DNA of 64,000 nucleotides from Romanomermis culicivorax. Taxonomy: Eukaryota; Nematoda; Enoplea; Mermithida; Mermithidae. A program made the translations under genes and the position numbers. Under the pieces are notes generated by a model. That model made no database searches. It had not been told where the DNA came from and saw only the letters and a list, made by a program, of their open reading frames with translations. Positions 1 to 64,000 of this stretch are shown here, in pieces; the first letter of the stretch is position 1; every line of letters starts with the position of its first letter. The stretch covers positions 248,001 to 312,000 of the forward strand of contig CAWUHX010000281.1 in NCBI GenBank assembly GCA_963922205.1. The letters are read 5' to 3'.

Positions 1-412
1 TTCTAAATATATGCAATAGTTTGATCGTTTTGCCGAATATTCATGCATGGAAAAAAATATTTTATTTTGCTCGCTTTTTTTTCACTAAAAGCGAACGATT
101 CGTGCGTTCTCCTTATTTTATTTAGAAAGCTTGTACCTGATTTAGTAAGGTATGAATTTCTGTACCAACATTGTCTGGGGAGAGGGGCGCAATGCAAACC
201 CCCCAAAAAAAATTTTTTTCGAACTTTGACGGCGAATTTCGGGTTCTTTCTACAGTAATTTTAGCCACTTCTAGACAGTTTTAAAAAGCACAGGAACGTG
301 TGAATCAGATAAAAAATACACTGAATTTCATGCAATACCTGCCGAGTTATGTACATTAAAAAAAAAGTATGTTTATTGCATGACCCTTTAGGGGTTAATT
401 TTGGGGTACGCT
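1..412. other. No gene recognised
   Basis: AT-rich sequence with short A and T runs. The open frames on both strands lack coding character, splice signals or a recognisable family. It may be diverged upstream sequence of the LTR fragment that follows, but I could not align it to the full-length LTR copies elsewhere in the window. Confidence 0.4.
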
Positions 413-551
413 TGTCGGGTTTAAGTACTCTAATTAAGTTATTTGTCCGGTAAGCATGGGTGTTGGAAATACGTGCATTAAGGACGAACTCTGGAACCCA
501 CTCCTGCCTGCTTTCATCCAATACCCCGACAACATATATTAAAATACAACA
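413..551 (+). repeat. 3' fragment of the solo-LTR family
   Basis: The block starts at GTCGGGTTTAAGTACT and ends in AAAATACAACA. It matches the last quarter of the full LTRs at 20448, 23061, 24438, 29711 and 41150, sharing the GGGTTTAAGTA, GGTAAGC and CATTAAGGA segments in the same order and spacing. The 5' part with the TGTTGTAG terminus is missing, so this is a truncated relic in the same orientation as the other copies. Confidence 0.65.
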
Positions 552-584
552 TGTACAACGAAAATACATACAAACATGCTTATA

Positions 585-1335
585 CAGGGTGAGCCAGAAA
601 AAAAGGCGACTGGTACTGACTTCCATAGTTTTCAAATGGGTCAAGCTTTTTTTAATGCGGTTACCTGCCCTCGATAGATGAAACATTTGGCATCAAAATT
701 GCCAAGTTTTAGTCAGATTGCTCCAATATTGATTGACTAGAATTAAAGATACTAAACGTCGGTTTTTTTGCAAATAAATTTTTAAAAATTGACAGAATCA
801 ACATGTTTTACAACAGATTAGTACAATAGATCCCATCATGAGGACCATATAACAGCTGGAAACTACAAGAGAGCTATTTTAGTGTGTCCAATTTCTGTTT
901 GACTGATAATTTTAATCATTTTTCGATGTGGTCAACCAAAGAATACCTTTTGTTTTGATTTCACTTTTTTTCCAATTTCAAAACAAAAAATCCTGAAAAA
1001 AAGCCCCATATTGAAATAAGAAGTTGATAACTTTAAATAACGTGTAACTTACAAATCTGGTTGACTTTTAAAGTATTATTGTGTGTAAAAAGTTTTACAA
1101 AACTTTTCTCACAATAGGACAACTTTTACTTTGATTTCACAATTTTTACTTTTGGAAAAATGACCACTTTTACTAAATTTCTGTTTGTGCAGTCCAAATG
1201 AATGCTAAGAGCATAAAACTTGGTCTCTATAACAAAAATAAACAGGGCATTTTAATGCAGCAATTCGCATTAAAAGATCTTCATCCATCTGAAAGTTATG
1301 AAAGTCAGCACCAGTCGTCTTTTTTTGGCTCACCC
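585..1335. mobile_element. Non-autonomous Tc1/mariner-type TIR element, copy 1
   Basis: The left end CAGGGTGAGCCAGAAAAAAA, followed by GGCGACTGGT and a TGACTTCCATA-like stretch, is mirrored at 1290-1335 by the reverse complement (GAAAGTCAGCACCAGTCG, then TTTTTTTGGCTCACCC). This gives terminal inverted repeats of about 45 bp. A TA dinucleotide precedes the left end; the right end has drifted. The interior is AT-rich with no transposase. Copy 2 lies at 13011-14107. The superfamily is inferred from the terminus and the TA flank. Confidence 0.75.
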
Positions 1336-1474
1336 ATCAAAATTTAACACATAGGTATGACAATATTGAAAGTTTTGGGTCTGTGTCCTGGTCCAAAATT
1401 TAAAGAACCTCAGATCCAGGTCCAGCAAAATAGTTAGGTAATTTCAGATCTCATTTTAGGTCAGGGTCCATCAT

Positions 1475-4168
1475 ATTACTGGCCTGTACACAAGGTACAC
1501 AAACGATACCCCTGTACAAAACATATACTGCAAAGTTTACTGCCTTTTCTGTGCAGAGCAATACAGGGGGTGTAGAAAGTATAGTCGACGATGTAATACA
1601 ATCCAAATTTCATTAGGGGTGTAGAGTGATACAGGTGGTGTAGAAAGCACCCCCCAAGATTCAATGTGTAAAATTCGACTTCAATGTATGAAGTATGCCT
1701 GATGCTTCAATTGGCAAAATTTGACTTCCTTGTAGAAAGTAGGGATGGGTCGAATACCAGATTCGGATTCAGCTGGATTTGGTCTTTTTTTCTGGATTTG
1801 GATTCAGATTCGGATTCAACTTCACTGATTTTCCAGATTCGGACTCGGGTTCCGTAGTCTTGTCCAAAATTTTAGACCAAATCCCAAATCTCAATCCATT
1901 CTTAATTTGAAGTATGTTGGAAAAAATGTTATCTTTCTGTGACATCTTGAAAATGACGTTAAAAAATACATATTCAGTAAAAATAGCTAATAAAACCTAT
2001 ATGTTACTGTCATCATGACAATATGAATAGAATAATAAACTGGGACTTAATGATAACTGTGAAGAGATACAATTCCATGATTATGCCTCAAAGACATAGC
2101 CTAAGTATGCTTAATGAGTAATGTATCCCAAAGCATTCAATCAAAAGGTTAGAAGTTAGAAGCCGCAATGCATAATTTTTGCACAACGCTGAAAGTTTCT
2201 TGAGTGAAAAGCTTTTCAAAACTGAAAAAATTTTCTGAAAATGTCCAAAAAATGATTGCTTTGCTAAAACTACAAAAAGTTTAATAATAATTTAGTCTAT
2301 AAACGAATAAGACTAAACAAACCGACCTATTCTGATATGTTTTAACATGAAAAATAGTAACACGTCCTGTCTCATCTACACTCCACATTGAAATGTACAT
2401 AAATATTACGAATGTCTGATTTTATTGAATTCTTCATTCAAATTCTGCAAATTTCGCCTCTCGAACCATCATTCTCATGTTTCAACTGGCAATTGATACT
2501 AAATTTTCTGCTAGCAATATTTGTTGAATTAAATGCTCTTCAACTTTCATCTCAATGTTGAGCTTTGCTTCTTGAAAATTTTATCTTATAGTTTTTCAGC
2601 TCTGTACAAAAAAGCATCAAACAAATGTCTGCTCCAACCCTTAATAGTCTGCTAGGAGTAGCAGAGAAACCCTGGTTCTATAAAATAAATATGTTAAAGT
2701 AAAATAATTACATTAACCTATACAAATTGTACTTAATAAATGGTGTGCATTTGATTTGACAAAAATTAATGTAGGATTTGGATTCTGATTCGGATTCACC
2801 CGAATTCTAAATGTCAGATTTAGATTGGGATTCGGATTTGGTACTTACTAATTTCCTGGATTCGGATTCAGAATCAGATTCAGAAACTACATAAATTTGG
2901 ATTTGTCCCATCCCTAGTAGAAAGTATGCCCTCAATGGGTAAAATTCGACCCCAATGTACCTCGACCAACACAGATGTCAAAATCGATCGGGCAATGTTT
3001 CCCAAAAAATTTCAATGCAACTGTCGAAATGTAACAATCTAGTAGTATTACTCATTTTTTACAATACTTTTTCCAAAAATTTGTTCAGGACATGTTTTTC
3101 TATTGCAGATGTACTTACCATAGCAGTCATCCCACATCTATTCAAAATTGGTGAAGTGGACAAAGCCACAATTTGACCAAGAAACAAGATGTTTATCATT
3201 CTTACAACTTTGGTGTGTTGTGGGTCCATTCCTTATTATATTTGTTCATTTTACGGCCAATAAAACGGAACATTGACAGCCCCCAACAATTTGCATATTA
3301 TTGGTAGAATATTATTTTATTATTATTATCACTATTGATAATAATACTGACGCAATTAGCGGTGGCAGGAGCCACTCACATGGGATCCATTACCAAGGAA
3401 AGTCCCAGCCTACCGGGACATCATTATAGTGAGTTCTCCTTATTTGTGTAAGCCTTTAGGAAGCATATGGGGAGACCCTGATTGCTTTTTGATTGCAAGA
3501 GTTAGAGTTCCGAGTTACTTGACTGTTGCACTGTACTCAAATTATTACTAATAGGAAGCTCTCTTGAGCAACCTTTGGTAGCTAGTTGGAGACAAGCTGA
3601 TAGCTTTTTTGAATATATTGCTGACATCTTCAGATCTAAGCAGATAAATAAACATAACATTTTGATGACTTTCTATTGTTTTTTGTTTCTGGGATGCATG
3701 TTTTACTGCATTGTTTTTGGGACGCATGTTTCACTGTTTCTGAATATGATTTTCACTTATTTAGAACACAATTTCTCACAAAAAACTTGGAATATTGTCT
3801 TCCAAAACATTGAAAAACCAATCCCAAAAACAATGCTTAAGCATAGGGAATCATTGAAAAACGTGTCCTGAGTATGTATGAATTGTGTCCCAAACAAAAT
3901 TTTTGAGAAAAATTGGTAAAAAAATGAGTGAAACTGTTAGATCATTAGATTCTACCACTTGCATTGAAATTTTTTGGGAGAGACATTTCATCAGCTATTT
4001 TAACATTCAGAGTCAGTCGAGGTACATTGAGATCAAATTTTACATATTTAAGCTTTTTGGGGCATACTTTCAGCATCGAAGTCGAATTTTACGTGTTGAA
4101 GTTTTGAGCATAGTTTCTACAAGGGGTATCTTTTGTGTACCCCCTGTAAAGGGCCTGTACTTGTGACA
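1475..4168. mobile_element. Foldback element with long inverted arms, copy 1
   Basis: The left arm begins GGCCTGTACACAAGGTACAC and holds GATACCCCTGTAC. The right end carries the inverse (GGGGTATCTTTTGTGTACCC, then GGGCCTGTAC). Inside, the left arm has repeated CAATGTAGAAAGTA/AAATTCGACTTC motifs that reappear inverted near 4030-4110. The same architecture occurs in a shorter intact copy at 6185-7159. The left arm is interrupted by a 1,177-bp hAT-type insertion. The middle (about 3180-3880) is not shared with copy 2 and may hold further insertions; the open frame at 3575-3871 there has no recognisable function. Confidence 0.6.
1740..2916. mobile_element. Non-autonomous hAT-type element nested in the foldback element
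   Basis: The termini are TAGGGATGGGTCGAAT and its inverse (GTCCCATCCCTA). The element is flanked by a perfect 8-bp target duplication GTAGAAAG at 1732-1739 and 2917-2924. An 8-bp duplication with a TAGGG-type terminus fits the hAT superfamily. Subterminal regions on both sides are packed with GGATTCGGATTC-like iterations, typical of transposase-binding arrays. No transposase fragment is visible. It is younger than the foldback element it interrupts. Confidence 0.85.
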
Positions 4169-4325
4169 TACTTTTACTTTTGTGTATACCTTTATATCAT
4201 GAAAGCAATTGAGATGTGTTGGTCCAAAATTTTGAAAATATTGTTAAGGGTCTGGGTCGAAAATTGGAGAATATTGGGTCTGGGTCCAGCAAAATGGTTG
4301 GATAATTTTGGATCTCATGGATGAT

Positions 4326-5800
4326 GATTCGAGATATATCTGCAGAAAATTTCGCAACAACAATTACATGGTAATTGGCAATTTGTTCTCATTTTTTGAG
4401 CAATAAATCAAGAATATTTTCAATTATCATAGTTGTGAACTAATTATTCATCATATATAAAATATAATTACTTATGTAAAGTAACAAAAAAATGTATGAA
4501 AACATAGTCACTGGATTAAATAAAACAAATGTGGTTTTTTTAATAATATCATAATCAATAAAATCTATATATAAAATACGTTTGGCCAATTCCACATATC
4601 ACTGCCCAAGAATAAGCCAAAAACTAACAACTACATGACATTTGACCAATTTCTTGTTTGTTCTTTAACCAAATTTTTAAAACATTTTTATGTTCTGTCT
4701 TGAATAATGACTTGACTAAGTTAAAAATAGATTAGCCTTGAAATAATTAGTGAATATCCAACTAGAATCCTAGCTGGTAGACAGGTGAGTTTAATATGGC
4801 TAACTAACACAACATACAATATCAATGCACTAAATAGTACAATAAATAAATGAATGAATATACGAAACAACACAGCTTAATATTGTGGAATGTTCCAGAA
4901 CTCTCCAGTACAGTACATAAAAAAACAGTACATGAAATGTACCTGCACATTATATTTCAGATCATGCTGTAAGATGTGCATCACTTGTACTTGCACATCA
5001 TGCAATGTGATCATAATAGCATATGAATCATTTTACAACTCCATTTCCTTTCAAATATTGCTTCAAACATATATATTCAGACTCCTCACAATCCCAGGTA
5101 TTCAGGTCAGTTGAAAAACCAAGTCACTCAATACATACCGAGATTCATTTGCATAAAATACAAGCACATTTCAATATATGCCTTGAAATCCTAGCATCTT
5201 CAGAACTCAAACCTGGTCCATCAGCGCGTGGATCAAATGCACATATGGCTGCACAATTGCAGCAGAAACTACTGATACTATATACGTTTAAGAATTTTGG
5301 TGTTATCTCAAGTAACAGCTTGATTTCCAAGAGCCTCCACAGGACAGGACCTTCAGTTGCAGCTCCTGTGCTCTAAGCCTAAGCCTTAGTGAAATTTTAA
5401 AGATATTCACTGATTACAGAATATAACACATTCAGGGCTTGAAAAGCACTGTAGTGTATTCTTGAGAACCAACAATTAATAGATCAGTCTTACAGTAAAA
5501 CTGCATATTACAGTAAATGGGGCTTTGAGATGTCAGAATGTCATTCTAGACAATGTTTATATGATGAATGAAGCCCAAACATTCCAAATTTTCGGATTTG
5601 TTATGTTTCACTGCATGACATGCAAGTTTACATTATAAAACATTTAAAATGCACATGATATATACTGTAAATCCATTTAGCTTTAATGTATACTGTATAT
5701 CCGATTAGCTTCTTATCAATTCCCATCAACTTTTAGTGTCCAATTTTCATGTCGAGTTGCCTCATCTGGATTTGCCTTTTGTTGTGTTATACTTCCCACT
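4326..5800. other. AT-rich intergenic DNA with one dispersed repeat
   Basis: There is no credible gene. The frame at 5023-5376 is open for 117 codons but has no family resemblance or splice context. The only structured component is the 4689-4993 repeat listed separately. Confidence 0.5.
4689..4993. repeat. Dispersed repeat also nested at 13050-13430
   Basis: The segment starting TTCTGTCTTGAATAATGACT and running through AAATAGATTAGCCTT, GTGGAATGTTC and GAAATGTACCTGCACAT is collinear with 13055-13425. There the same sequence interrupts a mariner-type element. The second location shows that it is mobile or derived from a mobile element. I could not define its termini or a target duplication. 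Confidence 0.65.
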
Positions 5801-6165
5801 TTACCAATAGTATGCAGACAACCTGTTACCTTTGCTCAGGTCTTCAGTGAAAGCTAAGCTCAGTCGGGGACTTGAAACCAGGATATTGGGACTACTATCT
5901 ACACACTCTAACCAACTGAACCAAACAAGCAACAGGAAATGTGCACCCAGGTAGATCAAAAATCAAAGCTGAGGAGGCTGCCATGGCCACTCTCAACATC
6001 CTTCTGCTATACAGTTTTGCTGACTGTCAAGGGCCATCAGTGCTAAAGCAATCTGTTCCCCTTGCTTGTGTTCTCAGTAGAAGTTATGCTCCATCCTGGA
6101 GTTGAACCCAGGCTACTGTCTCTTGGCTCTAACCAAGTGAGCCAACAAAAGAATGGAAAGATGCC
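5800..6165 (-). repeat. tRNA-derived SINE, two tandem units
   Basis: On the minus strand, 5858-5930 forms a 73-nt tRNA-like body with the TTGGTTAGAG A-box region and a degenerate GGTTTCAAGTCC B box. A second, more damaged unit follows at about 6085-6150. The units are joined by the same spacer (GGCCACTCTCAACATCC, CTGTCAAGGGCCATC) seen in the copies at 25690-25930 and 40565-41120. The copies are diverged and are unlikely to make functional tRNA. Confidence 0.7.
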
Positions 6166-6184
6166 CTGAATTTGCAATGGAAGT

Positions 6185-7159
6185 AGTTATACAGGCCCAT
6201 ACAGTGGGTACACAAAAGATACCCATGTACAGAATATAGGCAACAAAGTATATCGCAATAACTGTGGGGAATACAGGGGGTTGTAGAAGGTATTGTCCAC
6301 GAAGCAATATGATCTAAGTTAGTTAAAAGTGAGGGGTGGTGTAGAAAGCATGTCTGAAGCTTCAATGTGTGAAATTCGACTTCGATGTAGAAAGTGTGCT
6401 CTAAGATTTACTGGGCTAAATTTAACTTCAATGTAGAAAGTACCCCTCAGCTGAGTCAAACGTTAAAATTGATGATGCAATGTCTCCCAAAAAAATTTAA
6501 GTGCGACTCTTAGAATCTAGCAATCTAATGGCTTTACTCATTTTTTCACAGAATATTTACAGAAAATTTTGTTCAGGACCCAATTTCCACATATTTGTGA
6601 CACATTTTGTATGACTCTCTCTGCTTAAAGATTGATTTTGGGACCCAATTTTCAAATATTTGGACACATTTTTTCACAAAATGCAAGGAAAGTTGTCTTA
6701 AAACTCTTAGATTTTTATATTCTAAGAAATGTACCCAAGATTTTTGGAGACATTGCATCATCAAATTTTAATGTCCTAGTCGGCTGATGTGTACTTTCTA
6801 CATCACAGTCAAATTTTACTTCTTGAAGCTTCATGCGCACTTTTCACATGGAAGTCAAATTTTACACTTTAAAGCTTTGGGTGTACTTTCTACTCCCCTC
6901 CCATATTGCCCCACTGGTTGTATGAATTTGGATAATTGGCTCTACTCTCTACACATTGTTTAACAAATTAGGATCTTATTACATGGTTGACTACACTTTC
7001 TATACTCTCTATATTGCCCAACACATTATGTGAATTTGGATCCTCAGCCATATTAGCTACACCCCCTGTATCAGCCTGTACAGTCAAGGTGGCAAACTTT
7101 GATGCCTATGTTTTGTACATGGGTATCTTTTGTGCACCTCCTGTACAGACTCATATAAC
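6185..7159. mobile_element. Foldback element, copy 2
   Basis: The ends are AGTTATACAGGCCCATAC and, inverted, the segment ending CTCCTGTACAGACTCATATAACT. GGGTACACAAAAGATACCCA near the left end is matched by GGGTATCTTTTGTGCACC near the right. Complementarity continues inward: the TGCAATGTCTCCCAAAAAAAT block near 6477 pairs with the TTTTTGGAGACATTGCA block near 6737. The arms are therefore several hundred bases long with a short loop. No coding sequence is visible. The related, interrupted copy lies at 1475-4168. Confidence 0.7.
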
Positions 7160-7839
7160 TATTAATCGATTGTAGTATAGGTGCAAGGCTGGTGGAAAGA
7201 CCACTCAAATTGCAATAATTCCTAGTTGGTGTGTCTGCTGTGAGCACCCTCGACATTTAACTTTGAAAAGGCAAATGGATAATTTTAGAACCATCTAAGT
7301 GGATCAATTGGAGCAGTTGCTAACTGTTACATCCAAATAACGATTGCAAAACAATTCAGCTTACTTTATTGAGATAATACAAATTGGAGTTACAAAATAA
7401 GAAAGAATATACGATGTGGAAAACTGAAAAATAATTAGGTTACAAGTGTTTATTATCTCAAAATTCAACACATAGGTATAGCAAATTACACAACAACAGT
7501 TACATAGAAAAAAAATTAACTTGTTCTCCTTTCTACAGCTATAAATCAATTCATGTACTTAAGCATGCTATATTACCCGACTTAACAGCCCCCACCCATT
7601 CAACTCCTCCTCCATTTAAGCCCCCCTGTAAGTATCACTTGAAAATATAAGTGCATCCACTCAGTTAAGCATTCTCTAAATTATAGCTATCTTGTGTACT
7701 AAGTATACTCATTTGAGTAAGTAATCTATTGTGTATTAAATTTGTAACTTAGCTATTTGATAATATGTTGCTTGGGTTAATATGTTTATACTGTAGCTTT
7801 TTTTTGCAAATTTATTTATTTATTTATTTTTCATTTTTT
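7160..7839. other. No gene recognised
   Basis: AT-rich sequence with a T-rich tract (7795-7850) leading into the SINE. Nothing else is identifiable. Confidence 0.4.
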
Positions 7840-8275
7840 TTACATTTTTGCAGGTACACCTACCCATTTTCCTATAGCGGAAAAAGCAGGCTTTACAGGA
7901 CTATATGGTCATACAAGTGCCCACCTTATATGAGAGGCACTCTTTGGGTGCTTTTTACTGCCTAGTGGAGGCTACATTCCACAGGCTGGCATCTCCCCGA
8001 CAAGTAGCACTTGATCGACTACCTACCTCATAATGGAATAGGTCCATCTCCTCATTCGCCCCACTATCCCCAACATGCTTACTGGGATCAGTGGATCCCG
8101 GCAAGCAGTGTTCCAAGCTCACCTACACAATTTATCTACCCCGAGAGGATGGCAGGCTGTGTCTGTCTGGGCCAGCTACCAGAAATTCAATTTCAGGTTA
8201 CACCCCGAATCGAACCTGGTTCTTGAGACTAGCAGTCAGAGGCGATAACCACTAGACCAAGACGGCCCTTTTGCA
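7840..8275 (-). mobile_element. tRNA-derived SINE (family 2), copy 1
   Basis: Read on the minus strand, the element starts with a tRNA-like head (TTGGTCTAGTGGTTATCGCC, then GGTTCGATTC as B box). A body follows with CTATTCCATTATGAGGTAGG, TAGCCTCCACTAGGC and CTCTCATATAAGGTGGGCAC, and it ends after AAATGGGTAGGTGTACCTGC. The same order is found on the plus strand at 51712-52143, a truncated head at 33215-33392 and a body fragment at 30535-30635. The length is about 430 bp. It depends on another element for mobility. Confidence 0.8.
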
Positions 8276-8429
8276 AATTTATTCAGATCTGCTTACTTTT
8301 GAGCTTTTTTAGATTTGCAACGTCAAATTCTGAAGTTGTTGATCTCGATTCTGATTTTACATCACATTAAGAACAACACATCCTTTTACATCATGTACAA
8401 ACCAAAATTTGCAGTTACTATGGAAATGA

Positions 8430-9640
8430 GATGAGAGAAGGCCAAATGAGTTTCACAATGGGAGGAAATGTTGGTGCGCTGTCTCACAAGATGATGTGCA
8501 TTTGGATTTGTAATGCATGGACTTCATTGTCAAAAGAAATGATTCAAAGTTTGTTCAAGTACAGTGCATTAATAACACTTTCTGATGCTTCAGAAGACCA
8601 TCTGAATACATGTGAACAAGGCTGTGAAGATGGGTTGGAGCTGTTTGTATGAGTATGATTTGGGCAGAATTCCAGTTGAGACAATGAGGAATATTTGGCA
8701 AGCATATAGTGAACCTGCTGTGTCTGAACGTGCAGTCAAATAGTTTGCAAAGTTCAGGACAGGCACCCACAGTATTAAAGATAAACCACATAGTGGATGA
8801 CAAGGTGAAGTATCAGAAGCAGACATTCAGAAACAGCCCGACCTTGATCCAAAAGCAACAGCCAGGGAAATAGCAGAAGTCCTGATAATTACCCACACTA
8901 CTATTGGAAATGAAATGATGCAGATGAACAAGCTTTGCAAGCTCCAAACATGGGTCCCTCACAAGTTGAGTGATAATGCTAAGCAACAGCGTGTTGTCAT
9001 TTCCATGCTGTTACTTTCATGGTACGAAATTGAGCCATTCATTGATCGAATAATCACTGGAGATGAAGAGTGAGTTGTGTAGGTTAACATCATCTGGAAG
9101 CAACAATGGATCAGCAATGGCTCTAAACGGGCACAAGGGCCGAAGTGTCATCTACACCCATACAAGGATTTGTTATCTGTATCCTTGTCAACCCAGGGAA
9201 TCATCCACTTTGAGTTTCCACCTGGTTTGATCATCACTGTTAAAGTCTATGAAGACCAGCTTGATCCTGTACAAAATGCCTTGATTCAAAAGCAGCCCGC
9301 AATGGTAAACCACAAAGAAGTACTTCTGTGCCAATGCAATTCCCATCCACATGCCACTGCCATTTTCCTGGCAATAATCCAGGAATATATTTAGAGTCGT
9401 TTACCCCATCCACCATATTCCTCAGACATTGCATCATCAAATAATTTTTTTCTAGTCATTGCAGAATAGCCTTGTCAAGGTGAAATTTGAAGATGGTAAC
9501 CAGGTCGAAATGTTATGGTAGAAGTTTTTTGATTCTCAGCCCAAAGCCTTTTATTATGCAGACATTGCAGAGCTACCTGTGAAATGGCAATGTGTGATTG
9601 ATTGTAATGGGGCATATTTTGATGATTGATCATGCTACAT
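8430..9640 (+). pseudogene. Dead mariner-family transposase (1)
   Basis: Translated pieces follow the order of a mariner DD34D transposase. An N-terminal DNA-binding part is followed by a linker at about 8740-8810. Then come WVPHKLSDNAKQQRV (about 8950-8995), IITGDEE (about 9050-9070, first catalytic Asp) and GIIHFE. The segment CNSHPHA stands where the second catalytic Asp would normally precede an N.RPH motif. Next is HPPYSSDIASSNNFF (about 9405-9450, third Asp). At least six in-frame stops and one frame change break it, and the second catalytic Asp appears lost. It is a non-functional relic; its terminal repeats were not identified. Confidence 0.85.
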
Positions 9641-9717
9641 GCAAACGTAATAAAACTCTTAAAATAATGTCAAATTTCCAACATTACGTTCTTGCCGAGG
9701 GTGTAGTTGGCATGGTA

Positions 9718-10168
9718 CACTACCAGGCGAAACTAACCATCCATGCCGGTCGCGTCCAGGATGCGTCCGGAACGCGTCCAGAAACACGTCTCGGATGCAC
9801 CCAGGACACGAGAAGCACACTATACCGACAATAAAATTGACAGGCCATGTGCTTGTGTCACACAAAGCCAAAGAATTTTGCTGAGGCTTCCTTCTTACCT
9901 CCCTATAGAAAGCACACATTATTTACCAGATATGAACGAAAAGTCAATTGTTGTCATACTGTAGGTCAAAACAAAGTGCATATCCACTACACATTAAGAA
10001 AGAACTATGATTGACAGTTATTGCATGAATGTCAATTACTAAGAAAGATGAAAGTTTTCTTTGTGCTGCCGAAAAAGACGCGTTCCGGACGCGACCTGGA
10101 CGCGACCCGGAGGCATCCAGAACGGGTCCCGGACGCGAATTTTTGAGGGTTAGTTTCGCCTGGTAGTG
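9718..10168. mobile_element. GC-iteron MITE, copy 1 (TA target site)
   Basis: The terminal inverted repeats begin CACTACCAGGCGAAACTAAC at the left and end with the inverse at the right. TA flanks both ends (9716-9717, 10169-10170), which fits a Tc1/mariner-type target. Just inside each end lie runs of CGCGTCC/GGACGCG-like iterations, far richer in GC than the host DNA. The centre (GTGTCACACAAAGCC, TATGAACGAAAAGTCAATTG, AATTGACATTCATGC inverted) is conserved in the copies at 23984 and 34963. No coding sequence. Confidence 0.85.
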
Positions 10169-10710
10169 TATGAACTAAGAAAGGAACTCAGAAAAAATAT
10201 GAACTACCCATGTAGAATAGCTAAAGGGTGAGAAATTTTAATTGCTATATCATAATATGTCAGTTTCTAAAAAATAAAGTTAGTGGCCTCTCACTAAGGT
10301 AAATGTGGTGTCAGTTCACATAGCCTTAGATGCAGAAGATTGAGGTATCAATCTCATCAGTGAGCGTTATTTTTCTTATGCCCCCGAAAATATGGACTGG
10401 GGCCTACAGTATGCAGATAACTACAATAAGGAATTCAAAAACTGTCTTTATTCCCCCATGATTCCATTAAACATAATACATTCCATTTTATTATCTTTGA
10501 TGACTTTTTCATTCAGCTTTTATGGTATTCAATATTTATTTATTTACCCAATGATTGGTGTGACACCAACATGTGAGGATGGAAGCATTTTTCAACTATA
10601 TGGCCTCACCTGGGTATATGTGCACATCATTTTGCAGAATGTTGCTGCTTAGTTCTATTCTCTGTACAGGCTTCATTTTTCTTTCTTTTCATGCAAATTG
10701 CATTTGCAGC

Positions 10711-12044
10711 ATGCCGATGTTTCGGAGGATGCCTGGTAAGATATTTACATATCACATATTCTTTCTACAGATACTACACGGATTTCTATGTGGTAAAAAT
10801 TTTTCCTTCTGTTTTACTTTTTTAGGAATTTTATTCATTTTTCTTGGAACAACTGAGCTCTTGGAAAAATCTATAAAATTCATACAAAAAACAAATGGAA
10901 TTTTCGAAAAAATTCAAAAATGATGAATTTGAGACACAAAAAAACTGAAAAAATGAATAAAACCATGAAAAAGTGAAATAATTGGAAAAATACATTATAA
11001 CACATATTTTGAAGAAAAATGTATAAAATAGTGGAGAATGCAAAAAATCTAGAATTTTAAGCGCAGAAAAACTGAAAAAATGTATAAAAGTTACAAATTA
11101 ACAAACTAAAATTCAACAAGAAATGCAAAAAATCATAAAGTTAGAGAGAAGAAAGCTATAATTGTAGAAAAGCTTGAAATTTTAGAATTTGGATTGTAAA
11201 AAACTGCAAAATTCAGAAAACTGTACAGCCTCAAAACTGTGAAATGATATATTTTTTTAATAATGAAATTCCAAAAAAAGATTCAAATTGTAAAAAAATG
11301 TCAATTTTCGGAAAATTCATTAGATTTCAAAAATTTCTGCGCAAAATACAAAAAAAGCATAAAACCATAAAACATTAAAACCATGCAATTATAAATTAAA
11401 ACAAACTGGGTAAAATTGTGGGTGAATAAATAGAATCCTAAAAAATGTATTTTAGAAATTGAAATGGAAAAAAATGAAGAAATGCGTTTGGAAGCCATAA
11501 AATCACAAAACTGTAAATTCAAGGATACTATGTGTAAAATCATAAGATTCTAGGGAAAAACAAATAAAATCCTTGAAAATGCATTAAATTCTGGAATTTT
11601 AAATACATAAACCAAGAAAATTACTAAAACAGTAAAAATTTGTGAATTTAATTTTGTACTAAAAATATACAACTAGAAAATAATCAAAATTCTAATTAAT
11701 GAAATTTTCAAATTTGAAATACAAAAAACTGGAAAAGCAAATTCAAGTCATGTAGTACACTGCTAACCCATACATCCGACCCATGAGACCATAAGTTCCA
11801 GACTGTTGTGAGGATGTAAATTCTGATTTCAAAATTTGCTATTTGAAACTTTTTATTTTTTTCAGCCAATCGAACAACAAACTATACTATTGTAAATCTT
11901 AATGAAGATCCTATCCACAGTTATGACCAGTTATTGATGAATCAAACGACTGAAAATCAACCAGTAAAGAGGAAAATATCCAATGCTAAAGGAAGATGCC
12001 TGATCAGAATGCAGCTGGTGCACTTTCCATATTCAGTTGTCTAA
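10711..12044 (+). CDS. Candidate two-exon small gene, unknown function
   Basis: Exon 1 would be 10711-10735. It starts at an ATG placed one base after a TTTGCAG acceptor (10704-10709) and ends at a GGTAAG donor. Exon 2 is 11866-12044, opening after TTTTTTTCAG and closing with TAA. The phases join cleanly (one base plus two), giving about 67 residues. Exon 2 encodes a hydrophilic stretch containing NRTTNYTIVNLNEDPIHSYD and a basic VKRKISNAKGR segment. No family is recognised. The acceptor next to the ATG resembles a spliced-leader trans-splice site. The intron is AT-rich and repetitive. The call rests on splice signals and residue composition only. Confidence 0.35.
10840..11760. repeat. AT-rich degenerate A/T tract
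   Basis: About 900 bases made of irregular reiterations of words such as CTGAAAAAATG, TGTAAAAA, ATTTTAGAATT and AAAACCATAAAA. No reading frame survives with coding character. It lies inside the intron of the candidate gene at 10711-12044. It looks like a decayed minisatellite or slippage product. Confidence 0.5.
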
Positions 12045-13010
12045 TGAAAGAGAATAATACTGAGTTTTACAGAAATCGGAAAAGTTTGGCAGTTGCAAGG
12101 AAATTCGAGGAATGCCGTATTGTGTCATAGAGAATCATGGATTTTTTGCATTGAAAACGCCATGCCACAATGAGAAAGCTGGTACTCCATGTGTGGTCGA
12201 AGTGGCTGAGGTGAGCTGCAGGATTTTGAGAATGCATGTCAATCTGCTCAACAATCAATTTTTACGACATTTTTATCTTTAGATCTCTGCTCAGGTCAAG
12301 AGACATCAGCAGTATTACTAGACAGGCTATTGGCTTATGCAGGGCTGATTATTACAGGTCACTCAATACAGTATTCTGTAAGTAAAAGCCAGTATAGAAC
12401 AATGGTTGACTAAATGCAACCTAAGTTCACTGGAACTGGAGCTGGGACCAGTCTGCAGCTGAAAAGCAATCAGCATTGTCCCATATACACCCCGTGGGCT
12501 ACTACATAAGACAATAAGTGGTGATGTCCAGATTTAGATGAGGCTGGCATGGTACTGATGAAAGTCCTATGTCTGGCACACACTTGTGCTTATTGTACAA
12601 GTAATAATAAAAAAATTAATGTTTATAAAAATATGAGCTTTCTTGATAGAATTGCGGCTCCACACAATTGACCAATTTTGCATAGATGTGGGATAACTGC
12701 AACCCTAAGTTAATTTCCAGTATCTTTTGGACTTTCAAACTGACCATGGGAGGTGAAGAACGAAACCATGAGCAGGACTTTTACCTTTTACGGTGCGATA
12801 CACTACTTTTCCCATATTCATACAATGAGTATGACTTGACTCCTAGAGATGTACAGATCATAATTGTCTCTCTGGCTACTTCTGAATATATTTCTAACTC
12901 TGATTCAAGAAAACTTTTTCATTAGTGGATTTTACTTTATATAAAAAGAAATCAATAATATCACAAAAAATATTGTGAATCGTACATACAGCAAACAACA
13001 TGAATATATA
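12045..13010. other. No firm gene
   Basis: A stretch at 12640-12700 (GAATTGCGGCTCCACACAAT) is repeated at 14713-14757, so at least part is a dispersed repeat. The open frame at 12686-12925 (79 codons) contains a hydrophilic stretch but has no recognised family or clear splice context. Confidence 0.35.
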
Positions 13011-14107
13011 CAGGGTGAGCCAGAAAAAGGCGACTGGTAGCGACTTTCATATCTTCTGTTTTGTCTTGAATAATGACTGGACTGAGTTGAAAATAGATTA
13101 GCCTTAGGATAATTGGTAAATATCCAACTGCAATAATAGCTGGTAAATAGCTAAGTTTAATAAGGCTAACTAACACAATATAAATATATCTAGGCACTAA
13201 ATAATACCCAAGTAATAAATAGGCCAATGAATAAAATGAATGAATGTATAAAACAACACACCTTATATAGTACCATGGAAGATCACGGAATGTTCTAGAA
13301 CCTTGTAGAATATAAAAGAATATCATAGAATATTGTGGAAAGTTCTAAAACTTATTGGTACAATGCAGTACATGAACTGTACCTGCACATCAATGTGATC
13401 CTACTGTAAGATATGCATCAGCTTCCAACTGGGTAAAGCTTTTTTGATGATCTGGCATAAAATGTGGAAACTTTCAGTCAGATTGCTCGAAGATTGACTG
13501 ACCAAAATCAAAATCAATTTTTTTTGCAAATAAATATTCAAAAAATTGCCAAAAATTGACAAATCAACGTGTTTTACAGCAGAAAACCACAATAGGTCCA
13601 GTCCTAAGAACCACATAACAGCTGTAAACTACAAGAGAGCCATTCTAGTGTGTTCTACTTTCTGTTTCACCAGTATTTTAGATCATTTTTCGATCTGGTC
13701 AATGACAAAATCGATTTAATTTTAATTTTGCTTTTTTCCAATCTCAAAGCAAAAGCTCTTGATTTTGGCGAAATTTTCCCCATCAGGAAAAAAGAAGTTG
13801 CTGACTTTAAATTACGTATAACTTACAAAGCTGGATGATTTTTAAAGTATTATTGTGTATAAACAGCTTTACGAAACTTTTTTCACAATAGGACAAATTT
13901 TTGCTTTCATCTCATAACTTTTACTTTCTGAAAACTGATCACTACAAAATTTTGTTTGTACAGTAACTATAAATGCTAGTAGCATAAAATGTGGCCCTTG
14001 TAACAAAGACATACAGGAATTGTAATGCAGCAATCCGCATTCTGAGTGCTTCATTCGTTTGAAACTTATGAAAGTCAGCACCGGTTACCTTTTTTTTGGC
14101 TCACCTG
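13011..14107. mobile_element. Non-autonomous Tc1/mariner-type TIR element, copy 2
   Basis: It begins CAGGGTGAGCCAGAAAAAGG and ends TTTTTTTTGGCTCACCTG, with TA on both sides (13009-13010, 14108-14109). The interior is collinear with copy 1 (585-1335), including the TGGTCAAT..AATCGAT and TTCACAATAGGACAA parts. The exception is about 380 bases at 13050-13430, which are absent from copy 1 and belong to another repeat. No transposase. Confidence 0.8.
13050..13430. repeat. Repeat nested inside the TIR element
   Basis: The block interrupts the left part of the mariner-type element directly after GCGACTTTCATA and is homologous to 4689-4993. The host sequence resumes at CCAACTGGGTAAAGCTTTTT. The insertion shows that this repeat was active after the mariner-type copy landed. 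Confidence 0.65.
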
Positions 14108-14846
14108 TATACAAGAATGTTGTCTCAAACAGGTTAAATTATTCAGAATGAAATTTAGTGCCATATTCTTCTATCCGTCTTCCTCCGCGTGATGATCCTG
14201 AAACTGCTTACAGTTTTTTCTAAAAATAGTTGATACACTATGAGAAAATGTATCACACATCCATTGGTATTCTGAATCAATAGAATTTATCTCGGATAAA
14301 TTGGCATTTTACTTCTACTTGTTTTTTTCAAATTTTGCGCAATGTTTCCAATCATAATTTACTTTAATTCAAACTTGCAACATTTGGTAACAGGCTACAT
14401 TATCAGGATGTTTTGCAAGGTCTTTCCACGAAAATGCTGCAGTATGATTGATCATTGATCCAGCATCTGAGAGATGAATGACTCAGCACTGGCTTGAATT
14501 TGTTTTGGCTGCATCAGCATGACTTGAGGTTCCACAGGTATTTTCCTCTCCGGTTGATTTTTGCATGCCTTCCAATGATGTTGTGAGTCTCTGGTATTAG
14601 CTCCATAATCCAACTATCATCCTCCTTTGGCCCAAACAGTTGGCCTATTTTGTCGAAAAATCCAAAAATAGGCAGCAAATATTATATACTTAACTAGCAC
14701 AATATACACTTGGTCGAATTGGGGCTCCAGTCAATTGATCAATTTTGCATAAATGAGTGAACACTGCTATCATAATTACACCTCCAACAGATGAGTCCCA
14801 TTCTGCATCCCATTCCTCAATACAATTATACTCTTCCTTCCTACAG

Positions 14847-15023
14847 CAACTCGAAGATGTTGGTAAATGTCAATGGCACAAAGGCCGCAATGGATGCCAA
14901 ATTTTTGCGGGTGGCGAAGTTCTAACACCTGAGGACAATACAGAACAGTTTGAAGTCATTTTGGATGGATGTTACACATCTAAAAACAAAGATTTTGTTA
15001 TGCGTTCATTGGTTGGTCCATGA
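14847..15023 (+). CDS. Terminal exon of an unrecognised gene
   Basis: The exon follows a pyrimidine-rich TTCCTTCCTACAG acceptor and is open in phase 0 for 58 codons to a TGA at 15021-15023. An AATAAA polyadenylation signal lies at 15057-15062, 34 bases after the stop. The peptide begins QLEDVGKCQWHKGRNGCQIF and has three cysteines, acidic and polar residues, and a C-terminal FVMRSLVGP. The frame stays open upstream to 14757 but without an ATG, which favours a spliced start. Upstream exons were not found; 14108-14846 shows nothing else I can support. No family recognised. Confidence 0.45.
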   Translation, partial: QLEDVGKCQWHKGRNGCQIFAGGEVLTPEDNTEQFEVILDGCYTSKNKDFVMRSLVGP

Positions 15024-15152
15024 GAAGACTATTGATAATACCTAATTGTCGTGAATAATAAAGATGAATGATATTTTTTACAGCTTTCATTTGTCGTATA
15101 GAGCTTGAATTTTGGGAGCAAATAATGGTGGAACAGATGCAATGCTGAACTA

Positions 15153-16422
15153 TAACAGGTGTTCCAAAAGTTACTTCTGGACTTTATTTTGAAATTGATA
15201 TTCAAGAATCCAATTTACATTTGCCTACACTATTGCAGTGTGTAACTACAGTACTTGAAGAAATAATGCAAATGTAACATATCACCTGCTTCATTGCACT
15301 TGGCCACCATCTAGACTTATACACTGCCATAGTCGATGACAGACTGAACAGCATACTTTACTGCATGATACTAGTTCCAAATTAGGTAAAGTTTCTGAAA
15401 TATACCATTGTTGTTTACCCCAGAGGAAAAAATCAGGAGGCATAGGATCGCAAGAGCACTGTGACATTCAGCTGCACTGCACCCACCTAACCAATGATTG
15501 TGAAACTTTTCATTGGGCCAGCGCCTAAAGGGATTACCATAATGTGCCTGAACACTATTGTGCATGAACCAAAGGGCCTAGGCTTCCAGTCTGTTTGATA
15601 TGTCTGGCAAAAAATGTGTTGTTGAGCATAACCAAATAAGTTTCTTTGTTGATGGGGGCATCAAAGAAATATGGGCCAATAATACCTTGGGACCAAATCA
15701 CAGGCCAAAGGCATACTGAAGGACAACGTAACCGGAGTTCCAGTTGTTGCTTTGGATTCTCTGCAGCCCAATAGATATAGTTACGCCTGTTAACCTGACC
15801 CTCCAAGTGAAATGTGGATTCGTCCGACCACAAATGGAATCTTCTGACTCTGGTTGGTCGTCAAGTTTTTTAAAGCCAATTTTCACAAAACTCTAGCCAC
15901 CTGTTGTAATCATCTTCTAATAAGCCATGAATGAGGGTAAGATGAAAGGCCTTAATATGATGATCATTAAGAATCCATTGAATTGAAGTCTGGGTGATTT
16001 CAAATTGGTTTGAAGCTCATCTAAGTGATATGGTAGGGTTATCCATGAACTACCTTAAAATGGTATCTACATTTTCTTCTGAACCAGTGCTTCGAGGTCG
16101 TCCACTTTGAGGCAAGTCAGCTACACTACCTGTCTCATCAAAGCATCTGTTTAAATTAAGAACAGCATCAGCAGTTGGGTGTTCAGAGAATGTATGTCAA
16201 CGCCAATCCTGGACGACTTGTTCTGCATTTTTCGAAATTGAGTATAAACTTACACATTTTGCTTTGTCTTCTAATTTCAACCACTGGGATGCCATTTAAT
16301 TATATTGAAACTTCAAGTCAATTAGTTACCTGGAAAATGGCATAAATATTAGGTAATAATAATTAGGTTGAACAAAGTTATGAACATTCAAAAGTGAGAA
16401 GTAACTTTTGGGACACCTGGTA
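15153..16422 (-). mobile_element. Full-length mariner-type transposon, decayed
   Basis: The ends are CAGGTGTTCCAAAAGTTACT at the left and the inverse (AAGTAACTTTTGGGACACCTG) at the right, between TATA sequences that fit a TA duplication. The 1.27-kb length is typical of a complete mariner. The single gene it carries is on the minus strand and is listed separately. The element is intact in outline and dead in coding. Confidence 0.85.
15300..16295 (-). pseudogene. Dead mariner-type transposase (2)
   Basis: It starts at an ATG at 16295-16293. The N-terminal part contains SVADLPQSGRPRS (helix-turn-helix linker region). Catalytic-domain pieces follow: MWSDESTFHLEGQVNRRNYI with the first acidic residue, WAAENPKQQ, GPYFFDAPINKETYLVMLNN, and PPDFFLWG near 15420-15440. 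The order matches transposases of the mariner group with S-F-H-L after the first catalytic Asp. Several in-frame stops, one frame change and loss of the usual Q-D-G-A-P-P-H-type motif show it is inactive. Confidence 0.85.
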
Positions 16423-17504
16423 TACAAGGTTGAAGCATATGAAATGCTAGAATTTGGTGCAGATAGTAATCAAACCCCGTACTTTGTACACAAGATACTA
16501 GAGTCATGGTACTGGGCCAATTTGTATTTAGAAGTTGGTTGGGACGTTGGACTGATCTTGTTGAGCAAATTGCCCATATTGAATTGAATTATTTTCTATA
16601 TTCTCATACAGTACTTCAGTGTGATCCTTGATGAAGTTATTGTAAAATTTATTGTCAATATTGATTGTTGTAGAATATTCCAAACCTTTTTATCACTTCC
16701 CAAGTTGTGTTGCTTATTGCATTTTAGTAAGCACTTGCTACATCTCACAGGATTTGATGTTATCTTACAAGATATCTTGTCAGTGCTTGCTAAAAACAAG
16801 CTGTTTGTAAGCAATTGCTAAATCTTTCAAGAACTTATTTGGGACAAACGCCTATATTGTAAGTGCTAGTGAGACGAAACTGAGTTTTCTCTTGTAAAAA
16901 ATAATCACTTAACAAAAAAATTGGTAAGATCTGATAAGCAATGTTAATTATCTTATCATAATCTGACAAGCAGCTTAGAATTATCTTACTAAGAAATTTT
17001 TTATTTCGTCATATAGTAGGAATCGAGTCTCTAGCATATAAGGTTTTTCCTGTATTTAATATATTTCATAATAAATATGCAATCAAAATATATATTTCAT
17101 TAGACACCCTGTTGTTTTCTACATAATTAACGGATGAAGCCAAAACATTAATATTTCTGACGTCAGAGACTAGCACGCACAATTATTCCAATTAAATAAG
17201 AGACACCCTGTTTGCTTGATGCTATTTGACACATTAATATTTATTGGTATCACTTGCTCAGCAAGACACCCTGTTAACTATGTAACTAGCTAAAAACACA
17301 CACTGAAAAACTAGTATCAATTAAAAGTAGTTTGAAATCAAATATTTAGCATTTTAGTTCAGGCTAAGGATGGAATGACACAGCTTAGACCGTCTCACTT
17401 TGTGTAGTATGAAAAAGTGCCGTCCGTTTCCAAAAAATAGGCAGTATGTTGTCGATGAGCAAAACTCCTAATATTTTCAATAATACGAAGAGATAATACA
17501 AATT
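16423..17504. other. Intergenic repeats, no gene
   Basis: Two kinds of short repeat are visible. CTTATCT/TCTTACAAGATA-like words occur at 16690-16990 and recur at 24995-25180. The word ACACCCTGTT occurs at 17104, 17203 and 17269. They look like eroded transposon subterminal arrays. No coding sequence supported. Confidence 0.45.
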
Positions 17505-18655
17505 ATGGCGTCAAATGAAGACACGGCAGATCAGCGACAATCCAAACCGCTCAGAGGTAAAAAAATTTTTTGAAAGTTCATTTTAATTAATTTTTTGAAC
17601 TTCTGTAATGAAATATTGACCATTGTGGAATACAGTTTTGATGATACATCGACGAATTCTTTCGTATTTTTATGCAAATTTGGCCAGTTCGACTCTTCCC
17701 TGATGGAAAATTGCCAACAAAACCAAATGCTGTTCGATTTTCTGTTTGTGAAGAATCATGATGCTACAGGCTGCTTTTGAAAGCTTTACAGGCAACTTTT
17801 GCAGGGTGTTTTTGAAATTCATGTGGAACATTATGATTAGGCTTTTTGATTTGTAGGAAATCACTAACTTCCGAATTTTTCGATATTTGTATTGAGGTCT
17901 AGATGTCACACCTATAGGTTCCACGCTTTTCATTCCCGCTCTTTCTGTATTATTTCAATCAGCATGTACCCTTTTCAATTTCCCGTAAATTTTATGCAAA
18001 AAGTCCAGATGTGTCATACTTTGTAGATTTCCAATAATTTTATGTTTTCGTTACAGAAATAATTCACATTTCAGAATGTCACCAATTTCTTCTCAAATCT
18101 AAATTGCGTGAAAATTCAAAAAAATGCATTTTTTATTTTGTTTTACTTTTACATGTTTTCTCTGAGACAGGCATGGCGGGCATTTGATCTCATATGCTTT
18201 ATCGTTATTATACTTTGCATAATTAATATGGTAATTTGACAGTGGAAAAACCGTTTAAATAGGTCACTGTCCACAAGGAAAATGAAAGGGCTGCTTTTTC
18301 AGTTGACCTGTCATAACTTTACCCTAAAAGTTACTTGTCTGGCTTCAGCTGATATTCGCCAAACGCGGAAAACAAATGGTAATGTTGATATATGGTACAA
18401 CAATGATAAATACAATGTCATAGTTTGGAAGATGTGTAGGCAACCTAGGACTATTGATCAATTTGCATATTGTAAGCTGCACATGCAATTTCAGGCTCTA
18501 CAGTGGAAGAAAAAACCATATACGAAAACGAATTATCCGAATTTTTGGTGCCACAATCATTAGCCGAAAATGGACCAGATGACCCACTAGAATATTTGGC
18601 AAAAAGTTGTTTGCGATTGGTGTATAACATTATGATTCTCCATTTCTTGGCCTAA
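17505..18655 (+). CDS. Candidate two-exon gene, small acidic protein
   Basis: Exon 1 is 17505-17556, from ATG to a G|GTAAAA donor. Exon 2 is 18495-18655, after a CAATTTCAG acceptor. The phases agree, and the join keeps a Gly codon. The product is about 70 residues, opening MASNEDTADQRQSKPLR and continuing with an acidic exon-2 part containing YENELSEFLVPQSLAENGP. Composition is strongly protein-like compared with the AT-rich surroundings. A weak donor (GTGTAT at 18620) could instead lead to further exons. No family recognised. Confidence 0.45.
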
Positions 18656-18795
18656 CAATTGCATGAAAATTATATATCCCTTTTATTCTGCCACTAGGCA
18701 CACAATGAACGAATAATACAGTGGTTATGGTAATGGACATTTGGGTACCTACTACCTTCCTCAGGCGACAATAAACTTCTTTTTTACAAAATTCA

Positions 18796-18865
18796 CTGGC
18801 GGAGGGAATTGAACCCTGGTCATTTAATTGAGAGTCTAGAGGGCTACCACTGAGCCATGGGGACC
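18796..18865 (-). repeat. tRNA-like sequence (SINE head or tRNA pseudogene)
   Basis: On the minus strand TGGCTCAGTGGTAGC (A box) is followed about 40 bases later by GGGTTCAATTCCC (B box with a paired T arm). The acceptor stem does not pair well and the anticodon arm is not clean. It is therefore more likely a pseudogene or SINE head than a working tRNA. Confidence 0.5.
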
Positions 18866-18974
18866 AGTAATAACTTGTTCAGAAGTGCTATATATCCTGA
18901 CTGGGGGGGGGGGGGGTTACTAGTTCAGACTTGGGTTCCTGTCTGTTGCACTTCTAAGGAATGCTTGGTTCCAT

Positions 18975-19145
18975 ATGTGGCCTATTTCACTGGAAGACAT
19001 TAACGAATTATCATCATCTGATGATGATTCAGCAACCCATTACAAGATTGCAGAACCCCTGGAACAAGGTCATATTTCCTTGATCATGCATGAAATCAGG
19101 CTTATCATAACATTTTTTAGTTTCAAAGAGCAACATGCTGGCTGA
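18975..19145 (+). other. Short protein-like open frame, unassigned
   Basis: ATG at 18975 opens 56 codons with SLEDINELSSSDDDSATHYK, an acidic serine-rich stretch, then a hydrophobic segment and TGA. It lies just upstream of the third mariner relic and could be an exon of the gene starting at 17505 or an independent remnant. There is no convincing acceptor. Confidence 0.2.
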
Positions 19146-19439
19146 AATTTGTAAATTGGATTGCTGGAAAATGAAGTGGGTGAGCCATAATAAATAAGCC
19201 TCTAATTTTCATACATGTTACACAAACAATATTTTACATTTCCAGTTTAAACTAACTCTATTAGATGCAGAATTTTCTCCTGAGTCTGTTGATGATTCTA
19301 ACATTGTGCAATCTTTTATATTTACTGTTGTTTGCCGTGAAAAGTCGTGACCTCCAAAAACTTGTAATTTCTAAGTGGTAGAATGGTGAAATGCCAATAA
19401 AAATTTGCAGTGACTTAAGCAATATTGTCAGCCTAGCTA

Positions 19440-20345
19440 CAATCAAGCGTTGGATTCAAAAGCTAAAGATGGAAAGCCAATTAATCTTGTCGAAGTCTTC
19501 CGGTGGATCTTGCACTGTCTGATTAAGGGCATGGATCAAAAAGGTGAAGAATCGAATTGGACGAAAACAACAAATTTCAACTCGAATTTTGGCAAATGAA
19601 CTTAACATTTCCCAATCGTCAATGCAATGCGCCTTATCAAGTGACCTTAATCTTAAGACCTATGAAAAGGTCGTGCAGCCTCTGCTAATCGACAGCCTCA
19701 AAACGAAATGTGGACAATTTGCCAACTGGTTCCATAACAATTTTTACAAACAAGACACTCTGAAATTTTTGTTTTCTGACGAAAAAATGTTCAGCATTGA
19801 GGGAGCTTCCAATTCTCAAAATGACCAAGTCTGGGCAGTCGATAGAGCTTCTGCTGATCAAAATGGCGGCATAAAGCAAAAGCGGAAATTTCCCCAGGGG
19901 CTTGGTGTCAGTTCAAAAGGTGAGCCCGTTTGTTTTTTCATTTCTTCATTGCCTGTTGCTGACTTTCTTCACCATTTGTAGGTGTTGCTGACTTGGTTAT
20001 CCTCCAAGAAAGGTTGATCATTAGCGGTATATTAAAGAAGTGTTGCCCGTGGCGTTAAAATGTGGGAACAAATGGTTCCGAAATGATTGGACCATGCAGC
20101 AAGATGGGGCTTCGATTCACACTGACTGAAGGTCACAAGCATACCATTTTCCGAGGTTCATTGACAAAGAGCATTGGCCTCCAAATTCGCCCGACCAGAA
20201 TCCTTTGGATTATTCTATTTGGAGTGAGCTTTCAGCCAAATGCACTGGAATTGTGTGAAAAATGTGAAAACCTCGATTGAAGAATTGAAATGTGCTGTAA
20301 AACCTATTGGGCCTGAAATTTGTTTAGAAAGTTGTAAATCTTTTA
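19440..20345 (+). pseudogene. Dead mariner/IS630-type transposase (3)
   Basis: The parts run in order. A helix-turn-helix remnant (TIKRWIQKLK) is followed by KVKNRIGRKQQISTRILANE with LNISQSS (second DNA-binding helix). Catalytic pieces are FSDEKMFSIEGASNSQNDQVW (first Asp), QQDGASIH near 20095-20120 (second Asp) and HWPPNSPDQNPLDYSIWSEL near 20170-20240 (third Asp). At least three frames are needed to read it through, and stops occur in the 5' part, so it is inactive. It is a different lineage from relics 1 and 2, which lack the EKMFS and DYSIW variants. Confidence 0.85.
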
Positions 20346-20447
20346 CTGTTCATTTGAACTGTATTTTTCAAAACAAAGGTAATTTTTGTGAATAGTAGCT
20401 TATTGTTGTTTATAGACAACAAAATTGTCTTCAAAATAAGATGTCTC

Positions 20448-21040
20448 TGTTGTAGTGTGTTTTTGCCGATTTTTCGCGATTTTCTAATAGATTTGTCAAT
20501 TTGTAAAAACGCCCACAAGTACAACACATCCAACCATGCCCGACCTGGCCCAGCGCGACGGTTACTGTAGAAGACGGTTTTTGTGAATTAGTCAGTGTAT
20601 GTTTTTTATTCTCGCGCGTCTCGCCTCATATAATAATTATAATTTTCACCTGTACATTATTCGCCTGGTTTTTATATTGGTAAGACGTCATGTTTTTTGG
20701 AAGGGGCGATTTTTAGGTAAGTTTTATAGATAAATGTTTAGTTAGAAAAGCGTTTGATTTGTGTCCAAAAGTGTGTTACCTTGTCTGACTAGTTTTAGTC
20801 AGGCATTTCTTGGGCAGGTAGTATTCTTGTACTAGACTTCTCGCCCCTGAGTGAGGGGTCATTCCTTGGTTTAGGGCAGGCGCAGGGAAGCACCGGCGTT
20901 AAGGTCAATCCCTGGCTATCTCTCCTGCACATCAATTCCCCTTGCCGATTTTACACCCCTTCCTCCGACCTGGCGGATCAAGATGGCAAAAAATCGGCCA
21001 GAGCCGCCCCGAAACGCCCATCCACTATTCAAATACAACA
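20448..21040 (+). mobile_element. Solo LTR, copy 1
   Basis: It begins TGTTGTAGTGTGTTTTTGCC and ends ATTCAAATACAACA, the TG..CA inverted termini of a retrotransposon LTR. It carries the family landmarks TGCATTTCTTGG-like, AAGCACCGGCGTTAAGG and CTGGCTATCTCTCCTGC. Flanks TCTC and TCTG are imperfect 4-bp matches, suggesting an old insertion. No internal retroviral-type coding region is attached. Confidence 0.7.
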
Positions 21041-21633
21041 TCTGTACTACGAATGGCCTGAACAAAGTGCCAAACCAAAGCCAACTGGACCATCCAAGAT
21101 GAAAGTCATGAAATAGCTGTGAATGAAGTGCATATATTTTCATGAATGTGATACTACTGGGGCCATTTTCTCAAAAAGCATTCAAGGCTAAATGCATCTA
21201 ACTCACTTCTAAAATAACGTCGTCAAATGTTTATTCAATGTTTCTCGAAAGAAGTTCAAGCTAAACATGCTTAAAGTTAGACCAAAAGTTTAGACAGGTT
21301 GGGACCCTGAGTTAAGTAATGTGAAAATTTTTTAAATTATGCTTCCACGTTTTTTTTCTTTATATTATTGTTGTACTGGGTGATAAGAATACATAGCTTT
21401 TGTAAATCAATTTGGAATTAGGCTTTAAAGCGAACTTTTTTTCAATTGATCATTTTCTAGTAAAGTTTTGGATTTTTAAAAGTTATGTTCACAAGGATTC
21501 GAGCATTAGTACCACAGTTGAGATAATGATGTGAGATAGATACAAATTTGGCAGTAATTTTAGAATTTTTATCGAACAGACGACCTATATTTTGATTGTA
21601 TCCAAAAGCTACAGGTTCGAAATTGTGACAGAA
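21041..21633. other. No gene recognised
   Basis: Mixed AT-rich sequence. A GCTAAATGCATCTAACTC / AAGTTCAAGCTAAACATG pair near 21190-21270 is related to 23640-23750 (AAGTTCCATCTAAATTTGG, ACTTCAGATGCTTTTTGAG), so a short dispersed repeat is present. Confidence 0.35.
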
Positions 21634-23830
21634 ATGACGGATTATTTACCGAAGAATATCATAGATAAATATGCTAAATCTCCAGATAATGTGGAGGATA
21701 TGTTATTGGGTGCGTAGAAGCCACCTGCATGGGCCGCAAGGACACGGCCCGCCCCCCCCCCCCCCAGTTTCACTTCTCAGCTTGAACTCAGTCCGTGAAA
21801 GCTCGTTTTTTTAAAATTTTGTGTCACAATGATGAAAAATTATGATAATGCAAAAAAATTAAACAAAACCAAATCAAATATAAGTTGCTAAATAAAAATA
21901 TATCAAACTATTATTTTTTCTAGAACTGATTGTATTCACTTGTAGTGTGTAGTCTTTAAAAATGTTTGAATTTTAGGAATGACGCATTTGCACTTGGAAA
22001 ATGAGTAAATCATCAGGAGCAAAGGAAAATACCGGAAGTTGTTGAAGAATCCCAATTCTTCATTGATTGCCTGATTCCCGAATTTTAACTGCATATTTTC
22101 AATATGATTTTTGTATTTTGCCGGCTCGGAAAACTATTGAATGGCTGCGAATTTAATCTTTTCATCCATGAAACAAATGCTGAAAAAATTCTTGTGCCAG
22201 CATTGTTGAATATTAAAATCCAAAAGATTTTTCTGACACTTTGCACTGGAATTAGTGATATCCGAATCTGTTCCAGGTGTTTGCACTTTGCGGCCAATTT
22301 TTTTCGGAATTTGATTATTTAAGCTTTAGGTAATTTGAAACTCAGCATTTGCAAATTTGAAACTCATTCAATTTATTGTTATCATTATCTGAATTCAAAA
22401 AAGTCAAATTTTCTTAATTTTCAATTCCCTCTGTATATATTCAATTTTTCAAAGCCAAAGAAGCATGAATAACGCATCTGTGGACTTTTTGAGTGAAAAA
22501 GGCGACTTGAAGAAAATGGCTGAAAAATGAAAATGAAGAAAAGGCGATTTCGATCTCTTTCCCCAAATGGCGAAACGAGCCATGCAAAAAAGCAGTGCAT
22601 AAGACGCCTCATCTCCATTTCTGATGAACTTATCAATTAAATTTGACCAGAGAAGAGATGCATGCTGGTAACAGGAGTCTTCATGTTCGTCAGAATGCTG
22701 AACAGTGTTGCTAATAGCTAAAATTGCATCTTAAACAAATGGTAATTATGCTGATGATCACATCTAAATTATTAGATACACACTAAATATAATAGCAGTG
22801 AAATATTGGCAAATTTCAAATTAGGAAACATACAGTAAATGAACGTTTGTTGCAAGTTCACTTGTAAGCGTAAATAGTTGCTTAAATTTTCGGGCTTTTA
22901 TGAGCCTGAACCCTCTAGCCCAGCTGGGCCCAATAATATTTTTCTGCGGCTCGAAGCCCAGCCCACTCTCCGGCCGGGTTGCCCTTGGAGGTCCCTACTT
23001 CCCATTGGGAAAGAAACAAACGCATATACATAAACATCAATGTTTACTGAAACTTCCACGTGTTGTAGTGTGTTTCTGCCCATTCGTAGGGGTTTCAGAA
23101 AGTTCGTCCATTATTTGAAGATGCACGCAGGCTGGAAATGGAGTGAGCTATGCGGACCATCGAAGGGCATCTTACTGTAGTTCAGTTCCGGTACGCCTGT
23201 GGTGAGTGCTCTCCTGTTATTATTGTTTATTAATTTTTTCATATACTAGTGCGCGTCTCTGTGCATTTTGTTATATTTTCCCAGCATGCCGGACTCTTTC
23301 CATTTCTCGCCCACGCACTGGTTTTGTACATAAGTGTGTTATGTTTGATAGGTAAAAAGTGTCAGGAGAAAGTTCTCCTCTTTTGATTCAGCTCTTTGGG
23401 AATCCAAATTAGGAAATGGAAGGTTTTCTAATTTGGGTTAAAATATTGTGGGGTTTAAGTACATAAGTAATTAGTTAATCGGGTAAGCGTGGGCGTTGGA
23501 AACACGTGTATTAAGGATGATCCCTGGACCTAACTCCTGCCTCTCATTAGCATCTACAGCCTGGCCCGAAATTACAAATACAACACTTGCATCTAATTTA
23601 TTGGTGAGAAACACATGTCGTCTTTTTCATCTGCCTAAATTTGAATGACTACAAGTTCCATCTAAATTTGGAAGCGTCTAAAATTCATTCAACTTGGACA
23701 CGTCCAAAGTTATAGGCATGTAACTTCAGATGCTTTTTGAGAAACCGGCCCCTGATGTGCTAATTTTTATTTAAAAAATTTAGGGGAACGCGATTTGCCA
23801 GTCATTCAGCCTGAAGAGAGCCCCATTTAG
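21634..23830 (+). CDS. Candidate micro-gene with alternative last exons
   Basis: Exon 1 (21634-21709) starts at an ATG three bases after GTGACAG and ends at a G|GTGCGT donor. It encodes MTDYLPKNIIDKYAKSPDNV plus VEDMLL. Two downstream acceptors are in phase. One is TTTTAG at 21971-21976, giving a short tail ending at 22008. The other is AATTTAG at 23777-23783, giving an acidic tail ERDLPVIQPEESPI and a TAG at 23828-23830. The products would be about 34 and 40 residues. The second intron option would span a solo LTR. No family recognised; support is splice phase and composition only. Confidence 0.35.
22009..23060. other. No gene recognised
   Basis: Open frames on both strands (for example 22421-22636) are short and lack coding character. 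A GC-rich patch at 22905-23010 (CCCAGCTGGGCCC, GGCCGGGTTGCCC) resembles a sequence inserted just before the LTR. Nothing further is identifiable. Confidence 0.35.
23061..23585 (+). mobile_element. Solo LTR, copy 2
   Basis: It starts TGTTGTAGTGTGTTTCTGCC and ends AAATTACAAATACAACA. Family landmarks in order are TTACTGTAG, GTGCGCGTCTCTGTGC, AGGTAAAAAGTGTCAGG, AAGGTTTTCTAATTTGGG and AAGCGTGGGCGTTGG. The flanks CACG/CTTG do not match, so it is old or rearranged. Same orientation as the other copies. Confidence 0.7.
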
Positions 23831-23983
23831 GACCAAATTGCGCATCTAATGAATGAATGCTTTAAGGATAATGCAATCATTACGTAACTTTGATTTTTTT
23901 CGCGTTTAATTTTAGCCTAATTTAGCCTTTTGATCAGCGAAATGAATTTAATAAAGCTGTTATGATCTCGATACTAGCTTGTA

Positions 23984-24433
23984 CACTACCAGGCGAAACT
24001 AACCCTCAAAAATTCGCGTCCGGGACGCGTCCTGGACGCGTCTAGGTCGCGTCCAGGTCGCGTCTGGAACGCGTCTTTTTCGGCAGCACAAAGAAAACTT
24101 TCATCTTTCTTAGTAATTGACATTCATGCAATAACTGTCAATCATAGCTTTTTCATAGTGTGTAGTGGATATGCACTTTGTTTTGACCTACAGTATGACA
24201 ACAGTTGACCTTTCGTTTATATCTGGTAAATAATGTGTGCTTTCTATAGAGAGGTAAGAAGGAAGCCTCAGCAAAATTCTTTGCCTTTGTGTGACACAAG
24301 CACATGGCCTGTCAATTTTATTGTCGGTATGGTGTGCTTTTCGCGTTCTGGGTGCATCTGGGACGGGTTCTGGACGCGTTCCGGACGCGTCCTGGACGCG
24401 ACCGGCGTGGACGGTTAGTTTCGCCTGGTAGTG
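23984..24433. mobile_element. GC-iteron MITE, copy 2 (inverted)
   Basis: The 450-bp element ends in CACTACCAGGCGAAACTAAC on both sides, with TA at 23982-23983 and 24434-24435. It is inverted relative to the copies at 9718 and 34963. The GC-rich iterations (GGACGCGTCC, GGTCGCGTCC, GTTCCGGACGCG) are well preserved. The right-hand TA is also the first half of the TAAG target duplication of the adjacent LTR. Confidence 0.85.
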
Positions 24434-24437
24434 TAAG

Positions 24438-24990
24438 TGTTGTAGTGTGTTTCCACTGATTTTGTCGTTTTCTGTCAATCCGCACATGAGGCCCGTAAGT
24501 GCCAAGTGGAGTGAGTGACACAGACCATCAACAGTCGTCTTACTGTAGCACATGTCGGAACGCGTGTGCTGGCTCTCTCAATATGCATTATTCATGTATG
24601 TTTTATAACATGTGCCCCATTAGTTATTTTTCTAATTTACTCATCGCCTCCTCGCACGCACGTCTTTGTTTGTTTTTCTCTCAGTGCGCGGGAGTGAACC
24701 GTTTGTATTCTCGCCCCGTCTCGTTTGTAAGTAAGTGTTTTTCTATTGCGTAAGATAAAAAGTGTAGAAAGGTCTCCTTTGCCTCTCTGGTATTTATCTA
24801 ATTTGGGAGACAATTAAGGAAGCATCTTTTCCTTGATTGGTAGGGTTATTAGTGTCGGGTTTAAGTACTGTTAATTAAGTTAATCGGGTAAGCATTGGCG
24901 TGGGAAATACGTACATTAAGGACGAACCCTGGGATCCCAATCCTGCCTGAACTCAAAGCCCAAACCCTCGACTTATTTTAAAATACAACA
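24438..24990 (+). mobile_element. Solo LTR, copy 3
   Basis: TGTTGTAGTGTGTTTCC starts it and TTTTAAAATACAACA ends it, between perfect 4-bp duplications TAAG (24434-24437 and 24991-24994). The length is 553 bp. The interior contains AAGGAAGCATCTTTTCCTTG, a short hairpin-forming segment. The target-site length fits gypsy- or BEL-type integration. No internal domain remains, so it arose by LTR-LTR recombination or as an isolated end. Confidence 0.85.
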
Positions 24991-24994
24991 TAAG

Positions 24995-25680
24995 GTCTTG
25001 AAAATTCTAAGGCTTATCTTACAACAATCTTGCAAGCATATCACAATTTTTATTAAGATATTGTAAGATCAAGATAGAGCTTAGACTTATCTTGTGAGAA
25101 ATAAGCACGACAAAGATACAGCACTTGCAAGAATTAAGCAAGTGAACTTGTGAGATTTTATTGTAAGATCAATAAGCTGACACAACCTTGGTTTGGATTT
25201 AACGATATAGCCCCATTAAGAAATGAAATTGATTACTCTCATTGATTAATTCTAATCCACAATAGTGGCTTATTTTTATGATCAAACCAGGGACAGTCAG
25301 CAATGTTGATGTATGCATTGAGAATTGGCAGAATCTGCAATAGCTTCTAAACTTTCAAATTAGGGAATTGGTGATGACCACCGATAAACTTCTATCAATT
25401 GGGGTCAGTCATGAACTATAAGATAAAATCGACTACTACAATTTTCGAAGTTGCGAATTGGTAAATTCAATTGGTAAATTCAGGATCCCTATATAAAGTG
25501 ATTTATTCATCTTGACCAAATCACTGGTCATATGCTATTTGCGTATTTTTCTGCAAATATCACATGACCAAGGCAATATTTTTCTTTGCCAAATATTTTC
25601 GGCAACATGAGAGTAACGATTTATTATATAGTTGTTCAAAGTCTAAAGATTTTCATATTCAGTGTAGAAAGTTACAGTAT
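24995..25680. other. Short-repeat tract, no gene
   Basis: 24995-25180 is built from CTTATCTTAC / AAGATATTGTAAG words related to 16690-16990. The remainder is AT-rich without a gene. Confidence 0.4.
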
Positions 25681-25689
25681 GGTAAAATT

Positions 25690-25930
25690 TGTTGAGGCCA
25701 CCTGTTCCCGCTACTCGGGGCTTCAGTAAAAGTTAGGCTCGGTCTGGGACTTGAACCCAGGACCTTGCGGCTACCATCCGCATGCTCTAACCAACTGAGC
25801 CAACCGAGCAACGGGAAAGGTGCTCTCTTTTTTTGCAACAATTCGTAGTTGAGGTGGTTGCTGTGACCACTCTCGACATCCCTCTGCCGTCGAGTTTGAC
25901 GGACCGTCAAGGGCCACCAGTGTATAAAAA
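25690..25930 (-). mobile_element. tRNA-derived SINE (family 1), best-preserved copy
   Basis: On the minus strand the unit runs from a spacer (GGTGGCCCTTGACGGTCCGTC, GATGTCGAGAGTGGTCACAG) through the tRNA-like body at 25809-25737 to a tail ending GGAACAGGTGGCCTC. The same spacer and body occur as two units at 5800-6165 and about 2.5 units at 40565-41120. The body is internal rather than at the 5' end, which suggests that the repeating unit is circularly permuted relative to a classical SINE. Confidence 0.75.
25737..25809 (-). tRNA. tRNA-like cloverleaf, anticodon GGT (Thr-type), SINE-borne
   Basis: The 73 nt fold into a complete cloverleaf. The acceptor stem GCTCGGT pairs fully with ACCGAGC. 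The D stem is GCTC/GAGC with an AGTTGGTTA loop. The anticodon stem is TGCGG/CCGCA with loop ATGGTAG, giving anticodon GGT. The variable loop is AGGTC, and the T stem CTGGG/CCCAG has loop TTCAAGT. TTTT follows 6-9 bases downstream. Eukaryotic nuclear Thr tRNAs normally use AGT, CGT or TGT, so GGT is unusual. Together with the related copies it is more likely the promoter part of a SINE than a housekeeping gene, though transcription by RNA polymerase III is plausible. Confidence 0.6.
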
Positions 25931-26159
25931 AAACGTCCAACCAAAAAACGATAAATTGCAATAATATTTCAATAATGAAAAACTGCACTGCGGCGTGCCT
26001 AACATCAACTTGCATGTTATATGCAAAACTTTCGCGCTATCCATTTATTTGTTTTAGGGCCAAAAATGTGTGACACAAATTGTTTTATTGGTTTGTTTAC
26101 TTAATAATGATAGGAAACACTTTAACAACAAAGAAACTTTAGAGAATAAAAATGTAGTA

Positions 26160-26760
26160 ATTAGAGGACCAAAGGTCAGAGGAATTGACCCTCTGACATC
26201 CCTCCCCCCCAAAGGCAAGACTTTTCCCACCAGCGAAGGGGAAAGTCAGGAGGTCCCCCAAGGGCCCCCAGTCCATCCATGCCATTGGCCAGCGACTCCA
26301 ATCGTTCCATAATGATGCTACGCGCCGTTGACGCAAAACAAATAAAAAAAAACTGTCCGTTTCCAACGGTATTGATAAAATTATGGGGCCAATGGCGCCG
26401 GATGCTACCCCGACGCGACCAAAAAAGGTTCGTCCATAAAATACGCTCCGTGGGCTCGTTGCCCCGAATAAAAAAAATAAAAATGTTCTGAACGAAAACG
26501 TTCGCGGCACTCGGGCCGAAATTTGACCCATAAAAATAAAACAATCCGATCGGCGGCGAACCCCCGTGGTGCCCGTTTTTCGTTGTGGGCTGCTCACCAC
26601 TGCCATCGATGTGTATTGTATCGGCGGCGCCTCCATCCTCGATTTTGGCGTTCGTCTCCGTCCTCTCCGGAGGGGCGGGTTAATCGGTGGGTGGTGAGCC
26701 TGCTAGACTTCATATTTTTTCGCCCCCGCTCCTACACTGGCCCCTTGGCCGGACAAATTT
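26160..26760. other. GC-rich block, origin unclear
   Basis: About 600 bases of clearly GC-rich, CpG-containing sequence stand in AT-rich DNA, ending roughly 330 bp upstream of the secreted-protein gene at 27093. The left end (GACCAAAGGTCAGAGGAATTG, CTCTGACATCC) is repeated inverted at about 31712-31760. The 165-codon minus-strand frame has no recognisable domain. It may be the end of a mobile element, a promoter-proximal island or recently acquired DNA. Confidence 0.4.
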
Positions 26761-27092
26761 TATCATTTAGCTATATTCGAAAATGGAACAACAAACATTC
26801 ATTCAGATACAGGCGATGAATAATGATGTAATTCAAGTACCATAGCCACAAAATTATCTCGAAATTGCATCAAGTTTTTTTTAATTTATTAAAAAAACGG
26901 TGCAGCTGTAACAGACAATTGTTGACAAATCTTTGTTGAGATTCTTCACATACCTCCTTTGTCTAGTTTGATCGATTCTATTTACAGTTGCTTAGCAAGT
27001 AGATCTAGAAAATTTTGCTGTCGCACAAATATTTCTTAGCATCTAATGTACATGTATCACAGTTTCTCTCTGTTCCAAATGAAAAATGTATA

Positions 27093-29227
27093 ATGGTGCG
27101 ACATATTTTCAAATTAAATCTGATACGAATTTTTGTATTGTTGATACAGCCAAGTGAGTCATATTTTCAAATTTGCACGAATCAGCTTTGGATGCAGATT
27201 TATCTGAAACTCTACCCCAGAGACTGTTTCGATTTGATGAGTTCGGTTGCTGTGAGATTCAGAGACATGTAAGCCAAAATTCAATGCTATACCATGTTTC
27301 CTTTTTATTTGATATTTCAGCAGCACAAATAACACAAAATTGAGCATACTCGACTGACTTCTGACAATTTTTGGTCAGGTATAGAGTTTGGATACTGTAA
27401 TGAATTTTGTCATTCTTCAATCTAGAAGAAAATCATATTTTAAGAGCTGTCATCATCATGGAATGAGCAACAGTTCTACTACCTTGTTGTCAATGACCAT
27501 AAGGAGCACATCTCTTGTAAGCAAGAAGTGGCTGACAAATACGAAACGACCCCATGCCCACTGGTCAATGCCAGCTCTTATTCGACTGACTCTTTCAAAT
27601 TTTATATAAAAAAAGTAGCTGAAGTCACACTTTCTTCAAAAATTGTCCAACAAAATGTCACCGTTGATGAAGTGATGATTTTCAACAAGGCCAGCCAGCG
27701 TGCAATGACTCTGCGGGATTGGCATAATCAAAGTTTCCAGAGCAAAGTCGAACCAGCGAGACCGGAATGTACCCAGAGGCAGATTTTAATTTTGGCCAAA
27801 GCTCAACAAATGAAAAATATGATGACTATACAAGGCCCCGGTGAGCCGCATTACATTGCAGGCTGGGTATTGTGCGAACCATCAGTAGGTGAAAATCAAG
27901 GCAACACAATGTGCGTTTGGAATATGTTGACCGATGGTTTGGAATTCTTGCCATTGAATGGGGTATTGCGCTTCGATTGGGACGAACCTGGAACTGTTAT
28001 CTATTTGCTGAACACCAATCAGAGTATGTCATATCACTGTAAAATACTGACCCATGCTGGCTGCATCCTGGACCAACCCTATCCTAGTGCGGCATCTGGG
28101 TGGGCCACAATGTCAGGGCCGGCCTGGCAGTTGAAGGGCTTCCTGGGTGGCACAGGAGCTATCCGTCTGTTGGTCAATGTCGAGGTAGGTATGACCATAC
28201 CAAGCGAGGCTGGACAAAAAAAGCATGGTTTTGAACCTATCCCTTGGAGCAACTGAGGGGCCATTGTATGGTCACCAGGGTTGAAAGGCTTCCTGGGTGG
28301 CGCCAAAGCTGTCTCACCATTGGCCAATATCAAGGTAGATGTGATAATCCCAACCAAGGGTCAACAAAAATAGCAGAGTTCTGAACCTGTCCTTTGGAGA
28401 ACAGGGGGCCTATGGTTGGTACAGTCACCAGGGTTAAAATGCTTCTTAGTTGGCACCAAACCTGTCTCACCAATGGTCAATGTCGGGGTAGGTGTGACTA
28501 TCCCGACCAGGGCTCAAAAAAATGACCAGCTTCGGAACCTGTGGATTGGCTAAAACATCGATCCAATGGGTGGAATTTTGTATGCTACCATATAGCACGG
28601 CCAGCCCTGGTTCCCGTGTTGGCCCAAATCTCGCTAAAGCCTAAAGCAGCCAGAAAAGTCCAGCCTAGCTTGTTAGAGTCCATTTTTAGAGGTCTGAAAG
28701 GTATGTTCCCAAACGAAGTCTATATATGAAAATATATCACAAAAATTTTTCCAGAACTGATCATCTGTCATAAGCTACATGTTGTTGTATATGACTGTTA
28801 AAATTACATATAAGTAATCATGCAAATGGAAATACCACACAAATCTTCTGATTTGGTTAAATCAGAGAGTAATTCATTCTGGAAAATGGCAAATGATGTG
28901 CTGAATTTTGACAATTTTTCAAGTGTAAAACAAGTCTCAACATCTTTCAAGTCAGTTTAAAAAGAGTAGCAGTTGGTGAGTGCTCAAAAGTACAAATAAC
29001 ATGTCCCGTATTGAAAAATGCATAAATATTTACATTGGTTGATTTTGTCTACCAATGTCAGAATTTTGGTCCCAGGAAATGCCTGTCATTGTTGACTTCA
29101 ATTCAGATGCATTAATTCTTCTTGGATAAATTTAGGAAAGTATTCAAAGATTTTTTCGGTCTGGCTGTATCAACTTACTTAAAGTCTAAAAAAACAAATT
29201 TCACTCTTTGCAGCATTCGACTCATGA
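27093..29227 (+). CDS. Secreted protein gene of an unrecognised family, paralog 1
   Basis: Four exons are proposed: 27093-27153, 27198-27268, 27447-28023 and 29214-29227, about 240 residues. Exon 1 is a signal peptide (MVRHIFKLNLIRIFVLLIQP) ending at GTGAGT. The 44-nt intron 1 ends in GGATGCAG, and exon 2 ends at GTAAGC. Exon 3 holds the conserved body (VTVDEVMIFNKASQRAMTLRD, PHYIAGWVLCEP, WNMLTDGLEFLPLNGVLRF) with several cysteines and NVT, NAS and NQS glycosylation sites. It ends at A|GTATGT. After TTTGCAG the last exon adds four residues and TGA. Exons 1 and 3 and the phase of the end are matched by the paralog at 34112-38351. The acceptor of exon 3 (TTTTAAGAG) is weak. Function unknown; extracellular location inferred. 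Confidence 0.7.
28100..28560. repeat. Three-unit minisatellite, ~150-bp period, in an intron
   Basis: Three diverged units carry GGCTTCCTGGGTGGC (or its variant GCTTCTTAGTTGGC) near 28137, 28287 and 28440. Each is followed by TGTCTCACCAATGGTCAATG-like and GTGACTATCCCGACCA-like segments. They lie in the last intron of the secreted-protein gene and extend a spurious open frame beyond the splice donor at 28024. Confidence 0.7.
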
Positions 29228-29299
29228 ATATTGTCGATGAAGACCTGAATACTTGCATTGAACTTCAAACACAAAAGATAATTTGTGACAGATTGTGCT

Positions 29300-29706
29300 A
29301 CTATATACTGAATTTTTTATGATTTTTGTGTGTCTCTTTGTTTAACATTTATAGGCTGTATTTAAAGCTGTGCAACACATTCGAACAATCAAGGTCACAC
29401 TGGATTCAGAGTTACATGCTGTACTGAGTTTATGAATTGAGTTTTCCAAGATGGACTGAAATGTATGAGCTATTAAATTCAAAAATTTGTATTTTTCTTG
29501 TGTTCTCTAAGTATCGTCAGGAGTACTCAGTGGCTCTATACAACTTAAGGGGAGCTGTTAACTTACAGTCCTCTTACGCTTCCAAACTTGTATTGTGTTG
29601 GATAGACACTAGTCAAATGATCAACCACTTCCAGCATATGCAAGGTTTGTGCCTGAAAAGTGGTAGGATGTGCCAGTGAATGTTTTGCATATATTATTGT
29701 CTTTAT
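29300..29706. other. 3' flank of paralog 1, no further gene
   Basis: The open frame at 29437-29679 has no recognised family or splice context. The 29228-29330 part is homologous to the 3' region of paralog 2 (38352-38450) and is probably untranslated sequence. Confidence 0.35.
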
Positions 29707-29710
29707 GATG

Positions 29711-30233
29711 TGTTGTAGTGTGTTTCCGCCGATTTTATTCATTTTTGTCCAACCACACATGAGGCCCGTAGGTAGCAAGTGGAGTGAGCAACGTGGACCA
29801 TCAACAGTCGACTGGCTCTCTCGTGTGCATTATTACTGATATATGTTTATTATTATTGAAAGTGTGCCCCGCTGGCCACCTTTGTCTACTCACGGCCTCC
29901 CCGCACACAACTCATCAGTTGTTTCTTCTCTCCAGTGTGTGGGAGTGAAATTGTTTTTGCCTTTTCTCACCCCTTGCGTCTGTAAGTAAGTGTTCTTTTA
30001 TTGCGTAAGTAAAGTTAAAGAAAGGATTTCCTTTCTTGTATTTGTTAAGCTCGGGGGACAATTAAGGAAACATCTTTTCCTTAATTGGTGGGGTACTTTG
30101 TGTTGGGTTTAAGTACAATTAATTAGGCTAATTGGGTAAGCGTGGGCCTGGGAAACACATACATTAAGGAGGAACCCTGGAATCCCAATCCTGCCATGAC
30201 TCATCAGGGCCTGACATACTTACAAATACAACA
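29711..30233 (+). mobile_element. Solo LTR, copy 4
   Basis: It starts TGTTGTAGTGTGTTTCCGCC and ends TTACAAATACAACA, between perfect GATG duplications (29707-29710, 30234-30237). The length is 523 bp. It is closest in sequence to copy 3, sharing ACACATGAGGCCCGTA, GTGGAGTGAG and the ACATCTTTTCCTTAATTGG hairpin segment. No internal region. Confidence 0.85.
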
Positions 30234-30534
30234 GATGTGTTGTCTATACTGCTTTTGATGCAGAAAACGCTGAGTGGTCAGCATAGTTTCAATGAAAAAG
30301 TGGAGATAGGGAAAGATCTCCATTCTTTGACATTTTGAAAATTCAATGATATGATGCTGGGTCATATACAAATGTAAGCAGGCTCTTAATAATGCAGAAA
30401 TTGAACAATGGAACAAACTTATAATAGAGAAAACATATTCCAGCCTATAAATTTTTCCTCCAAAGACTATGGCCAGCAATATAGTCTGTAAGTCTTTTAG
30501 TTTCAGGAATTTCGCTGTTGCTATTGAGTGGTAA

Positions 30535-30635
30535 CTTTTTGCTTTAAGCCTCACCTTGTACGAGAGGTGCAGTTTGGGTGCTTTTGCTACTTATTGGAGG
30601 CTACATTCTACAAACAAGCCTGTTGTGCAGGTCTC
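30535..30635 (-). repeat. Fragment of SINE family 2 body
   Basis: CACCTTGTACGAGAGGTGCA, GGGTGCTTTTGCTACTTATT and GGAGGCTACATTCTAC match 7918-7985 of the intact SINE in order. The head is missing. Confidence 0.6.
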
Positions 30636-30641
30636 TCCTTA

Positions 30642-31094
30642 AGCCCGGTTCACATGGCAACATTTTGCAATATATATGCTTTTTCCAAAAAAGTGGCAAC
30701 GTTAAGACATTCACACCTGGGACATATAAGGTAAAATAATGTGTGACATATGCAATGACATACACCGCGACATTCTTCATCCCACTATGATTTTTCAATG
30801 TCCAAAAGAAAGTCTGTTGCTATTTTTGGTCTTTCCCTACTTTTGGATGATGAGTTTTTTTGCACCTCTCACCATTACGCGCACCAAGCACACAAATAGT
30901 ACCAAATGTCGCACTGTATGTTGGCCAAAACAGCCCGCTGAGTGAAAGAGAAAACTGTATGTCCGGTGTATGTCCCTTATATGTCGGGCTTATGTTGCGC
31001 TCATTCACACCGATTTTACTTAACATACATATGTCGTGTCGCGATATGTATGTCGGATATATGTTGTGCAAAATGTCACTGTGTGAACCAGCGT
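30642..31094. mobile_element. MITE with TTA target site (PIF/Harbinger-like)
   Basis: The termini AGCCCGGTTCACATGGCAAC and, inverted, CACTGTGTGAACCAGCGT flank a 453-bp element between TTA trinucleotides (30639-30641, 31095-31097). A second inverted pair, ATTTTGCAA / TTGTGCAAAAT, lies just inside. The right half contains several TATGTCGG words. TTA duplications fit PIF/Harbinger elements. It interrupts an older repeat that reads across it. No coding sequence. Confidence 0.75.
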
Positions 31095-31097
31095 TTA

Positions 31098-31400
31098 GGA
31101 GTTAAAGAAAGATAGCTGTTCGAAACAAGTTAGAACTTCTCCTTGGCTTGGCCTGCGATATAGTGCAACATCAGCCAGACCTGGCAACAACAAACAAATA
31201 CTCACTGATAACGGACCCTCACAGATGGGACCTTTTGGAGTCCCAGAGGAAAATTAATATTCCCTGGAAGGAAAGACACCGAAGAGTCCCTGTAGGGGTT
31301 TGTCTTCTGGTTGACATCTGCAACAAGCGCCTGGGCCTATTGCCTTTCGTTTGCTTACTATATGCCCATGCAATATGTAAATTTATTTAATAAACAAATA
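31098..31400 (+). repeat. Older retroelement-like repeat (continues from 30620)
   Basis: With 30620-30641 it forms one repeat split by the MITE. Landmarks TTGTGCAGGTCT, CCAGACCTGGCAA and GCGCCTGGGCCT recur in order at 56595-56930. The end encodes RLGLLPF before an A-rich tail with AATAAA, which would fit the 3' end of a non-LTR element, but no reverse transcriptase is present. Confidence 0.4.
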
Positions 31401-31549
31401 ATGAAATTAAAGAAAGTTGACTGAGCACTGAATATTTATGAAAATTAAGAAGATGACGCTGAGATAAAGTTTTATAATGGGCGCCAGAATAAACTTGTCA
31501 AAAATAATCCAAAAAACATAAAATGATCTCACAATCATTTTTCTTCTTT

Positions 31550-31675
31550 CTTTGGCGTTCTGTTGCTAAGCAAATTTGTCTGCACCACCTGTCACACATC
31601 ATTGATTTGCATGTCGACGTCCCCATTGGGACTTATGCAGCAACAGGGTGCCCAACAAGCCCCTGCCTAGTTCGG
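31550..31675 (+). repeat. Dispersed repeat, inverted partner at 44155-44275
   Basis: TTCTGTTGCTAAGCAAATTTG, GATTTGCATGTCGACGTCCC and CAACAGGGTGCCC match the reverse complement of 44155-44275 in order and spacing. Function unknown. Confidence 0.6.
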
Positions 31676-33890
31676 TTACTTACCCATAAATGAAATAGAC
31701 CCACCCTCTCTTTTGCCATGTCAGAGAGTCAATTGCTCTGACCTTTGGTTCTCTTATCACCTTCTCATGTCAAAAATTCTTGGTCATCATAAAAGTAGAT
31801 TCACTTTTCATCAAGCAAATTTATATTTTAGTAAAGTTAGTGTTAACATACATTTTTGGTCAAAGTTTTGCATAAATTACCCAAAAGTATTGTTTGATAT
31901 GTTCTATTTTTCTGTGTCTCTCATTTTTGGTCTGCCAATATATGCATCGATTTTGATGACGTTTTTTCAGTCTCTCTACTTCATGTGCATTTTTATATAC
32001 CCTTTTTCTATCGCCTTTCCTCACCATCCAAATTATCAATAAAGATGGGAGACTCTTGGTAATTTCTGTGCAATTAATTCTCCACAATTTTTTGGGGCAA
32101 GTACAAAATTTTGGCGAAAATTTGTTTTTTTGAGAGATTTTTGAAGATTTTTAAGATTGTGTGCACCTTGAGAATTGCATCAATGTCAAATAATTTTGAC
32201 GAAAAAATGTATATATATATATCACCACGAAAATCACGTTTGGTTAAGAAATGATGAAAATTACTAACTCCTCTGCAAAGCACAAAATAATTTCGAGATT
32301 TTCATTAATATTGATGAGAAATTAACACTTTTTGACCTATGCAACCATATTCAACACTCTATTGACATTTTTGACATGTCGGGTGAGGGGTTAGCATTGA
32401 GAACAGCCAGAGTGACACCACATGACTTGGAAATAAGGTGGAGGGAATGCAGGGACCACTGATTAAACCCTAAATTGTGCGGTAAAACAAAATTTATATC
32501 AAATAGCTTAGCTAATCAAAATTGATGAAAATCACAATTTTCCATCTTCTGGTTCAACTATAATTAGGAATTTAGATATAAATAAAACATATTTGGTGAT
32601 GTTTTCCGTAAACCATCGGCCGAAAGTTCACACATTTGTAAGCGTTGCTTAATTTTTCGATATCCTGCATTATCCGTCATAATTCTAAAAACTAGATTTA
32701 AAAGGGCTTTTTTGGTAAGCTGACAAAATTCCAGGGAATGCTCGAGTGCTAAGTGTTACGATTTTTCCAAAAATGTAACCTGAAGAAACAGTGGGCACCT
32801 TCAAAAAACTCGTGAAAATTGCTGATTCTAGCGCAAAGCTCCAAAAAATTTCGACATTTTTAGTGATTTTAACCAAAAATGGACAATTTTTAAGATGTAG
32901 ACTATCATTTTTACCATTTTATTGAAATTTTCAACTCAGCAGAGGAGGCCGTAGCACTAGGAACCACTGGAGTCGAACCAATGCTCTCCGGATCCTACTC
33001 TACTACCCTCCAACAGCCTATAGGCTTGCCACAAGAGTACACTGATACTTATTTCATCCTTGAGGGTTCTGGAATGCATGCTTGCCAGAGTTGCATTCAC
33101 ACTCTGCTCAAGGAAGGGGGCCATGAAGCATACTCTTCCCCCATTCTGATTGGCTGCTTTTCAGTTATTCTTCTTGAGCAGGCCTCTGGGAGCGAAGTAT
33201 AAACACACCTTAAGTGTATCCAAGGCAAGACAAGATCCAAGCTTGCCCACACAAGTTAACTACTCCAAAAAGATGAAGGGCTGTGCTTGCCTGGGATAGC
33301 TACCAAAAAACTTTGGGTCACGCCTGAGAACGAACCTTGTTTTTGAGACTAATAGTTGGAGGCAGTATAACCACTAGACAAAAAGGCATGGGTTGTAACT
33401 TCTTGCTTCAAGGTCTGCTCATTGCTATGATTTCTGCCAGTTCACATTTGAGAATTCATTCTTGTAGTATAAAGTATCAGGGGCTCCAACTGCTATCACA
33501 ATTTCCCTTTGCCTGAATCTAAAGGTCAAGTCTATTCTGCACAGTAACTCAAAAATGCCTAACGTCCTGATATTTTACTTGTAGTGAGATGCATCCTTGA
33601 ACATTTGGGGGATGTGTCCATAGCAATTTTTTGAGGGAACATTTTCTAGAGGAAGCTTATCTGAGAAGCGTTACAAGGTATGTGGTTCTTTCTTACATAC
33701 TCCATATGGATCATCCTGGCATTTTTAATAATATAAGAATGAAATATTAAAAGTAATTGGTCAAAATACTAAGCTTTTGTATAAGCAAAACCAGGGACTA
33801 CAGGGATAATAAAAATTTATGATCTGATAGACACTAAAATACATACTTGAACATCATCTTGGAGAGTGATGATCATTAGATCAACATGAT
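31676..33890. other. Intergenic DNA, no gene; one SINE relic
   Basis: 31712-31760 repeats the end of the GC-rich block at 26160 in inverted orientation. 33215-33392 is a truncated minus-strand SINE family 2 head (TTGTCTAGTGGTTATACTGC, GGTTCGTTC). 32080-32900 is AT-rich with recurring CGAAAATTTG/TTTTTGGTAA-like words but no structured element I can define. Confidence 0.4.
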
Positions 33891-34111
33891 GAAATTTGAA
33901 TCACTATTTTCACCAAATTACATGCAGCTTTTTCGTTCCTAGAAACATGATGCAGCTCTATAATAAGAGATTCAGTGCTCACCAATTTTCTTTAGAGTTT
34001 TTTACTTCCTTCTACAGTTGCCTAGCAAGAGGAAATTTAGAAATTTCTCTTGTTCCCAGTTTTATTCTTCACATATTAGCCTTTTTTGCTATATTGAATG
34101 AGAGCTGGATC

Positions 34112-37100
34112 ATGGTAAAATATGTTCTCAGCTTCAATCTTATCCAAATTATTGTACTTTTGACGCAACCAAGTGAGTTAAGTGCTAGTTAACTGCAGTT
34201 TAAAAGAATAGTGAGTTTTTTTACATAACTGTATGATTATTGCACCAATGTGCAATATCTAAGAATTAACGATGATGGTGATCAGGAGCTGGAATAGTGG
34301 CTGGAGGTGAAAGGGGCAATGGGAGTTCCAGTCCCTGCTTTGTGGAGAAGGCTGGCAAGTATGACATTTGCCTTTCAATCAATAAACAACAAACCACAAT
34401 TCTCCTACTCTGGCAGCAAGGTTGGTGGAGAATGGAAAACAATCTTTTTATTAGACCAAAAACCTGAAGACTCAATTAAAGTGCCTTTATGGCCTACACA
34501 ACACACAAATTGATTTGTAGAAAGTGTTTTTTAAGAAAACAAAAACGAAAATAGGGCAATAAGTACATATTTTATTGTTGATGTATTTTAATATTATGAG
34601 TTTACTGTAAGTGTAGAAATTACAAATAATACCCATTTAGCTGAATTGTGCTATACTACAAATCTTTGACATACCATATTGCGTTTGATCATTACTCAGG
34701 ATGAAGACAACCCTCGGGTATTTACTCATCATAAAGGATTTCTATGCAGAAGTTGCATAATCAATGTTTCAAGTGATAGTACTCAATCCTGCTAGGCTTG
34801 TATAATTGTAAGCACTGATACAAGCTTAGCAGAGATTTAGTGTGCCATGTAGAGAACCAGCCTACATGGGTTACAAGTTCTACAACTTGGTCAAGCTGGG
34901 AAATTTTTTTTGTGTCATTAAAAAATAAATTGTACAATTTTTAACTTTGATCTCAAATAATACACTACCAGGTGAAACTAACTGTCTATGCTGGTCGCAT
35001 CCGGAACGTGTGCAGGATGCACTCAGAATGCGATCAGCACACTATACCGGTAATAAATTTGACAGGCGATGTGCTTGTGTCACACAAAGCCAAAAAATTT
35101 TGTTGATGCTTCCCTATTACCTCCCTATGGAAAGCACACATTATTTACCAGATATAAACAAAAGGTCAATTGTTGTCATACTGTTGGTCGAAACAAAGTG
35201 CATATGCACTACACATTATGAAAAAACCAAGATTGACAGTTATTGCATGAATGTCAATTATTAAGAAAGATGAAAATATTCTTTGTGCTGCCGAAAAAGA
35301 CGTGTTCTGGACCCATTCAGGACGCATCTCGGATGCAAATTTTTGAGGGTTAGTTTCACCTGGCAGTGTGCACACATGTTGCATTAAAAAAACCCTGAAA
35401 CTTTCATGATGAAAAAATTAAAAAATTTTATATTCCAATAATTCTGCATTGTCAAGTATATTGATCACAATTTTCAGGAATTGAAACTACAGTCTGTAGA
35501 TAGAAGCCCAAAGTTCTATATCTCCCACCCTCCCACCACGCTATAATGCTAAGTTTGTAGTTGAAGTTCTTAGATTTGAATTCAATACAATCATGTTAAA
35601 GTCGTTATATGGGTCAGTAGGTTCATCCTCTAATAGTGGCCCACACATGCAATGCAGTCGATGTACCCCTTACACTGGCGTATTAACATAATTTATTCCT
35701 GAATAAAGTTGGAAAACAGACCGAATAAAGATGATAAGAGATGAAGGAATAGTTAACCAAAGGCTCAACTATTTATACGCAGAAAACGATGAGCACAGAA
35801 ATATTGATTGTCGGTGATGGACAAAAAATAATAATACACTAAAATATAGGCAAAATTAACATGCCCAAAAACTATATGCAGGTGCACCAGCATAATGTGC
35901 ATGTGTGAACACATCAGTCATGCACGCCACAGTGTTTGAGACCACATCAAGTAGTCAAATTCACAGCGATATTACATATAAAATTTTAATATTAATTTCC
36001 CACATATTACAAACACATCTTTTCACTTATTGTAACAATAAAAAGCAATGAATGTGCTAAATACATGAGTTAAAAATGTCACACACAAAGTGGTATTAAA
36101 AAAAGTCACACATAACAGGAGGATTGTCAATGAATTGGTGATTACTTAATTGTTGCTATTATTCTGTTTTATTCTCATTGTTTGTATAAATATTCGAATT
36201 TCATAAAAGATTTTTTAAAGATAAATTTCACTAGTTTATGGTCATAAAAGAAAATTTTGTAGCCATGGATTAATATGAATAAAAATATATTCAGTAAATT
36301 ATATTTTTTTTGAACATATAATTCATGTAATATTATATATAATGCATGTAATAATATTTCACCTATTTATCTGTTAACTCTTTTCCCTCATAAATTCACC
36401 TTATGTCCTGATGACCTTATTATTTTTAGCCAAAATCTATTGCAGAAAATCTTTTGATAAAGAATTGAATATAATTGTGGAATAAATGGGGCAGCCATGA
36501 CTTCCACATTGCCATGAATACATGGTGGTCATGGTTAGAACAATCATCATGTTTTTCCAATTTGTGTACTCCTAAACTATTCACAGAGCATGAGATATCC
36601 CAGCAATATTCAAGGGTTTGTAGATAGTTTTTGATGCCAACCTCACCAGACTCATCCCCTAAAGTTATCTAGGTTTGACTAATTGAGTTTCAATTCTTGT
36701 GCACATATCATTTAGAAAAGTCGCTTTTGTGGAACCAGCAGCAGTTCTATTATCTCGTCGTCAACGACCACAAAGAGCAGATCTCATGCAAGCAGGAAGT
36801 AGGCAACACCTACAAAACAGTTCCATGCCCACCAACCAATGACAGTTCCTTATCAACGGATTCTTTCAAATTTTACATAAAAAAGATTGGCCATATAGTA
36901 TTGACATATAAAGATGCTATTAAAAATATAACTGTCGACGAAGTGATGATTTTCAACAAAGCTAGTCAGCAGGCCATGACCTTGCGAGATTGGCAGAATT
37001 ATAGCTTTCCGGCCAAAGTCGAACCAGCAAGACCAGAATGTTCAGATGGGCAGCTCTTAGTTTTAACAAAGGCTCAACAAGTACAAAATTTGGTGACTAC

Positions 37101-38351
37101 ACGAGGCCGTGGTGAACCATACTTCATCGCTGGCTGGGTCTCTTGCGAACCTACATTGGGCGACCAACAACATTACAAAGGAATGTGCACTTGGAATTTG
37201 TTGACTGATGGTTTAGAATTTTTACCATTGAATGGTGTACTGCGCTTTGAGTGGGATCAACCAGAATCGGTTGTCTATCTGCTGAACTCTAATGAAAGTA
37301 CGTAATATCGAGATGTCTGTTAATTTTAGGTGCCCAAAATCACTTGGCCAGAATTTCAGAAGAATTATTCTTGGTGATGGGATAGACTACTTCACCCTTT
37401 AGCAGACTAAGCAGATGTGTTGCTAACTGAGCTTTGAGCAATGTTGATAATTCAGAAACTGTGGTTGTAGTGATGCAAGTATGTATGGGGATGAGAAGCC
37501 AGATGCACCTCTAGAATATCCCCTTGAGCCCTTGAAGTGGAGGCCCTTGGTACAGTCACCAAATGCCCAACTTCACATGGCTTGTGTATAAGAAAAATAA
37601 TGCTTAGTTACCTATAAGTAATTCACTGCAGGCTACTCTGCTTACTGTAGAATGTGTTTCAAGAATGAAAAGGTGTATTTTAATGAGCTTCAGGAGTTCA
37701 ACCTAGAAATTTGTGGCAGGTTATAGTGGTGGTTACTATTATAGTCTTTATTTCTATTAAATGCAGCTGATAGCAAATGTACTCAAATTAATTGATTAAC
37801 CTGCTACTGTTTCATTCAATTTAAATACCTCGTCCATTGTTTCAATCATTACAATCAGTATTTCACTAAAAATTCGAAATTTTCATCCATTTTTGCGCGC
37901 ACTCTTTTATTATCCCTGAAAAATTGTTGTTTCATTTCCAGAAATTTAAAGTATAATAACTACTGCATGCTGCCATGATAAAACATGAATAAAAATCAAT
38001 ATAAATAATCAGAATCACAAAAATTTTCAGGAACAAATTGTGTTTGTCGCTAACAATTGAAATATTAGTCTTAAGCCTTTCAAAAGTTACTCCATAGTAA
38101 GCAAGCTACACAGATGGTTTGAAAATTGCGGTTGTACTACTACAACATTAAGGATGGAAATGGGTTGGAACTGTTTAACATATCTACTAGGTTAAAAAGA
38201 TTATGGGGAAATGGGCTCGAAAAACATACAGCAGTTTTTGAATCCAATCAACTACCCACGGAACTGAATATTAAATTTCTTGACGAGCTCAGAAATAAGT
38301 AGATTAATTTATTCATATTGAATTTTATTTCTTGCAGCAATCGATGGATGA
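34112..38351 (+). CDS. Secreted protein gene of the same unrecognised family, paralog 2
   Basis: Exon 1 (34112-34172) is 61 nt like its paralog and encodes a signal peptide (MVKYVLSFNLIQIIVLLTQP) up to A|GTGAGT. The large exon (36721-37297) is 577 nt, exactly as in paralog 1, with WNQQQFYYLVVNDHKEQ, VTVDEVMIFNKASQQAMTLRD, PYFIAGWVSCEP and LEFLPLNGVLRFEW. It ends at A|GTACGT. The last exon (38338-38351) follows TTTCTTGCAG and adds four residues to a TGA at the same position as paralog 1. No counterpart of the 71-nt second exon was found in the 2.5-kb intron, which has received a MITE and other DNA. The gene may therefore be broken or have a diverged exon. Cysteines and N-glycosylation sites support secretion. 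Confidence 0.6.
34357..34513 (+). other. Protein-like open frame inside the intron of paralog 2
   Basis: The frame is open from 34307, and the segment from the ATG at 34357 to TGA (34511-34513) is markedly protein-like. It contains MTFAFQSINNKPQFSYSGSK, GGEWKTIFLLDQKPEDS and KVPLWPTQ. The AG acceptors nearby are not in phase with exon 1 of paralog 2. It may be a terminal exon of another gene or a retrocopy fragment. No family recognised. Confidence 0.3.
34963..35368. mobile_element. GC-iteron MITE, copy 3 (degraded)
   Basis: CACTACCAGGTGAAACTAAC starts it and GTTAGTTTCACCTGGCAGTG ends it, with TA on the left and TG on the right, so the right target base has mutated. It is 406 bp, in the same orientation as copy 1. 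Its CG iterations are largely converted to TG/CA (GGACGCATCTCGGATGC). It is the oldest-looking of the three copies. Confidence 0.8.
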
Positions 38352-39268
38352 ATTATGTTGACAAAGACCTGATCATACTTCCCAATACAGATGTGCTCGT
38401 TGTGACCAGCTGAACTGCTGTGATTCTTTAAAGCACATTTGAAACTAACATCTTAATATTCACATTCGAATCAAGACAGTTTCGGATTAGAAAGAATAAA
38501 ACTATTTTTGATTTTAATGGTTCAGTTTATTCATTGCTTTGGTCAAGTAACACATACAATATAGTTTGGAGCTAAAATGTCCAATGATTACTGTAGGTCA
38601 CTTAAAAAATTGTCCTCGAAGTAAAATCAGTAGTTCTATATATATATATATACCAAACACTATCTTCAGACGAGACAAAACGAAGTTTGCCAGCAACCGG
38701 AAGTTAGATTCTGGGTTGTGTAATAATGTTGGTTTGTAGGTGATATTCTGCATTCTAGCTGCAAGTAACATTATGAAATATGGTTCATATAGATGTTGCT
38801 GACCTCTGCTGTAGCACAAACTGGTCTAATGAACAGAAAATTTACTAGACAAAAAATCAACTTGTACATATACAAAAATGAATTACTAATCAACAATGAA
38901 AAATATATGTATGAAAGAAAATTGACGAGATTATAAACAAAATGGGACAATATGAAAGAATAACAGAGACGTGCAGAGGAAAAAATAAACATTGAAAAGT
39001 ACAGAGGAAAAAAAATAAACATGGAAAAAAGGAGAAAGTATGCAAATAATGTAAAAAAAATGTAAAATGGTGCTAAAAAAGACTAACTCTTTCAAAATAA
39101 AAGCATTCAGTTTTTCTCAAAGCTGCTTCTTGCAGGCTGTACACAAAAATAGAAACTCGCAAGGTACGTCCAGCAAGGTGTAAGAGGTGACCCAAGGTCA
39201 GTCTAGCTGCCCACATGCTCATCTGCTCTGACTAATCCTAATAATTCAAGAATACAATGATGAACATA
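38352..39268. other. No gene recognised
   Basis: This is AT-rich 3' flank of paralog 2, with a (TA)n stretch at 38637-38652 and no supported gene. Confidence 0.4.
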
Positions 39269-39276
39269 TATATTAG

Positions 39277-40115
39277 TAGAGCACGGATTTTTAAGTGCTG
39301 CACTTAATCTTTTGTTTTGATGGAATATACTTCCCATGCTTAGAAATGGTGTCTGATGCAAAAGAATGCTAATTAACAGCACTTAATTGCACTTCATTTG
39401 GGGGTCTTGCACTTAATTGCACTTAATTTAAACTTTTTGTAAAAGTTGCACCTAAATGCATAGTTTTTAATTAAAAACTTGAAAAAACATGGTTAAAAAT
39501 AACTGAAAAGTTAAAAACTTTTCAACTATTTTTAACTTTTCAACTATTTTTAACTTTTTAACTAGTTTTAACATTTTTAAAGTTAAAAACCTTTTTTTAA
39601 GTTAAAAACTTTTCAACTATTTTTAACTTTTTAAAAGTTAAAAACGTTTTCAGTTAAAAACTTGAAGAAACATAGTTAAAAACCTGAAAAATAAGGTTTA
39701 ATGAAAGATCAACAGTCGAAAATTTTCAGCGATGCGTCTGATTTTTTGAATAGATTTGCCCGTGGAAAATATACAAGCAATTTTGGCCGAAATCCTGATC
39801 TTCAATGGTTTGTTTCTGACTCCAATCCGAAATTTAAATTTAAAACGTTGTTCACGACGTAGACGTAGAATGTTTGTTTTCTCAATATAAATTAATATTG
39901 TCTGATCGCCGTCAAAGCTTAACATTTGAAAATATTGAAATGATAAATATTGTTACGTTTAATAAGTTTTTTTTCAACTAAACTTGACAGTTTGCTGCCA
40001 TTAAAACGTCTTTTTGCAATTTATTAAGGCCAAAAATTAGTATAAAATTGGTTTTTTTTGCACTCTAGTGTGCACTTAATTTGGACTTTTCTTGCACTTA
40101 AGAATCCATGCTCTA
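39277..40115 (+). mobile_element. hAT deletion derivative, copy 1
   Basis: The termini TAGAGCACGGATTTTTAAGTGC and the inverse (GCACTTAAGAATCCATGCTCTA) lie between perfect 8-bp duplications TATATTAG (39269-39276, 40116-40123), the hAT signature. Subterminal GCACTTAAT words and a dense TTAAAAACTTTTCAAC array fill the ends. Near 39870-39950 a broken frame reads LILSDRRQSLTFENIEM, the C-terminal dimerisation region of hAT transposases. The element is therefore a shrunken former autonomous copy. Copy 2 lies inverted at 47123-48005. Confidence 0.9.
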
Positions 40116-40123
40116 TATATTAG

Positions 40124-40560
40124 GCATCCTCAATCTATTCCAAGTTTTGAGATTATGAAAATTAGGCAATATTCAGCAAATGATGCGATAAACAATGCAA
40201 CTTTTGTCATTATTTGGCTGAGTAATGGCGTCCTGTTGTCCTTCAATTTTGAATAGAAGGAATGAACACTACCTTGAGAACATTGCTCGCACAATCATTG
40301 ACTGACAATGAGGTGAACACCAGTTTTGGCAATGCATTCCAACATTTTCTGAATGGGAGTGGTATCAAATCTTCAGGAAGAGCTTATCAAGAGGATTTGG
40401 AAGATGTAGGTTATATTACAATAAAAGAACTTACAATGAAGAAATAATTGTCCAAAAAACTTTAATATGCAAATTTGATGTAAACATGATTTCAAAATTT
40501 TCCACTGTGGAAGTAGTCAAAAGTACGCAGTTGGATGAGCTCCATATGGAAAAACCCTAG
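40124..40560. other. No firm gene
   Basis: An open frame at 40262-40447 (61 codons, opening MNTTLRTLLAQSLTDNEVNT) has moderate protein-like composition but no splice signal or family. Otherwise AT-rich. Confidence 0.25.
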
Positions 40561-40564
40561 GGCA

Positions 40565-41120
40565 AAGAACTTGAGGCAACCTGTTCTTATTGCTTGGGTA
40601 TCCAGTGGAAGCTAGGCTCAGTCCTGGGCTTGAACACTGCACCTGCAGCTACCATCTGCATGCTCTAACCAACTGTGTCAACCAAGCAACAGGAAAGGCG
40701 CTCACATTTTGCAACAAATACTAGTTTGGGTGGCTGCAGTGGCCAATCGTAACATCCATCTGCAGTCGAGTTTGATGGACCTTCAAGAGCCACCACTGTT
40801 GAGGCAAACTATTCCTGCTAGTTAGGACCTCAGTAAAAGCTAGGCTCGGACTCAGACTTGAACCCAGGATCTTGCTGCTACCATCTATACGCTCTAACCA
40901 ACTGAGCCAACTGATCAATGAAAAAGGCGCACTCAAATTACTACAAGTCCTAGTTGAAATGGTTGCTGTGACCAGCCCCAAAATCCCTTCACCATTGAGT
41001 TTGATGGACCATCGAGTGCCACCATTGTTGAGACAACTTGTTACAGTTGCTTGGGTCTCCAGTTAAAATCAGGATCAGTGTTGTGCTTGAACCCAGGACC
41101 TAGCATCCACCATCCGCAGG
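40565..41120 (-). repeat. Tandem array of tRNA-SINE family 1, about 2.5 units
   Basis: Three successive ~235-bp units each carry a tRNA-like body on the minus strand (40616-40687, 40844-40916 and a truncated one at about 41079-41120). The shared spacers are TGCAACAAATACTAGTT and TGATGGACC..AGCCACCA. The first two bodies keep the ATGGTAG anticodon loop, and in the first the anticodon stem has changed to TGCAG/CTGCA, a compensating pair. Tandem arrangement of tRNA-bearing units resembles a satellite seeded by a SINE. Confidence 0.7.
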
Positions 41121-41149
41121 CCGAGGAATGACCTGCACAATATATAGAT

Positions 41150-41741
41150 TGTTGTAGTGGTTTTCTGCCGATTTCCGTGGATTTTGCAACTTCGTGTCAT
41201 TTTTGAAGAAGCACCTGCAGGCACACCTCCCAGCAAATGTAGTGGACCATTCCAAGCTGTTTACTGTAGGTTGCGAATTCAGTAGGTGTCTGTGTGAGTT
41301 CTTTTTCATTATTAGTCACCTGCTCCCTGTGCCTTTAGTTTTGAGTTTGTCCGCACCAGAGTCTCTTTATTGACCACACCCACAGTGTGTTGTTTATATT
41401 TGTACTAGTATCATTGAACAATTAGCTCTGTAAAGCAAGTGTGTATTTTTAAATGTAGGTAAAATTGCAAGGAGAGCTTTGCTCCTCTTCTAAGAAAGTA
41501 ATTGGTTTTAACTCAAATTGGGAAACCAATGGTTTACCAAATTGGACTATCTTTATTGGGTCTAAATACTTCTCCCTTTTGTCCATTTATGGTAAGTGTG
41601 GGACGGTTGAGAGCTCGTGCATTAAGGCCGATCCCTGACTATCTCTCCAGCCTTATCTTAGATTCTTCCGGCTTACGGACTAGGACAGGTAACGGCCCGA
41701 GGGATTCTTAACCCCCCCCCCCATTCATTTTAAGTATAACA
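41150..41741 (+). mobile_element. Solo LTR, copy 5
   Basis: It starts TGTTGTAGTGGTTTTCTGCC and ends TTTTAAGTATAACA, with flanks AGAT and AGAC (one mismatch in a 4-bp duplication). It is 592 bp and closest to copy 1, sharing GTAAGTGTGGGACGG-like, GTGCATTAAGGCCGATCCCTG and CTATCTCTCC segments. A C-run of 11 lies near its 3' end. Same orientation as all other copies. Confidence 0.75.
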
Positions 41742-42505
41742 AGACAACTGCCCTGCTGCAATGATCAACCACAATGCTCGAACAAAGTTTTGGGACACTT
41801 TGTTTCACGTCACAGTTTTCTGAGGTAATCTTGAGATCTGGTGACTGCGAAGGGCTGAAACCAGTTCTGAATTGGGAGGCAAACAATTTCCTGTAGCGAG
41901 TGAAAATGCAAGAACTCAAGTACAGTTATAAGCTATCAAAAAGAAGTAAAAACTTGGAAATGCAAAAAATTTTTCAATAACCCCTTTGAAAGTTAGTTGA
42001 GAAGTTGCAGTTCTCATGTGCACAATGCTGAGGGATTGAGGTGCCAAGTGTACTGTAGTACAGAGAAGTGATCTAATTATTTCTATTGTATTTTTTTATT
42101 GTTTTTTTTGTATATTGATCTGGGGCCCATTTCTTTGTACACAGGATGATTCAGAGGTTACTCTTTGTTCTATGAAAAACAAAAACAAACTTTTTTCATA
42201 GTTTGGGTCAAATCAGTCCTGGCGATACCAGGTAAAAAATTAGCTCACAAAAAGTATTAGAAATCTTCCAAAGATCAAAATATTAATTTGATGCTTCCCA
42301 AAATTCAGTGTAAGGGGCTCAAAAATAGTAAAACAATAAAAACTATTTATTATCATGCATTTAAAATTTTCAAAATTTTCAAAATTGCAAATCATGACAT
42401 TTATAAAAATAACATTGATCATGATATTCATAAAAATTTATAAAAACACCTTTAAAATTAGAAAACACATTTAAAAATCCACATAACTTATGCAACTTAT
42501 TGTTC
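41742..42505. other. No gene recognised
   Basis: AT-rich sequence with no supported feature. Confidence 0.35.
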
Positions 42506-42509
42506 CAAT

Positions 42510-42848
42510 TTATTCCAAAAAATCATCAATAGGTTTAATCCTACTCAAAATTTTAACATAACTGTCCGATTTCAATGTCTTATTTTTGAAAACCAGACTG
42601 ATCATTCGATAGTGGTTTTTGTGTAGCAAGAAATCATGCAAGAAGATAGTCATCATTGGATCTTCGACTTCCCACAATATCGCTTGAAATGCCAAATTAA
42701 TGAACACCAAAGTGCCATTCACAAAATATGCTTCAAAGTTTTCGCCTAGCCAGCCATCAGCAGAAAGTTTACTGTAAAAATCATGTTGGTGTGGTAATAT
42801 GGCTATGATTGGGCCTGATTTATAAATCAATAATGGCATGAGCGTCAC
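42510..42848 (-). pseudogene. Coding remnant of an unrecognised gene
   Basis: A 112-codon open frame on the minus strand has strong protein-like composition, including LPHQHDFYSKLSADGWLGEN, FEAYFVNGTLVFINL and a C-terminal LSRIKPIDDFLE before a stop. It lacks an ATG in good context. It is the downstream-most of a series of minus-strand coding remnants reaching to 48894, and may be the 3' part of the same gene. No family recognised. Confidence 0.45.
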
Positions 42849-42859
42849 TTATCCTACAT

Positions 42860-43640
42860 TCTCGTCAATCAAACTTAACAAATTTGTATTGTAAATATGA
42901 ATGAGGATTTTGTCAATATTACTAACGCCATTTATGATTGTTATTTTGCCCCAATTGTAACGTCCATGCTGAAGCATTAATGTAAATACAAATTGTACAG
43001 TTTGTGATATTCATTTTCAAATATAAATTAATATTATAATCTATTGTCTCAAGGGTGTCTGGAATTCACACCCAAACATTCTCATAAATTCATGTGATGC
43101 ACTTTGTTTTGATCATCCCACACCCCATTGACCCAATTAAAGACGGACATAATTATTTCCACATTGGCACCTGGCCCTCGTAATGCACATGAGAATACAC
43201 ATTCCATAAGTACAATAATTCCCCCCAGACCCGTAAACATACCTGCCCATGTAGAAAGTACAGAAATCCCGACCCAGACAGAAGATTTAGGAGGAATGCA
43301 TGGAAAACCGAAAAATACATGAAACACTAAAAAACATAGGCAGCAAAGCATACTCCAGATTAAAAGGCATGTAAGCGTGGAAATTAGGAGTAAATTAAAG
43401 CAAGAGGCGTGGCGAAAGAAGCATACAGTAGGCGGAAACAGGTAAGCGAAGCAGCGATTGGTTAGGCCAGCTGACGGAAGCGGACCTCCCACGACGCAAG
43501 GGCGTGGATGAAAGAATCGGTATAAAAGACAGAGAAACCGGGGAAAAAGACAGACTTTATTGAGATTTATGTAAATTTTGTAAAAGAGTTTAATGCGGGA
43601 CGTGTTGTGAAGCAAAAACCATATTTTATATCATTGACGA
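42860..43640. other. Non-coding block with a TATA-like promoter signal
   Basis: 43380-43560 is richer in GC and contains GGTATAAAAGACAGAGAAAC at about 43520, a plausible core promoter on the plus strand preceded by GACCTCCCACGACGCAAGGG. It could be part of an LTR or another mobile element, but I found no termini and no second copy. The 177-codon minus-strand frame across it is unlikely to be real. Confidence 0.3.
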
Positions 43641-43652
43641 ATCTTACCTTTA

Positions 43653-44130
43653 TTACTTATTGTCATTATCGCCATCCTTGGAAACAAGTAAAAGTACACT
43701 TAGAAATCTGGTCGTTACAAAATCTACGGGTGCTACATCATCTTTGTTAGGCATTGCTTGGTGTGATTTTTTAGCCAAAACACACAAACTGTACTGGCCA
43801 TCAGTTCCTTGTTGTATCGACTTAGCCGTTTGATGCACATCGCTAAATGATGTGGAGTTGTGAGTGTAGATTTTCAGATCAAATATATGCGATCAATTGC
43901 ATTGGTTACCAAAAATTTGGAAATTGCTGCTTGCATTAACTTGACCTGTTAGGTGAGTATCAAGCTTGTTGCTATTGACGATGATTTTCATACTTGCTTG
44001 TTTCCTTAATTTCGATTGAATTTTGATCAGGATGAAGAATGACTCTTCCTTGCATTGTTTCTGTTACTAAAGTTATGAATTTATAATTTTTGATGAATTG
44101 GTCATATTTTTCTATAACATCAAATAAAGT
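43653..44130 (-). pseudogene. Coding remnant of an unrecognised gene
   Basis: Two overlapping minus-strand frames together read as one protein. The upstream part includes DVIEKYDQFIKNYKFITLVT and MQGRVILHPDQNSIEIKE. The downstream part includes NSNKLDTHLTGQVNASSNFQ, then a TGA, then FDLKIYTHNSTSFSDVHQTA and FVTTRFLSVLLLVSKDG, ending at a TAA at 43653. One frame change (about 43980-44060) and in-frame TGA codons break it. No family recognised. It belongs with the neighbouring minus-strand remnants. Confidence 0.5.
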
Positions 44131-44154
44131 TTCTCGTCACTCCAAATGAGCAAC

Positions 44155-44275
44155 CAGGCTCTTGCCCGTGTAGGGCACCCTGCTGCTGGCGAAGTCACAA
44201 TCGGGAAGTCGACATGCAAATCGATAAAGTGGACGACCAATGGCGCAGACAATTTGCATAGCAACGGAGCATCAG
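44155..44275 (-). repeat. Dispersed repeat, partner of 31550-31675
   Basis: The reverse complement (GCTCCGTTGCTATGCAAATTG, GATTTGCATGTCGACTTCCC, CAGCAGGGTGCCC) is collinear with 31550-31675. It lies between two blocks of the minus-strand coding remnants. Confidence 0.6.
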
Positions 44276-44320
44276 GACCGAAAATTATTGTGATATCATC
44301 GTCGTTTTTTATATAGTATT

Positions 44321-44350
44321 TTATTGGTTAATGCCTGCATTAACCAATAA
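44321..44350. other. Perfect 13-bp palindrome with 4-nt loop
   Basis: TTATTGGTTAATG is followed by CCTG and the exact inverse CATTAACCAATAA. It would form a hairpin in single-stranded DNA or RNA. It is not followed by a U run. Role unknown. Confidence 0.6.
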
Positions 44351-44704
44351 ACCTTTCACCAGCAACAAAGTTTTAATTTGCATAAATCATTAAGTGGTTC
44401 ATCCACTTTCTTTTTGAAATTTGTTATTTCTTAAGTATACTACTTCAGTGTTGGTGTTACGGTAAAACCAAAGGGCGGTAGGCCCAGGCGCTATTGCTTG
44501 CAGACGTCAAGTGGAAGGAAGACCATTTAAGGGATCCATCATGTAAGTTTTTTCCTGAGGATAAGTATTTCCTTCTGGGAGTCTACGAGGAGCCATTGTG
44601 AGGCCCCTTTGAGAAAAGTATGCGAGTTATCGTTGCTGCCAGGTCTGGGGGGACAGAACTGTTGAGCGATATCTGAGGCTTAGCCATGGAATAGCTCTAC
44701 CTAG

Positions 44705-45115
44705 TTAAGCCAAAACCAAACCTATCTTTCTTGAGACCCTAGGGAAAGACCTGAAGAACAGCCAAAGACTTGATTTTATATTTAAGTAAATGTCAAATAA
44801 TCTGGAAGCTATTTGTTCATTGGCTTGTTTCTCATCTGCCAGATGTTGGATGTAAGGATCAATGCCCATTTTTAAAAATTCCTGAGCGAATTTGTATGTA
44901 TATTCATCTGTCGAGGGATGAACAGTGTGATCGATTTCTTTAATTTTTTTGACTGTATTTGTTGATATTCTGACTAATGAGTATTGCAACATTGCCTATC
45001 ATCATTGCTGTAATGACCCATGGATTTAGTGCGATTATGCTGAATTAAGCTATTGCCTCCAAAACGCACATGGCCATATCAAGGGCACCAAATACTCCAA
45101 TGCTGACGGCATGGA
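44705..45115 (-). pseudogene. Coding remnant with a hydrophobic segment
   Basis: The upstream part (45115-44990) reads a hydrophobic stretch, HAVSIGVFGALDMAMCVLEA, then a TAA and LNPWVITAMMIGN. The downstream frame (44992-44705) reads DHTVHPSTDEYTYKFAQEFL, KMGIDPYIQHLADEKQANEQ and ends after SRKIGLVLA. The two are joined by one frame change. The hydrophobic part could be one or two membrane helices. No family recognised. Confidence 0.45.
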
Positions 45116-45939
45116 CAGTATTCTTCTGTTTCATCTGCTGAACGATTTGGTACTCCATATATGCATCAAAAGCTATTGTCAGGGGCAAATGACAAAATGT
45201 AGATTTCTTTTTGTAATTTTATTTGAAACACACAAAAAACTAATGAATACCTTTTCTGGCAAAAAACAAGCGTGGCGCCATTATGGGAATACGAATAACA
45301 ACACAACGACAAAGGAATTGTAATTACGATATCGATAAAATCAGTAACACGAAAATCTCCAAGTTATCAGTTGTTTAAACTATAGAATAATATGATGAAA
45401 AAGTAACAACATGGCAAATGCCGAAATTCTAGGATAAAGACGGAAAAGGATAAAAGTAAAAGAAGTAAAAACTCTAGAAGAATTTAGATATTTATATTAA
45501 AACTGGTATCCTTAGGTTATGTGGAGGAGCTATTACGGTAGGGGATTACGGTAGTTTAAGGTGTGATAAAATTAACCTAGGTTTCATTAAAGTTAAGGAA
45601 GAATAGGACTTTAGGTCGGATATTTGCATAAGATAGTTTGACTAGGTAGCTTTTGCTAAGATGAATAGTTAAGAGGTGCATTGGGGCCAAACCGCGTTAG
45701 CCAAAGGCTAATGAATCAACCACATATGCTCTGGTATAGATTTCGTAGATTTAGGATCAATGTTTTTACGAAATTTGGTCAATGTTGGAATTTTTGGGTT
45801 GGGTGGTGCTAGGAACCAGTGACAGGATTACTAATTACATAGAAAAAGAATAAAAATATAAAAACGATTAATTAACGCCAACTACAGTAACCTTTCTATA
45901 AAAATTATGCAAAATTTTCTAAAACTAATTTCTTCTTTA

Positions 45940-48894
45940 CACTATATTTGGGGTAAAAAGGCCCCCAAAACAGATGTGGGCACTTCCTACAGATTTTCCG
46001 TACATTGCAGCCACATCTCCAGTCTTTTGCGCCATAGTAATGCCACCAAAGAAAAGCCCATCCCTGACCAATCCTTTAAAATCACCCTAAACTACATCAC
46101 CAATTAAATCTCTGCCGACAAATGCAAGTTGGATTTGGCCCGATATTTTGTACACTTTTTCCAACTGCACGTTGAGTTTGTCATTGTTCGTCATAATCAT
46201 CTCCTTCACCAGTTCGTCATGAATTTTGACACTATCATTCTCTTGATTATATTCTACTTCATCGTGATGTGTCATTGAGGAACAAACCAAAAAACTGTTG
46301 CGTTTTCATCTTCAGGATATGCGTTTGCATATTTTTCAGACATCATCAGTTGTGAACCACTGTGTTTCTTGATCTAACCCAATGATGACAATTTGATCAG
46401 TTCGGGCATTGTAGCCTATGCTCATCAAATGGCCTGGATCAACTTGTCCAGAGGCCAGGACAGAACGAGCGACATCTTGCTCTCCACTGGCAAACTTGAA
46501 AAAAATCTTTTTGATCTGATTATGCCTTCGACCTGGATATAGTACCTCTCCTTTTTGATGCTTCCATTCCAATATTTCTTTATACCGCTATACACAAGAA
46601 TGGGAGGCCATTCCAGCAAAATACATGTGAAGGTTGGAATATATTTCAGGAATATGTCTGATATTGTGTATCAAGCTTTCTAGAGTACATTGCAGTTTGC
46701 GTATTGTGCCATTTGGTGGTGCCTCATGTGAACCACTAACCATTTTTTGAAGGATGTTATTGAATTGAAGAGGACCATGAGCTTCGAAATGAAGTGCTTG
46801 TTGCAGATCACAGTTTAATATCATTGATACCAAAATTTCAAATCCAGGCTCGAAGTTCAACTGCAAAATGTCATGTTGAGGAGTGTTTTCAGTCAGTGTT
46901 CCTGGATTATTCTTACCTACTGCATCAAAAGATATCCAAATTTTGACACCATCGTAATCAAATATCATGGATTCGAGTAGACTTCTGGGTAATCCAATTG
47001 ACACGTACATATGGGCGCCAAGCACTGTTTTCAACAGTCCAAGTGTAAAGGCTCTCATATGTTCTGTACTGAGCACCCCATGTGATTTTAAAACATTCCT
47101 GATAATTTCAGTATATTATCATTAGAGCACGGATTCTTAAGTGCAAAAAAAGTCCAAATTAAGTGCCTAATTTAGTGCAAAAAAATGGCAAATTAAGAGC
47201 ACAGTTAAGTGCAAAAAAACCAATTTTACACTAATTGTTGGCCTTAATAAATTGCAATAAGACGTTTTAATGGCAGAAAACTGTCAAGTCCAGTTGAAAA
47301 GAAACTTATTGAACATAACAATATTTATTATTTCAATATTTTCAAATGTTAAGCTTTGACGGCGATCAGACAATATTAATTTATATTTAGAAAACAAACG
47401 CTCTACGTCTACATCGTGAACAACATTTTAAATTTAAATTAAAGATTGGAGTCAGAAACAAACCATTGAAGATCAGGATTTTGGCCAAGACTGCTTGTAT
47501 ATTTTCCACGGGCAATTCCATTCAAAAAATCAGACGTATCACCGAAAATTTTCCACTGTTGATCTTCTGTTGAGCTTTCATTAAACCATATTTTTCAAGT
47601 TTTTAACTGTTTCTTCAAGTTTTTAACTGTTCCTCCAAGTTTTTAACTGTTTTCCTTCAAGTTTTTAACTAAAAACGTTTTTAACTTAAAAAAAAGTTTT
47701 TAAGTCTAAAAAAGTTAAAACTAGTTACAAAGTTAAAAATAGTTAAAAAGTTTTTAACTTTTTAACCTTTTTTAACCATGTTTTTTCAAGTTTTTAATTA
47801 AAAACTATGCATTTAGGTGCAACTTTTACAAAAAGTTTAAATTAAGTGTAATTAAGTGCAAGACCCCCCCAAATGAAGTGCAATTAAGTGCTGTTAGTTA
47901 GCATTCTTTTGCATCAGACACCATGGATAATTGTATTTCTAAGCATGGGAAGTATATTCCATCAAAACAAAAGATTAAGTGCAGCACTTAAAAATCCGTG
48001 CTCTAATTATCATGTAGTCCTTACATCCCCTTTTGCCACAATGTCATTGCTCATATCCTAGAAAATATTTTCCAAGCTAAATTTAATGTATCTCCCATCA
48101 ATTTTGTGGTTTTTGTTTATCATTCCGATATTCATTTCATGTATCATGATATCTTTCCTTCTAGCACCTAACAATAGATGATAGCCAGTTGCTTTTTGGT
48201 GGGAAAGTGAACTAAGCATTACTATTGTGCAATCTGTTATCTGGTAAACATGTGGACAGGGTTCCATTTCTATAGGATACAATAGGTAAATGGTTTTGGC
48301 GTAAAATATTGTAGAATGTATATGATATGGCTATGAATATGAATCCCTGGAACAGTGCAGCCTTGGCTATGGGCTCATTATGGGGAAATCACCTTAAACT
48401 CCAATGTGGGATTGTAAAATCCATCATGCTTCACAACGATTCGATCTTGAATTTATTTTTTCTATGGGTTGCCTGGAATAACTCCTCATTGCTGGCTACT
48501 CTCTGCATTTCCGTTTGCTCTGTCAGCTCAAGGAAAGAGATTTTAGATTACATTCTCTCAATATTCTCCATCTCTGAAGTGGCCATCCTTCCACCATTCC
48601 TGAATTTATGGTGAAATGGTCAATGCTCCAATCGTTACTTTTTGGAACCATTTTGACCAAGTATTCAAAACTTTAAATGTCCTTATTTGATGCAACTATC
48701 AATTTTAAATCTTTCGTAGTCTTTTCTAGAACATACTTTTCATATTTTGTCAGAGTACCCAAAGCTTCATCGGTGTTGGGGACATAGAAGATACTATAGA
48801 AAATGATTTCCTCACCCTGCACAACAAATATACGCAAATTATTGTTGCCAAGGGATCGGCCGAGGGTAAAATAAAAAGCCTTGGCCTCGGCCAA
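45940..48894 (-). pseudogene. Large degenerate gene interrupted by a hAT element
   Basis: Reading on the minus strand from 48894, protein-like sequence continues for about 2 kb of host DNA in two frames. Segments include FYVPNTDEALGTLTKYEKYV, MVPKSNDWSIDHFTIN, FLELTEQTEMQRVASNEELF, DCTIVMLSSLSHQKATGYHL, LGAHMYVSIGLPRSLLESM, FDYDGVKIWISFDAVGKNN, FKFASGEQDVARSVLASGQV and GRDLIGDVV. From about 48280 to 45944 one frame is kept, broken only by stop codons (several TGA, TAG and TAA), and the 891-bp hAT insertion with its duplication happens to preserve it. No family recognised. It is dead. Confidence 0.55.
47123..48005 (-). mobile_element. hAT deletion derivative, copy 2
   Basis: It carries the same termini as the copy at 39277, in inverted orientation, flanked by perfect 8-bp duplications ATTATCAT (47115-47122, 48006-48013). 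On the minus strand near 47330-47425 an uninterrupted frame reads VERLFSKYKLILSDRRQSL followed by TFENIE, the hAT C-terminal dimerisation domain. This copy keeps that segment better than copy 1. The rest of the transposase is deleted. It landed in the degenerate gene 45940-48894. Confidence 0.92.
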
Positions 48895-48945
48895 GGCCTC
48901 GACTCGGCTGAGGCCGAGGCCGAGGCTGAGGCCGAGGATTTTTTT
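48855..48945. repeat. GGCCGAGGC-type GC-rich repeat
   Basis: About ten overlapping GGCCTCGGC/GAGGCCGAGGC words form a short palindromic array, the most GC-rich spot of this neighbourhood. It could be the end of a mobile element or slippage product. Confidence 0.5.
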
Positions 48946-49139
48946 AACATGATATTATATTAATAGACTGGTCACTGGTAATACTAATAAGAGACTTCTT
49001 TACTCTTGCCTTTATGATCTTCATCAAGTAATTCAAAACATAAAAAAATTTATTGTATGTAGGTTGAAACTTGAAAGTTAATCATGTTAAAATTGATTAA
49101 CTTTCAAGTTAATCACTGCATCAAAGTGACGGGTTGACT

Positions 49140-49453
49140 CCATAAATTCTACAAAATTTATTTGAAAAAATTCTAAATTTTGAAAAAAATTCTAAATTTT
49201 AAAAAAAATTTAAAATTTAAAAAAATTCAAAATTTCTAAAAAAATTTTAAAATTTAAGAAGCAAACTTTATTTTGAAGAACATTTAAAAAATTCAATACG
49301 ATCGAAAAAAATTTAAAAATTGAAAAAAAATTTTCAATAAATTAAAAAAAAATAAAAAATTTCAAAGAATTCAATTCATAAATAAATTTACTTTAAAAAA
49401 AATTCTAAATTTAAAAAAAAATTTAGAATTTAAAAAAAAAATTTAAAATTTCT
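49140..49453. repeat. AT-only degenerate repeat
   Basis: The sequence is built from AAATTCTAAATTTTGAAAAA-like words with almost no G or C. It ends exactly at the left arm of the TTAGGC-bearing element. Confidence 0.6.
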
Positions 49454-50089
49454 GGTTCCCATATATAATATATAAAGGCTTGAAGTTACGCCCTTGATTA
49501 ACTAGTTTTAGAAATTTGCCACCCATTTTGATTTTTTTTAAGATGGCAATTTTTTTCAAGATGTTATCTTATTTTTTCGAAATGCCGTCAAGCCATCTCG
49601 ATTTTTCCCACGATTATCTTGAGAAAAATGTGATGCATTTCAGAAAATTGCGACGCACTTAAAAAAAGTCGAACATCATAAAAATATCACATCTTGATTT
49701 TTTTGCGATACATCTTGAAACTTTCGCGAAGCATCTTGAAACTTTTGCCATGCGTCTTCAAAAAGATGTTGTGCATCATGCTCGAAGGTAACGATTTTTT
49801 TCATGTGGTAACAAATTTTTTCAAGTAGTAACACTTTTTTTCAAGTATTAACGAGTTTTTTCAAGCGGCCCTTCATTCATTCCATACAAATGACAAACAG
49901 AAATGAATTATCTGCAAAGATCTTGAAATCTTGTGCATTTTTTAATGATTTTTTTGAAATTAACCTGTCTTTACAACAAAGTTAGATACCTTCTGTAAAA
50001 TTGACGAATTTTCAAAAGAGTGATGAAACTGATTTTCTGTGGAGATTAAAAAAATTTACGAAATTTTTATCTAACAAATTTTTCATGAC

Positions 50090-50227
50090 CCGACAATTGA
50101 GCACTGGACAATTGAGCGCCGTCAATTGAGCGCCGACAACTGAGCGCCAAGACAACTGAGCGCCGAGACAATTGAAAGCCAGACAACTGAGCGCCAGACA
50201 ACTGATCGCCGACAACTGAGCACTGTG
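50090..50227. repeat. Minisatellite GACAACTGAGCGCC
   Basis: About ten imperfect units of 12-15 bases (CAATTGAGCGCC, GACAACTGAGCGCC, GACAACTGATCGCC) immediately precede the TTAGGC array. The core CAAYTGAGCG also occurs in the minisatellite at 53995-54215. Confidence 0.85.
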
Positions 50228-50565
50228 GCCTAGGCTTAGGCTTATGTTTATGCTTAGGCTTAGGCTTAGGCTTAGGCTTATGTTTATGCTTAGGCTTAGG
50301 CTTAGGCTTAGGCTTAGGCTTAGGCTTAGGCTTAGGCTTAGGCTTAGGCTTAGGCTTAGGCTTAGGCTTAGGCTTAGGCTTAGGCTTAGGCTTAGGCTTT
50401 GGCTTAGGCTTTGGCTTTGGCTTAGGCTTAGGCTTAGGCTTAGGCTTAGGCTTAGGCTTAGGCTTAGGCTTAGGCTTAGGCTTAGGCTTAGGCTTAGGCT
50501 TAGGCTTAGGCTTAGGCTTAGGCTTAGGCTTAGGCTTAGGCTTAGGCTTAGGCTTAGGCTTAGGC
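50228..50565 (+). repeat. (TTAGGC)n array, nematode telomere hexamer
   Basis: About 56 hexamers of TTAGGC lie on the plus strand. Two early TTATGTTTATGC interruptions and three TTTGGC variants near 50400-50425 are the main deviations. It is interstitial and bounded on the right by the inverted arm of the surrounding element. Long reading frames across it (Lys-Pro or Leu-Ser repeats) are artefacts. Confidence 0.95.
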
Positions 50566-50734
50566 TCAAGATAATCGTGGGAAAAATCGAGATGGCTTGA
50601 CGGCATTTCGAAAAAATAAGATAACATCTTGAAAAAAATTGCCATCTTAAAAAAAATCAAAATAGGTGGCAAATTTCTAAAACTAGTTAATCAAGGGCGT
50701 AACTTCAAGCCTTTATATATTATATATGGGAACC

Positions 50735-51370
50735 CTTCAAAGTAGATTCATGAGGTCAAGGCTTGCTGGCGCAGGATGCCCGTGGTTTTTATCGGAGGGG
50801 GTGGCAGAGGAGGGAGGCTTATTTTGCAAGGGCAACCCTATGCACATATTGGTTTCTCATTAAAACAAATTTTTTTGGGGCTTTTGAGAAAAATGTCAAA
50901 AATTCTTGTTTTTCGCCCAAAATGCGGTAATTTGGGAACCCTATCCAAATTATTGTTTCTTTGTTATGTTGACAAAAGAGAGCAAATGACAAAAAATGTG
51001 CGGTTACATTCGGATCCATTTTATGTTCTTGAAAATCTCGTCAAATTTACGAGTCCTTTCCATTTCATAGTGATGGGTTACTCATTTGATGGAAATGAAC
51101 AGTTGTAAATTATGAAAAACCATCGCTCGTAGCAGACACAACTCATGGGCCCATACTCATAAACTTTATTTTTTGGTGAAAGGGCCACTCATAGCACTCC
51201 TGGACTCGTAATTCCTTGCTGGTAAATTCTGCTTTTTGGTGAGATGGTCATTCCTAGCTCTCTTAACATGGGACTCATAACTCGTGACATTCTAGTTTAA
51301 ATACAGAGTTTTCTGGTGAAACCAGGCCCAGATCACAAGATTTGACATGAATTTAGATTTTTTTTTTGAA
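50735..51370. other. No gene recognised
   Basis: A 110-codon open frame at 50776-51108 has no recognised family or splice context. The phrase ACTCATAAACTTTATTTTTTGG and its variant near 51220 suggest a weak local repeat. Confidence 0.35.
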
Positions 51371-51377
51371 AAATAGG

Positions 51378-51449
51378 GTGCAGCCAGGAGGCGAACCTGG
51401 GTTACCAGCATTCCGGGCTGATGTCCTCACCACTAGACCACCACACTAC
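51378..51449 (-). repeat. tRNA-like sequence (pseudogene or SINE head)
   Basis: On the minus strand GGTCTAGTGGTGAGGAC (A-box region) and CAGGTTCGCCTCC (B box) are correctly spaced. An anticodon arm CAGC/GCTG has loop CCGGAAT and lacks the invariant T33. The phrase GAAAAATAGGGTGCAGCCA flanking it recurs at 51631-51650, so this is probably part of a repeat. Confidence 0.5.
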
Positions 51450-51711
51450 GAGGTGAACCCAGATTAGGGTGCTCCCCTAGGCTACGATTTTGTAGCACAC
51501 AACTCCAATGCTTGGTGGTCGTGAACCTACGACCTTTGGCAAGTAGCAGCATGCCTCCGACCAATGAAGTTGCTAACTTTTTAGAAATGAAAATTATATG
51601 GAATGTTTTGGAGTGAAAATAAGTTTTTGAAAAATAGGGTGCAGCCATCATTCTGATTAAATATATGGAATAGCTGATGAACAACAAAATAATCCAAATA
51701 CGCAGTAGCCC

Positions 51712-52143
51712 CATCTTGGTCTAGTGGTATTCGCCTCTGACTAATAGTATCAGGTATCAGGCTTGATTCCAGGTGTAGCCTCAAAATTGAATTTCTGGTG
51801 ACTGGCGAAGGACCAGATAGCCTTTCATCCTCTCTGGTATAAATAAATTGCGAAGGCGTGCTTGGAGGAATGCTGCTTGCCAGGGTCTACTCAGCCCAGT
51901 TAGCATGTGGATGACAGTGCCGCTAATGAGGAGCCAGGCCTATTCCATTATGAGGTAGGTAGCCAAACGAGTCCTGCTTGTCAGGCAGACTCCAGGCCGT
52001 GGAATGTGGCCTCCACTAGGCGTTAATAAGCACCCAAAGAACGCCTCTCATATAAGGTGGGCACTTGTATGACTGTATAGTCCTGTAAAGCCTACTCTTC
52101 CGGCTATGGGAAAATGGGTAGGTGCACCTGCAAAAATTTGAAA
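51712..52143 (+). mobile_element. tRNA-derived SINE (family 2), copy 2
   Basis: The head is CATCTTGGTCTAGTGGTATT with a degenerate B box (GCTTGATTCC). The body is CTATTCCATTATGAGGTAGG, GTGGCCTCCACTAGGCG, CTCTCATATAAGGTGGGCAC, ending AAATGGGTAGGTGCACCTGC and an A-rich tail. It is collinear with the minus-strand copy at 7840-8275. Confidence 0.8.
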
Positions 52144-52596
52144 AAAATATGCAATATGGGAAAAATGATGCTTACTGGGAACGCGTTACAGGAGGAAGAA
52201 GAATAAGTTTGCAAGATGTTTTTCATGAAAACATCATTAACTTGTTTTCATGTCACATTTGAAGAAATAAAAATTAGATAGATTCAAAAGATAAGGCTAT
52301 AGATGTTGTGTTAAAATGACTCGTGAGAAATAGAGTAGGATTAGTTATATTTAACGAAATTGGGTAAAAACTCGTGGAATACTGTAGTTAGGGGCATAAA
52401 GGAAGTTGGAACCCTCTGCATGTTTAACCTAAAACTGCAACCATTTAGGGTTACATCAAAAAATATGAAACAACATAAAATGCATTTTCTAATATCATGC
52501 ACTATTATGTTATGTACTTATACAATTGCCAATTTTAATATATTGGCCAACTACATAGTGTAAAATAGACAAAAGCAGAATGAAATATAAGCCGCA

Positions 52597-53257
52597 TCAA
52601 TAGCTGCAAGACATTTGAACGTCATGGTGTACGTTGTGGTTCATTGTCACAGAAGAATGAGCATTTCCAGCCGAATCCCAACTCATGTCACCAACAGCCG
52701 GAACTACAGCCTGCTCGAAGGGTTGACATTCCGTTTTGCCGAAATGCAAGCGGTAGTGCCGATTTGCCCAACAGTTGTTCGCTTTTGTGAACACTTTTTG
52801 CAAATTGTAGTCGCCATTATCGTTCGTTTGTACGGCGTCACTGATAGAGGTCCACATGAGCGCTAAAAAGTTTGTAATACAAGGGTAAGGTTCCAAAATT
52901 TGAAACTGATGAAAAAAATAAAACACGGATTTCCATGTAAAATAAGGGAAAATGTGCATTTTCTTCTGATTTCATCTGTCGGATGTAAATCTTGACCCTT
53001 GATCCATACATGAATTAGGCAGAGCTGGCAGAGTGTAGGGAAAGGAATGACATACTTCCAAATCGTTGATCAATGCCCAATTGCAACGTAACGTAGACGC
53101 CACTCTTTGGTCGACCATTGGATGTCACTTTACCAGTGAAGGCGACCGTGCCTTCCATCGCCTTCCATGAGTCTAACATCTCGCAACGTTGACCAGCTGA
53201 TTGCATTATCATCAAGCTCAGGGTGGCCAGAAAGATGGCGAAAATCGAGTTGTTCAT
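52597..53257 (-). CDS. Secreted transthyretin-like protein
   Basis: Exon 1 is 53257-53056 and exon 2 is 52862-52597. The 193-nt intron has a GTATGT donor and a TTTTTAG acceptor; phases agree, giving 155 residues. A signal peptide (MNNSIFAIFLATLSLMIMQS) is followed by a mature domain with FTGKVTSNGRPKSGVYVTL, then NDNGDYNL, NNCWANRHYRLHF and KTECQPFEQ. The early strand with G-x-P-x-x-G-V-x-V-x-L and the later D-x-N-G-x-Y/F-x-L pattern with paired cysteines fit the nematode transthyretin-like family, a large group of secreted proteins mostly of unknown ligand. TTTCAG lies one base before the ATG, so the transcript is probably trans-spliced. The open frame appears intact. The family assignment is by pattern and is moderate. 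Confidence 0.75.
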
Positions 53258-53258
53258 T

Positions 53259-53264
53259 CTGAAA
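53259..53264 (-). promoter_or_regulatory. Probable trans-splice acceptor TTTCAG
   Basis: On the minus strand TTTCAG ends one base upstream of the ATG at 53257. An acceptor with no recognisable upstream exon directly before a start codon is what a spliced-leader site looks like in nematodes. It could instead be an ordinary acceptor for an upstream 5' UTR exon. Confidence 0.5.
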
Positions 53265-53516
53265 CGTGTATTCTAATGTTATTTGATAGATAATAAGAAA
53301 GAAAATGTAAGGGTCTTGTCTTAAAAGAGAAGTATAATCATAGAAAATGCTAATCATTATCGCAATCGCAAATATGAAGTAGAGATCTAACATGGTGTGG
53401 CTAACAGAATCTTAACACCTATTGGTCTTTGAATCTGTTCTCACTGCAACCCTAAGCTTTGGATGCAATGTGTTACCATAGCAGAATTCTTTAGTTTCTG
53501 GGGTAAAACCTGGACC

Positions 53517-53590
53517 TGGTGTCAGGGATGGACATAGTCTATCTAAAGGTTATGCAAATTAGCCATAGTCAAGGATGTCACGCCGATTTG
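53517..53590. repeat. Dispersed repeat, partner at 55949-56020
   Basis: GTGTCAGGGATGGACATAGT, CTATCT and TTATGCAAATTAGCCATAGT match 55949-56020 with few differences. This is followed at 53725-53800 by a minus-strand tRNA-like B box (GGGTTCGAGTC). Probably the end of a SINE or another mobile element. Confidence 0.6.
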
Positions 53591-53994
53591 CATAGTGTAC
53601 ACACACAAAAGGCCCATGCCCGTAAAAGGCCCCTAATAGCCCGTGGAGTATGCCTGATGCATCAATCACTTACTTTTATTTTGAGCCCAGATCCAATGAG
53701 GAAATCAGATTAAATAAAATACGCTGGGTGAGTGACTCGAACCCATGACAATGCAGACCTCCACGCCCTGCAGATGTTTCAGAAACATTACACTGATAGT
53801 GTTTGACCTGCAGGCAGCAACATGAACAGACGGATACAACAGTATGAAAGTTTTTGCTGGATTTCAACTTAGACAGGTTTTGTCTTCATGATAGGAATCA
53901 GGAATAGGATACATAGTAGAGATCCAACATTATCACACCTAAATTCGACAAATTAGTTTGAGTAATCCACATTTTTATGGTAGCTGACCTGAAC

Positions 53995-54215
53995 GGGATA
54001 TTCTCATGTGAACAACGCCCAAGTGAGCCAATGCCCAAATCAGCGATTTCCATGTAGGCGAATCCCAACACAGCGAATTTCCAAGTGAGCGAATTTCCAT
54101 GTTAGGGAATTCCCAAGTGAGCCATTCCCAATTGAGCGATTCTCATGTGAGCGATTCCCAATTGAGCGAATTCCCAAGTGAGCGAATTACCAATTGGGCG
54201 ATTCCAAACGAGTGA
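53995..54215. repeat. Minisatellite, arm 1 of an inverted pair
   Basis: About 13 imperfect 15-17-base units of the form CCCAAGTGAGCGAATT or CCCAATTGAGCGATT. The inverse array lies at 54600-55010, separated by about 385 bases of T-rich DNA. The CAATTGAGCG core is shared with the array at 50090-50227. Confidence 0.85.
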
Positions 54216-54599
54216 TCGAAAATGTAGTAACACTTTCTTCATATTTTCCTTCTTTACCTTATATGTATTTTTGTATGTATTTTTTTCTTCGTTTTTTGTG
54301 TGTACTGTTAATGTTTTCGTTTGTGTATGTCTCCACGTTTTCATCGTTTGTCCTTGCTTTCTTTTATTTTCGTTTTTCTTTTCATCTACTTTTTTTCTTT
54401 TTGCTCATGAAACTACAAATAAGTCCTTATTTTTAATAAGCATGGTCTCCCTTATAGTTCTTTTACAATTCGGTACGCTCTATTTTCTACATAATTTTAT
54501 CGTTTGTGATTTCTCATCTTAGTTTTTGCTTCCAATCTATCCAGATTTTTCCTTTTTTGTCCTTTTTTCACATTTTTTTCTGTCGCTTACTTCGGTATC

Positions 54600-55010
54600 G
54601 TTCCATTGGGAATCCCCCAATAGGGAATTCGCTCACTTGGGAATGCGCTCATTTGGGAATCGCTCTGCTCGGGATCGCCCACTTGAGAATCGCATACTTG
54701 GGAGTTCGCTTACTTGGGAATCGTTCATATGGGAATCGCACAATTGCGAGTTCGCTCACTTGCGAAATTCTCACCTGGGAATCGCTCATTTGAGAATCGC
54801 TCACTTAGGAATCATTCACTTGGGGATCGCTCAGTTTGGAGTCGCCCAATTGGAAATCTCTCACCTGGGAATCGCCACTTGAGAATCACTGACTTGGGAA
54901 TCGCTCAGTTGGGAATCTTTCACCTGGGAGTCGCCCACTTGAGAACCGCCTACTTAGGAATCACTCACTCGAGATCGCTCAGTTGGGAATCCCTCACTTG
55001 GGAATAGACC
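54600..55010. repeat. Minisatellite, arm 2 of an inverted pair
   Basis: About 25 imperfect units of GGGAATCGCTCACTT, TTGGGAATCGCTCA and related forms, the reverse complement of the 53995-54215 units. Open frames across it (repeated LGIAHL or SLTWES words) are artefacts of the repeat. Confidence 0.85.
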
Positions 55011-57060
55011 GCTGGAGTGTGGAAAACGGCCTCTATTCGACGGCAAGCCGTAGGGTGCCCCTAGCCCGCCCTTCCAACGGTAAGCTAAATGGGTACAGAT
55101 GTACCAGCAAAAATTATAAAATCCATGGGGATCAGGTTTATGTCAACTGAGACTTAGGCTTAATTTCTCGAATCCCACTGTTTTTTGATTTCAACAGTGT
55201 ACCCAATTTCTCACTCACTTGGAAAACTTTGACGCTGCAAATATTTACGAATAAGAAAAATAAAATGGGTGTAGTGATTTTGCAGGCTACTTATACTGCG
55301 GAAAAATTTTCCTTATCAAAATTTTCGACGGGTAAAAATGCTGAACGCGTCCATTTTCTAGAATTAGTTCCCAAATTCGACCTCGTGATTTTCGTCATTT
55401 GCTAAACATCCGGGCTGTACTTTCCTAGAAAGTAAAGGTCAATTCTACGGTAAAAAGTTGAAAACAAATTAGTTTGCAATTACCAATAAGCTTTTTTCTG
55501 CAAATGAGATGCACAAAACGTGAAAAAATATAACAACTAATGAACTTGCAAAATAAGTAATCTTGATTTTTTAAAAGTTGGCTGGAAGGCAAATGGTGCA
55601 GGTTTTTGCTAGACTGCTCTGCTGTGAATATTAATCGATCACACACAAACGAAGTTGCATAGAACAGATGTTTTATACTGATTTTAATTTTTTGCTAAAT
55701 CAATGATTTGGGATTTCAAAGATTTTGCAAATAGGATTGTTGTGAAATATCACAATTTGCTGAGAAAAATTCACTAAAATTGCAGACGTAGTTCACCACA
55801 ATGGGTGGAAAACAGTGCGGTCTGCAAACATACAAGTCATCGCAACTGGCAAAAAATTTTGCGGGTCGCAGTCTGCAACTGCATCGCAGTTAAGTGCGTC
55901 TTTTGAACTGACAATCAGTTCTCAGTGAAGAACTTTTTGCATTTGTAGTGTCAGGGATGTACATAGTCTATCTCATGGTTGTGCAAATTAGCCAAAGTTA
56001 CGCAATTCGGGTTGTCACACACAGCGGGAAACTGCCTTCGCCATTAGCGGAAAGCTTGGCCATGTCACCTGTAGTGGGGCCTTAGGCCTGGCTTTAAGGT
56101 GTTGGCTTTTCCACTACTTGACCTAACCCAGTCAGTACTGACTATAGAAGAAACTATATGTACTGTGGTGCTGCTCTGGGGTTACTACTGTAGAATATAA
56201 TAAGGACAATGCCAGCAGGTTAGGGTTGACCAATACCGGTACAGTTAAATATGAACGATGGACAGGGCCATCCATAAGATGATCTAGGAGCTGAGATCCC
56301 AATTGTGAACTAAAAGATCCCTTTCGACCTGACCTCAGGGATTGGGTGTTGTTGGTAACTATGTGAAAAGATGGGGAGGGTAGCCTGCATAAAAGAACAT
56401 GCCCTCAACTACCCCTAGCACTAATATCCTGAAACTTACCTAGTCTCGCTGGGGAGCGGCTCGGACAGGGGCATGGATCACAGGGGACCTCGATGGTGGA
56501 TTCGGGTGGATCACTTATGAAGGGTTAACGGTGTCTGGTAGACCGTTTTATTCGAAACATTAATAGACATTGGGGACCAGCAGCAATCAATGAGGAGATG
56601 TTGTGCAGGTCTTTCCTTAGAATCTAAGAAAAGCTTGGTGGCGCTGTTGTACACGTCTCTCCTCAGGATGAAAGGAAAGATTGATGCTGGTCTGGACTGA
56701 CCTGTTAGAGCTAGCGCTTTGGCTATGCCTTGGAGATTGCACAACAGTCCAGTTCCCCCAGACCTGGCAAGAACAACTAATACCTTCTTTAGTTGAGGGG
56801 CCAGAGCCCTCTAAGTCGCCTAGGAGAGAAAGGTATCCCCTTGAGGATAGACTTACCTGCAGAATCCCTTGGCTGGTCTTTCTGAGCTTGCATTCAGCCA
56901 GTGTGCGCCTGGGCCTTGGGCCCTTTGCTCCAAAGAATCGGTCGAATCTAAATAATAAAAAATATGTTAAACAGTAATCGCCCACAAATATTAAAAAGAA
57001 TGTGGTTACACCGCTATATAATTTATGCAAATAAATACAAGTCTGCTGGGTAAAGGTTTT
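55010..57060. other. Intergenic DNA with repeat fragments
   Basis: 55949-56020 repeats 53517-53590. 56580-56970 is a second copy of the repeat at 30620-31400 (CCAGACCTGGCAAGAAC, GCGCCTGGGCCTTGGG). 56100-56520 is moderately GC-rich and unique in this window, with no coding sequence or RNA gene I can defend. 55020-55930 is AT-rich. Confidence 0.4.
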
Positions 57061-57121
57061 ACTGGACGCCAGCTTAGGTTTATCGAAAAATATATCAAAA
57101 ATATCTGACCATGATTAATCA

Positions 57122-57250
57122 CTATCTTTTTTGGTCTTTCTGTGGTGCTCTACTTCTATACAAATGTCTGCCCCACTGGTTGTCCAATTCGTCCATTTGC
57201 TTGGCGATTTCCTGATGCAGCTTATCATCAACAGGTGTAGTAAGGCCAGC
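57122..57250 (-). CDS. Terminal exon of an unrecognised gene
   Basis: On the minus strand a CCCTATACAG acceptor opens a phase-0 exon of 42 codons ending in TAG (57124-57122). The peptide reads [36 protein letters not shown] and a basic end QKDQKR. It is hydrophilic with heptad-like spacing, possibly a short coiled coil. The sequence upstream on this strand is a small tandem repeat, and earlier exons were not identified. Confidence 0.4.
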
Positions 57251-57400
57251 CTGTATAGGGGGTATGGTTAAGCATAGTCCTATCTTTTGTGTACTCCCTA
57301 TAATTTGTCTTTTTTGGTCGATTTATAGGGGGTATGGTGAACATATATGGTGGATTTTTTGTCGATTTATAGGGGGTATGGTTAAGCATACAGGTTCTAG
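57235..57400. repeat. Three-copy short repeat TATAGGGGGTATGGT
   Basis: TATAGGGGGTATGGTTAAGC occurs at 57255, a close variant at 57327, and the first form again at 57370. They are separated by TTTTTTGGTCGATTTATAGG-like spacers. It starts at the acceptor of the exon at 57122-57250 and lies in its presumed intron. Confidence 0.7.
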
Positions 57401-57569
57401 AGTTACCATAATAGTGGAATTACAGTAATTTTTTGATTAGGGTAATAGTTGAATTATGATAATAGTTGTGTTACTGTAGGTGGAAAAAGAAAATCGATGA
57501 TGAACGGAAAATGGTAAGAAGGAAAACTAAAATGAACAAAAAATGGAAAAGAAATAAAAAGAGATCATG

Positions 57570-58480
57570 TGTATCTCTCGTGGGCAGAGGAAGCCTTTAA
57601 AAAATTTGTGCCCCCCGACCCCTCTGACAAAAGGGCGCCACCTGCAGGCATAAATATGTTCGGAGGTCTCATTCCTGAATGATTGTTCAAGTCAATAAAT
57701 GTCAGAACCGTCAGACTGGCCAGTAATGGTCTGTTTAATGAGTAAAATCTGGAGAGAGTCAATACGTGATGAAACATTATCCTTACGGGTGCATGCGTAT
57801 AAAGTTTGATTGTCTGCCAAAAATGACCGAGAAGGTCTTTTATAAAAATGACCAGAATGAGCTGGCCATAAAAAGCATGTAGACAAATAAGGTCTTTTAT
57901 AGAAAAATGACCAGAACGAGCTGGTCGTAAAGGCGTGTAGAAAATTTGGAGATTCGAAAAATCTTTACATATCAAAAGGAAAAAATTTTTAAATCGATGC
58001 AGCATTCTGGTTTATTGTAAAACTTTTGAAGCAATGTATTTTTGTTTTATAGCAAAAAAATACTGTAGTCTAAATACAAAAATAAAATAATGATAATGTG
58101 AACAAAATTTGGCGAAACAAAAACAGAAAGCATGTATAACAATGACCCCCTCCACCCATGGAGGAAGTCTTCCAAAAAAAGTGCCCTCGGGCTCCAAAAT
58201 GAGAGGTGGGCCGTCAGCAGGTTAACAGAATAGCTAATCGGAAGTCCTGTATACTGAACGATCATCCAAATTAGAACGGTATTTTGGATCAGAATGCTCA
58301 ATTCCACATATAAAAACTCTAAGAGTCAATAAAACTTGAAACATTATTCCTACGGGTTTATACTTATAAGGTGGTAAATGATCAAATTCTTTTATAGAAA
58401 AATGACCCAACTGAGTCAGACATAAAGTGCATGTAGAAAAGTGAGCACTTGAGATGCAAAAATATTCTAGATGTAAAAAA
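57570..58480. repeat. Diverged tandem duplication
   Basis: 57600-57960 and 58170-58480 share, in order, GTGCCCTC/GTGCCCCCCGACCC, GAGTCAATA, GAAACATTATTCCTACGGG/GAAACATTATCCTTACGGG, CTTTTATAGAAAAATGACC and GCATGTAGAAAA. The CTTTTATAGAAAAATGACCAGAA segment is itself repeated inside the first unit. No coding sequence supported. Confidence 0.6.
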
Positions 58481-58506
58481 GTAATTGATACTACAAAAAT
58501 ATTTGG

Positions 58507-59158
58507 AGAAAAGAAAAGAAAAGAAAAGAAAAGAAAAGAAAAGAAAAGAAAAGAAAAGAAAAGAAAAGAAAAGAAAAGAAAAGAAAAGAAAAGAAAAGAA
58601 AAGAAAAGAAAAGAAAAGAAAAGAAAAGAAAAGAAAAGAAAAGAAAAGAAAAGAAAAGAAAAGAAAAGAAAAGAAAAGAAAAGAAAAGAAAAGAAAAGAA
58701 AAGAAAAGAAAAGAAAAGAAAAGAAAAGAAAAGAAAAGAAAAGAAAAGAAAAGAAAAGAAAAGAAAAGAAAAGAAAAGAAAAGAAAAGAAAAGAAAAGAA
58801 AAGAAAAGAAAAGAAAAGAAAAGAAAAGAAAAGAAAAGAAAAGAAAAGAAAAGAAAAGAAAAGAAAAGAAAAGAAAAGAAAAGAAAAGAAAAGAAAAGAA
58901 AAGAAAAGAAAAGAAAAGAAAAGAAAAGAAAAGAAAAGAAAAGAAAAGAAAAGAAAAGAAAAGAAAAGAAAAGAAAAGAAAAGAAAAGAAAAGAAAAGAA
59001 AAGAAAAGAAAAGAAAAGAAAAGAAAAGAAAAGAAAAGAAAAGAAAAGAAAAGAAAAGAAAAGAAAAGAAAAGAAAAGAAAAGAAAAGAAAAGAAAAGAA
59101 AAGAAAAGAAAAGAAAAGAAAAGAAAAGAAAAGAAAAGAAAATAAAGAAAAGAAAAGA
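58507..59158 (+). repeat. (AAAAG)n microsatellite, ~650 bp
   Basis: About 130 units of AAAAG with only one visible deviation (AATAAAG near 59140). It is followed by a short (TA)n. Lys-Glu-Arg or Phe-Leu-Ser repeat frames across it are artefacts. Such purity implies recent expansion; the assembled length may be underestimated. Confidence 0.97.
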
Positions 59159-59805
59159 ACGAAAAAAGAAAACACAGGATGTATATATATATATATAATT
59201 GTACTAGGAGGTTAAAGGTCTACTAAATCATCAAGGGTAGCCATACATGAACGTTACTCTGCATATAGAAAATTGATACATTATATTGCATAATGATTTA
59301 TGCTGGTAGATACGATTTTGTATACAGAGTGTTTTCCAGAGCAAACATCGAAAAGTTAGACAGCTGAAGCCATTTAGATCGTAAAACCAATTAGAAATGC
59401 TAAAAAAGTCAAAGGTTCTATAAAACACGGTAGCAAGAGACGCATTACCAAAACAATTAAGGTGGTGATTATTGTTATTTTGATAGTTTTCTGGAATAAC
59501 CTAGAGCCGAGAACCTTCAAAGAAAAACCGGAAAGATTCAACCAAAAAAAGCAGAAAAAACTGGAATGGGTTTAATGAGGGTAAGGAGGTATAAATAGAA
59601 AAAATAGAAGAAGAAGAATCATTCTTATTTTTGCACCAGGGCGATGCCAAAAGACAGTACTATTGGAGGCCGTGTTCATTACATTCATTTCGACATTAAG
59701 AGCTGCCTACGAGGCTTATGGTACACTGATTTTACAAATATTTTGATTTCAAAATTAATATGGATGCTATTTTATAATATTATTATTAATTTAGAGCTGT
59801 TTTTA

Positions 59806-60093
59806 ATGACGGTGGACATTGACGCATGGGCATCCATCTTTTGGGAGGAGGCGTCGGTGGAGTTCAAGATCTGGTGGAAAAGCCAGCGAGGGGTTGAATA
59901 TCTGGCTAGACAGAAACCCTTTTGGGGTTTTATGAAACATCTATGCCGGATGTTTGAAAATCCTTCGCTGGCTGACGACCACCTAGCCTCACACCTGTGG
60001 AACATCCTCCCCCCGGGTGCGAGGGCTGAATGGGGAAACGCCGACAATTGTTACATCAAGGAGAGGATAGGGCTGGCCCTACCGGGCTTCTAG
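59806..60093 (+). CDS. Small GC-rich open frame, unknown function
   Basis: ATG at 59806 opens 95 codons to TAG at 60091-60093. The sequence is clearly richer in GC than its surroundings and codon-like: WASIFWEEASVEFKIWWKSQ, PFWGFMKHLCRMFENPSLAD, LWNILPPGARAEWGNAD. It is rich in Trp. The frame is open upstream to 59644, but that part is AT-rich. TTAATTTAG ends 12 bases before the ATG, a possible acceptor. A GTGAGT donor overlaps the stop (60093), and a TTTTAG acceptor at 60475-60480 precedes another GC-rich coding-like patch (60481-60564), so splicing could replace the last codon. It lies 1 kb from the convergent virus-derived genes. No family recognised. Confidence 0.4.
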   Translation: MTVDIDAWASIFWEEASVEFKIWWKSQRGVEYLARQKPFWGFMKHLCRMFENPSLADDHLASHLWNILPPGARAEWGNADNCYIKERIGLALPGF

Positions 60094-61145
60094 TGAGTTC
60101 TGATGTTATAGTTAAATCATGTGTTGGATCTATAAATTTTATAGTTAATGAGAGTAAAAATTGTTATAAGCTTTTACTACAATATTTCAAGATAAATATG
60201 TATAGGTTAAATTGTACTAACTGTAGTATGTTACAGATTTTTAGTTCATGTATATTAATGTATAGTATATAGCTGACTTGCCTAAAACTTACCAAAGAAC
60301 ATTTCTAGAATATTCTGGAAGCTTTCAATTATTTACACAATTTTATACAATAAAAATTTATGATAAAATAGTAAAGACTGTTAATAGATTTTGTACCTAA
60401 TAGCTGGCAGTTAAAATGATATATTAGAGCAAAAGTTTTTTGTTTAACTAAAATAGTTTTTTGAATTTTGTAAAAATTTTAGTGGCTACGCCTGAAGCCT
60501 GTAGCGAGGGCTGTGTCGGCGGCGGCAGAGGGGTGTTGACAATGGTGAAGGAGGAGGAGGTTTAATGTATAGTGTTTTATGTAAGTAAAAATTTTTGCAA
60601 AATTTTTAAAACTTAATGGTTTTATTTTCACGTAAAATTTGTAAATGTGTATATTTATTATTATTCAATTTTTGTTTTAAAATGAAATTAAAATAATAAA
60701 AATTAATAAAAATTTATTTTATTGCGTTTTATAGTAGAAGTTGTTTCTTCAGAGTTCTAGTGTGTGTGTGTCAGCTGTTGGAAAATGAAAAAGGGTTTAC
60801 TGTAGTCAAATAATTAGAGATGCATGAGTGAGAGAGATGTAGAGAATATGTACAAAATTGCATAAAGTATAGTGTTGCTCTTATTGAGATTTGTTGTATT
60901 ATATAGCTTTGTATAGGTCTTAGGGTAAAAAGAATGTGCAAGATAATTACAGAGTACTGTAGAACTGAAGGAGAGAATAAAGGAAAGAAGGAGTAATAGA
61001 AGGAAGCTCCTTTATAGTTAGGGATAAATTGAAAGAATATTTCTAAACAATACTCAGTGAGAAGGGTCGTATAAACAAAACTATAAGTGATTTTTATTAT
61101 TATAAAAAAATTAAATGTACATCAGCATATAAATATATAGCGCAT
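60094..61145. other. Mostly AT-rich; one GC-rich coding-like patch
   Basis: 60481-60564 reads ATPEACSEGCVGGGRG in a GC-rich island after a TTTTAG acceptor. The remainder, including the 3' side of the virus-derived gene cluster, has no supported feature. Confidence 0.35.
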
Positions 61146-62529
61146 TTAAATACTATAATCCATAAAGGTTTCACGATTTTTATCAATCATTACGAGAGAG
61201 TCAAATTCTGTGTATATATGGGCTTCAATACCACCATCTTGTATATCCTCTCCAAAATTCATCTGTAAACTGGCGGTTCCTTCATGTACAAGTTCCCAAA
61301 AGTTACCATCCATACCACAAGGAGTCAAATCAAAAACAAAAACCATGTTATGCGTTGTAAAAGAATTTCGAGTGATTTCATTGCCCTTGTCACCTGTACC
61401 AATTCCTACACCCTCAAATAATTGTACAAAAGTGCGCAAATATTTGTTTTCTTTAGAATTTAACATATAAGGCATTGTAGGTAATTTTGAAGCACAGCTT
61501 GTTATTTTAATTTCCTTTAATCCGAAAGGGGCTTTGATAATAATCACCCCTAGCAGCTGCACCATCAACGAGCGCCACAACGAAACGACGAGGTAAAGGA
61601 CCTGTGAACAATGAGTTCAGAGGAGCGGAGGGACAAATAGTTGTTATGTATAGACTTGTAACATGACATCGACGAATAGGGTATTTTGCAGCTGTATTTT
61701 GTAACATGGAATCAATAGCTAGATTGATATTATGCGCAACTTCAACTTTTGTAATAAATAAAGGCATGCTTTTAACCTTGATTTTATAAGCTTCGTTGTC
61801 AGTAGATATAAATTTTTGCAAGCAAAAATCATCTCTATGTCTGTATAAATCAATTTTCGAAGTACATTGGTTCAGTAGAAAATTTTCTTGCATAAATAGA
61901 TTGGCATGTATAGAAGCCATTATTTCAACAACTGCACTGTTTTTGAACATCTGAACTTTTTCCAAAGCACCCTTGTTTTTCTTTATATCAAGAACATCGC
62001 CATTTTCAAAAGCATAACCAGCAGCTGCAACATGTGTCGACTTAGCATCACAACCATAGTTCAATTCCATTTCCAAATAACATCTGTAAGCATATCTATC
62101 CCCACTAAAATGTTTAAATGTTAAAATTAAAAAACATGAACATACATTTAATTATAAAACTTACCTGTCAGATATTAATTTTTCATTCAAGTACATTTTG
62201 ATCCGTTTAAAAAATGTTTTACCGATCAAATTAATTGGCACCACAAGGTTACCATTGAGACTGTTGTTGGCATCTGCTGTTAATGTGCAAGCAGTACCAT
62301 TAGCTTTCGTAATTTGAATAGTAAAATATATAAAATTTTCTGATAAATCCAGCATTTATGAATCAGGTGAAATAACAAACTCGTAAGGTCCTTCATTAGT
62401 ACAAGGATTCTGGAGCTGAATATCAGACCAAAAACTTCTACGAATAGCAACTTGCATTGGAGGTACAGTAAATAAATCTTATTCCATTTTACTACTAGGA
62501 GACGAAGCAGCATCAATAAATTTACTCAT
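61146..62529 (-). pseudogene. F54H12.2-like, virus-derived capsid-type gene (decayed)
   Basis: It starts at 62529 (ATG overlapping the TGA of the upstream gene) and ends with TAA before 61146. Early DLFTVPPMQVAIRRSFWSD, middle AAKYPIRRCHVTS and LFTGPLPRRFVVALVDG, and late FVFDLTPCGMDG plus VMIDKNRETF follow the order of the animal 'uncharacterized protein F54H12.2-like' family. That family is found in virus-like mobile elements and is thought to be structural. Two in-frame TAA codons break the N-terminal part, near codon 17 and just before 62355. There is also a frame change near 61507-61580. At 62164-62105 a 60-nt segment with GT..AG ends (GTAAGT, TTTTAG) interrupts the frame and looks like an intron. 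The role is inferred from family context. Confidence 0.8.
62105..62164 (-). other. Probable 60-nt intron in the capsid-type gene
   Basis: On the minus strand AG|GTAAGT begins and ACATTTTAG ends an AT-rich 60-nt segment. The flanking coding frames change phase exactly across it, and the residues on both sides fit the family when it is excluded. A deletion or frameshift explanation would not leave both consensus borders. Confidence 0.7.
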
Positions 62530-63052
62530 TTTGAATAGATATCCTTGAAACCGACTACTCTACGTGGAGTCTTTTTTAAAAATGAGGAATGTCCTTTCAG
62601 GTGTTTACGTTTATGTTGTTTCTGATGCTGTTGATGCTGACCATCATTCAACTTTTTATTGCTTTTTATATGTATCGTAGAATTTATATGTTTATGCTTC
62701 CCTAAACCTTTTCCTTTATGAATGCGTTCGCCCGTTTCATGTAATAAGCTGCCAGCGGCGTTTCGTCCATGCTCTGCAACACTTTCTTTAAAAGAACGGC
62801 CTTCTACAACATCGCCTGCAATTTTGGAACCTGCAGCAAGTGCATGCTTTCCTGCAGATTTTAACAAAGGCATAGCTAGACGCCACAAACTCTTGAAAAA
62901 TTACCAACCCCAGCTCCTTGATGTCTATAATAAAACAGGTATGCTGCTCGGAAACCTTCTAAGGTACCACCTAACTGAAATTGGTTATCTTGAATGCTGT
63001 GTTGATAAATATTGATCCAGTAATCAATGGTTTCAGGGATAAATATGGTATG
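62526..63052 (-). pseudogene. Small basic virus-derived protein (pX-like), frameshifted
   Basis: The N-terminal part starts at ATG 63052 and contains GFRAAYLFYYRHQGAG. At about 62893-62898 a single-base frame change in a T run shifts the reading. The C-terminal part continues WRLAMPLLKSAGKHALAAGS, KIAGDVVEGRSFKESV and a Lys/His-rich tail (HQQHQKQHKRKHLKG), ending TGA at 62528-62526. In related elements this small protein sits between the penton-like and F54H12.2-like genes. It carries an amphipathic A-P-L-L-K-S-A-x-K-type helix and a basic, probably nucleic-acid-binding tail. TGA and the next ATG overlap as ATGA. Confidence 0.75.
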
Positions 63053-63259
63053 CATATTTTGCTTCGAAAATCAAAAGGAACAACTAAATTAATTAATTAA
63101 TTAAGAGCGTTTGTGAAAATTCAACCTGATGACAATGTGTCCATATGCAAATGAGTGAATGAATAAATAAAAATTTGATACTATCATGATAGGAATAAAG
63201 GAGTACGTCCGGGGGAATGTAATTTAACTATAACATTCCCAAACTGAGAGGGTATAAGC
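63053..63259. other. Spacer between virus-derived genes
   Basis: AT-rich spacer of about 200 bases with AATTAATTAATTAATTAAG. No gene. Confidence 0.5.
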
Positions 63260-64000
63260 TCATTCATACTGTTTTATTATATTAATTTCGAGTACTGTAA
63301 TTTCTTTTAATTGAATAGGTATATAGTGAGATGTTTCATATAATCGACTCACATTATCTTTGTATTTTCCCTGAACATTTACTATACCTAAAAGCGGTGC
63401 TAAAGTATTTCCAACAATCTGATTTTCAATAATATTACAGTAAACATAAAAACTTTGTAAATCATTTAAATTTGGTGGCTGAATTCCTAACATGTATAAA
63501 TGATTAGTTCCAGGCTCGGCAAGAAAAACAGCTTTGGATGGTGGAATATGTGTGTTAGAATTTTCTGGGGGTTTCTCTCCAACAGTATATAAGTTAATAT
63601 TCACAGCTCTATTTAAAAAATCATCAGCTGTTGCATAGACAGCAGTATTGGTAGCGCTAAATCCAAGAAGTTCCATTAACCGCTTGCTTATATCCATTTT
63701 ACGCAAGATTGTACCACTTTTTATTTTCAAATTAACTAATCCTCTACCATGTTCATCGTATGAAAACATGATTTCAATGTTAGTTCCGGCAATAGCTGCT
63801 CCAATTTTTGCATTCAACTTGTCAATTAATTCAGATATGTTCAGATATGGTAAAGTAATGTTTTTCAAAAACTATAACTTTAATTTTTTTGACCTTATAT
63901 CCAACACCATCCATAATTAGCGTTATTACATTATCTCCCCCATGATTGGTAAATGTAGCCCAACTATAGGGGTATATTATTTCACTTAGCCCTACCTCCC
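63260..64000 (-). pseudogene. Penton-like structural gene of virus origin, frameshifted, 5' end outside the window
   Basis: At the window edge a minus-strand frame reads EVGLSEIIYPYSWATFTN, then changes phase within a T run near 63866-63880. It continues ITLPYLNISELIDKLNAKIG, LMELLGFSATN, NLYTVGEKPPENS, FYVYCNIIENQIVGNTLAPL and SRLYETSHYIPI to TGA at 63260. The order and motifs (an E-V-G-L-x-E-I x-Y-P-x-S-W start, a mid V-Y-C-x-I-I-x-x-Q-I-V-G strand and a late H-Y-I-P-I) match the penton-like protein that accompanies F54H12.2-like genes in virus-like elements of animals. The end is about 30 residues shorter than I would expect. The frame change makes it inactive. Confidence 0.75.

Follow-up and report, generated by a model that had tools for sequence, protein, structure and literature searches.

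How did an array of the telomere repeat TTAGGC come to lie between two almost identical inverted arms in the genome of the mermithid nematode Romanomermis culicivorax? The window that raises this question is a stretch of 64,000 nucleotides (C281:248001-312000, where C281 is contig CAWUHX010000281.1), and the assembly searched comprises 359 Mb in 595 contigs. Two arms of 170 nt each, at 49454..49623 on the plus strand and 50565..50734 on the minus strand, stand 941 nt apart and are 99% complementary, with a single mismatch between them (169 of 170 positions the same), and their length and identity far exceed chance. Between the arms, Tandem Repeats Finder reports a 15-bp minisatellite at 50092-50221 and 56.7 copies of GGCTTA at 50227-50566 (96% matches), and the right arm directly abuts this array. 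The first-pass annotation had described this same arrangement, namely inverted arms one base apart that enclose a minisatellite and about 56 TTAGGC units with the array touching the right arm, and our coordinates and repeat counts agree with it. It had gone on to read the whole as a mobile inverted-repeat element with telomere sequence inside. A carrier of that kind does exist, with ends that match at a few hundred other places in the genome, but the 170-bp arms are not its arms.

A genome search with the 170-bp arm gave at least 43 matching pieces (40 of 100 first-look candidates scored), and 38 arm loci besides the window were fetched along with some 3 kb of flank to either side. With E limited to 1e-5, no inverted partner arm was found at any of these 38 loci, and TTAGGC adjoins the arm at none of them. 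When E was raised to 0.01, an inverted fragment of 28-29 bp, some 2.5 kb from the arm, was found at two loci alone (L030 and L031), and extra same-strand pieces were found at several others. A TTAGGC array lies 2.2-2.4 kb from the arm at L011, the sole such locus among the 38. As a separate observation, L011 holds a degenerate TTAGGC/TTAGAC array close to a palindromic element with minisatellite arms, made of CCCAAGTGAGCGATT units that are inverted on the opposite side (L011 3936-5250). This element is also found at 54018-55005 of the window and resembles in its style the TTAGGC carrier described below. Wider alignments place the arm inside a dispersed repeat of about 1.6 kb, in which it occupies positions 0-170, with an upstream part (U) that reaches to about -615 and a continuation (D) that reaches to about +1020. 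Variants of GGGCCCGGTTTCACCAC stand at the left terminus of this repeat and variants of its complement at the right, at most of the ends printed for 16 copies. With the arm (A) located between U and D, the window is seen to hold A and D on the left and an inverted U and A on the right.

The anatomy of the locus can be followed from left to right with this key. An A+T-rich, low-complexity flank at 49143..49453 ends at the left breakpoint of the rearrangement proposed below (49453/49454). With the low-complexity filter on, the portion of the inverted duplicate that was fetched showed no recognisable counterpart of this flank. The left arm is an internal part of the dispersed repeat, present here without the upstream part, and it runs on into D at 49624..50083 on the plus strand, which the insertion cuts at 50083/50084. 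Beyond the array, the right arm (A') is an inverted duplicate of 49454-49623, and it is followed on the minus strand by U at 50735..51333, which reaches about to the terminus of the repeat (GGGCCTGGTTTCACCA, minus strand). The nearest relative of the arm is a locus on the same contig, L009, at 92% identity and 24 kb away. A and D of the window are 91.8% identical to L009, and the minus-strand stretch at 50735..52882, which extends well past the end of the repeat, is 96.7% identical to C281:320564-322714 within L009. This stretch is part of a larger inverted duplication, in which window positions 57176 down to 45012 match C281:314939-335796 in inverted orientation, the main pieces at 75-96% identity and the right limit being the end of the fetched sequence. 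We note in passing that the two copies lie about 10 kb apart, that 0.6 kb of the window corresponds in position to about 10 kb of the L009 copy with no match, and that the unevenness of their identity suggests that gene conversion later acted on a single stretch of 2.3 kb.

L009 is also informative as an unoccupied site. There U, A, and D run unbroken across the insertion point, where the sequence reads TCTAACAAATTTTT on one side and ACAAAAATTGAG on the other, and an insert of about 600 bp follows only at about +663. L009 and two further loci (L047 and L048) yielded neither a run of at least two TTAGGC units nor any of four exact minisatellite words. At 14 positions a difference exists among the left arm, the right arm, and L009, and the two window arms agree with each other at 13 of them. 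This indicates that the arms are copies of one another made after the inverted duplication or that they have been kept alike by gene conversion.

The array and the minisatellite have relatives of their own. A search with window positions 50060-50260, which span the minisatellite and run into the beginning of the array, gave 563 first-look candidates, and all 40 that were scored could be aligned. The 39 scored places besides the window have 80-92% identity, with alignments that begin at query position 19-33 and continue to its end. An inverted second minisatellite lies close by at 16 of the 40 places, with no inverted partner there at the remaining 24. Complete copies were fetched from 10 of the 16 places with both arms visible, a choice that makes the sample favour intact copies. 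All ten share a common build of tip, minisatellite arm, TTAGGC array, spacer, inverted minisatellite arm, and tip, within a total length of 455-546 bp. The 5' arm (147-177 bp) consists of CATGACC, then CCG, GACAACTGAGCGCC-like units, and a closing TGGC. The array that follows is 48-186 bp long, is made of whole hexamers in every copy, and includes TTATGT and TTATGC variants; its opening, TTAGGCTTAGGCTTATGTTTATGC, gives the hexamers TTAGGC, TTAGGC, TTATGT, and TTATGC in eight of the ten copies, with L057 and L065 deviating. On the 3' side the spacer is CTCAGTAAATGAAAAAAACGCTCAATTATAATGCATTAAATAG or a close variant, and the inverted minisatellite arm ends in GGTGCACC. The element ends are CATGACCCGACAATTGAG and CAATTGTCGGTGCACC, and all ten copies have asymmetric 7-bp tips, CATGACC at one end and GGTGCAC (read inward) at the other. 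The inverted arms show a Foldback-type trait in being composed of short tandem units, the number of which varies between copies.

The Mutator superfamily makes target duplications of 8-11 bp. A duplication of about 9 bp, as is usual there, is exact at nine of nine positions for eight of the ten copies and holds at eight of nine for L064, while L058 has five of nine in register and an 8-bp duplication shifted by one base. The best score among 90 mismatched pairs of left and right flanks, which served as a control, was six of nine. In pairwise comparison the 5' arms of the ten copies average 96.3% identity and their 3' sides 95.5%. The 5' arm of the window has a mean identity of 92.5% to the ten, an indication that the window copy is older or more worn. 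Array variants that are common to independent insertion sites show that the array travels with the element and, together with the 9-bp duplications, that it is cargo. On this sequence evidence, the TTAGGC array belongs to a short transposable element.

Seen against this family, the window copy is recognisable and incomplete. Its 5' tip stands at 50084, immediately 3' of CAAATTTTT (50075..50083, plus strand), which lies within D and is presumably the 5' target-site copy. The Foldback-type 5' arm occupies 50084..50229 on the plus strand, 146 bp that start with the tip CATGACC and continue in GACAACTGAGCGCC-like units. In the frame of the element itself, the array covers 50230..50565 on the plus strand, or 336 bp and 56 hexamers, 48 of which are TTAGGC, and it opens with the family variants CTAGGC, TTAGGC, TTATGT, and TTATGC before overlapping the right 170-bp arm by about 2 bp (CT). 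At the junction at 50565, the spacer, the 3' arm, the second target copy, and the remainder of D are all absent. The window copy is a rearranged, truncated member of the family that lacks its right arm. We consider it very probable that an element of Foldback/MULE type was inserted in the dispersed repeat and that a local rearrangement afterwards made the 170-bp arms; judged from the sequence, these arms are most likely a product of that rearrangement and not the ends of the element.

The course of events would have been as follows. One copy of the element would have entered the dispersed repeat, as the anatomy of the locus suggests. A later small rearrangement, most likely an inversion of local extent or else a fold-back template switch, would have produced a 170-bp inverted duplication at one breakpoint. 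The same event would have deleted the 3' half of the element, so that the array came to abut the host repeat in an inverted copy, and the pair of 170-bp arms was created. Read on the minus strand, the rearranged order would be U and A followed by an inverted block of array, 5' arm, D, and A. An inversion with a duplicated breakpoint segment could account for this order in one step, and the outcome of a fold-back template switch would be identical. This reconstruction concerns one locus, and L009, which is free of the insertion, does not represent the state just before the rearrangement.

The family is numerous. The 22-base 5' end has 274 matches in the genome at up to 2 mismatches (143 + 131), and the 43-base 3' junction has 216 at up to 3 mismatches (103 + 113), each with a control of 0; as pattern matches, these counts miss diverged copies, and one match need not be a complete element. 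All of the first 100 3' junctions in the list are exact, suggesting recent spread. In 16 pairs on contigs C1-C50, the distance from 5' end to 3' junction ranges from 219 to 2434 bp, so array length appears to vary widely, and other insertions may lengthen some of the copies. Among the matches listed, perfect runs of at least 30 units stand beside marks of the element at C4:1251326 and C11:570155.

TTAGGC is much more widespread than the element. Five perfect TTAGGC units have 25,431 overlapping matches in the genome (12,229 + 13,202; reversed control 0 and 7), and 471 array starts follow a base that is not C (238 + 233; control 0 and 0), which together make internal TTAGGC arrays a common feature of this genome. 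Some arrays among the matches listed, which extend to C11, exceed 30 perfect units. Matches to 30 perfect units are uneven between the strands, with 844 overlapping matches forward and 3171 reverse, perhaps due to a few very long arrays. The share of clusters that fall in recognisable copies of the element was 19 of the 77 listed on C1-C50, the other 58 lying outside by strict ends (5' ends were accepted with at most 1 mismatch and 3' junctions only when exact, all on C1-C50). A second listing, based on matches to five perfect units, placed 3 of 15 clusters in the element. For these shares, starts less than 1 kb apart on one strand were merged, and marks of the element counted when they lay no more than 2.5 kb away on that strand. 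Each cluster list represents the first 100 places of its search; that of 77 holds only arrays preceded by a non-C base, and that of 15 covers C1-C3 and, on C4, apparently just the plus strand as far as 1.36 Mb. In addition, five TTAGGC clusters had been drawn when the family was not yet recognised, each having G or A in front of its array, and all five have neither element ends, nor the 3' junction, nor arm units. The TTAGGC clusters of this genome are mostly not explained by the element, and the others need other explanations.

Those other clusters give some weight to a different account of the window, in which the array was inserted during repair of a double-strand break, by telomerase or as a templated insertion, and the minisatellite is a bystander. 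Such insertions have been reported in primates and rodents and, by the title of the reports, in human and horse (PMC2246262, PMC7215372), and clusters free of arms do exist in this genome, L051 being one example. However, the junction between minisatellite and array recurs at many loci, and the copies read have array variants in common along with their 9-bp duplications. We find repair very unlikely as the source of the window array, and a plain healed break was rejected for it in view of the recurrent junction, the common build, and the duplications. Break repair may have brought TTAGGC into the element in the first place, and it may account for other clusters. A repeat of this kind could also have spread through segmental duplication or gene conversion, as the large inverted duplication around the window locus and another TTAGGC locus that occurs in three copies together with its flanks (L053, L054, and L055) both illustrate. 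At the ten element loci, however, the sequence diverges at the tips, and the 9-bp flanks that are duplicated differ from one locus to the next, which makes spread other than by transposition extremely improbable. The threefold locus was itself tried as a second mobile carrier. L053 has exact 30-bp inverted arms around TTAGGC, and the arm has 69 matches in the genome at up to 3 mismatches. Its six exact matches form three inverted pairs that each enclose TTAGGC (L053 860-1340, C32:980178-980730 for L054, and C325:344954-345416 for L055), with arrays of different length. The three loci have flanks in common, 900 bp of one flank being 97-100% identical at the three places, and such sharing indicates one segment present three times; the candidate was rejected as what looks like segmental duplication, unlike the present family. 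At up to 3 mismatches the same 30-mer also gives five inverted pairs that span 125-129 bp. Another locus, L049, contains short TTAGGC arrays within a complex, palindromic, poly-G-rich repeat (787-1770).

Two further readings concern the 170-bp arms alone. The evidence for them comes from the assembly and not from reads, which leaves a slim chance that the inverted arms are an assembly artefact. Against an artefact stand the one-base difference between the arms, the unlikeness of their outer flanks, the interruptions in the array, and the match of the right side to another locus at 96.7% over 2.1 kb. The remaining reading would make the 170-bp arms the true ends of a mobile element after all, as their enclosure of the array in near-identical inverted copies would suggest. 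It is almost certainly wrong, and the arm was rejected as an element end: the arm is internal to the 1.6-kb repeat, all 38 other loci read (40 of 100 first-look candidates scored) are without an inverted partner at E up to 1e-5 or adjoining TTAGGC, and the repeat runs on beyond the right arm to its own terminus. Insertion of a TTAGGC-carrying element, with later rearrangement of the window copy, is the reading that we retain.

If that reading holds, the element would be moved in trans by a MULE (Mutator-superfamily) transposase that recognises its repeated arms, and its array would lengthen and shorten through slippage or recombination once inserted. The MULE domain has at least 122 matches in the genome (150 of 248 candidates scored), several of them in open frames of several hundred codons. 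No MULE gene with arms of this family was found, and a comparison by eye with the listed MULE matches showed none within 10 kb of any of 100 listed 5' ends (of 274). Eight ORFs of the window were compared with Pfam, and nothing was found above the cut-off. Elsewhere in the window, two ORFs about 9 kb apart (27528-28256 and 36697-37305) are alike by eye and have no Pfam match over the cut-off, and four minus-strand ORFs at 61146-63868 likewise have no Pfam match. One of these four, at 61507-62076, may resemble proteins of nematode Maverick/Polinton elements. An AGAAA array of 133 units (98% matches) lies at 58507-59172. As for the cargo, it could be functional at chromosome ends, as telomere seeds, as templates for telomerase-independent upkeep, or as sites of breakage and healing, a proposal that we regard as unlikely. 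Were it so, a transposon would repeatedly provide internal telomere seeds and drive rearrangements, and the window array, which ends at a breakpoint, would be one case.

Among known systems, the closest in build is Tm1 of the root-knot nematodes (Meloidogyne), a group of Mutator/Foldback elements described with 9-bp target duplications, MITE-like forms, asymmetric 7-bp tips outside the inverted repeat, and arms of 13-15-bp tandem units that vary in number (PMC3169594). The family represented in the window is like Tm1 in its 9-bp duplications, asymmetric 7-bp tips, inverted arms of tandem units, and MITE-like forms, and its build matches Mutator/Foldback elements of the Tm1 type. The likeness is one of build only and is not claimed for the Tm1 transposase (Phantom subclass). 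It is unlike Tm1 in the sequences of its units and tips, in its central TTAGGC array, and in its 216-274 matching ends, a section heading of the Tm1 paper announcing low copy and no evidence of recent transposition. The string "telomer" has no match in the main text of that paper (PMC3169594). Tetris, a Foldback element of Drosophila virilis, makes 8-10-bp duplications and has internal tandem repeats that seed longer arrays (PMC4079207); it shares the Foldback structure and the internal tandem repeats with the present family, yet the unit that it amplifies is its own TIR-220 and not a telomere repeat. The telomere-bearing elements (TBE) of the ciliate Oxytricha (PMC4724952) are likewise DNA transposons named for telomere sequence, a likeness by description, but they belong to Tc1/mariner. 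In the literature searched, we found no Foldback or MULE element that carries TTAGGC. The last comparison is with the interstitial telomeric sequences (ITS) of C. elegans, where 1,229 tracts are cited and the abundance of such tracts on animal chromosome arms is called a mystery. DNA synthesis at uncapped ends is reported to start from the C. elegans tracts, and telomere upkeep to use them as templates (PMC9071541). Both genomes have internal TTAGGC tracts; no transposon carrier is named in the parts of that account drawn on here, whereas 19 of the 77 listed clusters of the present genome lie in one transposon family. Given the roles reported for the C. elegans tracts, a mobile source of TTAGGC could affect karyotype change. 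A TTAGGC-bearing transposon family, with its target duplications and an empty site, would offer a concrete and testable route by which interstitial tracts can spread without breaks or fusions.
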